This document shows positions 1 to 64,000 of a stretch of 64,000 nucleotides of DNA, piece by piece. The position numbers were made by a program, and so were the translations under genes. The stretch is from Turnera subulata (taxonomy: Eukaryota > Streptophyta > Magnoliopsida > Malpighiales > Passifloraceae). Position 1 is the first letter of the stretch; every line of letters starts with the position of its first letter. Location: the NCBI GenBank assembly GCA_028386065.3, contig JAKUCV010001068.1:494648-558647 (forward strand). The letters are read 5' to 3'. The notes beneath the pieces are model-generated. The model did no database searches and was not told where the DNA came from. It was given only the letters and a program-made list of their open reading frames with translations.

Positions 1-747
1 CCTTGAAATTGGCATAATAATTACTAACCATGCAGTCATAATAAACTGGCTGAAGGTTCTTAATCATCATCTATATCTGATCTCCCTCGGTACGTCTGTT
101 TACCATCAGGGAAGCCTTATTGTGCCCCCTTGAGATGAAATCAGAGAAGGTTTCTTGGGCTTCTTGCTTCGTTGTCTCAAGGTCCATCTTAGTTACATCC
201 ACTTCAGTATTGTAGTTGTATTGCTTCAAGAATTCCTTGCAAATGTCTTCCCACTTGCTCACCTTACTCTCGTCCAAGGTCATAAACAATTTCAGGGCCG
301 CTCATGACGAAGTCCTTTGAAACAATTGGGCCATTAATTTCGGCCCTATCCTGATGGGTTGCAACATCCTCATATAGATTTTCAAGTGGGTTGTAGGACA
401 TTCTATCCTATTAAATTTCTCGATGTCGGGCATCTTGACCTTTTTAGGTAAACGGGCTTCGGGGAACAAAGATAAACGATCTAGGTTCCAATCGTCCTTT
501 TTTCTCTTCATGGTCCTCAATAACTCTTCCACTCTCTTGAGTCTCTCTCCATCTCCTTTGGGCTCCTGTACTACCGAATCATTACTACAGCATCATCCCC
601 GATGCCTTGCTTCGAAGCTTGCCCCCCGTCACTCCTAGGAGACACAATCTCCCCTTACTTTAATGCTAACAGTGCATTCCTCACTTCCGGATCCTTCAAC
701 AGAGATTCCATGGCCGCGTTCATATTGGTAGTATTATCCTCACCCAT
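1..747 (-). pseudogene. Tat/Ogre-like Ty3-gypsy gag, broken, 3' part outside window (element Z)
   Basis: This encodes a retrotransposon capsid/nucleocapsid precursor, the structural protein that packages element RNA. The likely start is the ATG complementary to 745-747 (MGEDNTTN...). The recognisable gag core lies at 302-532 (LDRLSLFPEARLPKK, then THLKIYMRMLQP) and continues at 71-289 (SKVSKWEDICKEFLKQYNY). It aligns segment by segment with the gag of element B at 21206-22350. The N-terminal part and the core are in different frames, and a TGA follows FQRTSS at 302. The same codon is a TGA in B, so the lesion may predate both copies. The gene runs off the left edge. Assignment to the Tat/Ogre group rests on this gag type and on the primer-binding site at 1248-1265; the group is likely, the exact clade is not. 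Confidence 0.75.
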
Positions 748-1247
748 CTTGCCCCAATATTGGGAGGATGACGACAAATGTTTTAGGTACCCAAGGAATC
801 TCTTGATACACATTTTTTTTGTTTTTGGTTTTTTCTCTAGGTATGTAGAAACGAAAAGGGCACTCTATTTATATTTACTTGAACTCACAACAATAATCAC
901 CCAAATGCACATACCACTTATTGATTCATTATGCAAGAGATGCTCAGGGGATGCAGCTGGTTAGGGGCCAAAAGACTGCCGCTAAGGAATAGTTTAACCT
1001 ATTCACATGTGATAATGGATAACACATAAGGTCCAAGGCCCATTAATCCCTATCATTGCAGAGCAGCGAGAAACGGGTTCACTCAAGCCACTATCAGTTA
1101 AGAAAAGCATTGTAGTGGACTCGGATTCCCTCGTCCTCTTACGGTAGAGGCTTCACATCAATCATCATGAATGCAAGGCACTTATGATGAGACATAAAAA
1201 GGCATACACAGTTCAACGATTGCACAAAGTTTCTTAAACCCACTACT
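748..1247 (-). other. 5' untranslated leader of element Z
   Basis: This is non-coding sequence between gag and the primer-binding site of the minus-strand element Z. The part from about 900 to 1240 is homologous, in inverted orientation, to 2475-2830 of element A. It also resembles 22650-23080 of element B (shared pieces: TCACATGTGA, TGAATGCAAG and a repeated Ca/Tg-rich leader context). That places it as family leader sequence, not host DNA. Confidence 0.7.
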
Positions 1248-1265
1248 TCCCTAGTGGAGTGGCCA
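1248..1265 (-). promoter_or_regulatory. Primer-binding site of element Z
   Basis: Read on the minus strand the site is TGGCCACTCCACTAGGGA, directly inside the LTR that starts at 1268. It closely resembles the site of element B (TGGCGACTCCGCTGGGGA). Sites of this type, complementary to a tRNA 3' end finishing in CCA (reported as tRNA-Arg in Ogre elements), are typical of Tat/Ogre retrotransposons. A two-base gap separates it from the LTR. Confidence 0.75.
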
Positions 1266-1267
1266 GC

Positions 1268-1347
1268 TGTGAGGACCCGACCCAAGATTAATTGGGCCTC
1301 CTCACCTATTCCTTTACACCTTCTTCTTAACCAACAATCCAATAATC
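1268..1347 (-). mobile_element. LTR of element Z, first 80 bp (split by element A)
   Basis: The LTR edge begins TGTGAGGACCCGACCCAAG. After 80 bp it is interrupted by element A, which begins TGTGAACACC at 1348. The rest of the same LTR resumes near 40359 and ends at 41899, for a total of about 1.62 kb, comparable to the 1.83-kb LTRs of element B. Confidence 0.7.
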
Positions 1348-2474
1348 TGTGAACACCCCAAATTTGATCCACTGATATTTTATTGAATTATAAATATGTT
1401 ATTGTCTATAGATCGATGAGATGATTCGATCCTTAGGTGAAATGTGTTTGTAATTCAATAGAGTATTAATGTTTTATTAATTCGGATTTTTTTGGTACAA
1501 TTAACTTGGAATTATTGAGATGATTTAATTCTGAGTTTGGTGTATTTAAAGGTTTGAAATTAATAAATTGTGGATATTTAATTGTTTTAGGCCTTTTAAT
1601 TATTTTTGTACCCAATTGAGATGATTTTGGGTATTTGAATGAGTTACGGGCTTAGACCAATTAAATATGGATCCTCCAGCAATATTGGCCCATCAAAAGC
1701 ACTGAGCTTAGTGGCCTTTTAGTCTGAATTTCGTCAAGAAATTCGGATTAAAATAATTCCTTATTTATTTTTGGTGTTTATGGTATGTAGAGTGGAGTGA
1801 GGAGGAGGAAAATTAAATTAGGAAGAAGGGTGTGGGTAGGCTACAAGTTAGGAGGTTCTCTGGAGCTGAAAACAGGCGAAAAACCATTTTGGAAGGTATG
1901 GGAATCAAGCTGGGCCGGAGTAATGAGAATCGGAACTGGAAAGGAGAGAACGGGAAAGGAAACAGGTGCCTACGGACATGGCGACATGACCACCAGCACC
2001 TGGCAGGCTTGGAGAGATGACCGCCAGCACGTGGCAGACATCGCGAGATGACCGCCGGCACTTGGCGGGCTTCGCTCCCAGTGTTGGCAGTTTTTCGATC
2101 TATTCCTTTTTTACTTGATCTAGGGTATCTACTGTTTGTTCTAGGGTTTCAATCCTAATCCTTAGATCAGCACCACGTTCAGACCCCTAGAGCACTATAA
2201 ATAAGATCCCTATTCACCCTCAAAACTCACCAATTCTCTCCCTTCTCCCTCTATACACACATAAGCTAGGTGCTTGGGAAAACTCTCTAATTATGAGAAA
2301 TAATACCAAGACTTAGAAATCGAAATTCTGGAGGAATTTCATGGAGAGGAGTAGCAAGGAGTCAGTAGCAGCATGAGGTCAAGAAGAAATGAGGAAGGAG
2401 GCAGATTTGAGCAAACCGTTGGAGGAAAAGTGCTAAACCCGAGAGGAAGGATCCAGTGAAGGCAGTCTCAGTTT
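1348..2474 (+). mobile_element. 5' LTR of element A, 3' end deleted
   Basis: It starts TGTGAACACC and matches the split 3' LTR (29865 onward) through the common run ending near GGCAGTCTCAG. It then jumps directly to leader sequence (TTAAGAGATTATGTGC), so the last ~0.6 kb of LTR and the primer-binding site are missing. The phrase GAGATGATT recurs at several places in 1410-1630. Confidence 0.75.
2196..2205 (+). promoter_or_regulatory. TATA box of the element A 5' LTR
   Basis: TATAAATAAG lies in a conserved LTR stretch; the 3' LTR has TATAAATAGG at 39408-39417. It is followed about 30 bp downstream by the pyrimidine-rich CTCACCAATTCTCTCC, a plausible RNA polymerase II start region. Inferred from sequence only. 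Confidence 0.6.
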
Positions 2475-3480
2475 AAGAGATTATGTGCAATCATTGATGA
2501 ATATATGCTTTTTGTTTGTCATGTATATGCCTTGCATTCACGGATTATGTTGTGAAGCTTCTACCATAAGAGGGTGAGGGGATCCTGGTCCGGTACATAT
2601 CGTCCTACGGGGTTATCGGCCAGAGTGAACCCATTTCTCACCGTTTAGCAATGATAGGGGTTAATAGGTCAGCGACCTCACGTGGCGTCCTACGTCACAT
2701 GTGAGTAGACCAAGCTATCCCTTAGCGACGGTTCTTTAGCCCCCAAACAGCTGCATACCCTGAGCATCTCATGCATGATAAATCAATAGGTGGTACTTGT
2801 ATTTGGGTGATGAATGTTCATTCGTGTTGTATATATGTGTTGTGTTTTCTTTTACTTGAGTCTATGCATGCTTAGTAGTGTCACCAAGGGAAAACAAAAA
2901 AAAAACTAGAAAAACCAAAAAAAGAGATGTTTGGGCATTGTGTAATCGGGACCGCCGTAATAACTCTGCAAAGGGTATAAAATTGTGTGGCGCAAATTGA
3001 AGAGTCTAGAAAAACACACTCCTCTCTATAGGTCTACAGACAAGTATTGATGATGATTTTCGATGTTGGTTCTCTAGTAGTCGGTCTACCTTGTTTTTGG
3101 AAATCCATGTTTGCATGCATTGAATATCGCATCACATGTTTTTTTAAAAAAACATCGAGCCAAGGTGTGTCGTTTTCGAAGTCTCTATCCTTCTTGAAAC
3201 TCGAGTTTTCTCAAAAAGAAAAGATTACTTTGCAAATGTATTCTATCCTAATTCCCCACAAAGTGCTTTTGAGGTAAGACAAAGCTTAAGCCTAGGATTC
3301 TCGATGACCATGAACTTTATCACAGGAGATTCGAACCCCTAGGACACCACGGGAGAGTAATGCCTTGATTGGAAGGAGATGATAAAGAGACTAAAGAGTA
3401 ACGCTGCATCCCGAAGACGACAATCCTACGGGTATACGATAGGCAATAAGATCATGGAGGCATTGGGAGTCGTGGATGTA
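2475..3480 (+). other. Leader and 5' interior of element A
   Basis: 2475-2870 is homologous to the leaders of Z (inverted) and B (inverted); the stretch near 3090-3130 (AATCCATGTTTGCATGCATT) also matches B's leader. From about 3150 to 3480 I recognise nothing further: no ORF of interest and no repeat. No intact gag follows, which supports A being non-autonomous. Confidence 0.55.
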
Positions 3481-3535
3481 TCCTAAGGTAAGAGGTGGGA
3501 AGTAGGGAAAGGCAATGACGAGGCACAAAATTTTT

Positions 3536-3930
3536 GGGCTTTCTTCCAAGAAGGAAGATGTGAGCCCCAATTTCTATTTATGAACTGAGTTAATAAGCGA
3601 GCCGAGGAGCAAAACCCACAAGCCGAGTTGATGAGTAGAGGATTATGAGCTGAGCCGATGAGTCGAGACATTGCCACTGGGCCTTCTCCTTGAGAGGGAG
3701 ATGTAAGCCCCGAATTTTATTGTAAGCTAAGCCAAAGAACCGAGATGAGTCGACCCGATCCAAGTGGCCTTCTGATGGGAAAAAACGTAAGTCCCAATTC
3801 TAGGGAGAAACAATGAAGAAAATCACAAGGAGAGGATAAGGTGAGATGAGGTACGGTGAGGAGACAAGGAGATGAGGAGAGTCGACGTTTGGACCTTCTC
3901 ATGAGAGGCGACGCAAGTCTTGATTTTTTT
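3536..3930 (+). repeat. Four degenerate two-stem hairpin repeats in element A
   Basis: Each copy reads roughly GGGCYTTCTYC, a short loop, GRAGATGTRAGYCCC, then AATTTT. Copy 1 (3536-3567) pairs GGGCT with AGCCC and TCTTCC with GGAAGA. Copy 2 (3679-3710) pairs GGGC with GCCC and TCTCC with GGAGA. Copies near 3765 and 3890 are more degenerate. The stretches between them repeat GAGCCGATGAGTCGAG-like words. No coding potential is convincing here. Confidence 0.55.
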
Positions 3931-4453
3931 GGAGGGAGGAAAGGACCATAGGGTATGAGATGACGATGATGGAAGTGGCAGTGAAATGATGAGATGGTGA
4001 TGACACGAGGTGACAAAGGTGATGCATTCCAGGACCAAACATGTTACTCATGCGCCGAATACGGGAGGCGATGACCAAGAATTGGGGAGGCCGTGCATTT
4101 ACCTTTTAGAGTTTGGAAGTTGAGTTAGCCATAATTTGCTAGCAGTCAACACTGTCATCATTTTACTTTGATTTTCACATGAGGAATAAAATCTTGATTT
4201 TCTTATCTCTTGTGTTTATGTGGCAAATTGATTGTGTATGACTTCATGAGATTCCATTGGATCACTTTAGGGGACCATAAAATGAACTATGAAAACCTTA
4301 TTCTTTGGGTGAAATCCAAACACTTACCTACATTCCATCAACCTTAGCCGACTCCAAACGCTTACCCTCACCAACCTTCAAACATATGCCGCTTCTAGCC
4401 TTTTGACACCCTTCCAACCTGACCTCCATGTTGACATTTACCTTGAACACTTG
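3931..4453 (+). other. Unassigned interior of element A
   Basis: I see no recognisable gene or strong repeat. The last five bases (ACTTG, 4449-4453) are the left copy of the target duplication of the chromovirus LTR insertion that follows. Confidence 0.4.
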
Positions 4454-5978
4454 TGAAACACCCGTGTCCCAATTTTACAATAAAATACTTAAACACAAGG
4501 AAATTACCAAAATACCCCTGAGACCCAGGACACGAAAACCAATATCAAAATATTATCTGGAAAGAAATTCTTAATATTCCGAGATGTCATAAAGAACAAA
4601 AAAATCCAGCTTAACAAGCCTCAAATCAACCCGGCATCCTGCCGATACATCATCAAATACCAAATCCCGGCAACCCGCCGATAAAGTAATCGAAATCAAG
4701 ATGACATCTCATCAAAATCCAATGCAGCGGAAGATAAAGATTAAATAAAACAAAAGTAGAAAATGATATGCAATTCGGCTCTATGGATCCAACCGGGAAA
4801 TGAAGCACAGCTACCTGCTGGGATATCCACGTCCGCACTCCGGGAAAAGAAGAAAGAGGCTGCACGCTAACTAAGAGTCTGAAAAACAATATTGGCGATT
4901 ATGTGAGTCGCCTACTCAGTGAGCAGTATAAATCTAATTATGTAGGTGCGCAAAGCAAGTCCAAAAGGAAAGAAGAGAAACAAGACATGTATGCAGACAT
5001 ACAATAACCAGTACTAACATGCCAACAACATACAAGCATACAATTTATATTATACTTCCGTTTGTGTATTAAGTTTTATTATTATATTTATTATTCAGGG
5101 CCCTCTACTGTGTGTATTGAGCTCGGTCCCGTCTCATGAGACAACCAGGCATAAGCCCAATAAAACCAGGCACGAAGCCCAAACATATCCATAGAGAGAG
5201 AGAGAGAGACAGAGAGAAAGAGGGAGGTAGAAAGGGGGAGGTAGAAGGAAGGGGGTAGAACCGGTCATCACAGACCTATATGCTAAATCGCATATCACAT
5301 GCTATCCCGCATGCGAACCCGAGGGGTATCACTTCCCGCTCGAACCAACCGGTCATCAGCACACAGTAGCCTATCTTCTACTGTTCATTATTCTTTTCAC
5401 AAATTATGAGCTCATGTGTGCCAAGAGTTGTGATCTAACAGGGTTGTGTGAATAATCAACTCAATCAAATATCCGGGTCTCCGACCCACAGTACATCACA
5501 CAAATCACCCAAAATCACTCCACAAGTTATATTCCATAACAATCCAAAAATCATGCTCATAAGCAAATTGTAACACATAGGCACACAATACGGATCCCAG
5601 CATGTTAGCAAACAGGGCATGCAACTCAAACAGGCCAATCTAACAAGCTCATGCATACAAACATAAAAAGATATATAAAGTTACCGCAACGTCGATTGTC
5701 CGGTGGAGCTTTCCCCAAGACAGATCCTCCAGCTTCCGAGGTATTACCCGTGCCTGAATACCGGCACACACAATAATTATAAAACAATTACAGTCAAACC
5801 GTGCATGCTTGATAACTAAATGCTCAACCGAGTTAAACCCGTCCCTAGCTAGCCATTTATGTAATTTCCGGGTCTAAGCCCGACAAGGTGTTCTCTCACC
5901 TAAACTCCGAATATCGGGACCTAAGGTTCACCGGGCTCAAGCCCAACTAAGTCCATAAGTAGTTCCCTGGGCCCATGG
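4454..5978 (-). mobile_element. Tekay-like chromovirus LTR, minus strand, left half
   Basis: It begins TGAAACACCCGTGTCCC, the inverted end of the chromovirus LTR, and is collinear with about the first 1520 bp of the solo LTR at 48489-51519. A plus-strand element enters at 5979. The matching LTR start is found at 15487-15817, ending in CGTTACA. ACTTG flanks both sides (4449-4453, 15818-15822), so the whole composite was one insertion into element A. A (GA)n run lies near 5192-5212. Confidence 0.85.
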
Positions 5979-8120
5979 TGTAACGCCCCGGATTTTCATA
6001 AGTTGATTTTCGGAATTTTCGGAATTTTTATTCCAATTTTGCCCTTGAGGTATTTTCGAGTTTTAGTCGCGGAAATAAATAATTATGCCTTGGAAATGTC
6101 AATTTTAAGTTGGTATTGTTCATGGTTCGGGTCCTGTGGGAAACGGATTCGAGATCGGGGTGAAACGCGATGTTTAACGTGGTTTCTATTGAAACTACGT
6201 CGTTTTGGAAAAGAAAAAAAAATGAGGGCGCGTTGACCAGGCAGGGGGTTGACCGTGCCTAAGCGGACGACGGGTCGTCCACTAGGGCGGCCAACCCTAG
6301 CCCGATCTCCCTTTTTCTTCTCTTCTTCTCTTTCCTCTTTCTTTCTCTTTTCTCCTTGCCGTCGCTCCTACCTTCCTTCTCCTTCTTCCTCTCTCTCTTT
6401 CTCTCTCTCTCACTCTCCCTCTCGTCATCATCAACACCCCACCTTCCTTTCCTCCGGCCGCTGTACCCTCCTACCTTCCTTCTTTACCCACTTACTCGAC
6501 CTCCTCTCCTTCTTAACGAAGCGCCGCCGCCGTCTACCATCACTCCACGCCGCCACCACCATTGTTGCAGAGTGGATTCAGGTCGCCGCCGTTGTTGCCT
6601 TGGTCGGGTAAGCTTCCGACCTGTTTTCCCTCTTCCTCTTTTAATTTCTTCTTCTTCTCGGGTTCGGATTTTCTTCTTGGCTTATGTGGTGGTTGTTGTT
6701 GTGTCGGGGTGTGTTGCTTAGTTTGTGGACGGTGGTCGGTGTGTTGGTTTGTGTTTTGCTGGTGGTTTCTGCTAGATTGCGGCTGCGGGTCTGTGTTGCA
6801 GGGTGGTGGTGTTGTCGGTGCCCTTTCGGACAGTGGGTTGCTTGGTTCGGGTTCGGATCTGTTTTGGGAAAAGCTCCACAGGACAATCGTCGTTGAGGTG
6901 ACTTTATACGTATTTTTATGTTTGTATGCATGAGCCTGTCGGATTGGTCTGTTTGAGTTGCATGCCTGTTTGCTAACATGCTGTGATCCGTATTGTGTGC
7001 CTAAATGTACTATTTGCTTAAAAGCATGATATTTGGATTGTTATGGAATATAACATGTGGAGTGATTTTGGGTGTTTGTGTGATGTACTGTGGGTTGGAG
7101 ACCCGGATATTTGATTGAGTTGATTATTCAGACAACCCTGTTAGATCACAACTCTTGGCACACATAAACACATAACTTGTGAATAAAGATAATGTACAGT
7201 AGAAGATAGGCTACTGTGTGCTGATGACCGGTTGGTTCGAGCGGGAAGTGATACCCATCGGGTTTGCATGCGGGATAGCATGTGATATGCGGATTTGCAT
7301 ATGGGTCTGTAATGACCGGTTCTACCTCCCTCCTTCTACCTCCCCCTCTCTACCTCCCTCTTTCTCTCTCTCTCTCTCTCTCTCTCTATGGATATGTTTG
7401 GGCTTCGTGCCTGGTTTTATTTGGGCTTATGCCTGGTTGTCTCATGAGACGGGACCGAGCTCGACGCACACAGTAGGGGGCCCTGAATAATAAATTATAA
7501 CAAGAAAACTTAACACACAACAGATGGAGAGTAATGAACTGTTTGCTTGAATGACTTGGCATGTTAGTACTGGTTGTTGTATGTTTGCGTACTTGTCTTG
7601 TTTCTCTTCTTTCCTTTCGAACTTGTTTCTGCACACCTACATAATTAGATTTATACTGCTCACTGAGTAGGCGACTCACATAATCGTCAACGTTGTTTTT
7701 CAGACTCTTAGGTAGCCTGCAGTCACTTCCTACCCTTCCAGAGTACGGACGTGGTTATCTCAGCAGGTAGCTGTGCCTCTTCTCCCGGTTGGATCCATTG
7801 AGCCGACTTGCATTTCATTTTTACTTTGTTTTTATTTTATCTTCATGTTCAGCTGCATTGGATTTTGTTGAGATGTCATCTTGATTTTGATTACTTTATC
7901 GGCGGGTTGCCGGGATCTGGTAATTGATGATGTATCGGCAGGATGCCGGGTTAACTCATGTCTTGATAGGCCGGTTTGATTTTATTGTTTATGACATCTC
8001 GTTTTATTAAGGATTTTGGATAATGTTTGGCATTGGGTTTCGTGTCCTGTGTTTCGGGGTATTTTGGTAATTCCCATGAGTTTAAGTAGTTTATTATAAA
8101 ATTGGGACACGGGTGTTTCA
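5979..8120 (+). mobile_element. 5' LTR of the Tekay-like element (internally deleted)
   Basis: The 2142-bp LTR runs from TGTAACGCCCCGG to GGGTGTTTCA. Compared with the 3' LTR it lacks about 0.9 kb: the 5' LTR passes from TTCGGATC directly into TGTTTTGGG, while the 3' LTR has extra sequence between two copies of GGATC. It contains a pyrimidine-rich block (6305-6450) and a (CT)n microsatellite near 7363-7387. Reading frames in this region (for example 6249-6933) are low-complexity and not genes. Confidence 0.88.
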
Positions 8121-8122
8121 GC

Positions 8123-8138
8123 TTGGTAGCGGAGCAGG
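8123..8138 (+). promoter_or_regulatory. Primer-binding site of the Tekay-like element
   Basis: TTGGTAGCGGAGCAGG follows the LTR end after two bases. It resembles the initiator-Met-tRNA site of many plant LTR elements (TGGTATCAGAGC) with several differences, so the exact primer tRNA is uncertain. Confidence 0.55.
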
Positions 8139-8265
8139 CTTCAGATCCTTGGTTTTAAAAAGTGTTTTAAACCTTGTTTTCAAAGTGATTTCTGTGTTTA
8201 AGCCTGTTTCCGGATTATGACTTAAAAAGTGTTTTTGACTCATTTGCATTCATATAGGCGTTGAT

Positions 8266-9303
8266 ATGGATCACTAGGGGCAGCACAATGCTGAGGATGA
8301 CGCCGCTACTCATGTCTCCGAAAATGTGTCGGTGATGCAGGTTCCCGTTGGTCAGGGGAACAATAATGCAGCAGAGAATAATGCTGCAGGGGGAGGAGGA
8401 CAGAATGTTGTGCCACCTGTGCCACTTGTTGTGGACCCAGCGTTCCAGTAGTATTAGGCCTTTTTGCAGTGGCAGCAGTTTCAGCAGCAACAGCAGGGTG
8501 CCCAGCCAGTAGCACCTGTTACAGCAGGTGGTATGGAGAGTGGATACAAACACATGGATAAGTCTGCAGTGAAGGAATTCTCAGGTGAAGAGGGCAAAGC
8601 CAAGGAGTTTGATGATTGGTTTCGCCAGGTGGAGAATGTTCTGGAGAAGTTCACCTGTGCACCTGAGCAGAGGGCTCGATTTGCGGCACACACGTTCACG
8701 GGGTATGCATTGACATGGTGGCAGGAACTTGTGGCCAACCTACCGAAGCCTGTGGAGATGCCTTGGGAGGATTTCAAGGAGAAATTCTACAAGGAGTTCC
8801 TTACTGTTCGTTTTTTGGAGGAGCAGAAGAGGCACTTTCTTGAGGTGAAGCAGGGTCTAGATGAGACTGTATCAGCTTTCAGGATCCGGTTCAGCATCCT
8901 TCTCTCTTATGCTAGGGAGTTTGTGCCCGATGAGGTGACTAAGTGTAGATGGTTTGTTAACGGCTTACGTACAGAGTTGGCGCTAGCTGTGGCTGGTGGA
9001 GGGCACAAGACCTAGGAGGCAGTTTATGAGGCTACTTTTGATGCTGAGAGGGTTAAGTTGATCGGGAAGGAGGCTAGGATGGCCGAGCAGAGGAAGCAGT
9101 CATCTGCTTCAGGACAGAAGAGGCAGTATTCTGATGCCGGAGGTGCAGATTATTCTGGTGGACAGGGTTCTTCTTACCAGGGTTCGAAGAAGTCTCGAGG
9201 GCAGAGTTATCAGGGTGGACCAGGCAGATCCTCAGGAGGACGGTCCTATCAGTCTGGCTCTCAGGGACGGGCTTTCTCAGCACGGTTCTCAGGTGCATGC
9301 TAG
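8266..9303 (+). pseudogene. Chromovirus gag (capsid/nucleocapsid), multiple stops
   Basis: Gag assembles the virus-like particle and binds element RNA. The ATG at 8266 opens a frame interrupted by TAG at 8275, 8449, 8455, 9013 and 9301. After a Q-rich stretch, the capsid domain spans about 8545-8990 (FDDWFRQVENVLEKF, then LTWWQELV and FKEKFYKEFL). An SGQ/G-rich linker leads to a CCHC zinc knuckle whose first Cys is at 9298 (pattern C-x2-C-x4-H-x4-C; the first spacer contains the TAG). Several stops fit CAG-to-TAG decay, as expected after cytosine methylation. The frame continues into protease. Confidence 0.85.
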
Positions 9304-10236
9304 TATTGCAATAAGCTGGGACACCAGAAGTCATCTTGCTACAAGTGGATTAAGGATATTGGTGGCAGTGGTTCCCAGTATACTGTGCAGAGTTCTGTGG
9401 CTAGTGGTGCTGTTTCTTCTGGTCCGAACAGGGGTGGCGGACAACAGGGCCGAGGTCGTGGGGGTTCTGGAGCTCCGAAATGCGGAGGTGCGACTCAGTC
9501 TGCTGCAGCTCCTAGGGTTTATGCCATCACCCGGGAGGAGGCTGCTGATGCTCCAGAGGTTATAGCAGGTACCTTTATGGTTTTTGGTCAGTATGCACAT
9601 GCTTTAGTTGATCCAGGTTCAACACACTCTTTTGTATCACATGCATTCATGACTACTCATAACATAGAAGATGATAATCTTAGTAGACCCTTGATAGTTC
9701 GTTTACCCACTAGAGATATAGTAGTTGTTGATCGAGTCTGTAAAGATGTATCGATAGAGTATGATAGTGAGAGTTTCCCTTCTGATCTTGCTGTCATGGA
9801 CTTGGGAGAGTTTGATGTTATCTTAGGCATGGATTGGTTGTCCAGACACCAGGCTGTAGTTGATTGTCGGGCCAGGGAAGTGTCCTTATCTTCTCTGTTG
9901 GGGCGTAGATTGGTGTTAGTTGGGGAGCGAAGTGCCCTATCGACATGTTGTATCTCGGCCATCCAAGCTTTCAGGATGATTCGAGAGGGTTGTGATGCCT
10001 TTCTAGCTCATGTGGTGGATTCTTCGGTACCAGTATCTGGAGTGGAGGATATCCCTATTGTTCGGGAGTTTCCTGATGATTTACCTGGGTTGCCTCCGGA
10101 GCGGGAGGTGGAGTATACAGTTGACTTGGTACCGGGAGTTGCATCTATTTCTATACCGCCCTACAGAATGGCTCCGACAGAACTTCAGGAGTTGAAGAAA
10201 CAACTGGAGGAGTTGTTGGAAAAAGGGTTTTATTAG
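9304..10236 (+). pseudogene. Chromovirus protease region and start of RT
   Basis: This continues the gag frame. A G/S-rich tail is followed by the conserved segment PRVYAITREEAADAPEVIAG and the aspartic protease active site DPGSTHSFVS near 9610; many plant gypsy elements have DPGS or DSGA here. FDVILGMDWLSRHQ follows at about 9810. The end matches the RT lead-in (FPDDLPGLPPEREVEYTVDL, then PPYRMAPTELQELKKQL). A TAG at 10234 and a frame change before 10268 break the connection with the RT body. Confidence 0.83.
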
Positions 10237-10257
10237 ACCGAGCATCTCACCCTAGGG

Positions 10258-11938
10258 TGCCCTGGTCTTGTTTGTGAAGAAGAAGGATGGCAGTATGCGG
10301 ATGTGTGTGGACTATAGGCAGTTGAACAAGGTGACTGTAAAGAACAAGTATCCTTTGCCCAGGATCAATGACTTGTTCGATCAGTTGCAGGGTGCATCTG
10401 TATTCTCGAAGATTTACTTGCGATCTGGGTACCATCAGGTTCGGATTCCAGAGCAAGACATACCGAAGACTGCATTCTGCACTCGGTATGGTCATTATGA
10501 GTTTGTGGTTGTTCCATTCGGGCTGACGAATGCACCGGCAGTGTTCATGTGTATGATGCCGCAGGTCTTCCATGAATTTCTGGACCGGTTTGTGGTAGTG
10601 TTCATTGATGATATCTTGGTCTACTCGAGTAGTAAGGCCGAACATGAGGACCACTTGAGACAGATTTTGCAGAGGTTGAGAGAAGAACAACTCTATGCCA
10701 AGCTCAGCAACTGTGAGTTTTGGTTGGATGAGGTCGCGTTTCTTGGACATATTGTGTCCGGTGAGGGCATTATGGTGGATCCGGCCAAGATTAAGGTAGT
10801 CATGGATTGGGAGCCACCAAAGAGTGTATCTGAGATACGGTGTTTTCTTGGACTTGCTGGTTACTACCTGAGGTTCATTGAGGGTTTTTCCTTAATAGCG
10901 GGTCCCATGACTAAGCTGTTGAGGAAAAACTGTACTTTTGCTTGGGATGACCGTTGTCAGAAGAGTTTTGAGGAGTTGAAGAGTCGGTTGACTTCTGCAC
11001 CGGTTTTGACTGTTCCGAGACCCGGAGTGGAGTACACGGTATTCAGTGATGCTTCTGGTCTGGGCTTGGGATGTGTTTTGATGCAGGAGGGTCGGGTGAT
11101 TGCTTATGCCTTCAGGCAGTTGAGAACTCACGAGAGGAACTATCCGACCCATGATCTGGAGTTAGCTGCTGTGATCTTTGCTTTGAAGATCTGGAGACAC
11201 CATCTATACGGTGAGAAGTGTCGGATTTTCACAGACCACAAGAGTTTGAAGTACATCATGACCCAAAGGGAGCTTACTATGAGGCAGAGACGCTGGATTG
11301 AGCTTCTGAAGGACTATGATTGTACTATCGATTACCATCCGGGCAAGGCCAATGTTGTGGCAGATGCATTGAGCCGGAAGAGAGTGGTTTCTGCGGATGA
11401 GGACCCAGTTTCTTATGCTTTGCCTTCCTTGGTGGAGCTGAGGTCGTTGGATGCACAGTTGGAGGTGGATGTTACTGGGGCGTTGTTAGCCAGTTTGAGC
11501 ATCCGACCGACCTTGCGGGATAAGATCATGGAGTTGCAGTATGGTGATCCTCATTTAGTAGAGTTGAGGGATAAGGCTCTCGGTGGAGAGAGTTCTAGTT
11601 TCTATATCCGGGAGGATGGTGCTTTGATGACCGGTGATCGGTTGTGTGTTCCGGATGTTGATGATTTGAGGAGATGGATCATGGATGAAGCGCATAACGC
11701 GCCGTATGCTATGCATCCGGGTAGCACCAAAATGTACCAGAACTTGAAGAGTCATTATTGGTGGCCCGGGATGAAGAAAGATGTTGCGGAGTTTGTGGCT
11801 CGTTGTATGACTTGTCACCAAGTGAAAGCCGAGCATCAGGCTCCTGCCGGCAAGTTGAGATCTTTGACTATTCTGCAGTGGAAGTGGGAATATATCACTA
11901 TGGACTTTGTTATCGGGTTACCGAGGACCCGTTGTTGA
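10258..11938 (+). pseudogene. Chromovirus RT-RNase H and integrase N-terminus
   Basis: RT copies element RNA to DNA, RNase H removes the template, and integrase inserts the product. Visible in order: [31 protein letters not shown], where the usual first catalytic Asp of SKIDLRSGYHQ is Tyr (codon 10415-10417); [11 protein letters not shown] at about 10601 with the Asp pair intact; RNase H FSDAS, DLELAAV and FTDHKSLKY with its three acidic residues; and the integrase HHCC finger (HNAPYAMH to CMTCH, about 11690-11820). The frame is open for 556 codons and ends at a TGA at 11936. The lost RT Asp would abolish polymerisation. Confidence 0.88.
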
Positions 11939-12955
11939 CATGATGCCATCTGGGTCATTGTTGACAGGTTGACCAAGTCAGCTCATTTCCTACCGATTCA
12001 GCAGACGGATACAATGGATAAGCTTGCGAGGTTGTATGTCTCGGATATTGTCCGTCTACATGGGGTTCCATTATCCATTGTGTCGGACAGGGATCCGAGG
12101 TTTACTTCCCACTTCTGGAAGAGTATACAGTCAGCTTTGGGTACTAAGCTGAATTTCAGTACTGCATTCCATCCGCAGACCGATGGACAGTCAGAGAGGA
12201 CTATACAGACGCTAGAGGATATGCTTAGAGCATGTGTGCTCAATTTCAGTGGTTCATGGGATGAGACATTACCGTTAGTTGAGTTTGCCTACAACAACGG
12301 GTATCACTCTAGTATCGGTATGGCGCCATATGAGGCTTTGTATGGGCGGAAGTGTCGTAGTCCGATCTGTTGGGATGAGGAAGGTCTGAGACAGGTGATT
12401 GGTCCGGACCTAGTCCAGGAGACTGTCGATCAGATCGAAGTGGTTAAGCAGTGCATGAGAGCTGCTCAGGACCGACAAAGGAGTTTTGCCGATAAGCATC
12501 GTCAGGAGATGGAGTACAATGTAGGTGACAGAGTTTTCCTCCGTGTTGCTCCCTGGAGAGGTGTTATCCGGTTTGGGAGGAAGGGCAAGTTGAGCCCTCG
12601 TTATATTGGTCCTTATGAGATCATGGAGCGGATTGGTCCGCTGGCCTACAGGTTGGCTTTACCGGAGGAGCTGTCGCGCATACATGATGTATTCCATGTT
12701 TCGATGCTGAGGCGTTATCGATCTGATCCTAGTCATGTTGTATCCCCGACAGAGGTGGAGGCTTCTGAGGATTTGACTTATGTCGAGGAGCCGGTGGAGA
12801 TTTTGGCTCAGGAGGTGCGGCAGTTGCGGAGTCGTACCATTCCTATGGTTCGGGTTAGATGGAGCCGTCATTCCCCGAATGAGGCTACTTGAGAGATTGA
12901 GTCCCATATGCGGGAACAGTATCCCCATTTGTTTTGATGTTTCATATCTTGTAAT
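11939..12955 (+). pseudogene. Chromovirus integrase core and chromodomain-like tail
   Basis: It continues in the same frame past the TGA at 11936 ([20 protein letters not shown]). The integrase triad is represented by the Asp in TMDF (just upstream), SDRDPRF and SERTIQ. The C-terminal [19 protein letters not shown] and [12 protein letters not shown] precede a chromodomain-like segment ([20 protein letters not shown]). A TGA at 12890 replaces the expected Trp codon, after which EIESHMREQYPHLF reads on to the natural stop. Chromodomain-like tails direct chromovirus integration to heterochromatin, which suits this context. Confidence 0.86.
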
Positions 12956-12975
12956 TTCGAGGACGAAATTTTTTT

Positions 12976-12989
12976 AACTGGGGTAGAAC
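12976..12989 (+). promoter_or_regulatory. Polypurine tract of the Tekay-like element
   Basis: AACTGGGGTAGAAC abuts the 3' LTR and follows GAGGACGAAATTTTTTT, a context usual in plant chromoviruses. It would prime plus-strand DNA synthesis. Confidence 0.7.
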
Positions 12990-15477
12990 TGTAACGCCCT
13001 GGATTTTCATAAGTTGATTTTCGGAATTTTCGAAATTTTTATTCCAATTTTGCCCTTGAGGTATTTTCGAGTTTTAGTCGAGGAAATAAATAATTATGCC
13101 TTGGAAATGTCAATTTTAAGTTGGTATTGTTCATGGTTCGGGTCCCGTGGGAAACGGATTCGAGATCGGGGTGAAACGCGATGTTTAACGTGGTTTCTAT
13201 TGCAACTACGTCGTTTTGGAAAAGAAAAAAAAAATGAGGACGCATTGACCAGGCAGGGGGTTGACCGCGCCTAAGCGGACGACGGGTCGTCCACTAGGGT
13301 GGCCAACCCTAGCCCTATCTCCCTTTTTCTTCTCTTCTTCTCTTTTCTCTTTCTTTCTCTTTTCTCCTTGCCGCCGCTCCTACCTTCCTTCTCCTTCTTC
13401 CTCTCTCTCTTTCTCTCTCTCTCACTCTCCCTCTCGTCATCATCAACACCCCACCTTCCTTTCCTCTGGCCGCTGTACCCTTCTACCTTTCTTCTTTACC
13501 CACTTACTCGACCTCCTCTCCTTCTTAACGAAGCGCCGCCGCCGTCTACCATCACTCCACGCCGCCACCACCATTGTTGCAGAGTGGATTCAGGTCGCCG
13601 TCGTTGTCGCCTTGGTCGGGTAAGCTTCCGACCTGTTTTCCCTCTTCCTTTTTTAATTTCTTCTTCTTCTCGGGTTCGGATTTCTTCTTGGCTTATGTGG
13701 TGGTTGTTGTTGTGTCGGGGTGTGTTGCTTAGTTTGTGGACGGTGGTCGGTGTGTTGGTTCGTGTTTTGCTGGTGGTTTCTGCTAGATTGCGGCTGCAGG
13801 TCTGTGTTGCAGGGTGGTGGTGTTGTCGGTGCCCTTTTGGACAGTGGGTTGCTTGGTTCGGGTTCGGATCACGTCGGGCTACAGAGGCTTTGGAGCTCGG
13901 GTCTAGTGTGCGGCAGTGGTGTATGGTTTCTGGACAGGCTCGGCCAGCAAAGCTGTTGCATTTTTTGTTGGACAGGTTCGGGTTTGGTTCTTGGGCAGTG
14001 AATTCCGGTAAGCTTTCCGGTGACTACCCTTTTGTATTAATTCGTTTTGGTTTTCTTGAGAGTGTTGTGTTGTTGAATTGGATGTTTGGGGGACTGTGAT
14101 AGATTCGTTCCGGTGGTTTTGGTGAATTTCGGCGAGGTTCACCTGAATCCGGCGAGGCTCGGGATTTTTCCGGCGAAGGCTCTGGTTTTGTTCCGGCACT
14201 TGACGGTATTACCTCGATGTGTAATTTGGAGTTTTTAATCTCATTCATGGCATGTGATAATTAATGTAGATATAATTGTTGTATCGAGAATTAAAGTTAT
14301 TTAGTGGAATACCGTGTGCGGGGTTATGTGTATGTATAGCCGGGAGTTTACCGACACGGGTAGAACCATAGGCCGGGAACTTTTGGGCTCGGGTTGATCT
14401 TGGATTTAAGTAACGGGCTTTGAGCCCAACTTTATATTTGGTTAATTACGGACTTAAGGAAGTCGGCCCTAGGCCCGGAATTGAATTTGGACTTAGATGG
14501 GCTTTAGGCCCAGGAACCTGTTAAGGATATAATGAGAGGACCATAAGCCCGGGAGCGACTTTTGGACTTAGTTGGGCTTAAGCCCGGTGAACCTTAGGTC
14601 CCGATACTCGGAGTTCAGGTGAGAGTGCACCATGTCGGGCTTAGACCCGAAAATTACATATTTGGCTAGTTAGGGTCGGGTTTAACTCGGTAGAGCATTT
14701 AGTGACCATGCATGCACGTTTTGATTGTAATTGTTTTGTAATATTTATGTCTGCCGGTATTCAGGCACGGGTAACACCTCGGGAGCTGGAGGATCTGTTT
14801 TGGGAAAAGCTCCACAGGAGAATCGTCGGTGAGGTGACTTTATACGTCTTTTTATGTTTGTATGCATGAGCCTGTTGGATTGGTCTGTTTGAGTTGCATG
14901 CCTGTTTGCTAACATGCGGTGATCCGTATTGTGTGCCTAAGTGTACTATTTGCTTATGAGCATGATATTTGGATTGTTATCGAATATAACATGTGGAGTG
15001 ATTTTGGGTGTTTGTGTGATGTACTGTGGGTCGGAGACCCAGATAATTGATTGAGTTGATTATTCACACAACCCTGTTAGATCACAACTCTTGGCACACA
15101 TAAACACATAACTTGTGAATAAAGATAATGTATAGTAGAAGATAGGCTACTGTGTGCTGATGACCGGTTGGTTCGAGCGGGAAGTGATACCCCTCGGGTT
15201 TGCATTCGGGATAGCATGTGAAATGCGGATTTGCATATGGGTCTGTAATGACCGGTTCTACCTCCCTCCTTCTACCTCCCCTTTTCTACCTCCCTCTCTC
15301 TCTCTCTCTCTCTATGGATATGTTTGGGCTTCGTGCCTGGTTTTATTTGGGCTTATGCCTGGTTGTCTCATGAGACGGGACCGAGCTCGACGCACACAGT
15401 AGGGGGCCCTGAATAATAAATATAATAATAAAACTTAATACACAAACGGAAGTATGATATAAATTGTATGCTTGTCG
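12990..15477 (+). mobile_element. 3' LTR of the Tekay-like element, truncated at its end
   Basis: It starts TGTAACGCCCTGG and tracks the 5' LTR, but keeps the ~0.9-kb segment (about 13867-14788) lost from the 5' copy. It has a shorter (CT)n near 15297-15313. From about 15410 its sequence resembles the opposite-strand host LTR (mirror of 5030-5100) more than its own 5' LTR. It stops near 15477 without the terminal GTTTCA. The 266-codon frame at 13299-14099 is pyrimidine-rich LTR sequence and not a gene. Confidence 0.82.
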
Positions 15478-15545
15478 GCTCTATGGATCCAACCGGGAAA
15501 TGAAGTAGTTTCGATTGAATTTAACTTCGTCCACTTAGGCGCGGT
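15478..15545. other. Rearrangement junction with filler DNA
   Basis: Three pieces are joined. First comes CGGCTCTATGGATCCAACCG, matching 4778-4797. Next is a TAGTTTCGATTGAATTTAAC-like piece that echoes 15598-15620 just downstream. Then the sequence continues as the opposite-strand LTR (ACTTAGGCGCGGTCAACC). It joins the truncated 3' LTR to the remaining end of the host LTR and looks like a break repaired with template switches. Confidence 0.6.
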
Positions 15546-15817
15546 CAACCCCCTGCCTGGTCAACGCGCTTTCTCTTTTTTTTTTTTCAAAACGACGTAG
15601 TTTCGATTGAATCCACGTTAAACTTCGCGTTTCACCCCGATCTCGAATCAGTTTTCCACGGGACCCGAACCATGGACAATACCAACTTAAAATTAACATT
15701 TTCAAGGAATAATAATTTATTTCCCCGACTAAAACTCGAAAAATACCTCAAGGGTAAAATTGGAATAAAAATTTCAAAAATTCCAAAAATCCAATTATGA
15801 AAATCCGGGGCGTTACA
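15487..15817 (-). mobile_element. Tekay-like LTR, minus strand, right remnant
   Basis: This is the reverse complement of the LTR start (compare 12990-13290) and ends GGGGCGTTACA at 15817, followed by ACTTG, the right target duplication. About 1.2 kb of this LTR between 5978 and here is missing. Confidence 0.82.
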
Positions 15818-15822
15818 ACTTG

Positions 15823-16144
15823 TCTAGAAGAATTTCTTCCCAAAGATGAATCTAGCTTCCAAAAGAGTTTTTTCTAAGTGCACTTGTTCAAAAGGGTCAC
15901 TCTCCTCGAAAAAAAAATGGAAAAAAAAGAAATCGAAGAATAAAAAAGGAAAAGAAGAAAGGAGAAGAAAAAACGAGGAAGTGACCCTTAGTGCCTGAAT
16001 GCTAATTCATCACCAATTCCTTAAAACCGGGAAGGAAGGAAGAAGTCATAATGAAGAAGACAAGTGTTTTTCTACTACCTTTTTCTTCCATCAAACATCG
16101 TTCTATCAAACACTCACCCCCATTACCCTAAGACAAAACACCAC
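15823..16144 (+). other. Interior of element A with a 15-bp inverted repeat around a purine tract
   Basis: AGGGTCACTCTCCTCG (15893-15908) pairs with CGAGGAAGTGACCCT (15974-15988) with one bulge, enclosing about 65 bases that are nearly all A and G. No coding potential is convincing. ACCAC at 16140-16144 is the left target duplication of element B. Confidence 0.55.
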
Positions 16145-17976
16145 TGTGAGAATCCGGAACTTTCTCACCCTCGTGACAATCGATGGAGTCGCCACCCAAG
16201 TTTTATTACCGTGGAAAAACTCAGGAAAAACCAAAGAATAACTCCTTATACCCACAAAGCAACCAGATTAGCGAACCAAAGATGCAAGACTCAGGGGTTC
16301 GTCATTAATAGGAAGGTATGAGGCACCCCTTCCATGCTTGGGCGATATAATATGCAATTTAAGCGAATACTAGTGTTTTGGTACTCGTGTGCGTGTGTGT
16401 AAACCAGATTTTCAACAGCATATAATCATCAAAATAGCATGCAAAGCAGAGAATTAAAAGAACAAAAGAGAAGAGAAAAGGTTAAAACATAATTTGGCTT
16501 GCGTCTCCACCACTAGAGACATCCTACGTACCCCGGCGACCGGGTTCAAAGCTCACGTAGTTCTTATATTGAAAGCAAACACTCAAGAAAACATGACAGT
16601 ATCATCATATCATTGAATCAGCAGCAAACAAGGCGATTTAGAATCGAAAAGAGTTTAGAACACTTACCTAGAGTTTCTGGACAGAAACTATAGTCGACTT
16701 GCAGCTGGTTTTAAGCGAGCCAAATGATCGACTCAGCCTCGGAGCTCAACATAAAAGTTGTCTATCCTCCTCTTAGCTTTCCATAGAGTCCATGATCTCA
16801 GCAATCCAAGGTCTAGAACTCTAGATATGAATTAATTTCCGAGACTGCGCGCTGCAGGAGCCTCTACGCGAGTTCTTCACGTTCTTGACCTCTGGATTGC
16901 GAGTGATTGCTCCTAAGCCCTTGAATTTGACTCCTTCTCTGTAAAGACTAATAAGAAAACACAACTAGGGCAAAACCACATGATATTTGAGAGAGAAAAG
17001 CAATAGGAATTGAAGAATAAAATCAAATCTAAAGAGTTTCTCCAAGCTAATGCACTTTAGGGTGTGTGTCGAGAGAAAATTTGATAAATTGAGTGCTTTA
17101 CCACTACTCAGCGTTGCCACCCCCTTCTCTGTAATCCTAGGGACCTATATATAGTGTACAATTCATCCATAGGTCGGTTTAAGACTCCTAGATCAGATTG
17201 GAAACAAAATCCTTGACTTGCTCACTAGTCGTGCTTTACCTGTTTTGTAACCCGTAACTTGCACGCCAATTTCCACCCTGTAGACGACGAAATCAAACTC
17301 TGGACCCCTCTGTAAAGTTATAGATAATTCTTCCAGATTTCTGACCATATAAAGAAATCCTAAATCGGAATTCTTTAGCTCGAGATATTGCAAAAATAGT
17401 GGGCCTAGGGTGGTGCTAGATTTCTGCACGCCTGGGCCAAATTTAATCAATTACTGCTCTTAATCTACTGGGCCAAAAATTATGCAATTTATATTTGGGA
17501 AAGCCCTATAAGTCTAGTTTTGTCTCCAAGTAGTTTCATGTCGATTGGACCCCTGAAGCTCCCAGAATCGTTAATTAAGTGGGTTGTGCTCGAAGCAGAG
17601 AAAGTTGCCAAAATAGGACCACTTAACCGACATGGCGTGGCGGTCATCACGACATGACCGCTGTGTCAAGGTGGTCTTCCAAGGATGTCCGCCCGGGCCT
17701 GGCGGTCGTTGCAAGAGGTCCATCGGGTCCGGGTTACTGTTCACTTTATTCCTACTTTGTCCGGGTTTTCTATGAATTCCGATTTTTGTGCGCAAAGTCA
17801 GGATTCTATTCCTTTTCCTCAATTCCATGGCTTATACTCTATTATTCCTCTTGTTTCCACAAAATTAGGTTTCTAAGACAAATTAAAGTCCAAAAATTAA
17901 TAAAATTAACCTTGGGCTCTAAAATACAATAAAAACTAATAGAATAAAAGTTGGTGGTTAAATTTGGGTGTTCACA
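16145..17976 (-). mobile_element. 3' LTR of element B (left side)
   Basis: It runs from TGTGAGAATCCGGAAC to GGGTGTTCACA on the plus strand, so in element orientation it reads TGTGAACACC...TTCTCACA. It is highly similar to 23109-26453. The minus-strand TATA-like CTATATATAG lies at 17145-17154. A second TGGCGACTCC-like word (inverted, 16191-16200) sits inside the LTR near its 3' end. Confidence 0.88.
17145..17154 (-). promoter_or_regulatory. TATA-like box in the element B LTR
   Basis: CTATATATAG, a palindrome, is conserved at 25622-25631 in the other LTR and lies roughly mid-LTR. It is a plausible RNA polymerase II promoter core; strand is taken from the element orientation. Confidence 0.5.
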
Positions 17977-18264
17977 GATGCCCCTCGTTGATGAGGGTCT
18001 AAGAATTTAGGCACGAAACAACGCAATTGAACACACAAATTTAGAAAAGAAATAATACACGTGGACGTGCTCTTGTTTGTGATACCATGATGCTTGACAA
18101 TGCTTACTTGAGGTGTTCCCATTGGGGATGGATGATGTGTTTAAGACTAAAGTGTGTTTTGATTGTTCCACTGGGGAATAGGATTATTTGTTTAACTCTA
18201 AGGATGCAGGTCTTAATTTGGAATGGCATGGAGCCAGGTTTGTGATGATTTGTTTCTTCTTTCT

Positions 18265-18687
18265 AGGCTATGGGTTTAAGCCTTACAACTAATGGTTTTA
18301 GTTGTTATCCCATGGTTTAGGATTTTGATTTTTGGATTAGTGGTTTTAATCCTTGGCGTTGGTTGTAGCCTTACAACTAAGTGTTTTAGTTGTTATCCCA
18401 TGGTTTAGGATTTTGATTTTGGATTAGTGGTTTTAATCCTAGGCATTGGTTTTAGCCTTACAACTAATGGTTTTAGTTGTCATCCTATGGTTTAGGATTT
18501 TATTTTTGGATTAGTGGTTTTAATCCTAGGCATTGGTTTTAGCCTTACAACTAATGGTTTTAGTTGTCATCCTAAGGTTTAGGATTAAGAGACATGTACC
18601 CATGGTTTAGGTTCAAAAAGCAACTACCTATGGTTTAGGTTTAAGAAGCAAGTCTTGGAACAATTATGGATCCCGAGTTTTAGGGAT
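18265..18687 (-). repeat. Hairpin array with shared TGGTTT loops in the 3' UTR of element B
   Basis: About four units of 87-88 bp (starting 18279, 18367, 18454, 18541) each hold four short inverted repeats with different stems around the same loop word. Stems in unit 1 are AGGCT/AGCCT (18265-18283), ACAACTAA/TTAGTTGT (18285-18305), ATCC/GGAT (18307-18323) and GGATTA/TAATCC (18334-18352). Later copies lengthen the third stem to ATCCTA/TAGGAT and ATCCTAA/TTAGGAT. Further members are ACCTA/TAGGT (18626-18640) and ATCCC/GGGAT (18670-18687). In the sense RNA the loops read AAACCA. Confidence 0.85.
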
Positions 18688-18699
18688 TTTAGTTTTGAG

Positions 18700-19330
18700 T
18701 AGCGAAAGTTTCTCAATTAGAGAGGTTCAAGTTTACCTTGCTCAAGGAATCCATGCCCTATTTCTAGGTGAATGTATGGTAATGCTTCTAAAATGATGCA
18801 TGCTCGGTTTTGATGCATGGGGATGACCCTATTTTCTAGATGATATGATTGTTGGTAATATTTTTGATGATATGCTAATGAACATTTTGAGCTTGTCGGC
18901 TTGAATGCCCCTAAATTTGTCATGATGAGTTTTGAATGCAAAGGGAAGTGCCCCTAGAACAAGATTTTGCAAACTGAACGAGTTTTATAATGCATATGAA
19001 TGAGAATGGGAATGCCCCTAGAATGATGTACGAATGTCATGAATTTTTTATAAAATGATCGAGCCAAAGCAAATTTCAAATGTAAGAAAAGAGGCGAGTT
19101 TATTCCATCGAAAAAAAGAAAAAAAAATGTTTTTATTTGAAAGAAATTCTCAAGCTTGAAATAAAGGATCTTTGATAATCGTGAATGTATTATTATTTTC
19201 ATTACAACGAGGAACCAATAGGAGGGCGTAACTCTAACTCCAAGGTGGATCACGTCGTGATTGTCCAAATAATTGTGACCGGATACTCGGGAGTTCCTTG
19301 ATGGCAATTGGCTACCCCCTTGTTGCCTTA
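18700..19330 (-). other. 3' untranslated interior of element B
   Basis: Non-coding. The word ATGCCCCTA recurs (near 18906 and 19010; a related GTGCCCCTA lies near 18949). I recognise no gene. Confidence 0.4.
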
Positions 19331-19338
19331 ACTTTTGC

Positions 19339-19441
19339 TTAGGCCGCCCTTTCGGGTTTTCAACCTAGCAGGCTCTTTGTTCTTTTCTTCTTTTTGTGCT
19401 TTAACTTTTGCCTAGACTGCCTTTTCAGGTTTTCAATCTAG
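19339..19441 (-). ncRNA. Two tandem GAAA-tetraloop hairpins (element B copy)
   Basis: On the minus strand each reads: outer CTAGR, then TTGAAAA, an inner three-base stem, loop GAAA, the inner stem partner, a short CRG linker, and the outer partner. At 19368-19339 the inner stem is CCC/GGG and the outer stem CTAGG/CCTA(A)G. At 19441-19412 the inner stem is CCT/AGG and the outer CTAGA/TCTAG. Both stems thus keep pairing through paired base changes. The same structure occurs twice in element A at 26937-27017. It would form in element RNA; function unknown. Confidence 0.6.
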
Positions 19442-21205
19442 CAAGCTATTCTTTTTTTTTTTTTCTTTTTCTCTTTTTCAGGGAGTGGTAACCACGAGCC
19501 TTTGGAGTGGTGTAACATGACGGGCTTGAGGAGGCCGGGACCGCTTGAGCAAAGGTGGCTTAATGCTATTCTTGTCAAGATGTGTGTCCTATGAGAGAGA
19601 TGATAATACTTTAAAGAGTCCGAATAAATTTCTATTTGAATATCCTTGTGGCATAATTAACTTGAGGTGCAAGCACAAACTCCATTCTTGTCCATTGAAC
19701 CAACCTAAGAACCGATTAGACTGGGCCCGTTAGGTTGCCTACGTACCCGTAAATATAGGGCGTGAAGTGTTTGGTTTTGAAGCGATGATGATGTATGGGA
19801 GGCTAAAGGTGATGATTTGAATTATATGGGTCGAGTGTTTGGTGAAATGGTAGGATGGTGTTTAGAGATGAATACTTGTCCTTTTTATGAGGATTGTGGT
19901 GTTTGGATATTTGTCTCCTTAATTAAGTCCGGCTCAATAAGTTGATATGTTGAGATCACTTCCTCGTTTTTTTTTATTTTCTTTTTTCTATTTTTTTTTT
20001 TTGCGTATAGCGCTAAACATGCTTGAAACAAGTGAAAGTGCAAACATTTTTTATGCATTGATCTTATTGGATGTATTGAAAATGAGGTACAATTGCACTT
20101 ATCATAGAAAAGTCCTTTGATAGAGACAAAATTTCATAAGGAATCCTGGAAGAGGGCATGGTAATGGAAGGAAAAAATATTGATAGCCTTAGAGGTTTGA
20201 AAGAGTAGAAGGTGGATAGATGCAAGTAAACAAAGTAGAATAGGCTATCATAGGCTCAAAGGAGTTATGCAAGGGATAACGATAGATAGTAGGCTTTTTG
20301 TTGGCTTGTTGGTTTAAACAAAGAATGCCTAAATCATCTCTTTCATTGAGCGTCCATTAAAATTCGTTTTGAAAAGTTCTGAAAATTTGTTCTAGGACAT
20401 ATCATGTTGACATCGAGTTTTTGAAAATAGTGTTTAGAACGTGTCGACAAATGCCAAGTAAGAAATACTTAGACAAATTTGAAAAATAAGTCCCATAAGC
20501 AAATTCCAAAACTTAACTCTACTATTATAAATAGACGTTCTCAGAAAGATCAATAGGTCTTTACAAAGGGTTGTAATGGGGCTTGGGGTAATGTTTGGTC
20601 AAGAAAAGATATATAAGGATTCAAAGTTCAAAGATTCACTTAAGAAAGAAGCGCAATGAGCATTACAAAGGAAAATTCTCAAAGTGCAAGTTTTAAAATG
20701 ACATCCATATTGTGATCACGAAAAGGAATTCATCTTGTTTCAAGCATACTCGATGGCGCATACATTGTCTTTTGAATTTTTTTTTTTTGTTGTTGTTGTT
20801 TTTTTTTTCTTTTATCGAGGAATGTGACCTTGAGTATGATGTAGTTGTGGGACGCCGGATCTATTTTTGGGAAAAATTTTACGATACTATAGTTTGCATT
20901 GGACAAGCGCTTGAATTGATTTGGTAATTTGGACAAGTATTCAAAATGGGTGAGGTGAGGAAAGGATTATATTCACGGGATCAAATCTCCGTAGTTCGTT
21001 GGAAAGGATTCCCGGATTGGGCCAATAGACTTTCATGAAGTTTGTCAAATGCGTATGCACACATAAATGAGGGAATGTAGATTTGATTATTCTTGTAAAG
21101 ATCAAAAATACATTTATTCAAATGCTTGAAGTTAAAACGTTTCTAGGTTTATCGGATTTCGGACTCTAAATGATAACACCTTGTTGACCACTCATAGTTT
21201 CCTCG
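19442..21205 (-). other. Spacer of element B without recognisable pol
   Basis: No RT, integrase or protease motif is visible in any frame. The part at 19540-19760 is homologous (inverted) to 26490-26660 of element A. T-rich tracts lie at 19449-19462, 19967-20002 and 20778-20812. The region where an autonomous element would carry pol is instead about 1.8 kb of non-coding sequence. Confidence 0.5.
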
Positions 21206-22350
21206 TCAATTTGCACGCTTGGCAGGCACCGCCAATAACCCATCGTCAATCAAGTCTTGGATGTCATTCTTCAACTTGGAGCATATGTTTGTGGTGTGTC
21301 CCGAATATTGATGGTACTCACAGTATTGGCTTTGTTCCACATGAGGAGGAGGAGGTCCAGGGAATATCTTTGGTTCTAATGGCTTCAAGAGTCCCCTATT
21401 GACGCATTCTCGAAATTTTTTCTCCACTATCATAGGCAAAGGAGTGAATTCCCTTTCAGGCTTGTTTTTATGGGAAGGCGGGAGGTGATGTTGTTTACAC
21501 CGGTCGGCCACTTGTCCTCAACAATTTTAATTTTTCCGAATGTAATTGCATCCTCTAGTTGAACTCCTGCCCCAATGAGAGCTTTGAAATTGGCATAGTA
21601 GTTGCTCACCATGCGATCATAGTAAACAGGTTGCAAGTTCTTGATTACCATTTGGACTTGATCTTCCTCGGATGGACGCTTCACCATTTGGGATGCCTTG
21701 TTGCGCCAACGTGTGATGAATGAGGAGAAGGTCTCTTGTGCCCCTTGCTTAGTTGTCGCTAAATCCCTCTTGGTGACATCAATCTCCGTGTTGTCCTTAT
21801 ATTAGTCGACAAACTCCTTGCAAATGTCTTCCCATTTGGAAACTCGGTTGTCATCCAAGGACATGAGCCACTTCAAGGCTGCCCCTCATAAAGAGCGTTG
21901 AAATAATTGTGCCATCAACTCCGGTCCAATCCCCATAGGGTAGAGAGTTCGAACATATATCTTCAAATGAGTGCGTGGGCAACCCGTTCCATCAAAGCGA
22001 CCAAAATCCGGCATCTTGAATTTGTTGGGGAGCCTCGCTGCCGGAAACAATGCCAAGCGATCAAGGTTGTAGTCATCTTCTCTCCGTTTTAAGTCCTTGA
22101 GCATCACCTCTATCTTGTTGAGCTTGTCGTCCAACAATGGTGTTCGCAATTTCGGCTTCTCATCAATGACAATTGGTCGCTTGCCATCGGCCTTGCTAGT
22201 GTCCTTCTTGGAGGACTGGGAGACGGTTCCTTCATCACTCTTTGCTATCTTCAAAGCCTCGAGAAATTGATCCATGTTGACCCCCTTCAACTTCTCCACT
22301 AACTCATCCATCACGGTTGGGTCATTGACTTGAATCGTTTCCTCACTCAT
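21206..22350 (-). pseudogene. Tat/Ogre-like gag, broken (element B)
   Basis: It starts MSEETIQVNDPTVMDELVEK at 22350. The core includes LDRLALFPAARLPNKFKMPD and THLKIYVRTLYPMG; a TGA after FQRSL (near 21886) and a TAA near 21800 interrupt it. The frame resumes with KRPSEEDQVQMVIKNLQPVY (21687 down). After a frameshift near 21490 comes REFTPLPM, then LKPLEPKIFPGPPPP and a Cys-His motif CEYHQYSGHTTNIC, followed by IQDLIDDG (21206-21511). That final PLPM plus Cys/His arrangement is typical of Tat/Ogre-group gag. No protease follows. Confidence 0.82.
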
Positions 22351-23088
22351 GGCATCCTAGGGAATGCAATTTTCAAACAATCATATTCATGACACTCGAA
22401 AATCCTAAGTGTAAGCTTGAGTTTTTTTTTTTGAAAACATCGTGAAGGAAAAATATGACAAAAGGCGATGATGGAACAAACTCGCAAAACAAGGTTTTCT
22501 TTTCAAAAAAATTTTTGATTTTTTTTTGATTTTTTTTGTTTTTTGATTTTTTTTGTAAATAAACAATTGATGGAAAAAAAAGTTATTTAGAAAACTACTT
22601 TGGCTCGAAATTTGATTTGTTTTGAAAACATGCAATGTGATATGATGTTAATGATGATTGATGCATGCAAACATGGATTCCCAAAGCAAAGAAGACATAT
22701 AAACATCCACATAGCATAGGCATTGCAATAACAATAGCCATCATCAAAACTTCAGCGCAATATAGTTTATATATGCATGATATGCTAGGGCATGTAGGTT
22801 GGTTGGGGGGTAAGAAACCACTGCTATGGGATGTTCAACCTACTCACATGTGACACAAGGATGCCGCGTGAGTTCGAAGGCCAAGGTTCCTAATCATCAC
22901 GCACGGCGGGTAACGGACAAATCGCATGCCATATCACCACGAATGATGGTATGTATGGGCAAGGACTCGTCGCGCCCCCTTAAGGTAAAGGTTTAACACA
23001 CAATCATAATGAATGCAAGCATGCAAGTAAAAAATAACAAAACACAAAACTCAAGCGAAAATTGCATATTATTTCTTAAACCCACGAA
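22351..23088 (-). other. 5' untranslated leader of element B
   Basis: Homologous to the leaders of Z (inverted) and A. It contains long T/A homopolymer stretches at 22421-22580 and a Tg/Ca-rich region at 22640-22760. No gene is visible. Confidence 0.6.
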
Positions 23089-23106
23089 TCCCCAGCGGAG
23101 TCGCCA
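23089..23106 (-). promoter_or_regulatory. Primer-binding site of element B
   Basis: TGGCGACTCCGCTGGGGA on the minus strand, two bases from the LTR edge at 23109. It matches the tRNA-type site known from Tat/Ogre elements (reported there as tRNA-Arg) and fixes the element's orientation. Confidence 0.8.
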
Positions 23107-23108
23107 GC

Positions 23109-26100
23109 TGTGAGAACCCAGAACTTTCTCACCCTCGTGACAATCGATGGAGTCGCCACCCAAGTTTTATTACCGTGGAAAAACTCAGGAAAAAACCAAA
23201 GAATAACTCCTTATACCCACAAAGCAACCAGATTAGCGAACCAAAGACGCCAGACTCGGGGGTTCGTCATGAATAGGAAGGTATGAGGCACCCCATCCAT
23301 GCTTGGGCGAAATAACATGCAATTTAAGCAAATACTTGTGTTTTGGTGCTTGTGTGCGTGTGTCTAAACCAGATTTCCAACAGCATATAATCATCAAAAC
23401 AGCATGCAAAGTAGAGAACTAAAAGAACAAAAGAGAAGAGAAAAGGTTAAAACATAATTTGGCTTGCGTCTCCACCACTAGAGACATCCTACGTACCCCG
23501 ACCGGGTTCAAAGCTCACGTAGTCCTTAGATCGAAAGAAAACACTCAAGAAAATATGTCAGTATCGTCATAGCATCGAATCAGCAGCGAACAAGGCGATT
23601 TAGAATCGAAAAGAGTTTAGAACACTTACCTAGAGTTTCTGGACAGAAACTATAGTCGAATTGCAGTTGGTTTTAAGCGAGCCAAATGATCGACTCAGCC
23701 TCGGAGCTCAACATAAAAGTTGTATATCCTCCTCTTAGCTTTCCATAGAGTCCATGATCTCAGCAATCCAAGGTCTAGAACTCTATATATGAATTAATTG
23801 CCGAGACTGCGCGCTGCAGGAGCCTCTACGCGAGTTCTTCACGTTCTTGACCTCTGGATTGCGAGTGATTGCTCCTAAGCCCTTGAATTTGGCTCCTTCT
23901 CTGTAAAGACTAATAAGAAAACACAACTAGGGCAAAACCACATGATATCTGAGAGAGAAAAGCAATAGGAATTGAAGAATAAAATCAAATCTAAAGAGTT
24001 TCTCCAAGTTAATGCGCTTTAGGGTGTGTGTCGAGAGAAAATTCGATAAATTGAGTGCTTCACTGTTAGTAATATGCCCAAAAGCCAATGAATGGATGAT
24101 TGTAGTCATGTATATACATTAAGGTTATTCCAATAAATATGAATATGAGATAATCGCTTTCACATATTTATAACCCTAGAATATTTTGTATTCTTAAAAT
24201 GTCCCTAGTCGATTATTATTATGAATGGGTTATAATAATAAATTAAGGCTAGCGTGTGTTGAGAATTATATGAGAAATTAATTCTACATACGGGTACAAG
24301 TTAGAGAACTTGTGGACTGGACCGACCCACATAAGAACCCTACATGGAACGTTATATGATTGTCATTAGTGGTTCTTATATGTATTATCCTTAGACCTGA
24401 GATCATCAAGTTTCCCAACATGTGAGTCATATACTTTGATATTATTCCTAGTCATCCGTAACTGGGTGGACTTAAGGGTAATCATTGGGTATATGATAAA
24501 TGTGTAGTGGTTTTTGATTGATCAGGATGGGATTCGTCCAATCCATATAACGGGTATATTATTGGATGGTTTCTTGATAGAGTTGAACCGGAAATGCATG
24601 GCCATGCTCGGATTATGATATGGTGATATCATAGGTATCCGTTTTAGGCGGTTAACTCGAGGATCAAGAAACCGAGATTGAACATATGCGAGAATGACAA
24701 ATTCCATGTCTCGTGTTTAATCTTGATAATGGGACGAAGGGACGATGACATGTTTTCGAGGCATATTGAATCAATACTGATCTTGTCGTTCGGGTAGCAA
24801 TGAGGTGTTGCTAGACGCCGCTCTTTGCTTATAATTGTAAAATGAGATATTACGATTATTGCCGAACGTTACAAGTGCCTACAGGGTCACACACATAGAA
24901 TCGTTGATTCGAGCAGGTGGTTGAACCGTGGTTGGACCATGGTTCGACCGTGTGTGGTTGGACCATGGTTGGACTGTGGTTGGACCAGGGTCGTTTTGGG
25001 CTGGTTTGGTTCAGTTATTGAAAAAATTATTGGACCAAATTAGTGCTGTGATGAGTGTTTGTACATTAGTGGAGACATGGTTATGTGGAGACATAATCAT
25101 AAAAGATAATGGGCCAATATGTTGGCCATTATCCCATTGTCTCTTAGCACTAATCGGGGGTAGAGTAATCAGATTACTCTTGACCCTTCTCACTCTCTCT
25201 TGTATTCTGAATTCTGAGTTTTTTAGAGCAAGAAACACACACACATCTTCCTCTCTTCTTTGTGATAGAAAGAGATACCATAAACACCACATATAGCTCC
25301 CGGAAATCTGTAGCTAGCACCACGGTTCGGGAGTGCTCGGGGGTTGGAGATCGTGAGACGATTCCGGCCGGTGATTGACGGTTCGTGTGGATACCGTAGA
25401 GGAGCAGGATATCCTTCCGGCTCTAGCTGATTCGGTTCTTCAGTTAGGTGAAAGATCCTAACCGTTTCAGGTATGATTGTTGTTCGGTTTGGTTGCTTCA
25501 CTTGGATCCTCCAAGGTTTTCGGGTCTTTCCGCTTCACTTGATTGTCAAGTTTGTATGCCCGGATACTTACATTCACCACTACTCAACGTTGCCACCCCC
25601 TTCTCTGTAAACCCTAGGGACCTATATATAGTGTACAATTCGTCCATAGGCCGGTTTAAGACTCCTAGATCAGATTGGAAACAAAATCCTTGACTTGCTC
25701 ACCAGTCGGTGCTTTACCTGTTTTGTAACCCATAAATTGCACGCCCATTTCCACCTTGTAGACGACGAAAGAAAACTCTGGGCCCTTCTGTAAAGTTCTA
25801 GATAATTCTTCTAGCTTTCTAACCACATAAAGAAATCCTAAATCGGAATTCTTTAACTCGAGATATTGCAAAAATAGTGGGAATAGGTCGGTGCTAGATT
25901 TCTGCACGCCTGGGACAAATTTAAACAATTACTTCTTTTAATCTACTGGGCCAAAAATTATGCAATTTATATCCATGAAATTCATATGAGTCTAGTTTCA
26001 TGTCCAACTGGTTTCATGTCGATTGAACCCCTGAAGCTCCCGAAATCGCTAATTAAGTGGGCTGTGCTCGCTGCAGAGAAAGTTGCCAAAATAGGACCAC

Positions 26101-26453
26101 TTAACCGACATGGCGTGGCGGTCATCACGACATGACCGTCGTGTCATGGCGGTCTTCGAAGGATGTCCTCCCGGGCCTGGCGGTCGTTGGGAGAAATCCG
26201 CAGGGTTCGGGTTACTGTTCACATTATTCCTATTTTGTCCAAGTTTTCTATGAATTCGATTTTTGTGCTCAAAGTCAGGATTCTATTCCTTTTCCTTAAT
26301 TCCATATCTTATACTCTATTGTTCCTCTTGTTTCCACAAAATTAGGTTTCTAAGGCAAATTAAAGTCCAACAATTAATAAGATTAACCTTGGGCTCTAGA
26401 ATACAATAAAAACCAATAGAATAAAAGTTGGTGGCCAAATTTGGGTGTTCACA
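23109..26453 (-). mobile_element. 5' LTR of element B (right side) with nested copia LTR
   Basis: It is collinear with 16145-17976, interrupted at 24064-25572 by a solo copia LTR. It resumes at 25578 with CACTACTCAACGTTGCCACC, the counterpart of 17101 onward. It ends GGGTGTTCACA at 26453. Confidence 0.87.
24064..25572 (+). mobile_element. Solo LTR of the copia family (plus strand)
   Basis: The 1509-bp LTR runs from TGTTAGTAATATGCCC to GGATACTTACA, flanked by TTCAC on both sides (24059-24063, 25573-25577). It is the reverse complement of the LTRs at 30136, 35726, 53695 and 57160. A solo LTR results from recombination between the two LTRs of a full element. It carries the GGTTGGACC minisatellite near 24918-24998. 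Confidence 0.9.
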
Positions 26454-26458
26454 ACCAC

Positions 26459-27512
26459 AAACTAAAAACCGCACCCACAGATACGTAGGAAACCCGGCAG
26501 TGGGCCCGGTCTATGAATTTTTGGTTCCCAGGTTGATTCAATGGAAAGATTGGAGTTGATTCCAAACGGACATGCCACAGTGTTGATTGTATTAGACCTC
26601 CGTCACGGTCATAAAGGCCCCACTTTCGTACTTGTATTTCGATCCTCAAGATGCTGAAGTTGACAATCAAACTTGTCTCTCTCTAATAGATTCGCCCAGT
26701 ATTCGGTCAGTATACTTCCCTCAGTGGCGGTCTTCCACACTATAAATGGTCCTGGGACTCCTCATCAATCCCTCATTGAAGCCGATAGCCTAATTTTCTA
26801 TCTTAGTATACCCGGCCGGAGTAGTCCCTATCTTCCCCGAGCTTAGTGTTCCTGGTGTCTATGGATGCTATCCCCACATGGAAAAGAAGAAGAAAAAAAG
26901 AAAGAGAAAAGCAAGGAAAAGAAAGAAGAAAGTCCGCTAGGTTGAAAACCCGAAAGGGCGGCCTAGGCAAACGTTAGGGCAAGCCTGCTAGGTTGAAAAT
27001 CCGAAAGGGCGACCTAGGCAAAAGTTAAGGCTAAAGAATGAGAATGGGGATAGTAGACAGAACGGCATCAGCGCACTAGGTCACACTCCCCCTCTGAGTG
27101 AAGACCATTCACTGCAGATAGATCGCTCAATCGGCCATGCACGGCCATCCGGGCCTATTGCCTCCATGTGTTTTTAAAAGGGATGTCCACTCATTTGTTT
27201 ACCTTGCCAGATCAGACGATTCTCCATCTATCCACAAGACTTTCAACAAGGAATGTTCACCTCTAGGATCCTAGGTAGAATTAAAAGTGAATGAGTTCAT
27301 GGTTGTTAAGGATCCTTCCCTTTGAAGCTTTTGTGTTTTTAATGGGATAACTCGCCTTTGTTTTTGGATTTCTTAACTTTCACCTTGGCTCAGGTAGTTT
27401 TCAAAGTTCATACATCATGTTAGGGGAATTTCACACACCATGAAGAGAGCATTTTTATTCAGAAAAGAAGAAAAACAACAACCATCATATAAAACTGGAA
27501 TGCACTTGGATC
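26459..27512 (+). other. 3' interior of element A
   Basis: 26490-26660 is homologous to B at 19540-19760 (inverted), confirming that this is Tat-family spacer. The paired hairpins at 26937-27017 are listed separately. No gene is visible. Confidence 0.6.
26937..27017 (+). ncRNA. Two tandem GAAA-tetraloop hairpins (element A copy)
   Basis: Hairpin 1 (26937-26966) pairs CTAGG with CCTAG and CCC with GGG around loop GAAA. Hairpin 2 (26988-27017) keeps CTAGG/CCTAG and has TCC/GGG (one G-T wobble). Both share the internal loop TTGAAAA and the flank GGCAAAMGTTARGG. It is the sense-strand equivalent of 19339-19441 in element B. A conserved RNA element of unknown role is the best reading. Confidence 0.6.
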
Positions 27513-27690
27513 ATGAGGAGAAAAGTGAGTGAAAGGGGGAAGAGGAAGAAAAGAAGAGAAGGGGAAAGAGTGAGGGGAGGAAATGAGAGGAAAAAAGAGA
27601 GAGAAAAAGGGAAAGAGGAAAAAGAGAACTGCAGAAGAGAGGGAGAGGGGAGGGAAAAGAGCTGAAGAGGAAAGGGAGAGGGAGGACAAA
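27513..27690 (+). repeat. Homopurine tract of about 175 bases
   Basis: The stretch is almost entirely A and G with few interruptions. The leucine/serine/phenylalanine-rich frames on the opposite strand (27459-27750) are a by-product of this composition and are not genes. Such tracts can adopt triplex (H-DNA) forms. Confidence 0.7.
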
Positions 27691-27879
27691 CATGCCATGA
27701 CATTTGCACATAGAAACTAGGGGCATCCCCATGCATTCACAGGACAACACGTTTAGGCATGCCCATGCATCATAAAGACATAAACGAGGGTTCCTTTGAT
27801 AAGATGGATTTAGTTGAAAATGGAAGAGACGACATTAGAGACTCATCATCTTGTGTAGACTGGTACATCTTGAGTCAAA

Positions 27880-28991
27880 GGGGCATGATGCCCTGCTATG
27901 TATGTAGTTTCCGGGGGTATACTACCCCACGCAATTTGCTCAGGGTATGCTACCCTGTATGATTGGAATTGTAGTCAGGACTCTTGATTTCCAGGGCATG
28001 CAACCCCATGTATTGATTTTCCGGGGCATGCTACCCCACATGTCAGTGAGACTTACTTGGGGCATGCTACCCCATTCTGAATCAATGCATGGGGCATGCT
28101 CTCCTATTCTAAATCGATTCCCGGGGCATGCTACCCCGTTATGTGATGTATGTGATTTCCTGGGGCTTGCTACCCCGTTTTGTGATGAATGTTATTTCTC
28201 GGGGCATGCTGCCCCGTTATCTGATGAATGTTGTTTTCCAGGGCATGCTACCCCATTTTGTATGTGGTTTCCCGGGGAATGCTACCCCTTGTGATTTATT
28301 TGGGGTATACTACCCCATAAGTCTGGAGTCATAATCAGGTTCCCGGGGCATGCTACCTTGTGTATTGATTTCCCAGGGCATGCTATCCCGTTCTGAATCA
28401 ATTCGTAAGGCATGCTACCCCTAGTGATTCATTTGGGGCATGCTACCCCATAGGTCTGGAATCGTAGTCAGGTTTATAGGGCACGCTACCCCATGTATTG
28501 GCTTCTCGGGGCATGCTACCCCATGTATTGATTTTTCGGGGCATGCTACCCCATGTGTTTGTGAGACTTACATGGGGCATGCTACCCTGTTTTGAATCAA
28601 TCCACGGTGCAAGCTACGCCATTGTTGGAGATGACTTTCTTTGGGGCATGCTACCCCGAGGGGTATGTAATGCCCCGAGAGTTGACTAACGGTTGATGGA
28701 AAAGGTATGTGGTGCCATGGGGAGGGATGAGAAGATTCCCGTAGTTGAACCCAGAAGATGAGAGAAAACCTGAGTCCCAATGGGAACACGACAAATCCCG
28801 AGCCAAACTCGAGTCCCCATGGGAGGATGACAAATCCCAAATCAAACCCGAATACCCCATGGGAGGATGATAGTATCACCAGTTAGTGAGGATTGTGAGA
28901 CTTATATGGGGCATGCTACCCCGTTTTGAATCAATCCACGGTGCAAGCTACGCCATTGTTGGAGATGACTTTCTTTGGGGCATACTACCCC
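27880..28991 (+). repeat. Array of about 26 GGGGCATGCTACCCC palindrome-like motifs
   Basis: Starts include 27880, 27914, 27942, 27993, 28023, 28059, 28091, 28123, 28162, 28201, 28240, 28274, 28302, 28345, 28375, 28407, 28435, 28478, 28508, 28538, 28574, 28606, 28643, 28908, 28940 and 28977. Spacing is 28-51 bp apart from one gap. Each is a 15-mer with a GGGG/CCCC stem around CATGCTA. Variants such as GGGGTATACTACCCC (27914), AGGGTATGCTACCCT (27942) and GGGGCATGCTGCCCC (28201) extend the stem to 6 bp. The intervening sequence is only loosely repeated. It lies in the 3' interior of element A. Confidence 0.85.
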
Positions 28992-29228
28992 GAGAGGTGT
29001 GTAATGCCCCGAGAGTTGACTAACGGTTGATGGAAAAGGTATGTGGTGCCATGGGGAGGGATGAGAAGATTCCCGTAGTTGAACCCAGAAGATGAGAGAA
29101 AACCTGAGTCCTAATGGGAACACGACAAATCCCGAGCCAAACTCGAGTCCCCATGGGAGGCTGACAAATCCCAAATCAAACCCGAATACCCCATGGGAGG
29201 ACGATAGTATCACCAGTTAGTGAGGATG
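28561..29228 (+). repeat. 334-bp tandem duplication
   Basis: The segment beginning GTGAGACTTACATGGGGC near 28561 recurs 334 bp later as GTGAGACTTATATGGGGC with few differences. It carries three of the palindromic motifs and the TGACTAACGGTTGATGG stretch. Confidence 0.8.
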
Positions 29229-29765
29229 AGATGATTCCTTGTTAATGATGCAGTAGGTGAGATGATCCTACCAAACCAAACTCGAGTATCCCACGGGAGG
29301 ACAACAGTATCCCTAGTTAGTGAGGATAAGATGATTCCTTGTTAGCAATCCGGTAGATGAGATGATTCTACCAAACCAATTCAAACACCTGTGTATCCCA
29401 TAGGAGGACGGTAATATCCCTAGTCAGCCGAGATGAGATGATTTTTGGCTGATGACCACTAAACAAACCTGTGTACCCCATGGAAGGACTGTAGTATCCC
29501 TAGTTAGGAGAGATGAGATGAATTTTGGTTGATGACCACTAAACAAACTTGTGTACCCCATGGGAGGACGATAGTATCCCTAGTCAGCCGAGATGAAATG
29601 ATTTTTGGTTGATGACCACCAAACAAACCTGAGTCCCCATAGGAGGACAATAAAATCCTTAGTTAGCCTAGATGAGACGATTCTTGGCCAAACGAAAACC
29701 AACCCTGAGTCCCCCAAGGAGGACGATAAATCCTTGAAAATCCGGGATGAGATGATTCCCGACCC
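28760..29765 (+). repeat. Variable tandem repeats containing CCCATGGGAGGACGATA
   Basis: Units share RTGTACCCCATGGGAGGACGA and RGATGAGATGATT. Clear 80-bp steps occur at 29391, 29471 and 29551; looser copies lie at 28771, 28811, 28851, 29282, 29630 and 29706. Some units can pair CAGCC with GGCTG around GAGATGAGATGATTTTT. It is part of the 3' interior of element A and ends about 100 bp before the 3' LTR. Confidence 0.7.
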
Positions 29766-29864
29766 ATGGCACATACATAATCAGCATCAGCATCAGCACC
29801 TACTCTGTCAAATTTGGGTACTCTTCTGTCGTTGTTTTGTCTTCAGTTCCTAAAAACTCATCAA

Positions 29865-30135
29865 CAAATTTGATCCACTGATATTTTATTGAATTATGAA
29901 TATGTCATTGTCTATGGATTGATGAGATGATTCGATCCTTAGGTGAAATGTGTTTATAATTCAATAGAGTATTAATGTTTTATTAATTAGGATTTTTTGG
30001 TACATTTAACTTGGAATTATTGAGATGATTTAATTCTGAGTTTGGTGTATTTAAAGGTTTGAAATTAATAAAATGCGGGTATTTAATTGTTTTAGGCCTT
30101 TTAATTATTTTTGGACTCAATTGAGATGATTTTGG
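29865..30135 (+). mobile_element. 3' LTR of element A, part 1
   Basis: It matches 1359-1630 of the 5' LTR from CAAATTTGATCCACTG onward; the first ~11 LTR bases are not recognisable. It is broken at 30135 by the copia insertion; TTTGG (30131-30135) is the target duplication. Confidence 0.8.
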
Positions 30136-31605
30136 TGTAAGAATCCGGGCATACAAACTTGACAATCAAGAGCAGCGGAAAGACCCGGAAACCTTGGAGG
30201 ATCCAAGTGAAGCAACAAAACCGAACTACAAAAACAAACATACCTGAAACGGTTAGGATCTTTCACCTAGCTGAAGAACTAAATCAGTTAGAGCCGGAAG
30301 GATATCTTGCTCCTCTACGGCATCCACACAAACCGTCAATCACCGGCCGGAATTGTCTCACGATCTCCAACCCCCGAGCACTCCCGAACCGTGGTGCTAA
30401 TGGTATCTCTTTCTTTCATAAAGAAGAGAGGAAGATGTGTGTGTGTTTCTTGCTCTGAAAAACTCAGAATTCAGAGTGCAAGAGAGAGTGAGAAGGGTCA
30501 AGAGTAATCTGATTACTCTACCCCCAATTAGTGCTAAGAGACAATGGGATAATGGCCAACATATTGGCCCATTATCTTTTATGATTATGTCTCCACATAA
30601 CCATGTTTCCACTAATGTACAAACACTCATCACAGCACTAATTTGGTCCAATAATTCTGTCAATAACTGAACCAAACCAGCCCAAAACGACCCTGGTCCA
30701 ACCACGGTCCAACCATACCCGGTCGAACCCTGGTCCAACCAAGGTTCAACCACCTGCTCGAATCAACGATTCTATGTGTGTGACCCTGTAGGCACTTGTA
30801 ACGTTCGGAAATAATTGTAAAATATCATTTTACAATTATAAGCAAAGAGCGGCGTCTGGCAACACATCATTGCTACCCGAACGACAAGATCAGTACTGAT
30901 TCATATGCCTCACAAACATGTCGTCGTACTTTCGTCCCATTATCAAGATTACACCGAGACATGGAAAACATCAGTCTCGCATATGTTCAATCTTGGTTTC
31001 TTGATCCTCGAGTTAACCGCGTAAAAGGGATACCTATGATATCACCATATCATAATCCGAGCATGGCCATGCATTTCCGGTTTAACTCTATCAAGAAACC
31101 ATCCGATAATATACCCGTTATATGGGTTGGATGAATCCCCTCTGGATCATACAAAACCCACTACACATTTATCATATACCCAATGATTACCCTTAAGTCC
31201 ACCCAGTTACGAATGACTAGGAATAATATCAAAGTATATGATTCATATGTTGGGAACCTTGATGATCTCAGGTCTAAGGACAATACATATAAGAACCGCT
31301 ATCGACAAACATATAACGCTCCATGTAGCGTTCTTATGTGGATCGGTCCAGTCCACAAGTTCTCTAACTTGTACCCATATGTAGAATTCATATCACATAT
31401 AAATTCTTAACATACGGTAGTCTTAATTTATTATTACAACCTATCCATAATAATAATCGACTAGGAACATTTTAAGAATACAAAATATTCTAGGGTTATA
31501 AATATGTGCAAGCGATTATCTCATAATCATATTTATTGGAATAACCTTAATGTATATACATGACTACAATCATCCATTGATTGGCTTTTGGGCATATTAC
31601 TAACA
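30136..31605 (-). mobile_element. 3' LTR of copia copy 1
   Basis: The 1470-bp LTR runs TGTAAGAATCCGGGC to TTACTAACA on the plus strand. It contains an 11-13-bp inverted repeat around AATTGTAAAAT near 30812-30840 and tandem GGTCCAACCA-like repeats at 30683-30752. Confidence 0.9.
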
Positions 31606-31616
31606 ATCTCCCACTT
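31606..31616 (-). promoter_or_regulatory. Polypurine tract of copia copy 1
   Basis: AAGTGGGAGAT on the minus strand, adjacent to the LTR, the usual copia form. The same context occurs at 55217 and 58673 in copies 3 and 2. Confidence 0.75.
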
Positions 31617-31619
31617 GCA

Positions 31620-32346
31620 CTAAAGCCAATCAACCATGTATCTAATACCAATGGATGCGCAATGACCATCATGCTTCTGCTGCGTGAGTGGCTTCGTCAA
31701 GGGATCAGCTACATTCTTCTCAGAAGGAACTCTGCACAGCCTGACATTGCCTCTATCTATGATCTCTCTAATAAGTTGATAGCATCGGAGTATATGTTTG
31801 GATCTCTGGTGGTATCTAGGCTCTTGAGCCTGTGCGATTGTCCCATTATTGTCACAATAGAGCTCAATCAGACTCTCAATACTAGGAACCACCCCAAGTT
31901 CAGTTACGAACTTCTTAATCCAAAAAGCCTCTTTCGCCGCATCTGAGGCAGCAATGTACTCAGCCTCGATTGTAGAATCTGCAACTGTCTCTTGCTTAGA
32001 ACTCTTCCAGCATACAGCACCACCTCCAAGACAAAACACATAACTTGATTGCGATCTGAAGTCATCCCTATCTGTTTGGAAGCTAGCATCTGTGTAACCC
32101 TTTACAACAAGCTTATCAACGCTTCCATACACAAGGAATGCATCCTTAGTCTTTCTCAAGTACTTAAGGATGTTCTTAACCGCTGTCCAGTGACTCTCAC
32201 CGGGATCAGATTGATATCTGCTTGTGACACTCAAAGCATAAGCAACATCCGGTCGAGTACATAGCATGGCATACATGATAGATCCTATTGCCGAAGCATA
32301 AGGGATCTTACTCATCCGCTCTCTCTGCTTCGACGTACTAGGACAA
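31620..32346 (-). pseudogene. Copia RNase H, fused by deletion to integrase
   Basis: RNase H degrades the RNA strand during reverse transcription. Visible are SKIPYASAIGSIMYAMLCTR, the acidic YTDASFQTDRDD, then AEYIAASDAAKEAFWIKKF, ELYCDNNGTIAQAQEP and HILRCYQLIREI. It ends at DPLTKPLTQQKHDGHC and IGIRYM near the PPT. The upstream junction at about 32346-32361 joins directly to integrase, skipping about 1.2 kb that carries RT in copy 2. The frame is open but lacks its upstream partner. Confidence 0.85.
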
Positions 32347-33546
32347 TGATTCACAACTGACGTAAGCCTCACAACCCCAAATCCTCATAAAAGACAAATT
32401 GGGACGCTTCCCAGTCCATATCTCAAATGGTGTCTTTTCGACCGATTTAGATGGAACACGGTTAAGTGTAAATGCAGCACTCAATAATGCATGTCCCCAA
32501 AATGAAGAAGGATGGTCAGCTTGACTCATCATCGAACGAACCATATCTAATAAGGTTCTATTCCTCCTTTCAGATACACCATTCCATTCAGGTGTACCTG
32601 GTGGAGTAAGTTGTGATACTATACCACATTGCTTTAGATGATCAAGAAACTCTTGGCTTAAGTATTCACCTCCTCGATCAGATCGAAGCATTTTAATACT
32701 TTTACCGAGTTGATTCTGTACTTCATTCTTGAACACTTTGAACTTTTCAAAGGATTCTGACTTGTGTCTCATAAGATACACATAGCCATATCTACTGTAA
32801 TCATCAGTAAATGTAATGAAGTATTGAAAACCACCTCTAGCTTGTGTAGACATAGGTCTGCATACATCAGAATATATAAGACCTAATAAGTCTGAAGCTC
32901 TTTCACCTTTACTAGTAAAGGGAGCCTTCGTCATTTTTCCCAACAAACATGACTCACATGTCTCATATGATTCAAAATCAAATGAGTCTAACAGTCCATC
33001 TTTATGGAGTTTAGCAATACAAGTCTCGTTTATATGGCCCAAACGACAATGCCAAAGGTAGGTTTCATTAGAATTGTTCATTCTAACCTTCTTCGTATTA
33101 ACGTTATAGATTGGCGTTTCTAGGTTTAGAACATACAAACCATTGCTCAAATATGCACCACCATAATAAACATCATTGAAATAAATAGAACAACATTTAT
33201 TCTTTATTACAAATGAAAAGCCTTTCTTGTCTAGACAAGAAACAGAAATCAAATTCCTGCTTTTGGTAGGTATATAATAACAATTGTCCAGTTCTAAGAC
33301 CAAACCACTCGGTAAGGATAGATAGTAAGTTCCTACGGCTAATGTAGCAACTCTTGCTCCATTTCCGATGCGTAGGTCTATCTCACCCTTCGCCAATCTC
33401 CTACTCTTTCTGAGTTCCTGCACATTCACACAAATGTGAGAACCACATCCGGTATCTAATACCCATGATGCAGAGATAGAGATATTAGCTTCTATAACGA
33501 AAATACCTGAATTGGAAGTCTCACCTCCCTTCTTCTTCTTTACCTC
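32347..33546 (-). pseudogene. Copia protease and integrase, 3' part deleted
   Basis: In the same frame as gag after a TAA. The protease region ends with the conserved cell of catalytic context seen in copy 2 (VLDTGCGSHICVN). The integrase zinc finger spans HCRLGHINETCIAKL to CESCLLGK; the core has Asp in FTDDYSRYGY and SDRGGEYLSQEF and Glu in SERRNRTLLDMVRSMM. The reading frame ends in unrelated residues where RT was deleted. The protein would be inactive without RT. Confidence 0.85.
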
Positions 33547-34362
33547 TTAAAGGTAAACAAGGCAGTTGCGCTTCCAATGGCCCGGTTTGTTGCAATGGAA
33601 ACAATGTCCTTCCTTTGCAATACCACCCTTGGGTTTCAGCACGTGGTCACAAGAAGATGCACATGCACCAAACTTTTTGGCACATTTCTTCTTCTTGTTG
33701 AACTTTGCTTTACCCTTTCCTTTGCCTTTTCCAATCATCAAAATGTTGGATTTGTTTGCCCTCATTTGTTGCTCAGCTGTTCCCAACATGTTAAGCAACT
33801 CAGACAACGATTTATCAAGATGATTCATATTGAAGTTCATGACAAATTGGCTGTAACTGTCCGGCAACGATTGCAGGACTAGATCAACCGCCAACTCCTT
33901 TTGCAAAGGAAAACCAAGACCCTCAAGGCTCTCAATGTAACCAATCATTTTGAGCACATGAGGTCTCACGGGTGATGACTCAGCCATCCTGCATTGGAAC
34001 AATGCCTTAGAGGTCTCATACCTCTCATGCCTTGCTTGCTCATCAAAGAGCATCTTTAGGTGTTCGATCATATCGAACGCCCCCATGTTCTCATGTTGCT
34101 TCTGAAGCCCAGATTCCATGGCTATCAGCATAAGACATGCGACATCCAATGCATCATCAAGATGCTTCTTGTAAGCATCCCTTTCTGTCCTAGGAGAATT
34201 AGGCGCCGGTTCAATCGGAACAGGCCCTTCAAGGACATACAGCTTCTTTTCTTGTTTGAGGACAATGCTCAAATTGCGATACCACTTTAGGAAATTATTC
34301 CCATTCAGCTTTTCCTTCTCAAGGACCAATCGCAATGATAGTGTACCTGTGTTTTGTGCCAT
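33547..34362 (-). pseudogene. Copia gag, nearly intact
   Basis: The 271-codon gag starts MAQNTGTLSLRLVLEKEKLN. The capsid (UBN2-type) domain includes NNFLKWYRNLSIVLKQE, YETSKALFQCRMAESS and LPDSYSQFVMNF. A basic stretch (KGKGKGKAKFNKKKK) precedes a CCHC knuckle, CFHCNKPGHWKRNC. It ends at VYL with a TAA where copy 2 reads Glu, so the stop is a late nonsense mutation that separates gag from pol. Gag coats element RNA in the particle. Confidence 0.88.
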
Positions 34363-35725
34363 GGTAGCTCTACAACAAAGATCAACTCACACAAATAAGA
34401 GTCATGTATACATAAATCATTTAACAAGGAATTCTATTAAATGATGCTCCTACTATGAAAACAAAATAATCATGAGTTGGCCAAGATCCATATTTCACTA
34501 CAATATAAGTCAGCTTTGGCTGATCGCCTACATCATAGCTATTTAGGTAGACAACTCTTGTCATTTACATCTCATGTAACTCTTGGATAGTTGAGCGAAC
34601 AACGCTTGTTCTTGTCTATCTCATAGACATTACTCAACTCCTTGCCTCTAAGTCCTTAATCCTATTAAGATGACCTAGTTAAGTCCAAACCCATAATAAG
34701 CAGTTCAGATATTACAATTATCTAGTCGCACCTTGCTAGGATAAACATTGGCACCTTGCTTTGGCAAAAACTACCAAATGTTGATCTAAGTAATGATGAG
34801 TGCATATCATGGAAGGCAACTAAGAACTTAATATTTACATCAACATATGTTCATACATAACATGCATATAATCAAAAATTCATACATTGATGTTTTGTAA
34901 ATTTGGAAACCAAAAATACATGTGAACATCGATGTCTAACTTGAACATCGATGTTTTGAGAATCTGATTCTCCCAACTACTTGGCAGCACTCAGTATTTC
35001 GGCCATATCTAGAGCTGTAGAGCTTGGTTTGGTGCAATCGTGGTGTCCCTGGAAAGCTAAGAAGTAGTTCTACAAGTTTGCTATTCAAGCCAGACACCAA
35101 TTTGGCCTCCTTCTGCCCCGAATTTGCTGTTAAGTCACTGGATTCCAGAACATCGATGTTTAACCTTAAACATCGATGTTTGAAGTTTGCGAATCCACAG
35201 AAACATCAATGTCGGAGGTTGCCGAACCCTCAGAACATCGATGTTGACAGTCAAACATCGATGTTGGAGGTTGCCGAGCCCAAAGAACATCGATGTTGAT
35301 GACCAAACATCGATGTTTAAGGTTGGTGAATGCATAGAACATCGATGTTAACACTTAAACATCGATGTTTTGACCTCTCGGCCGTCAATCGACCTAAGAG
35401 AACATCGATGTTCAAAGCTTAAACATCGATGTTGTAGGTATCATATACCTTTCAAGCACCCATGTCGAACTCGTTCGACTTTCTACCAAAACACACTTTG
35501 ATTGATATCACATACCAATCAAGTGCCTGACATCAAAACACTTTTGACAAAAATAACTTCAACATATATCACATATACAAATGAATTCAGCATAACACAT
35601 ATACAAAATGAATTCAGCATATCACATATACCAAATTGAACTTAACATATCACATACATTAAGATGAACATATCACATATGCATAACAATTCGGTTTAGA
35701 GCTTCACAAGAGGCTCCGCTATCAC
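34363..35725 (-). other. Copia leader (5' UTR) of copy 1
   Basis: The 1.36-kb untranslated leader lies between LTR/primer-binding site and gag. It aligns with 62380-63795 in copy 2. Next to the LTR (35560-35690) is a run of ATATCACATATAC-like repeats. The primer-binding site would be TGATAGCGGAGCC on the minus strand (35724-35712), only loosely like the initiator-Met site. Confidence 0.7.
34926..35432. repeat. Paired ACATCGATGT palindrome array in copia copy 1
   Basis: Starts: 34926/34945, 35150/35170, 35203 (ACATCAATGT, partner missing), 35235/35255, 35287/35307, 35339/35359, 35402/35423; a decayed one lies at 34884. Members of a pair are 19-21 bp apart; pairs repeat at about 52-63 bp. The spacer inside many pairs is itself an inverted repeat (for example TTTAACCTTAAA and TTAACACTTAA), so each pair can fold as one hairpin. 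Confidence 0.9.
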
Positions 35726-37228
35726 TGTAAGAATCCGGGCATACAAACTTGACAATCAAGAGCAGCGGAAAGACCCGAAAACCTTGGAGGATCCAAGTGA
35801 AGCAACAAAACCGAACTACAAAAACAAACATACCTGAAACGGTTAGGATCTTTCACCTAACTGAAGAACCGAATCAGTTAGAGCCGAAAGGATATCTTGC
35901 TCCTCTACGGTATCCACACGAACCGTCAATCACCGGCCAGAATCGTCTCACGATCTTCAACCCTCGAGCACTCCCGAACCGTGGTGCTAGCTACGGATTT
36001 CCGGGAGCTATATGTGGTGTTTATGGTATCTCTTTCTTTCACAAAGAAGAGAGGAAGATGTGTGTGTGTTTCTTGCTCTGAAAAACTCAGAATTCAGAGT
36101 GCAAGAGAGAGTGAGAAGGGTCAAGAGTAATTTGATTACTCTACCCCCAATTAGTGCTAAGAGACAATGGGATAATGGCCAACATATTGGCCCATTATCT
36201 TTTATGATTATGTCTCCACATAACCATGTCTCCACTAATGTACAAACACTCATCACAGCACTAATTTGGTCCAATAATTCTGTCAATAACTGAACCAAAC
36301 CAGCCCAAAACGACCCTGGTCCAACCATGGTCCAACCATACCCAGTCGAACCATGGTCCAACCACAGTTCAACCACCTGCTCGAATCAACGATTCTATGT
36401 GTGTGACCCTGTAGGCACTTGTAACATTCGGCAATAATTGTAAAATCTCATTTTACAATTATAAGCAAAGAGCGGCGTCTAGCAACACATCATTGCTACC
36501 CGAACGACAAGATCAATACTGATTCATATGCCTCGCAAACATGTCATCGTCCTTTCGTCCCATTATCAAGATTAAACCGAGACATGGAAAACGTCAATCT
36601 CACATATGTTCAATCTTGGTTTCTTGATCCTCGAGTTAACCGCGTAAAAGGGATACCTATGATATCACCATATCATAATCCGAGCATGGCTATGCATTTC
36701 CGGTTTAACTCTATCAAGAAACCATCCGATAATATACCCGTTATATGGGTTGGACGAATCCCCTCTGGATCATACAAAACCCACTACACATTTATGATAT
36801 ACCCAATGATTACCCTTAAGTCCACCCAGTTACGGATGACTAGGTATAATATCAAAGTATATGACTCATATGTTGGGAACCATGATGATCTCAGGTCTAA
36901 GGACAATACATATAAGAACCGCTATCGACAAACATATAACGTTGCATGTAGCGTTCTTATGTGGGTCGGTCCAGTCCACAAGTTCTCTAACTTGTACCCG
37001 TATGTAGAATTCATATCACATATAAATTCTTAACATATGCTAGTCTTAATTTATTATTACAACCCATCCATAATAATAATCGACTAGGGAAATTTTAAGA
37101 ATACAAAATATTCTAGGGTTATAAATATGGACAAGCGATTATCTCATAATCATATTTATTGGAATAACCTGAATGTATATACATGACTACAATCATCCAT
37201 TGATTGGCTTTTGGGCATATTACTAACA
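35726..37228 (-). mobile_element. 5' LTR of copia copy 1
   Basis: The 1503-bp LTR runs TGTAAGAATCCGGGC to TTACTAACA. A 13-bp perfect stem with loop CTC lies at 36434-36462. Tandem GGTCCAACCA-like repeats lie at 36315-36377. Frames such as 36584-37033 are LTR sequence shared with the other copies and not genes. Confidence 0.9.
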
Positions 37229-37233
37229 TTTGG

Positions 37234-37752
37234 GTATTTGAATGAGTTAAGGGCTTAGACCAATTAAATATGGATCCTCCAACAATATTGGCCCATAAAA
37301 AACACTGAGCTTAGTGGCCTTTTAGTCTGAATTTCGTCCAGAAATTCGGATTAAAATAATTCCTTAATTGTTTTTGGTGTTTATGGTATGCAGAGTGGAG
37401 TGAGGAGGAAAACTAAATTAGGAAGAAGGGTGTGGGTAGGCTACAAGTTAGGAGATTCTCTGGAGCTGAAAACAGGCAAAAGACCAATTAGGAAGGGCGT
37501 GGGAATCAAGCTAGGCCGGAGTAATGAGACACAGAACCAAAAAGGAAAGAACACGAAAGGAAACTAGTGCCGGCGGACATGGCGACATGACCGCCAGCAC
37601 CTGGCGGGATTGGAGAGATGACCGCAAGCACATGGCGGACATCGCAGGATGACCGCCGGTGCTTGGCGGGCTTCGCTCCCAGTTTTGGTAGTTTTTCGAT
37701 CTTTTCCTTTTTGCTTGATCCAGGGTATCTACCGTTGGATCTAAGGTTTCAT
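37234..37752 (+). mobile_element. 3' LTR of element A, part 2
   Basis: It continues the LTR after the copia insertion (GTATTTGAATGAGTTAAGGG, counterpart of about 1633) and stops at TTCAT (37748-37752), the target duplication of the gypsy solo LTR. Confidence 0.85.
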
Positions 37753-39359
37753 TGTAACATCCCGGCTTGTCGACTGTCACTACAGACCAACACGGGACCT
37801 TTCCAACATGCTTTGTCCTCACTCGCACGTTTCCGGGGAAAACTTTCTAGGAGGTCACCCATCCTAGAATTGCTCCAAGTCAAGCACGTTTAACTTTGGA
37901 GTTTTTCTAGAATGAGCACCAAAAAGGTAGGTGCAGCTTGTTGATATAGTTAGTACCCATCAAACCGTTCAAGCTACTCTCAATTGTACAGTCCCATACC
38001 TGTACAACCTCGAAATCGCTCTAACTGTGCATCCCCATCCCTACATAGTCTCAGGATCTCTCCTATTCCGGTGTGGATCGGTTCATTCCCGTACCCCTCC
38101 GTCTTCAAGCCTACCAAAAGCCGCTCCTTGTCCATGTTCATCCCGGCACCGGCGTACAGTTCCCGCCCTCATAGACCCCGGGGTGTCACAGGCCCACCAG
38201 CTTCCGCTAGGTTCGTCTCCGAACCCTGCACCGTACTAGAGGAGCCCTGGAGCTCCGCTACCAAATACCTTGATGCAGTATGTCTGATTACGTGTATTAC
38301 GTGCCTGTTTGATATGATATGCCAGTTGAGCATGAGTTTGTTGGTTTTGAGATATAACATGTGATATGACTTTGTGGTTCGTGTGGTGACTTGAGGGCTG
38401 GAGGCCCGGATTTGAGAATAAGATCTTAAATCCACACAACCCTGTTTGATAATAACGTATGGCAAAACTCTTAAAACATAATTGAGAATAACGAACTATA
38501 ATAATTCTACTGTGGGGCTGTTGACCGGTTGGTTCGAGCGGGAAGTGGTACCCCTCGGGATTTCATGCGGGATAGCATGGTATATGCGGTTTAGCATATG
38601 GGTCTGTGATGACCGGTTCTACCTCCCTCTTTCTATCTCCCCCTCTCTCTATGATGATATTTGGGCTTGGGCCCTAATTGTATTTGGGCTTATGCCCTGG
38701 TTGTCTGATCAGACGGGACCGAGCTCGACGCACACAGTAGAGGGCCCTAACAAAATACTAAATCCTAATAAAACATTCAACTCTAATAACAATAAAGTAC
38801 AATGATAATTAAGTGATAAAATATCAGTGTTGGTTTGAAGTCTGATGATGACTGGTATTGTTCATTATGACTTGTTGGTGCATTGTGGTTGCTGTTGCCT
38901 GATGCCGGTGTACTTGTAGTTGATTTGTGTTTGTATGCACTGGTTTATTTGTTTGAGGTGAGACAGTGGTTGGTCTCACCCCCTCACAGTCTTGTCACAG
39001 GTCAACTTTTCTTTGAGCAGTGGTGTATAACAGCAGGTGGTGGTGCTTTCCTCCTCGGGTCGGATCCATAGGGTGCATTACATTCATATTTGTTTATGTA
39101 TTTGTCTTCCGCTGCATACTCTATTTTGATATATTGTATTGTCTATATATTGCATAATTGATGATTTTCTTGATTTTATTGTATCCCGGGGCAGAAGGGC
39201 ATTTTGGCCACTTCACATGATATAATTAATCTAATGGAAAATTTGGGATACGGAGTTTCAATTGATTATATTTTCGTGTCCCGGGAATGATAAGGGCAAT
39301 TCGGTCATTTTATATTTAAATTCTATTTTATATTAATAAATTGGGACACGGGCGTTTCA
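37753..39359 (+). mobile_element. Gypsy solo LTR with a 5S-rRNA-like segment
   Basis: The 1607-bp LTR runs TGTAACATCCCGG to GGGCGTTTCA, flanked by TTCAT (37748-37752, 39360-39364). It shares the block with GTTGGTTCGAGCGGGAAGTG (38526 on) and the ACGCACACAGTAG context with the Tekay-like LTRs but differs in its first few hundred bases. Those contain sequence closely resembling the reverse complement of 5S rRNA (37849-37903). No internal region is present. Confidence 0.88.
37849..37903 (-). promoter_or_regulatory. 5S-rRNA-like internal promoter region in the LTR
   Basis: AGGAGGTCACCCATCCTAG (37849-37867) and CAAGCACGTTTAACT...GGAGTT (37881-37903) match the reverse complement of the box C and box A parts of plant 5S rRNA, in the right order and at nearly the right distance. 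The middle has diverged, so it is not a functional 5S gene. 5S-derived LTR promoters are known from Cassandra elements; here the LTR is much longer and the 5S-like strand is antisense to the LTR. Confidence 0.65.
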
Positions 39360-39364
39360 TTCAT

Positions 39365-40358
39365 TCCTGACTCTTAGATCAGCACCACGTCCAGACCCCC
39401 AGAACACTATAAATAGGACCCCCATTCACCCTCAAAACTCACCAATTCTCTCCATTCGCCCTCTATACACACATAAGCTAGGTGCTTGGAAAAACTCTCT
39501 AATTCTAAGCTTAGGAACCCTTTTATGGGTCGAAATTCTGGAGGAATTTTGTGGAGAAGAGTAGCAAGAAGTTAGTAGCAGCAGAAGGTCAAGAAGAGAA
39601 GAGGAAGGAGGCGGATTTGAGCAAACCGTTGGAGGAAAAGTGCTAAACCCGAGAGGAAGGTTCCAGTAAAGGTAGTCTCAGTATTTTGGTGATATCAGGA
39701 GCTGTAGAAGTTGGTTTGCTGCGATTTTGGTGTCCCTAGAAAGCTAAGAAGTAGCTCTAAAACTTTGCTGCTGAGGCTAGACACTAGTTCGGCCTCCTTT
39801 TATCCCAAATTCCTTGTTGAAGTTCTGCCAAAATTTTGCTTCGGAGTGGTAAGCAAGTAGGAGCAAGAGGAGGGCTTCAAGAGGTAAATCGTTCTGATCT
39901 TATTGGTTAATTGCTGCTGTGATGTGATGATGCTGATGATGTGATTGTATGTGATGCATGTAAAAACTACGTGAGCTTTGAACCCAATACCAGGGGGTAT
40001 GAGGCAGTTTCTAGTGGGTTGAAACCCAAGCTCAATTATTTATTTATTTTTGTTTTGTTCTTTAATTCTGTTTTATTTTTCTGTTTTGTGTTGTTTGTGC
40101 ATGGCATGTATTGATCCTTGATTGCACATGATGTTTTCCTAACATGGATGGGTGCTTGACACCTTTCCATCTGTGACAAACCCTAGGGTCCATGTCTTTG
40201 GTTCGCTAATGAGTTGCCTTATGGAGTCATCAGTTGCCTAAGGAAGGTTTTCTCTGAATTTTGCCCTCTAATAAAATTCAAGTGGCGACTCCCAAAGACA
40301 AGGATGATAAGAAGAAGGTGTTGAATACGCCTAATGTATCTTGGGTCGGTTATTCCCA
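39365..40358 (+). mobile_element. 3' LTR of element A, part 3
   Basis: It resumes with CTTAGATCAGCACCACG (counterpart of 2160 on), includes the TATA box at 39408-39417, and continues through AATAAAATTCAAGTGGCGACTC to CCCA. The end within a few bases of 40358 is inferred from the mirror-image start of the Z LTR at 1268. Confidence 0.7.
39408..39417 (+). promoter_or_regulatory. TATA box of the element A 3' LTR
   Basis: TATAAATAGG, a canonical plant form, with the same downstream CTCACCAATTCTCTCC as the 5' LTR. Confidence 0.6.
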
Positions 40359-41899
40359 CAATCAAAGGAGTTGCCACCTTGATTTTATTTGAAAAAATGA
40401 AGGAAAAAACATTAGGCATCAGCCTCTTTCGGAAGGAACATCTTAAGGGACTGATCATAGAGAACCAGAGATTATTGGATTCAGGGGTTTGTCATGGATG
40501 GGAAGGTATTAGGCACCCATCCATGTTGGGGCGAAACTTTGTGCAATTGAAGAATAATTATATGCCTTATGAGTGTGTGTATGTCGTGTGGAAGCAAATC
40601 ACATAACAAAACTAAAACAAAAGGAAATTAAAACATATTTGGGCTTGAGTTTCCACCACTAGAAAGCACCTACATACCCCGGAGACCGGGTTCAAAGCCC
40701 ACGTAGTTCTCATCAAGGCATCAACACAACAGTTACATCAGCATCATTTGGCATCAATTCACCAGAAAACAATAGATAAAAGGGATCTAGGATTACCTCT
40801 TGTAGGCCTCTTCTAGCTCCTTGATCTGGGTTGTATTCTCCACCCACTTTTTTCCACTTCTTAGCTCAATCTTTGATCTCCTCATGGTCTAGCCTTGCTG
40901 CCTTCTCCTTGATGCTTCCCACGAAATTTCTTTATATTTCTAGGCTTGGAGACATAGAGTTTCTCCAAGCACTAAAGCTTTAAGGGGAGTATGTGTGAAG
41001 AGAATTGTGTATCTTTGGATGTGAATAGATAGAGTTCTAGGGAGTGCAGGGGTCGTGCACCTCTTAGTGATCAAGATTATGGCCAGAAATCTGGGCCAAA
41101 ACCGTGTAGAATCAAATTAGGAATGAAAATCGGGGGAAAATCTCATTCCAGGAAATGCATGACCGTTGTGGCAGGCGGTCATCTCCTGGATGGTACCCAG
41201 GCATGGCGGTCATCCGTGCATGACCGCCCAGGTCTGGTGCTCCACCTGAGATGACCACCTGGCCTTCTAGGTTTCATGTGTTCTTCCCTTTTTTAGCTCC
41301 AATCTCCCCTAATTCGCCCTGACTTGATTTGACCGTGTAATTAATCCCCAATCAGCCTAGAATATCTCATTTTCTTGATTATTACTCGTCCTATGCCCTT
41401 CATGTTTGATTGATACACATTAAACTCCTCATTTTATGCAATTTCATACCAAAAACACATTTACCATAAAAATATAATTTAATTCTGATTTTTTTAAAAA
41501 AATCAGAGCTAAGATTAGTCTGCAAGAAATGTGTTTGTGGGCCAATTATCTCTGGAGAATCCATGTCTTATTAATCTAGGCCTCCAAATTTATCCCTAAC
41601 CGAAAAATAAATCATCTCAATATAATTTGGCTAAAAAAAATAAAGAACCTAGATAAATAAAACAACATATTTTATTAAATCAAACATGAAATGTATTTTC
41701 AACTTAAGATTAAATCATCTCATTAATCATAATGCTCAAGCACGCAAAAAGGTCCAAATTATAAAATATGCACATTCTATCAAATTAGATTCTAAATATA
41801 TTCTAACCAAAGGCTAAATCATCTCATTAATCTTGTGGTTTGAACATACCTAAAATCTAAATTAAAAGAATATTTCTGGGTCAAATTTGGGTGTTCACA
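40359..41899 (-). mobile_element. LTR of element Z, main part
   Basis: Counterpart of B's LTR from the GGAGTTGCCACC word onward: ATTAGGCAC near 40507 matches ATGAGGCAC near 16318, and the stretch with GTTCAAAGCCCACGTAGTTC matches 16548 on. It ends GGGTGTTCACA at 41899. A set of AAATCATCTCATTA words occurs at 41590-41830. Confidence 0.7.
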
Positions 41900-42300
41900 C
41901 TTTACTTCACCATTTGAATCAAATTAGGTTTAAACTCATACAGGTTAGCAATATCAGGCAAAGAAATGGCCTGTTATGGGGCTGCATGTCGGGGTGCCAA
42001 AAGTTGGTTTATTAGCACATTCAGAATGGGACAAAAGAGGGCAATGGCGTTGTCGTCAACGTTGTCACCCATTTTTGCCTCCTATGGCTTCTGCTTTGCT
42101 TTTTCTTGTGGGTTACTGTAGCAGACTTCTCTATCTCAGGCGCACATACAAGATCAGGTTTCTTACTTCTAGTTCTCTGCATATACTGTCAGGGACGCTG
42201 CAAAAGGCACTGCTAGCAATCCTGCCAAAGGAAAAGAAAACAATCAAATAACAAAGAGAGCCTAATTAATCTCAAAACTAAGCAGTATTATTTAGATGCA
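41900..42300 (-). other. Short interior remnant next to an Athila-like LTR
   Basis: About 400 bp between the Z LTR end and the Athila-like primer-binding site. By position it is leader of that element; no gag is visible. Confidence 0.45.
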
Positions 42301-42319
42301 ATCCCCGGCAACGACGCCA
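42301..42319 (-). promoter_or_regulatory. Athila-like primer-binding site
   Basis: TGGCGTCGTTGCCGGGGAT on the minus strand differs by one base from the TGGCGCCGTTGCCGGGGA site characteristic of plant Athila-type Ty3-gypsy elements. It lies six bases inside the LTR edge. Confidence 0.75.
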
Positions 42320-42325
42320 AAAATT

Positions 42326-43595
42326 TGATTGCGATTTACTGCAAGCATATAGTACGTTGTAGCAACAAGGTCGAATCACAAAGACCACGTAACAATATTG
42401 TCCTTAGTAAATCGATTATTTAGGCTAGAATAACAGTAAAATAGTAAAGAATCAAGAAGAGAATGGTGATATAAACTGAAAATAAAGCAAGCACAAAATT
42501 AAAATAATAAGAATCAGATGGATGGAGACCTAGTTCATCCGGGGTTCACTAATTTCTAGTAATCTAGCAATTATCCAAATGTGGTTGACTATCGTCCTGC
42601 TTGAAGGGCTACTTAACCTAAAATTATTATAACACGCTGCCGCCAGTATTATAATCATACCCTAGTTTCGAATTACCCGATATCGCGAGTGTAATCCTTT
42701 CCTAGGGTGTAGTAATGCTGTGCTGTTTTGATCCTCAATTAACGTAAAGTTTCTTTCGGCGATTAGTGGGCTAAAGGTTTACTAGAGTCTTTTCAGAGTC
42801 CCTAATTTCACCTCTCGGTTCTTCACTTGGCGTCTAAGAAAGTGATGAAGAGTGGACAATTCAATAGTGTTGTGAAGCACACTATAAAGTAAATCAAGTA
42901 ATACGAATAAACAAAATCCAAATCTGAATAATAAACTAGAAAATCCGACAATAGTTACATCCCATAGACCTAGATAAGAATTTAGTTTATAGAAATAGAG
43001 AAAAAAACAAAGAAAAAGATAGAAAATATCTTTCAAAATCTAGAAAATAAAGTCGATAAAAGTCTACTTCTTCAAGGCTTGAGCTCCACTTTCTTCTCTG
43101 CCAAATTTCGTAAGTTGTGTTTTTCGTCTGGAGAATAATCCTCTAATTCCTTTGATTTTCTTTTCTATTTATATGGACGAAGTCTCCTTGTAAAACCTTA
43201 AGTCTTGAGCAATAAGTTTCTTTCTTAAAACGACGCAGCTAGGTCTTCTTTCCTTCCTATAAGTGTCCAAGTGCATCCTCCTCTAGTTCCTGAAAATTAG
43301 GCGCAATCTTCTGTAAAAATATGAACTTGACGACAGCGTGCTGCGAAAGACGCTGTCTGGCTCAAATTTTGTATTGCAGCAGGGCTCTTTGCAGCGCCTC
43401 ACAATTCTGGGCTGGAATCGTCAATTCTTCCTCCAAAAAGGGTGTAAATGCACCTGGAAGTGAACATAGGTAAGAAGAAGAGGATTTGGCACAAAAGTAA
43501 GTGGTTTTGCTACCTAAATGCTTGCATGTATCGTAAATGCAAGGCCAAAAATCTACAACACATGCTGTAAACTATATGTAATTTCATGCTCATCA
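42326..43595 (-). mobile_element. Athila-like LTR, about 1.27 kb
   Basis: Read on the minus strand it would start TGATGAGCATG and end CA, next to the primer-binding site. A minus-strand TATA box, TATAAATAG, is at 43165-43173. The outer boundary at 43595 is inferred from the TG/CA rule; no second LTR and no target duplication is seen. The frame at 42782-43036 is inside the LTR and not a gene. Confidence 0.6.
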
Positions 43596-44830
43596 ACTAC
43601 CTTATTATAATTTCTTTAATTAACTCAGACTGAAAAGAAATAAAAAACTTTGCTAAGGAAAGTAAATCTCTAACCACTCAACTCTGCGGGCTGTTCATTG
43701 CGTTTTTAGAATGAAGAGCCCAATTCCATTTCCTTTGCTGAATTAAGACGAAAGCGTACGTTGCATACAGTTCTCCCACCGAAAGGTATAGTTTTGAAGG
43801 TATTTTGTTTGATAGCTGTAGTCGTGCTTTACTACGCCAATCTCAAATGATGGCATTATAAATAACACCAAAAGTTCCCATGACCGCTACATCAATGTTG
43901 ATCTTGAAAGTACTCAATAAAAGTTGTTGCCAATGAGTTATTTGTCTCTCAAAATAATTTTTTAGATGCTTAAGAACTAGCAATAAAAACAACTCTTCCT
44001 TGGCTGTCATGAGTATTTTGAAAAACCATGCAATTTAGATTTCTCTATTGAGTAATAACCCTCTTAAATATCTACACACCAAAATCACCACAAACAAGCT
44101 ACAACCAACTATAGACATAATCTTTAGAAAAATTGCATTTTATGCCAAGAATTAGGCTTAATGTTGAAACCTCTGTAGACCAAGTGCAATCCCTTAATAA
44201 ATGTAATATAGTTTTAGTCCCCGAGTTGCATGGCAAGACATATCAACAACGCTTAAGTACAACTACATTAACTCTTACTGAAATAATATTCGTGTAACTT
44301 CTCTAGGTAAAGAATCTAAATTTAGGAGAAATTTTTAATTTCTAAAGGTTCTTCCACCATGGTGTGGACCACAATGGAACAAAAAATAGTACTGGGATCT
44401 AATAAGGGTTATTATTTGGGAATCGAGTACTTAGATACTATTATTCAAGCGTCTTTGAGAGAAACGATATATAGAATCTATAAATATAAAATTTCATTCA
44501 CAATTTACTCATGAATTAATGTTGCAAAATTTTGCATCCTTATTAAGCCTTGAGACCAGTGAAGTTGCAGTGCAAGCCACTTTCTTTTGAATCAAATAAT
44601 CCTTCCAAATCAAAACCTATTGTTCATTGCTAATGAGCCGTTGAGCACCTTTTTCTAAGTGCAGCTTTCATAATACTTCTCTAGCCGTAACTAGGATTTT
44701 ATCCTATAGAAATATGTAAGAAAGAATATAAAAGGAGAATATCTCGCTTTTAGGATATGAGCGAGTAGACATTAATTTGATATCCTGTCTCCAACCTTAT
44801 TTGGCTAGGAATGCCAAATTAAAAAATCCA
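43596..44830. other. Unassigned AT-rich sequence
   Basis: I see no convincing ORF, repeat or known element in these 1.2 kb. It may be old decayed transposon or host intergenic DNA. Confidence 0.4.
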
Positions 44831-46640
44831 AGATTTTTTTTTTATGGTAATCGATTGTCTTTATTGATGAATTGCTGGAGTATTTACAAAGAAAGAATGG
44901 CCATTACAGAATGTCTAAGAGAGGAATAGCACCAGGATAAGCGATGCATAACAATGCCAAAGGAGAGAAGACTAAGTGGTGCAAATACGGATCACCCGGC
45001 CATACGACCATCCCTTGAACGTCTCTGAAGAGGAAAGGACACAACCTGATGAACACGGGAATTGAGGATGTGACATCTTGAACCACCAGCATGCTCCGGT
45101 CAGGACAACGTCAAATAATATGTCCAGAGGGGTAGTCTTGTGCTAAAAAACCAAAGAGTTACGAGCTAACCAAATGGACCAGAGCATGGAAAGGCCAAGA
45201 GCATCCCAAGCTTCCTGAGATTGTTGTGTACCAGCTAACCAAGGTCATTGCATCAGCCAAGCCTCCACGGCAGCTGAAGCCACCCAAGTCGTGCCACACC
45301 AATGGCACAAGTGCTGCCAAAGAGGGCTGATGGCGGGACAGTGAAGAAATAAGTGAGCCACATCTTCTTATGCCTGACAGAGGAAAGGAAATATAGTTTC
45401 ATTAATTTACAAGATGTCTCGATAGAACAGTACAACTTTAGTAGGAATGCCATCGCTTAGAACCGACCATAAGAAAAATTCGACCTTAGGAGGGGCCACT
45501 GATAACCAAGGGCGAGGTGGTGAGGCTGTAGTGATAGGGCGCAAAGCATTAGTGGTAGATCAAACTATGTAAGAGCCAGACTTGTCCGGAGACCAAATCC
45601 ACCTATCTACGCCGTTCGTGCATATCAACAGCCCCTCCAATTCTGCCTTAATACGATGGCAAACCTATATTTCCCAAGAGCGTAGTGCCCTCATCCAAGC
45701 ACCTGAGTCATCAGTAGAGAGGTAATCCTTTTAACAGATTTCCTATAAGGAGGCAAGCGAGAACCCAAAGACTCGAAAAATCCGATTACAAGTATCTTTT
45801 AGGCATCCCAACGAAGACCAATGGTCATGCCAAAAACTAATCCGAGTTCCGCTACCAACTTAAAACATTAGAGTAGAAGAGTGAGAACACCCAGAAAAAC
45901 CTATAAAATTCCCACTCCAACAATATTCACCCAAAGCGGGGAGGCTTTTGTGAGATCGAAACATAGTGAGAAAGCTGGAGTCTGGACAGAGCACTTAGCT
46001 TGGACAATCGGTTTCTAAAGATAGTCATCTTGTACATGAAAGCGCCATAACCACTTAAACAATAGGGACTGAATCTTCTCTAGTAGTGATTCAACACCCA
46101 AACCACCTAGTGACCTTGGGAGTGTGATCTTTGCCCAAGCAACCAGGCAAAGGTTTCGCATGTCTCCCACCCCACCCATAAAAAATCTTGTTGCAATCAC
46201 ACAAGCTTTCGTGCCACCATTGGGGACAACTTGAACAAAGAAAGGTAATACAATGACAATGATATAACACCAACCTTAGGAGAGCAGTATGGCCTGTGAA
46301 AGACAAGAATCTTCCCTTCCAAGAGTGGACTCTTGAACGAAATTCTGCCAACACCGGTTCCCAGCTTTTAACTAATCTCATATTAGCATCTAATGGCAAA
46401 CCCAAATAAGTGAAAGATAACTTCTCAGCCTTGCATAACAAGCTTCAAGCCATGAGGTTAATGTCAGCTTCCCCATATTGTTCCCCACTAAGCCATTTTT
46501 ATGGAAATTGTTGTCGAGTCTTGAAAGCAATTCAAAACACCGTAAAATCCTTTTGAGAGTCAGTAAATTGGCCGAATAAGCCGGGGAGAATAATAAAGTA
46601 TCATCCGAAAACTCCATTCTACAACCACTTTAACCACAAT
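44831..46640 (-). mobile_element. L1-type LINE remnant, 5'-truncated
   Basis: The poly(A) tail appears as a T-run at about 44833-44843, setting the 3' end. Going 5' on the minus strand: zinc-binding region of LINE RT (HLFLHCPAISPLWQHL-like residues around 45350), then the C-terminal RT region, and the RT catalytic box near 46600. The 5' half of ORF2 and all of ORF1 are absent, the usual form of LINE insertions. It may extend toward 46856, where I cannot follow it. Confidence 0.75.
46015..46617 (-). pseudogene. LINE reverse transcriptase C-terminal fragment
   Basis: Three overlapping frames together give the plant L1 ORF2 pattern: EFSDDTLLFSPAYSANLLTL (catalytic FADD box with Ser for Ala), KRILRCFELLSRLDNNFHK, then FTYLGLPLDANMRLVKSWEP, FRSRVHSWKGRFLSFTGHTA, and WAKITLPRSLGGLGVESL. 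Frameshifts at about 46420 and 46150 break it. LINE RT primes on nicked chromosomal DNA; this copy is dead. Confidence 0.8.
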
Positions 46641-46856
46641 ATGCCCTATAGCCCATTCCTGAATCTATGCTTGCTGATGTTGTGTGCTTAAGTAGCAGAT
46701 GATAAAGGGGGAGCCTCTTCACAAGCAAGCTAGCAAACTGAAAGCAGTCTTTCATGAACTGCTTAGTCTAATTCCGAAGAAAGACTGTTGGCAACAGTGG
46801 GAGACATTTCTTTGGCCCCCTTCAAAAGGATGTAAAAAGAGGAAGGCCTTTTTGGG

Positions 46857-48488
46857 TGTAACGTCCTGATTTTTCATAATTAATATATGAAATTTCAGGA
46901 ATTTTAATTCCAATTTTACCCTCAAGATATTTTCGAGTTGTTGGACAAGAAATATACCTTTTTTTTTTTTTGGAATTAATTCTTTTATGATAGATTCTTT
47001 CCTGAGTTGAGCCTTCGTTGGAGTTTAACCGGATTTTGGAGTTGGAACTTAGGTTTTGGTATAGATTTATCAAAACTACGTCGTTTTGAGGATTCAAGGG
47101 GAAAAAAAAGTAATACAAACAAACATACATTGACTGGGTTGGGCAGGTTGACCATGTCTAAGTGGAACGACAGGTCGTTGAGCTCAGCCGGCCAAACCCT
47201 AGCCAACTCTTTTCACCTCACTTCTTTTCTTTTTTTTTTTAATTTTTCTCTTTTTTGTTCGCCGTCGCTCGTTCTCTCTCTCTCATCTCCATCCTCGCTT
47301 CTCTCTCCCTTTAACACCCTCAACCGCCACCATCACCCCATCTCTTCTCATCCTTTTCCTCTTCTCGGGCTACCGCACAACCAAGCAAGGAATCTGTCAT
47401 CGTCGCCTTGCCGTCGTCCGAGTTCTTGGTGTGATGGATTACCGCTCGGGGTTCTTGAGGTCGAGCTCAAATCTGCCGCCGTCGCGACGTGGAGGTAAGC
47501 AACCAACCTTTCTTCCCGTTTTTGCTCTCTTGCCTCTCCTCAGTCTCGGCTTTAATCGATTGTTTGGTTGTTGCTTGGTGTTCCTTGGTGGCGGCTTTGT
47601 GGTTGTTGTTTGCTTGGGCCGATGGATCTGGTTGTTGCTGCTGGTGATCGGGTCCTTGCCGCCGCTGTGCAAGTGATAGTTCCCAGTGGAGAGAGAGCGA
47701 GCCTAGGAGGAGGTTTGCTATAGGAATCTGAGACTTCGGGGTGTCGGGTTACATCTCGGGTAAGCCTCCAGACCTTGTTCTCCTCATCTCCTTTCTTCTC
47801 GCCGAGTTGTGACCGGGGTTGAGATTTATGGTGGCGGGCTGTTGTGGTTGTTGATTTTCGAGCAGAGTTCTGTGGCTCGGGTTGTGTTTTGGAGGGGTAC
47901 AAGGCCTTGCCGTGGGTTTACTGCTGCGTGGACAGATTTCCTTTTTTCGGTAAGAATTCTGGCAGCCTTTCTCGCTTATGTCTTCATTCTTAATGCCCGG
48001 TTGCTATAAGTTGTTCTGTGTGTGATTGGCGTGTTATGGTTGTTGACAGTTCGTGGTGAACTTTCTCCGGCGAGAGTTGATCGGATTCCGGCAAGTTGGA
48101 GTTTTCCGGCATCTTGAGCTTCTGTTTCGGGGTGGCAGTTCGTTCTTCGGCTTTAAGGGTACCTTGTCTAATGCATCTTTAAATTCCGTGCATGACATGT
48201 ACCATAATCTTCGGATTGGATTATGTACGTAAAATACACATAGTAGAAACCGAGAGCGGGGAGTGAGTAACAAGTGGCCAGTTTGTCCGACGCGGGTAGA
48301 TTCTCTAGGACGGTAATTCAGGGCTCGGGTAAACCCTTCAACCGGGAATTAGACAAATTGGGCTCAGGCCCAGTAATGTGATGTTATGACCAACATAACT
48401 ATTTGGATTCAATTAAGTGATGGGCTTTAAGCCCAAGGACACAGATGGTTTTAAATGATGGGTTTTGAGTGTGGGCTTTAGGCCCAGC
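46857..48488 (+). mobile_element. 5' LTR of element D, part 1
   Basis: It shares the LTR layout of the Tekay-like elements: TGTAACGTCC start, TACGTCGTTTTG (47077), and a pyrimidine-rich stretch (47220-47330). CCAGC (48484-48488) is the target duplication of the solo LTR. Confidence 0.8.
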
Positions 48489-51400
48489 TGAAACACCTGT
48501 GTCCCAATTTAACAATAAAGTACTTAAACACAAGAAAATTACCAAAACACCCCTGAAACCTGGGACACGAAATCCAATATCAAAAACATTATCCAAAATT
48601 CTTAATAAAACGAGATGTCATAAAGAACAAAACAATTCGGCTTAACATGCCACAAGACAACCCGGCATCCTGCCGAAACATCATCAATATCAAATCCCGG
48701 CAACCCGCTGATAATGTAATCAAAATCAATGGTGACATCTCAAATAAACCCAATGCAGCGGAAGTTAAGATAAAATATAAAATAGCAAAAGTATATGATA
48801 TGCATGCCGGCTCTATGGATCCAACCGGGAAATCAAGCACAGCTACCTGCTGAGATAACCTCGTCCGTTCTCCGGGAAAGGAAGAAAGAGACTGCACGCT
48901 ATCTATGAGTCTGAAAAACAACGTTGGCGATTATGTGAGTCGCCTACTCAGTGAGCAGTATAAATCTAGTTATGTAGGTGTGCAGAACAAGTCCGAAAGG
49001 AAAGAAGAGGTACAAGACAAGTAAGCAACATACGACAAACAGTACTAACATGCCAAGACATTCAAGCAAACAGTTCATTATTCTCCATCTGTTGTGTATT
49101 AAGTTTTCTTAGTATAAATTTATTATTCAGGGCCCCCTACTGTGTGCGTCGAGCTCGGTCCCGTCTCATGAGACAACCAGGCATAAGCCCAAATAAAACC
49201 AGGCACGAAGCCCAACATATCCATAGAGAGAGAGAGAGAGACAGAGAGAAAGAGGGTGGTAGAAAGGGGGAGGTAGAAGGAGGGAGGTAGAACCGGTCAT
49301 TACAGACCCATATGCAAATCCGCATATCACATGCTATCCCGCATGCAAACCCGAGGGGTATCACTTTCCGCTCGAACCAACCGGTCATCAGCACACAGTA
49401 GCTTAACTTCTACTGTACATTATTCTTATTCACACATTATGAGTTCATGTGTGCCAAGAGATTGTGTTTTAACAGGGTAGTGTGATAAATAAACTCAATC
49501 CAATAACCGGGTCTTCGACCCACAATACATCACACAAAACACCCAGAATCACACCACATGTTATAAACCATAACAATCCAAATATCCAGCTCATAAGCAA
49601 ATGGTACACTTAGGCACACAATACGGATCACAGCATGTTAGCAAACAGGCATGCAACTCAAACAAACCATTCCAACAAGCTCATGCATACAAACATAAAA
49701 AGACGTATAAAGTCACCTCAACGACGATTGTCCTGTGGAGCTTTTCCCAAAACAGATCCTCCAGCTCCCGAGGTGTTACCCGTGCCTGAATACCGGCACA
49801 CACAACAAATTACAAACAATTACGATAAAAACGTGCATGCATGTAACTATAATGCTCAACTGAGTTAAACCCGTCCCTAGTTAGCCAATTATGAAACTCC
49901 CGGGTCTAAACCCGACACGATGTTCTCTCGCCGAAACTCCGAGTATCGGGACCTAAGGTTCACCGGGCTTAAGCCCAACTAAGTCCAAGAGTAGTTTCTG
50001 GGTCTAAGGCCCACTCATTATGTTCTTTACGAATTCCCGGCCTAAAGCCCAATCTAAGTCCAATCTCGATTTCCGGGCCTAAAGCCCACTCCCTTAAGTC
50101 CTTAGTTAACCAAGCATAGGATTGGGCTCAAAGCCTGTTACTTAAGTCCAAGGTCAATCTAAGCCCAAAGGTTCCCGGCCTATGGTTCTACCCGTGTCGT
50201 TAAATTCCCGGCTATACATACACATAACCCCGCATACGGTATTCCACTAAATAACTTAAATCCCGATACAACAATTATTTCTACATTAATTATTACATGC
50301 CATGAATGAGATTAAAACTCCAAATTACACATCGGAACAATACCGTTTAATGCCGGAATAAAAACCCGAGCCTTCGCCGGAAAATTCCCGAGCCTTCGCC
50401 GGATTCCGGTCAACTCGCCGGAAAACACCCAAAAACCACTAGATCGACCCCAACAAATCTGCCAACATGCATCGACCATCCATTCAACAATCCAGCAACA
50501 CAAACCTTGACAAAAGAAACAGGAAGGGTCGCATTCCTTACCCGGAAGCTTACTGCCGGAACCGAATCTGCCCGGATTTGTAGAACAGCAGCAACCCCAA
50601 CGAACAACTCACTGCCACCGAACCACAGCAGCAAAAATTCAAAACAAACCTCTCTCACACGTTTTCTGCCGAAACGACACACACGAACAACCTGCCGGAA
50701 CCATCACAGCCACAGCACGCCGGCGACGACCAACGACGCACGCACACGCACCATCCACCACCAACACCCAAATCGACATCAACCCCAAAAAGAAACAAAA
50801 GGAAACCAACAACAACATCAATCCCGCAAGCTGAGACGAAGGAGAAACGAAAGCAAAGGGGGGTCAAACTTACCGGCAACGTGAGGAAGACAGGAGCGAT
50901 TCCCGTCCACGCGCAGTGCTCCTCGTCGCGCCCGGCCTGACCACACTCGGTCCCCTCTGCAACTCGCGACGGCGACGGAGACCTGAGGGAAAGAGAAAAC
51001 GACGGGCGTGGGGATAGGAGGTTGATGTGTAGACGAAGACGAGAGAGAGAGAGAGGGAGAGAGGGAGAGAAGAGAAGAGAGAGAGAAAAGGAAGAAGGAG
51101 AAGGGAGGTAGGAGGAGGCGGCGAGGAGAAAGAGAAAGAAAAAGAAAGGAGGAGAAGAGAAGAAAAAAAAAAAAGAAAAAGAGGGAATCGGGCTAGGGTT
51201 GGCCGCCCTAGTGGACGACCCGTCGTCCGCTTAGGCGCGGTCAATCCCCTGCCTGGTCAACGCCTTCAATTTTTTTTTTTAAACAGTTTCCAAAACGACG
51301 TAGTTTCACTAGTACCCACGTTAATCTTCGCGTTTCACCCCGATCTCTAATCTGTTTCCCACGGGACCCGAACCATGAACACTACCAACCTAAAATTGAC

Positions 51401-51519
51401 ATTTCCAAGGCATAATAATTTATTTCCTAGACTAAAACTCGAAAATACCTCATGGGTAAAATTGGAATAAAAATTCCGAAAATCCCGAAAATCAAATTAT
51501 GAAAATCCGGGGCATTAGA
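48489..51519 (-). mobile_element. Full-length solo LTR of the Tekay-like family
   Basis: The 3031-bp LTR in minus orientation runs from TGAAACACCTGTGTCCC to GGCATTAGA; the expected terminal ACA has changed. Flanks are CCAGC (48484-48488) and CCAGT (51520-51524), one mismatch. It serves as the reference for the damaged LTRs at 4454 and 12990. It contains a (GA)n run near 49225-49245 and a second purine tract at 51035-51185. Frames such as 50507-50884 are low-complexity LTR sequence and not genes. Confidence 0.87.
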
Positions 51520-51524
51520 CCAGT

Positions 51525-52561
51525 GACCATGAGGATTTTTAGCTGGATTATGATTTTGGACTTAGTGGTCCTTGAGCCTGTGAACCATCGGCCGTGACTT
51601 GGAACTATAGTTTTGGTGAATGGAAGTAGATTAGTCGGGCTGGATTTAACTCACGGTTGCATTGCACAAGCTTGTATAATTTATTTACTGTTGAATATCT
51701 TTGTGAGATATGGTGTCTATGTGTATATGCGTGAGACATAATTCAGGAACGGCTGGTACTAGTGGTGGACAGACAGAGCGCCATCACAATTGAGGTGACT
51801 CTATAAGACTTATATGCTTGTATGCGAATACCTGTTGGTATGGTTAGATAGTGCTACTTGCTAAGTGTATTGCATGCTGTTGACTGTGTTATGCCTGTGC
51901 TTATGTGTTATGATGATATGATGATACCTTATGAGCTGATATGCGATTTGTATGATATGAGTGTTGTTTTGCTAATATCATGTATTTGTGTGAGCCTTAA
52001 GCTCGGTTTAGAGACCATCTTTGGTGGCACACCACCTGCATACACGCTACGTGAAACACCTCTAACTTAAGGCATAACTGATAATATATGATTCAAAATA
52101 ATATAATTTCTACTGTGGGGCTGTTGACCAGTAGCACCGAGAGGGAGAGAGGGTACCCCTCGGGTCCTGTTATTATAGTGAATTGTATTCACAGAGACGG
52201 CGAGGAGGGAATTGATGGGTACGCCCTGGGTTAGTATATTAGTGAGAGTACCCCTCACAGAGCTGGCGCCTTGGGGATTTGTCGGGTGTACCTCTTGGTT
52301 ATTTGATATTAATCATTTCCTTTGGTGAGAGCACCCCTAACAGAGCTGGTGGGTGTGCCCCAAGATTTTGTATTGTAATTCGTTTGAGGAGAGCACCCCT
52401 CCTAGAGTTGTCGGCCACTTGTTTGTTAGTGATTTTCTTTGTCGGAACTTACCCATTCTGGTGTGTTGAAATTTATACTGTATATATATATATATATGTT
52501 TATATTTGGGCATACGCCTTGGGGAGCTGGCCAGTCGCTACCGCGCCCGACGCACACAGTA
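51525..52561 (+). mobile_element. 5' LTR of element D, part 2, with internal tandem repeats
   Basis: It continues the LTR to the ACGCACACAGTAG block. Between 52140 and 52410, words of the form GAGAGNACCCCTC...AGAGCTGG and GGGTGYRCCYYKGG alternate with a period of about 65-80 bp. An (AT)n run lies at 52480-52497. Confidence 0.7.
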
Positions 52562-53694
52562 GACCAAGTGCAGACGATTTGCGAATGCCCTACGCCACAC
52601 CTTGGGGGCAGCTATGGCTAGTGGGAAGCACAAGACCTATGATGCAATTTGTGAGGCTGCAGTTGACACGGAGAGGATCCTTTTGGTAGCACAGCAGGCT
52701 CGAGCAGCTGGGCAGAAGAAGCGGGATTCTTCTTTTCTGGATAGTGGTAGTCAGCCAAAGAGGCAGTATACAACTTCTAGTGGTGGTTACTCGGGTGGTT
52801 CTTATTTCTGTGGGTCTAAGAAGAACTGGGGAGGTGGCTACCGAGGCGGAACAGGTAGATCGTGGGGTGACCAATCGCATCAAAATGTGTCCCGTGGACA
52901 GGATGTTTCAGAGCGCCCTCCACTCAAGTGCTGGGGTTGTTGGAAGTTCGGCCACATTAGGCCCAACTGTCCCGAGAAGTCTAGTGGTGGATCTCAGTAC
53001 ACGGTTCAGAGTTTTGTAGCTTAGAGCTCAGGCAGGGGCAATGGTTACAGAGGTCGTGGTCGTGGTAATGGATCTGGGGGCAGAGGTGGAGCGACGCAGG
53101 CGGCTACACCTCGAGTCTATGCCATCACCAGAGAGGAGGCTCCTGATGCTCCAGAGGTCATTGGAGGTATATTTATAGTTTTTGGTCATCGTGCACATGT
53201 TTTGGTTGATCTAGGTTCTACATATTCCTTTATTTCATGTGCATACATGACTAGACATGATTGTGATGATGATGACCTAGGTAGACCCTTGAGAGTTCGG
53301 TTACCTACAGGTGGTATAGTTAGTGTAGATCGGGTATGTAGGAATGTATCTGTTGAGTATGATGGTGAGTGCTTTCCTATTGATCTTAGTGTTATGGGTT
53401 TGAGTGAGTTCGATGTGATTCTTGGCAACGATTGGTTGTCTAGACACCAAGTAGTGGTAGATTGCCGAACCAAGGAAGTGGCATTGTGTTCTCTTTTAGG
53501 GCATAGATTGTTGTTTGTTGGGGAACGGAGAGCTCTTTCTACTTGTTGTATATCAGCCATGCAGGCTTTCAGGATGATCCGGGAAGGATGTGATGCGTTC
53601 CTTGCCCATGTGGTGGACTCTACGGTACCAGTGTCGGGTTTGGAGGATATTCCGATAGTGAGGAAATTTCCAGATGTTTTCCCCGACGAGTTAC
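52562..53694 (+). pseudogene. Chromovirus gag C-terminus and protease (element D)
   Basis: It aligns with 8940-10060 of the first Tekay-like element. It enters gag at TKCRRFANALRH-like residues, then has a G/S-rich linker, a CCHC knuckle CWGCWKFGHIRPNC (about 52930), a TAG at 53022, PRVYAITREEAPDAPEVIGG, the protease region VDLGSTYSFISC (Asp kept, second residue Leu) and FDVILGNDWLSRHQVVVDC. It stops at VFPDEL, where copia copy 3 is inserted (left flank GTTAC). RT and integrase are not in the window. Confidence 0.83.
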
Positions 53695-55216
53695 TGTAAG
53701 TATCCGGGCAGGCAAACTGACAATCAAATGCAATAACATACGCAGCGAAAAACCGGATACACACGGAGGATCCAAGAGAAGGGTAGCTAAACCGAATAAC
53801 AATTTTTACGTACCTGAATCGGTTGAGGTCTTTCACCCAACTATAAGGACGAATCAGCAAGAGCCGGACAGAAATCCTGCCCCTCTACGGTATCCACATG
53901 AACCGTCGATGACTAGCAGGAAACCATCTCACGATCTCCAACCCGAGCTCTCCCGAATAGCAGTGCTAGCTGCGGGTTTCCGAGAGTTGTGTGGTGTTTT
54001 GTGTTCTTCTTTCTTTCTCAAAGAATGAAGGGGTGAGTGTGTGTTCTTGATGCTCTGAAAAATCAGAATTCAAGGTGTAGAGTAATCTGATTACTCACTC
54101 CAATAAATGCATAGATTATTAGAGACAAGAATGGCCAACATAATGGTCCATCCAACATGATTAAGATTCCACCACTATCTAGTCTAATCATGTCTCCACT
54201 ATGCACTAATGGGATTACACATCACGTGCCATCAGGTTTGGCTCAATAATTCTGACAATTAGTGAATCAATCCAGCCCAAAATGACCCTGGTCCAACCAC
54301 GGTCCAACCACAGTCCAACCATACCTGGTCGAACCATGGTCCAACCACGGTTCAACCACCTCCTTGAATCAACGATTCTAAGTGTGTGACCCTGTAGGCA
54401 CTTGTAACGTCCGGCAATAATTGTAAACTCATTTACAATTATAAGCAAAGAGCGGCGTCTAGCAACATATCATTGCTACCCGAACGACAAGATCAGTACT
54501 GATTCAATATGCCTCGTAAACATGTCATCGTCCCTTTGTCCCATTATCAAGATTAAACACGAGACATGGAATATGTCAATCTCGCATATGTTTAATCTCA
54601 GTTTCTTGATCCTCTAGCTAACTGTGTAAAACGGATACTAATGATATCACCATATGATAATCCGAGCACGGCCGTGCACTTATAGTTCAACTCTATCAAG
54701 AAACCAACCAATAATATACCTGTTATATGGGTTGGACGAATCCCCTCTGGATCATACAAAACCCACTACACATTTATCATATACCCAATGATTACACTAA
54801 GTCTACTCATTTACGGAATAGCCAAGAGTAATATCAAAGTATACGACTCATATGTTGGGAAGCTTGATGACCACAGGTCTAAGGACAATACATATAAGAA
54901 CCGCTAATGACAATCATATAACATTCCACGTAGCGTTCTTATGTGGGTCGGTCCAGTCCACAAGTTCTCTAACTTGTACCCGTATGTAGAATTCATATCA
55001 CATATAATTCTCAACATACGCTAGTCTTAATTTATTATTACAACCCATCCATAATAATAATCGACTAGGGACATTTAAGAATATATAAATATTGTAGGAT
55101 TATAAATATGTTCAAGCGTTTATCTCATAAACGATATTTATTGGAATAACCTTAATGTGTATACATGATTACAAACAAACATCCATTGATTGGCTTTTGG
55201 GCATATTACACTAACA
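53695..55216 (-). mobile_element. 3' LTR of copia copy 3
   Basis: The 1522-bp LTR runs TGTAAGTATCCGGGC to ACACTAACA. Its hairpin near 54417-54443 is shorter than in copy 1, but both arms lost the same bases, so pairing is kept (ATAATTGTAAA / TTTACAATTAT). Confidence 0.87.
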
Positions 55217-55332
55217 ATCTCCCACTTGCACTAAAGCCAATCATACATGTTTCTAATACCAATGGACGCAGCATGACCATCATGCTTCTGCTATGTGAGC
55301 GGCTTAGTCAACGGATCTGCTACATTGTTTTC

Positions 55333-55735
55333 GGAATAAAGGAAATATTGGTACCTGTACTCGCCCTCAATTTGAAATTTGGTACCTGTACTGAAAATCC
55401 ATGATTTTTGGTACCTGTACTACGCAAGATTCATGGTTTTTGGTACTTCCGGCATCGGAAGATAACCGGAGATACGTGTCAACATACGATATGCCCACGT
55501 ACGGGTCGGATTTTCAGACGGATCCGGGCGAGGCTGGGCAAACCGGGTGTAATGGGACACACAATCTACGTGGGCATATCATATGTTAACACGTGTCTCT
55601 GGTTATCTTCCGATGCCGGAAGTACCAAAAACCATGAATTTTGCGTAGTACAGGTACCAAAAATCATGAATTTTCAGTACAGGTACCAAATTCCAAATTG
55701 AGGGCGAGTACAGGTACCAATATTTCCTTTATTCC
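55333..55735. mobile_element. Fold-back MITE, Mutator-like
   Basis: The 403-bp insertion is almost entirely inverted repeat: arms about 55333-55502 and 55567-55735 around a ~64-base loop. Terminal bases GGAATAAAGGAAATATTGG are matched exactly at the other end. Each arm holds three copies of GGTACCTGTACT (55350, 55381, 55410; inverted at 55648, 55676, 55707). Flanks CATTGTTTTC (55323-55332) and CATTGTTCTC (55736-55745) form a 10-bp target duplication with one mismatch, in the range of Mutator-like elements. It has no coding capacity and sits between PPT and RNase H of copia copy 3. Confidence 0.88.
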
Positions 55736-55745
55736 CATTGTTCTC

Positions 55746-56400
55746 AGATGAAACTCTGCACAGTCTGACATCGCCTCTATCTATGATCTCTCTAATAAGA
55801 TGATAGCGTCGGAGAATATGTTTGGATCTCTGGTGGTATCTAGGTTCCTGGGCCTGTGCAATTGTCCTATTGTTATCACAATACAGCTCAATCGGACTCT
55901 CAATGCTCGGAATTACCCCAAGTTCAGTTACGAACTTCTTGATCCAAACAGCCTCTTTCGCCGCATCTGAGGCAGCAATGTACTCACCCTCGGTTGTAGA
56001 ATCGGCAACTGTCTCTTGCTTTGAACTCTTCCAGTATACAGCACCACCTCCAAGACAAAACACATAACCTGACTCCGATCTAAAATCATCCCTATCGGTT
56101 TGGAAGCTAGCATCTGTGTAGCCCTTTACAACAAGCTCATCCACGCTTCCGTAAACCAGGAATGCATCCTTAGTCCTTCTCAAGTACTTAAGGATGTTCT
56201 TAACCGCTGTCCAGTGACTCTCACCGGGATCAGCTTGATATCTACTTGTGACACTCAAAGCATAAGCGGCATCCGGTCGAGTACATAGCATGGCATACAT
56301 GATAGATCCTATTGCAGAAGCATAAGGAATCTTACTCATCCGCTCTCTCTCCTTAGTCGTACTAGGACATCGACTCTTTGAGAGAGCTACGCCATATGAC
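55746..56400 (-). pseudogene. Copia RNase H (copy 3)
   Basis: It parallels 31620-32346: SKIPYASAIGSIMYAMLCTR, YTDASFQTDRDDFRSESGYV, EGEYIAASDAAKEAVWIKKF, ELYCDNNRTIAQAQEP. The C-terminal end is cut by the MITE. It is in frame with RT but separated by stops near 56430 and 56457. Confidence 0.85.
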
Positions 56401-56459
56401 AAGGGCAAGAATCCTTTCTTGGAATCTTACATGCTAAACCTCTTTAGCACCTTGTCAAT

Positions 56460-57159
56460 CTATGTACTCTGACTTAGCCCGAGAAGCCTTTTGGATCTAC
56501 CTCTATAGATCTTTATGCCTAACACATAGGCTGCTTCTCCTAAGTCCTTCATTGAGAAATTCTTCCCTAACCAAGCCTTTACAGACTGTGGTGTCGGAAT
56601 GTCTTTCCCATTGAGTAGGATGTCGTCAACATACAACAACAAGAAAACAATAATGCTCCCACTAACCTTCTTGTAAACACATGGTTCATCTTCGTTCTTA
56701 ATGAAACCAAACTCTTTGATCACTTCATTAAAACAAAGATTCCAACTCCTAGAAGCTTGCTTCAATCCATAAATGGATCTCTGCAACTTGCATACCATAT
56801 TGGCATTCTCTGGATCGACAAAACCTTCAGGTTGTGTCATGTACACATCCTCTAAAAGATTTCCGTTAAGGAAAGCGGTTTTGACATCCATTTGCCATAT
56901 CTCATAATCATAGTGTACCACTATAGCCAATAGAATCCGGATGGATTTAACCATGGCAACTAGCGAGAAAGTTTCATCATAGTTAACACCATGAACTTGC
57001 TTGAAACCTTTCGCCACCAATCGCCCTTTATAGGTAATCACATTACCATCCATGTCGGTTTTTTTCATAAAGACCCACTTGCACCCTATGGGTTTTACCC
57101 CTTCAGGTGGATCAACCAAGGTTCATACCTTGTTTTGATACATGGATTCCATTTCCAAA
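56460..57159 (-). pseudogene. Copia reverse transcriptase (copy 3), N-terminus displaced
   Basis: The open frame covers most of the palm: VDPPEGVKPIGCKWVFMKKT, YKGRLVAKGFKQVHGVNYDE, the first catalytic Asp region [39 protein letters not shown], and LLLYVDDILLNGKDIP with the YVDD box intact. It ends at GLSQST and a stop. The upstream part of pol is separated by the copy-2 insertion at 57160. It is the best-preserved copia RT here. Confidence 0.87.
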
Positions 57160-58672
57160 TGTAAGTATCCGGGCATGCAAATTTGATCAATCAAGAGCAG
57201 CGGAAAGACCCGGAAACCTTGGAGGATCCAAGTGAAGCAACTAAATCGAACAACGAAATGAACATACCTGAAACGGTTAGGATTTTTCACCTAACTGAAG
57301 AACCGAATCAGCTAGAGCAGGAAGGATATCCTTCTCCTCTACGGTATCCACACGAACCGTCAATCACAGGCCGAAACCGTCTCACGATCTCCAACCCCCG
57401 AGCACTCCCGAACCATAGTGCTAGCTACGGATTTCCGGGAGCTATATGTGGTGTTACTTTCTTTCTCAAAGAATGGGTGAGTGTTTGTGTGTGTTCTTAC
57501 TGGTCTGAAAAACACTCTCAAGGCTCTCAAAAATCAAAATGCAATAAGCCAAAAACCCAACGCATAATCTAATTAAGCCACTCAATTAGTGCTTATGGTA
57601 ATGACCAACATAATGGCCCATCATGATTAAGATACCCATTATCTTGTCTACCACTAAGCACTAATGGGATTACACATCACAAGCAATCAGGTTTGGCTCA
57701 ATAATTCTGACAATTTTTGAATCAAACCAGCCCAAAACAACCACGGTCCAACTACGGTCCAACCACGGTCTAACCATGGTCCAACCACACCTGCTCGAAC
57801 CATGGTCCAACCACGGTTCAACCACCTGCTCGAATCAACAATTCTAAGTGTGTGACCCTGTAGGCACTTGTAACGTCCGGCAATAATTGTAAACTCAATT
57901 ACAATTATAAGCAAAGAGCAGCGTCTAGCAACACATCATTGCTACCCGAACGACAAGATCAGTACTGATTCAATATGCCTCGGAAACATGTCATCTTCCT
58001 TTCGTCCCATTATCAAGATTAAACCGAGACATGGAAAACGTCAATCTCTTATATTTTTAATCTCGGTTTCTTAAACCTCGAGTTAACCGCGTAAAACGGA
58101 TACCTATGATATCACCATATCATAATCCGAGCATGGCCATGCATTTCCGGTTCAACTCTATCAATAAACCATCCGATAATATACCCGTTATATGGGTTGG
58201 ACGAATCCCCTCTGGATCATACAAAACCCACTACACATTTATCATATACCCAATGATTACCCTTAAGTCCACCCAGTTACGGATGACTAGGAATAATATC
58301 AAAGTATACGACTCATATGTTGGGAACCTTGATGATCTGAGGTCTAAGGACAATACATATAAGAACCACTAATGACGATCATATAACGTTCCATGTAGGG
58401 TTCCTATGTGGGTCGGTCCAGTCCACAAGTTCTCTAACTTGTACCCGTATGTAGAATTCATATCTCATATAATTCTCAACATACGCTAGTCTTAATTTAC
58501 TATTACAACCCATCCATAATAATAATCGACTAGGGACATTTTAAGAATAAAGTATTCTAGGGTTATAAATATGTGCAAGCGAATATCTCATAATCATATT
58601 TATTGGAATAACCTCAATGTATATACATGACTACAATCATCCATTGATTGGCTTTTGGGCATATTACTAACA
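57160..58672 (-). mobile_element. 3' LTR of copia copy 2
   Basis: The 1513-bp LTR runs TGTAAGTATCCGGGC to TTACTAACA. The inverted repeat near 57891-57916 and an enlarged GGTCCAACCA-like array (57739-57826) are present. Confidence 0.88.
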
Positions 58673-58849
58673 ATCTCCCACTTGCACTAAAGCCAATCAT
58701 CCATGTATCTAATACCAATGGATGTAGCATGACCATCATGCTTCCGCTGTGTGAAAAGCTCAGCCAAAGGATCTGCTACATAGTTTTCAGTAGGAACTTT
58801 GTACAGCCTCAGTTGTAGAGTTGGAAATTGTTTCTTGCTTCGAAATCTT

Positions 58850-60367
58850 CTAGCTCAGAGCACCATCTCCAAGACAAAACACATAACCTGATTGCGATCT
58901 AAAGTCATCCCTATCAGTTTGGAAGCTAGCATCTGTGTAACCCTTTACAACAAGCTCATCCACACTTCCGTAAACTAGGAATGCATCCTTAGTCCTTCTC
59001 AAGTACTTAAGGATGTTCTTAACTGCTGTCCAGTGACTCTCACCGGGATCAACTTGGTATCTGTTTGTGACACTCAAAGCATAAGCGACTTCCGTTCGAG
59101 TACATAGCATGGCATACATGATAGATCCTATTGTAGAAGTATAAGGAATCTTACTCATTCGCTCTCTCTCCTTAGTCGTACTAGGACATTGATTCTTTGA
59201 GAGAGCTACGCCATGTGACAAGGGCAAGATTCCTTTCTTGGAATCTTGGTTGCTAAACCTCTTTAGTACCTTGTCAATATATGTACTCTGACTTAGCCCG
59301 AGAAGCCTTTTGGATCAATCTCTATAGATCTTTATACCTAACACATAAGCAGCTTCTCCTAAGTCCTTCATTGTGAAATTTTTCCCTAACCAAGCCTTTT
59401 ACAGACTGTAGTGTCGGAATGTCATTCCCAATAAGTAGGATGTCGTCAACGTATAACAACAAGAAAACAACAGTGCTCCCACTAACCTTTTTGTAAACAC
59501 ATGGTTCATCTTCGTTATTAGTGAAACCAAACTCTTTGATCACTTCATTAAAACAAAGATTCCAACTCCTAGAAGCTTGCTTCAACCCATAAATGGATCT
59601 TTGCAACTTTCATACCATACTAGCATTCTCTGGATCGACAAAACCTTCAGGTTGTATCATGTACACATCCTCTAAAAGATTTCCATTAAGGAAAGCGGTT
59701 TTGACATCCTTCTGTCATATCTCATAATCATGGTATGCTGCTATAGCCAATAGAATCCGACTGGATTTAACCATGGCAACTGGTGAGAAAGTTTCATCAT
59801 AGTCAATACCATGAACTTGTTTGAAACCTTTCGCAACCAATCGCCCTTTATAGGTAATCACATTACCATCCAAGTCGGTCTTTTCTTAAAGACCCAGCTG
59901 CACTCTATAGGTTTTACCCCTTCAGGTGGATCAACCAAGGTCCATACCTTGTTTTGATATATGGATTCCATTTCCGAATTCATGGCTTCTAGCCACTTCT
60001 TGGAGTCCGAACCCGTAATGGCCTGCTGATAGGAAGTGGGCTCATCCTCATCTATGAGCATCACATCTCCAGTATAAGTCATAAGAAATCCATATCTCTC
60101 AGGCTCATACCGAATCCTATTCGACCAACGCGGTCCATGTGTTATAGGTACAGGATTTTCACCCACAACATCTTGCGATTCCTGTCCTTGTTCCATCTCA
60201 ACCTCTAGATCTCGAACTTCCTCGAGCTCTATTTTTCTCCCACTGATTCCTCTAGAAATAAATTCTCTTTCTAGAAAAATAGCAGTCCGAGCAACAAACA
60301 CTTTGTGGTCGGTGGGATTATAGAAGTAATACCCTTTAGTTTCCTTATAGTATCCTACAAGAGGCAC
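58850..60367 (-). pseudogene. Copia RT and RNase H (copy 2), frameshifted and truncated
   Basis: From 60367 down: GYYKETKGYYFYNPTDHKVF (link after integrase), TLVDPPEGVKPIECSWVF, then after a frame change LQRSIYGLKQASRSWNLCF and LLLYVDDILLIGNDIP (YVDD intact, 59322-59606), another change, and RNase H SKIPYTSTIGSIMYAMLCTR to YTDASFQTDRDDFRSQSGYV (58850-59227). The RNase H C-terminal half, present in copies 1 and 3, is deleted at about 58810-58860. RT is interrupted by at least two frameshifts. Confidence 0.85.
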
Positions 60368-61560
60368 TTTTCGGATTTAGAGCCGAGTTTATCTGATGCT
60401 TCACGTCTCACGTAAGCCTCAAAACCCCAAATCCTCATAAAAGACAAATTGGGACGCTTCCCAGTCCATATCTCATATGGTGTCTTTTCGACGGATTTAG
60501 ATGGAACACGGTTAAGTGTAAATGCAGCACTCAATAATGCATGTCCCCAAAAAGAAGAAGGAAGGTCAGCTTGACTCATCATCGAACGAACCATGTCTAA
60601 CAAGGTTCTATTCCTCTTTTCGGATACACCATTCCATTGAGGCGTACCCAATGGAGTGAGCTGTGATACTATACCACACTCCTTTAGATGATCAAGAAAT
60701 TCTCGGCCTAAGTATTCACCTCCTCGATCAGATCGAAGCATTTTAATACTTTTACCGAGTTGATTCTGTACTTCATTCTTGAATTCTTTGAACTTTTCAA
60801 AGGATTCTGACTTGTGTCTCATTAGATACACATAGCCATATCTACTGTAATCATCAGTAAATGTAATGAAGTATTGAAAATCACCTCTAGCCTGTGTAGA
60901 CATAGGTCCGTATACATCAGAATGTATTAGACCTAACAAGTCCGAAGCTCTCTCACCTTTACCGGCAAAAGGAGCCTTTGTCATTTTGCCTAATAAACAT
61001 GACTCACATGTCTCATACGATTCAAAATCAAATGAGTCTAAAAGTCCATCTTTATGGAGTTTAGCAATACAAGTCTCGTTTATATGGCCCAAACGACAAT
61101 GCCAAAGGTAGGTTTCATTAGAATCGATTATTCTAACCTTCTTCGTATTAACGTTATAGATAGGCGTTTCTAGGTTTAGAACATACAAACCATTGCTCAA
61201 ATATGCACCACCATAATAAAAATCATTGAAATAAATTGAACAACAATTGTTCTTTATCACAAATAAAAACCTTTCTTGTCCAGACAAGATACAGAACTCA
61301 AATTTCTGCTTATGGTAGGTACATAATAACAATCGTCCAGTTCTAAAACCAAACCACTCGGTAAGGATAGATAGTAAGTTCCTACGGCTAATGCAGCAAC
61401 TCTTGCTCCATTTCCAACACGTAGGTCTATCTCACCCTTTGCCAATCTCCTACTCTTTCTCAGTTCCTTCACATTTACACAAATGTGAGAACCACATCCG
61501 GTATCTAATACCCACGATGCAGAGAAAGAGATATTTGCTTCTATAACGAAAATACCTGAA
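60355..61560 (-). pseudogene. Copia protease and integrase (copy 2)
   Basis: The protease motif VLDTGCGSHICVN (catalytic DTG) lies near 61510. The integrase finger spans HCRLGHINETC to CESCLLGK. The core has Asp in FTDDYSRYGYVYLM and SDRGGEYLGREF and Glu in SEKRNRTLLDMVRSMM; the downstream VPSKSVEKTPYEIWTGKRPN and IWGFEAYVRREASDKLG follow. One frame covers 60355-61332; a frameshift near 61260 separates it from protease. Confidence 0.86.
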
Positions 61561-62379
61561 GTGGAAGTCTCACTTCCCTTCTTCTTCTTTACCTCTTCAA
61601 GGTAAATAGGGCAGTTGTGCTTCCAATGGCCCGGTTTATTGCAATGGAAACAATGTCCTTCCTTTGCAATACCACCCTTGGGTTTCAGCACATGATCACA
61701 AAAAGATGCACATGCACCAAACCTTTTGGCACATTTCTTCTTCTTGTTAAACTTTGCTTTACCCTTTCCTTTGCCTTTTCCAATCATCAAAATATTGGAT
61801 TTGTTTGCCCTCATTTGTTGATCAGTTGTTCCCAACATGTTAAGCAACTCAGACAACGATTTGTCAAGAAGATTCATATTGAAGCTTATGACAAATTGGC
61901 TGTAACTATCCGGCAACGATTGCAGGACTAGATCAACGGCCAACTCCTTCTGCAAAGGAAAACCAAGACCCTCAAGGCTCTCAATGTATCCAACCATTTT
62001 GAGCACACGAGGTCTTACGGGTGATGACTCAGCCATCCTGCATTGGAACAATGCCTTAGAGGTCTCATACCTCTCAAGTGTTCGATCACATCGAACGCCC
62101 CCAATTTCTCATTTGCTTCTGAAGCTCAGAGTCCAAGGTTATAAGCATAAGGCATGATGTATCCAATGCATCATCAAGATGCTTCTTGTAAGCATCCCTT
62201 CCTGCCCTAGAAGCACTAGGCGCCGGTTCATTTGGAACAGGCCCTTCGAGGACTTACAATTTATTTTCTTGTTTGAGGACTATCCTCAAATTATGATACC
62301 ATTTTAGGAAGTTATTCCCATTCAGTTTTTCCTTCCAAAGGACCGATTGCAGTGATATTGTGCTAGTGTTTTGTGCCAT
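61561..62379 (-). pseudogene. Copia gag (copy 2), broken N-terminus
   Basis: The ATG is complementary to 62377-62379. The first ~110 residues carry a stop near 62250 and a deletion-caused frameshift near 62075. The rest (62051 down) is open: FQCRMAESSPVRPRVLKMVG, LPDSYSQFVISF, KGKGKGKAKFNKKKK and the CCHC knuckle CFHCNKPGHWKHNC. Unlike copy 1 it reads through into protease (YLEEVKKKKG). Confidence 0.85.
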
Positions 62380-63795
62380 GGAAATTCTACAACAATGATC
62401 AACTCACACAAATAAGAGTCTTGCATACAAAATCATTTAACAAAGAATTCTATTAAATGATGCTCCTACTATGAAAACAAAATAATCATGAATAGGCCAA
62501 GATCCATATTTCACTACAATATAAGTCAGCTTTGGCTGATCGTCTACATCATAGCTAGTTAGGTAGACAACTCTTGTCAATTACATCTCATGTAACTCTT
62601 GGATAGTTGAGCGAACAACACTTGTTCTTGTCCATCTCATAAACATTACTCAACTCCTTGCCTCTAAGTCCTTAATCCTATTAAGATGACCTAGTTAAGT
62701 CCAAACCCACAATAAGCAGTTCAGATATTACAATTATCCAATCGCACCTTGCTGGGATAAACATTGGCACCTTACTTTGGCAAAACCTACCAAGTGTTGA
62801 TCTAAGCAATGATGAGTGTTTATCAAGGAAGGCAACTAAGAAATTAATATTTACATCAACATATGTTCATACATCACATGCATATAATCAACAAATCATA
62901 TATTGATGTTATGTAAATTTGGAAACCAAAGATACATGTAAACATCGATGCCCGTAAGTGAACATCGATGTCTTTGAGAATCTGATTCTCCCCAACACCT
63001 TGGTAATGCACAAGGACATCGATGTCCATTGCTGAACATCGATGTCCATTGGCCTCGGGTACTCTAGGACATTGATGTCCTGTCATGAACATCGATGTCA
63101 TTTGGACTCTAGAACACAAGGACATCGATGTCCTGTCATGAACATCGATGTCCTTGAGGCTCTGGAAGTCCAAACCTTTTGGCAGAGCTCTGGAACATCG
63201 ATGTTCAACTCTTGGACATTGATATTGGAAAGTTCCAAAGGTTCATTGGCCTCTGGAACTCAAGCACATCGATGTTCAACTCTTGGACATCGATGCTGGA
63301 AAGTTCCGAAGGTCCATTGGCCTCTGGAACTCAAGAACATCGATGTTCAACTTTTGGACATCGATGTTGGGAAGTTCCAAAGGTCCAAAAACTTGGCAGT
63401 AGTTTTAAACATCGATGTCTAACCTTTAAACATTGATGTATGAGACTCTGGAACACAAGGACATCGATGTTATAAAGTGAACATCGATGTTATTTGGTCT
63501 CTGGAATCTCAAATCAATCTCATAAGGCTCTTGGACATCGATGTTCAATCCTGAACATCGATGTTCATGTGAATTTGCCAAGGCCAGCCTTTCATAGAAC
63601 AGGCTCGGCCAAGGCAAATCCTCATGTGGACATCGATGTCCATCTTATGAACATCGATGTTCTGGTCCTGCAGCACTAGAACGACCATCGATTTTCGTTT
63701 TGTCGAACCCCTTCGACTTACTGCCAATTACTCCTTGATTGATATCACATACCAATCAAGTTCAAGCTGTCAAAACACTTTTGACACAAACCAAC
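62380..63795 (-). other. Copia leader (5' UTR) of copy 2
   Basis: Aligned with 34363-35560 of copy 1. The second half is occupied by the palindrome array. It is cut by a plus-strand LTR at 63796. Confidence 0.7.
62942..63660. repeat. Eleven ACATCGATGT palindrome pairs in copia copy 2
   Basis: Pair starts: 62942/62962, 63016/63036, 63069/63089, 63122/63142, 63195/63216, 63266/63287, 63337/63358, 63409/63430, 63461/63481, 63535/63555, 63630/63651. Within pairs the step is 20 or 21 bp without exception; between pairs it is 52-53, 71-74 or 95 bp. Flanks vary in step (GGACATCGATGTCC versus GAACATCGATGTTC), which keeps the palindrome. A few members carry one or two changes (ACATTGATGT, ACATCGATGC, ACATTGATAT). 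Confidence 0.92.
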
Positions 63796-64000
63796 TGTTA
63801 GTAATATGCCCAAAAGCCAATCATGGATGTTCATTTATAGTCATGTACATACACTTTAAGGTTATTCCAATAAGTATCGTTTATGAGATAAACGCTTGCA
63901 CATACTTATAACCCTAGAATATTTCATATTCTTAAATGTCCCTAGTCGATTATTATTATGGATGGGTTGTAATAATAGATCAAGACTAGCGTATGTTGAG
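63796..64000 (+). mobile_element. Copia-family LTR, plus strand, cut by window end
   Basis: It begins TGTTAGTAATATGCCC, as the solo LTR at 24064, and runs to the window end. It is inserted in the leader of copy 2 in opposite orientation; whether it is solo or a full element cannot be seen. Confidence 0.85.

Follow-up and report, generated by a model that had tools for sequence, protein, structure and literature searches.

Helically phased rows of a palindrome in copia retrotransposons of Turnera subulata suggest a docking platform for a protein

The locus studied here, a stretch of 64,000 nucleotides from Turnera subulata (hereafter, the window), raises the question of why a copia retrotransposon should carry a long row of paired palindromes ahead of its gag gene. 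The first-pass annotation, made from the sequence alone, had described eleven pairs of the 10-bp palindrome ACATCGATGT in a copia leader, and had proposed that spacing by whole helical turns places every site on roughly one face of the DNA or, alternatively, that the row reflects growth from a unit of about 21 bp; it also suggested that each pair can fold as an RNA hairpin. As set out below, the helically phased rows suggest a docking platform for a protein rather than chance repeats.

Palindrome arrays in the window and in the genome

The word ACATCGATGT was found in 29 exact copies in the 64-kb window, against 0.05 expected, a number reached by none of 100 shuffles. Seventeen of these copies lie within 62962-63660 and twelve within 34926-35432. 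The eleven pairs of the first-pass annotation were all recovered (array A, Table 1), as 22 sites with zero to two mismatches, with the qualification that only 17 of them are exact, four carrying one mismatch and one carrying two; the CpG was lost in three of these five inexact sites. The spacing was also as described, with members of a pair 20 bp (6/11) or 21 bp (5/11) apart and successive doublets following each other at 74, 53, 53, 73, 71, 71, 72, 52, 74 and 95 bp. The other array was absent from that annotation, and its single site at 35203 resembles a doublet whose two members were fused by a deletion between them.

Both arrays are situated, as had been claimed for the first of them, in leaders of minus-strand copia elements, and these belong to one family. 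The placement of array A between primer-binding site (PBS) and gag held in part: the array is upstream of gag (ATG at about 62378, minus strand), whereas the PBS of this copy (copy A) is outside the window. The order LTR-PBS-array-gag is readable in the second element (copy 1), with the LTR from 35726, the array at 34926-35432 and the gag ATG at about 34363. The putative PBS word of copy 1 resembles the complement of initiator-Met tRNA; with one change, it is also present at the equivalent place in two further families described below. Features of Ty1/copia elements were observed as gag and integrase in copy A and as an LTR pair with a 5-bp target duplication (the flanking repeat TTTGG) in copy 1, and an RVT_2 (reverse transcriptase, RT) domain was present in a neighbouring copy at 56460-57122. 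Among the 120 matches listed of 609 relatives, the top identity to the copy 1 gag at full query coverage was 65%.

Compared with copy A, about 1.2 kb are missing from copy 1 between integrase and RNase H, and the RT region appears to be absent from 31620-33546. Since this region appears to be missing, yet the leader with its array is retained and the LTRs are 96.6% identical, copy 1 may be a non-autonomous derivative.

Table 1. Positions of the palindrome arrays and of the features of their host elements in the window.
Feature	Positions	Strand	Remarks
Array A	62942..63660		22 sites of ACATCGATGT, 11 doublets, leader of minus-strand copia copy
Doublet 1	62942..62971		step 20
Doublet 2	63016..63045		step 20
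Doublet 3	63069..63098		step 20
Doublet 4	63122..63151		step 20
Doublet 5	63195..63225		step 21
Doublet 6	63266..63296		step 21
Doublet 7	63337..63367		step 21
Doublet 8	63409..63439		step 21
Doublet 9	63461..63490		step 20
Doublet 10	63535..63564		step 20
Doublet 11	63630..63660		step 21
Longest spacer of array A	63565..63629	-	imperfect inverted repeat; paired in predicted fold
Copy 1 array	34926..35432		13 sites (12 exact), 6 doublets and a single site at 35203
Gag-proximal leader of copy A	62378..62936	-	no site with one mismatch or fewer; 94.1% identity to copy 1 over 556 aligned bases
Gag/zinc knuckle/beta-barrel ORF of copy A	61257..62108	-	Retrotran_gag_2, zf-CCHC, Pol_BBD
Integrase-region ORF of copy A	60355..61431	-	gag_pre-integrs, rve; SH3_retrovirus just below cut-off
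LTR of window family, probably 3' LTR of copy A	57160..58672	-	85.7% identity to LTR of copy 1
Start of LTR of window family, opposite orientation	63796..64000	+	alignment from 63791; breaks copy A leader before PBS
Gag of copy 1	33547..34362	-	271 aa
Putative primer-binding site of copy 1	35712..35724	-	10/13 by eye against initiator-Met tRNA complement
5' LTR of copy 1	35726..37228	-	LTR comparison
3' LTR of copy 1	30136..31605	-	K2P 0.035 (96.6% identity) to 5' LTR

In the 518.7-Mb T. subulata genome, at least 37,721 exact doublets were counted at 20 or 21 bp (at least 11,499 and at least 26,222, respectively). The remaining step classes counted gave at least 150 exact pairs for 23-29 bp taken together, at least 1,194 for 35-40 bp, at least 8,163 for 41-45 bp and at least 29,310 for 50-55 bp, and the reversed-pattern controls for the six classes, in the same order, gave 5, 19, 1, 0, 6 and 9. 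Within the 35-40-bp class, most listed matches were at 39-40 bp, many with a third site inside. Words resembling TTGGCCTTGGCCGA, present in the longest spacer of array A, recur in spacers of the genome-wide matches with a 41-45-bp step. Nineteen stretches were fetched, 18 around the first listed matches with a step of 20 bp (contigs C8 to C44), a choice that favours arrays with a step-20 doublet and not any gap length, and one past the window end. Arrays were present in 18 of the 19, and the stretch past the window end has no site.

The same palindrome array is carried by at least three distant copia families, at three different positions. In the family of the window (family 1) it is in the leader, and a family-1 LTR, leader or gag was recognised at 8 of the 18 array loci (L057, L059, L062, L064, L067, L068, L069 and L071); the array on C12 (L084) likewise has family-1 surroundings. 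In family 2 (L056, L066 and two C8 copies, with an RT 42% identical to a family-1 RT) the LTRs hold the array, which in one C8 copy occupies positions 500-730 of 774, towards the 3' end of the LTR; a TATA-like box at 291 precedes it by about 210 bp, and among the LTRs of the array families such boxes were found in family 2 only. The members of family 3 (L065, L058, L063 and C3) have LTRs of yet another type in common; in L065 the array occupies positions 302-1061 of 1703, and the same element contains a second, internal array. The family-3 gag gave no significant alignment with that of family 1. Coiled-coil matches were obtained in the L065 gag only, and by these matches, together with arrays both in the LTR and internally, family 3 resembles a Sirevirus. 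Two other loci, L060 and L070, are mutually related; these two and L061 were assigned to none of the three families. On C8, a small LTR element (L055:6033-8653) carries arrays in each of its LTRs; between them is a frame encoding a DEK_C domain, which may be a host gene that was captured.

The exact doublet pattern was also matched in microbial collections, by one viral contig and 48 prokaryote stretches. These were not retained as relatives and were attributed, without alignment to the plant arrays, to chance pairing or to independent tandem repeats of 21-bp period; in the microbial arrays, 102 of 147 neighbour steps are of 21 bp, and none of six candidates was confirmed in a gag search of the viral contigs. 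Tandem arrays of the palindrome, mostly with a 21-bp period, were observed in several metagenome-assembled genomes of different bacterial phyla (L008:4594-4820, L003:1279-1650 and 14 further loci), some of which have arrays on at least four contigs.

Local helical phasing and turnover of the arrays

At the 18 loci outside the window, site-to-site steps are near 2, 3, 4, 5, 6 and 7 helical turns. All-pair distances in 25 nonredundant arrays (319 sites) form a comb at approximately 20.5, 32, 43, 52.5, 63.5, 73, 84.5, 94 and 104.5 bp, and the class means of the neighbour steps were 20.5 (n = 157), 31.8 (23), 43.2 (42), 52.7 (64), 64.5 (2) and 73.3 bp (3), with the six- and seven-turn classes represented by those two and three steps only. 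When spacers that differed by less than 30% in direct or inverted comparison were dropped, 327 neighbour steps (window included) were reduced to 100, of which the 58 measuring at least 24 bp gave an R of 0.717 at 10.4 bp that none of 2,000 jittered sets reached.

Because the window had itself suggested the hypothesis, the phase test was rerun on the 18 loci with the window left out, the period fixed beforehand at 10.5 bp and a jitter null. Mean cosines were 0.705 (125 steps), 0.691 (54 steps, 30% filter) and 0.726 (27 steps, 40% filter), and in each case none of 20,000 nulls attained the observed value. For the families other than that of the window, the corresponding values were 0.705, 0.693 and 0.638 (68, 30 and 19 steps), reached by 0, 0 and 1 of 20,000 nulls. 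The helical reading of the first-pass annotation was supported at loci other than the one that gave rise to it, and also by the genome-wide counts. Motif distances in other copies, which it had proposed to collect, peak at whole turns, and neither of the outcomes that it had named as contrary, an even spread elsewhere or a single recent expansion, occurred.

Its further claim that every site is on one face proved valid over short range and not for array A as a whole, which is incoherent at 10.5 bp (R 0.09, p 0.91-0.92) and at its best period of 10.6 bp reaches R 0.64 (p 0.11-0.14); confined to array A, the global Rayleigh test was not significant. The mean cosine at 10.5 bp was 0.71 for distances of 60-110 bp, 0.36 for 110-200 bp, -0.02 for 200-300 bp and -0.37 for 300-500 bp: the phase is local and fades beyond 110-200 bp. 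A gap-phase test on 12 hand-picked gaps of the window gave p values of 0.0004-0.00085, on which we do not rely since a 205-bp gap was omitted and independence was assumed. Two arrays added later agreed in part, with mean cosines of 0.82 over nine gaps (C12) and 0.50 over five gaps, one of them a 58-bp step (C3). Off-phase steps of 35, 46, 66, 207, 210, 205 and 58 bp are present.

Tandem growth does not in general produce such phasing, as a control array of the motif GGGGCATGCTACCCC in the window (26 copies) was unphased, with a mean cosine of 0.16 at 10.5 bp (n = 24). This motif is a near-palindromic 15-mer situated at 27880-28991, unpaired and irregularly spaced at 28-51 bp with one gap of 265. 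Separately, a unit of about 11 bp, close to one helical turn, is repeated in tandem in LTRs of the window family (GGTCCAACCAC and similar words; 24917-24991, 30690-30741, 54287-54359 and 57738-57825).

With regard to sequence conservation, motif identity between doublets was 0.93-1.00, compared with 0.50-0.62 for loops and flanks and 0.44 for random ten-mers. Only 6 of 340 motif letters departed from the consensus, versus 200 of 459 neighbouring letters from the column majority; spacers are thus near saturation while the palindrome is conserved. In the fetched arrays and the window, ACATCGATGT is usually extended to AACATCGATGTT (212/266 exact sites), and in 248 of 269 pairs of consecutive steps a short step is followed by a long one or the reverse. 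The arrays also turn over: the gag-proximal leaders of copies A and 1 are 94% identical, yet their arrays do not align. Direct duplication of units is visible as 71-bp and 53-bp repeats, and 91 of 599 spacer pairs were similar in direct orientation, against 2 of 599 in inverted orientation. The origin from a unit of about 21 bp, which had been offered as the alternative to phasing, was rejected as sufficient, given that spacers are near saturation, that no relics of the motif were found in them at 21- or 31-bp offsets, and that steps of three and five turns are common. A coding repeat was likewise rejected, since step lengths are not multiples of 3.

A putative protein platform and competing readings

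We consider it probable that the array acts in cis as a DNA platform, offering cooperative sites to a putative dimeric DNA-binding protein with an enhancer or anti-silencing effect. Each site in the row, in most cases the 12-bp palindrome AACATCGATGTT, would be recognised by a sequence-specific and presumably dimeric protein, with two sites two helical turns apart as the basic unit; because neighbouring units are whole turns apart, neighbouring dimers would come to sit on the same side of the DNA and could therefore cooperate. The element keeps the sites and their local phase while spacer letters drift, and arrays grow by direct tandem duplication. Binding would be expected to activate or protect transcription, as an enhancer or in the anti-silencing manner of VANC targets, and not to insulate or repress it. 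The presence of one word in several families suggests a host protein, or the protein of one element acting in trans; a literature search for the word ACATCGATGT found no plant factor. Against a platform, it must be considered that step lengths may in part go back to a small number of ancestral spacers that have since diverged in sequence, an effect that is reduced, and cannot be abolished, by removing similar spacers (40% filter).

Unlikely, in our assessment, is a reading in which the doublets act in the genomic RNA, as stem-loops for dimerisation, packaging or translation control. Family-1 arrays would be contained in the RNA, since they are downstream of the PBS, and those of family 2 are downstream of the TATA-like box. 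The series of eleven hairpins suggested by the first-pass annotation did not emerge from the predicted ensembles, in which within-pair hairpins reached a mean probability of at least 0.7 in 4 of 11 doublets of array A and 1 of 6 in copy 1, and the predicted pairing partner of a site was often a member of another doublet. Covariation, which that annotation had named as a check, was examined in 147 doublets that differ in their loops: 54 substitutions were seen in the core, and in no case was there a compensating change in the partner site or within the site itself. Complementarity of the outermost flanking letters across the doublet was slightly raised (122/147 versus 115.5 expected, p 0.009), whereas position 2 of the outer flank was below expectation (33 versus 44.7) and the dyad of the first site was raised more (p 0.0005); flank covariation was consequently set aside as a weak and inconsistent signal.

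The folding energies are more favourable to an RNA role and would not be predicted from a purely DNA role. The minimum free energy of array A was -352.8, compared with -275.6 +/- 7.1 with motifs kept, and folding z scores were below -2 in 10 of 10 family-1 arrays versus 4 of 13 others. Per doublet, the mean extra stability was -2.8 kcal/mol in family 1 and -1.6 elsewhere; per gap, it was -4.8 and -1.6, respectively, so that family-1 spacers add structure beyond the palindromes, and this excess did not come from inverted duplication, which was scarce among spacer pairs. Little excess was seen in the six arrays of family 2 and its relatives (z -2.9 to 0.1, the sense strand being known for one), while two of three family-3 LTR arrays had z below -2; moreover, seven of eight other element regions also folded more stably than their shuffled versions (z -1.8 to -6.4), the exception scoring +1.3. 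In addition, gaps of 3, 4 and 5 helical turns are not needed for RNA folding. A DNA role is favoured over an RNA role because no core substitution was compensated, pairing partners are often in other doublets, gaps are phased and the position of the array changes between families. A second, RNA-level use may nonetheless exist, since the leader arrays of the window family are more structured than the palindromes require and two of the three family-3 LTR arrays also have z below -2. The platform and hairpin readings should be separable by changing spacings by half turns versus full turns.

We regard it as quite improbable that the arrays are chiefly a target of host silencing, recognised by a host repressor or the small-RNA machinery while the element needs the same sites. 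Palindrome clusters of maize Sireviruses are reported to gather excess small RNAs (PMC10760457), and CpG transitions, as expected of methylated sites, were the commonest class of core change (18/54); a purely harmful site, however, should vanish, and the motif is the best conserved part. Least probable of all is neutral, satellite-like growth by doublet duplication with inherited spacer lengths and without function: direct duplication is indeed seen in these arrays and tandem repeats are common in plant retrotransposons, but drift would strike motif and spacer alike and only the motif is conserved, spacers hold no motif relics, the word recurs across very different coding regions and the GGGGCATGCTACCCC array is unphased.

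For the protein platform, a bolder extension can be formulated, namely that several distant copia lineages of this plant converged on, or exchanged, one code, in which AACATCGATGTT doublets spaced by whole turns seat one protein, cooperatively, along one face of the DNA and keep the elements active. We put this forward tentatively, with more doubt than confidence. If true, it would amount to a trans-acting, multi-family anti-silencing or enhancer system in which geometry is read as much as sequence.

Comparison with known systems

In its putative action, the array can be likened to the Su(Hw) cluster of gypsy and to the targets of VANC proteins, and in form it is closest to the repeated motifs (RM) of Sireviruses. 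A literature search for ACATCGATGT gave no match with a retrotransposon title, and among the literature matches listed, helical phasing of such arrays was not found in titles or the opening parts of abstracts. The Drosophila element gypsy is a Ty3/gypsy element. The 5' UTR of gypsy holds an insulator made of 12 Su(Hw) sites, to which a zinc-finger protein of the host binds (PMC2374998). This insulator resembles the present arrays in that sites are clustered in an LTR-retrotransposon leader, the protein sites being putative in our case; it differs in its non-palindromic, degenerate consensus, and doublets are not mentioned in the available part of that source.

Like the present arrays, the VANC target motifs of VANDAL elements form dense, fast-turning tandem arrays of short motifs in the non-coding part of a plant transposon, and motif density matters for localisation (PMC5735166, PMC10398659). 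VANDALs are DNA transposons with a non-palindromic motif (YAGTATTAY) that is rare outside its own family and a protein encoded by the element, whereas the present word is common to several families. In maize, the palindrome CACCGGACNNNGTCCGGTG is clustered in copia elements and also in Helitrons; it is a different word, which the available text treats as an RNA structure and small-RNA source without discussing phasing (PMC10760457).

Sirevirus RM, described by Bousios et al. 2010 (PMC2829016), who left the question of a regulatory function to experimental work, are short and mostly well conserved palindromes in 8 to 32 copies per element. In the part of that paper at hand, which contains no spacing analysis, they are called Sirevirus-specific, are located in LTRs or near env and have a CGG-CCG core, except in Tnd-1. 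As in Sireviruses, our palindromes form clusters outside the coding regions of plant Ty1/copia elements, in at least eight copies of high identity; their core is ATCGAT, in common with the Tnd-1 motif ACAATCGATTGT, and family 3 is akin to Sireviruses in its coiled-coil gag and in having arrays in the upper LTR and internally. In the window family, the array is in the PBS-gag leader, LTR locations being confined to families 2 and 3, and the gag has 271 aa and ends at the zinc knuckle, where Sireviruses have a much larger, coiled-coil gag. Because place, core and element type differ, we do not class the window-family array as a Sirevirus RM. In contrast to the RM as described there, the present word is also carried by two families that have other gags, in either leader or LTR, and its arrays are organised in doublets with local helical phase. 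Phasing of this kind, which extends over tens of thousands of doublets and is common to families whose coding regions differ widely, argues for the assembly of a protein on the DNA, rather than RNA hairpins, as the main role of the array.
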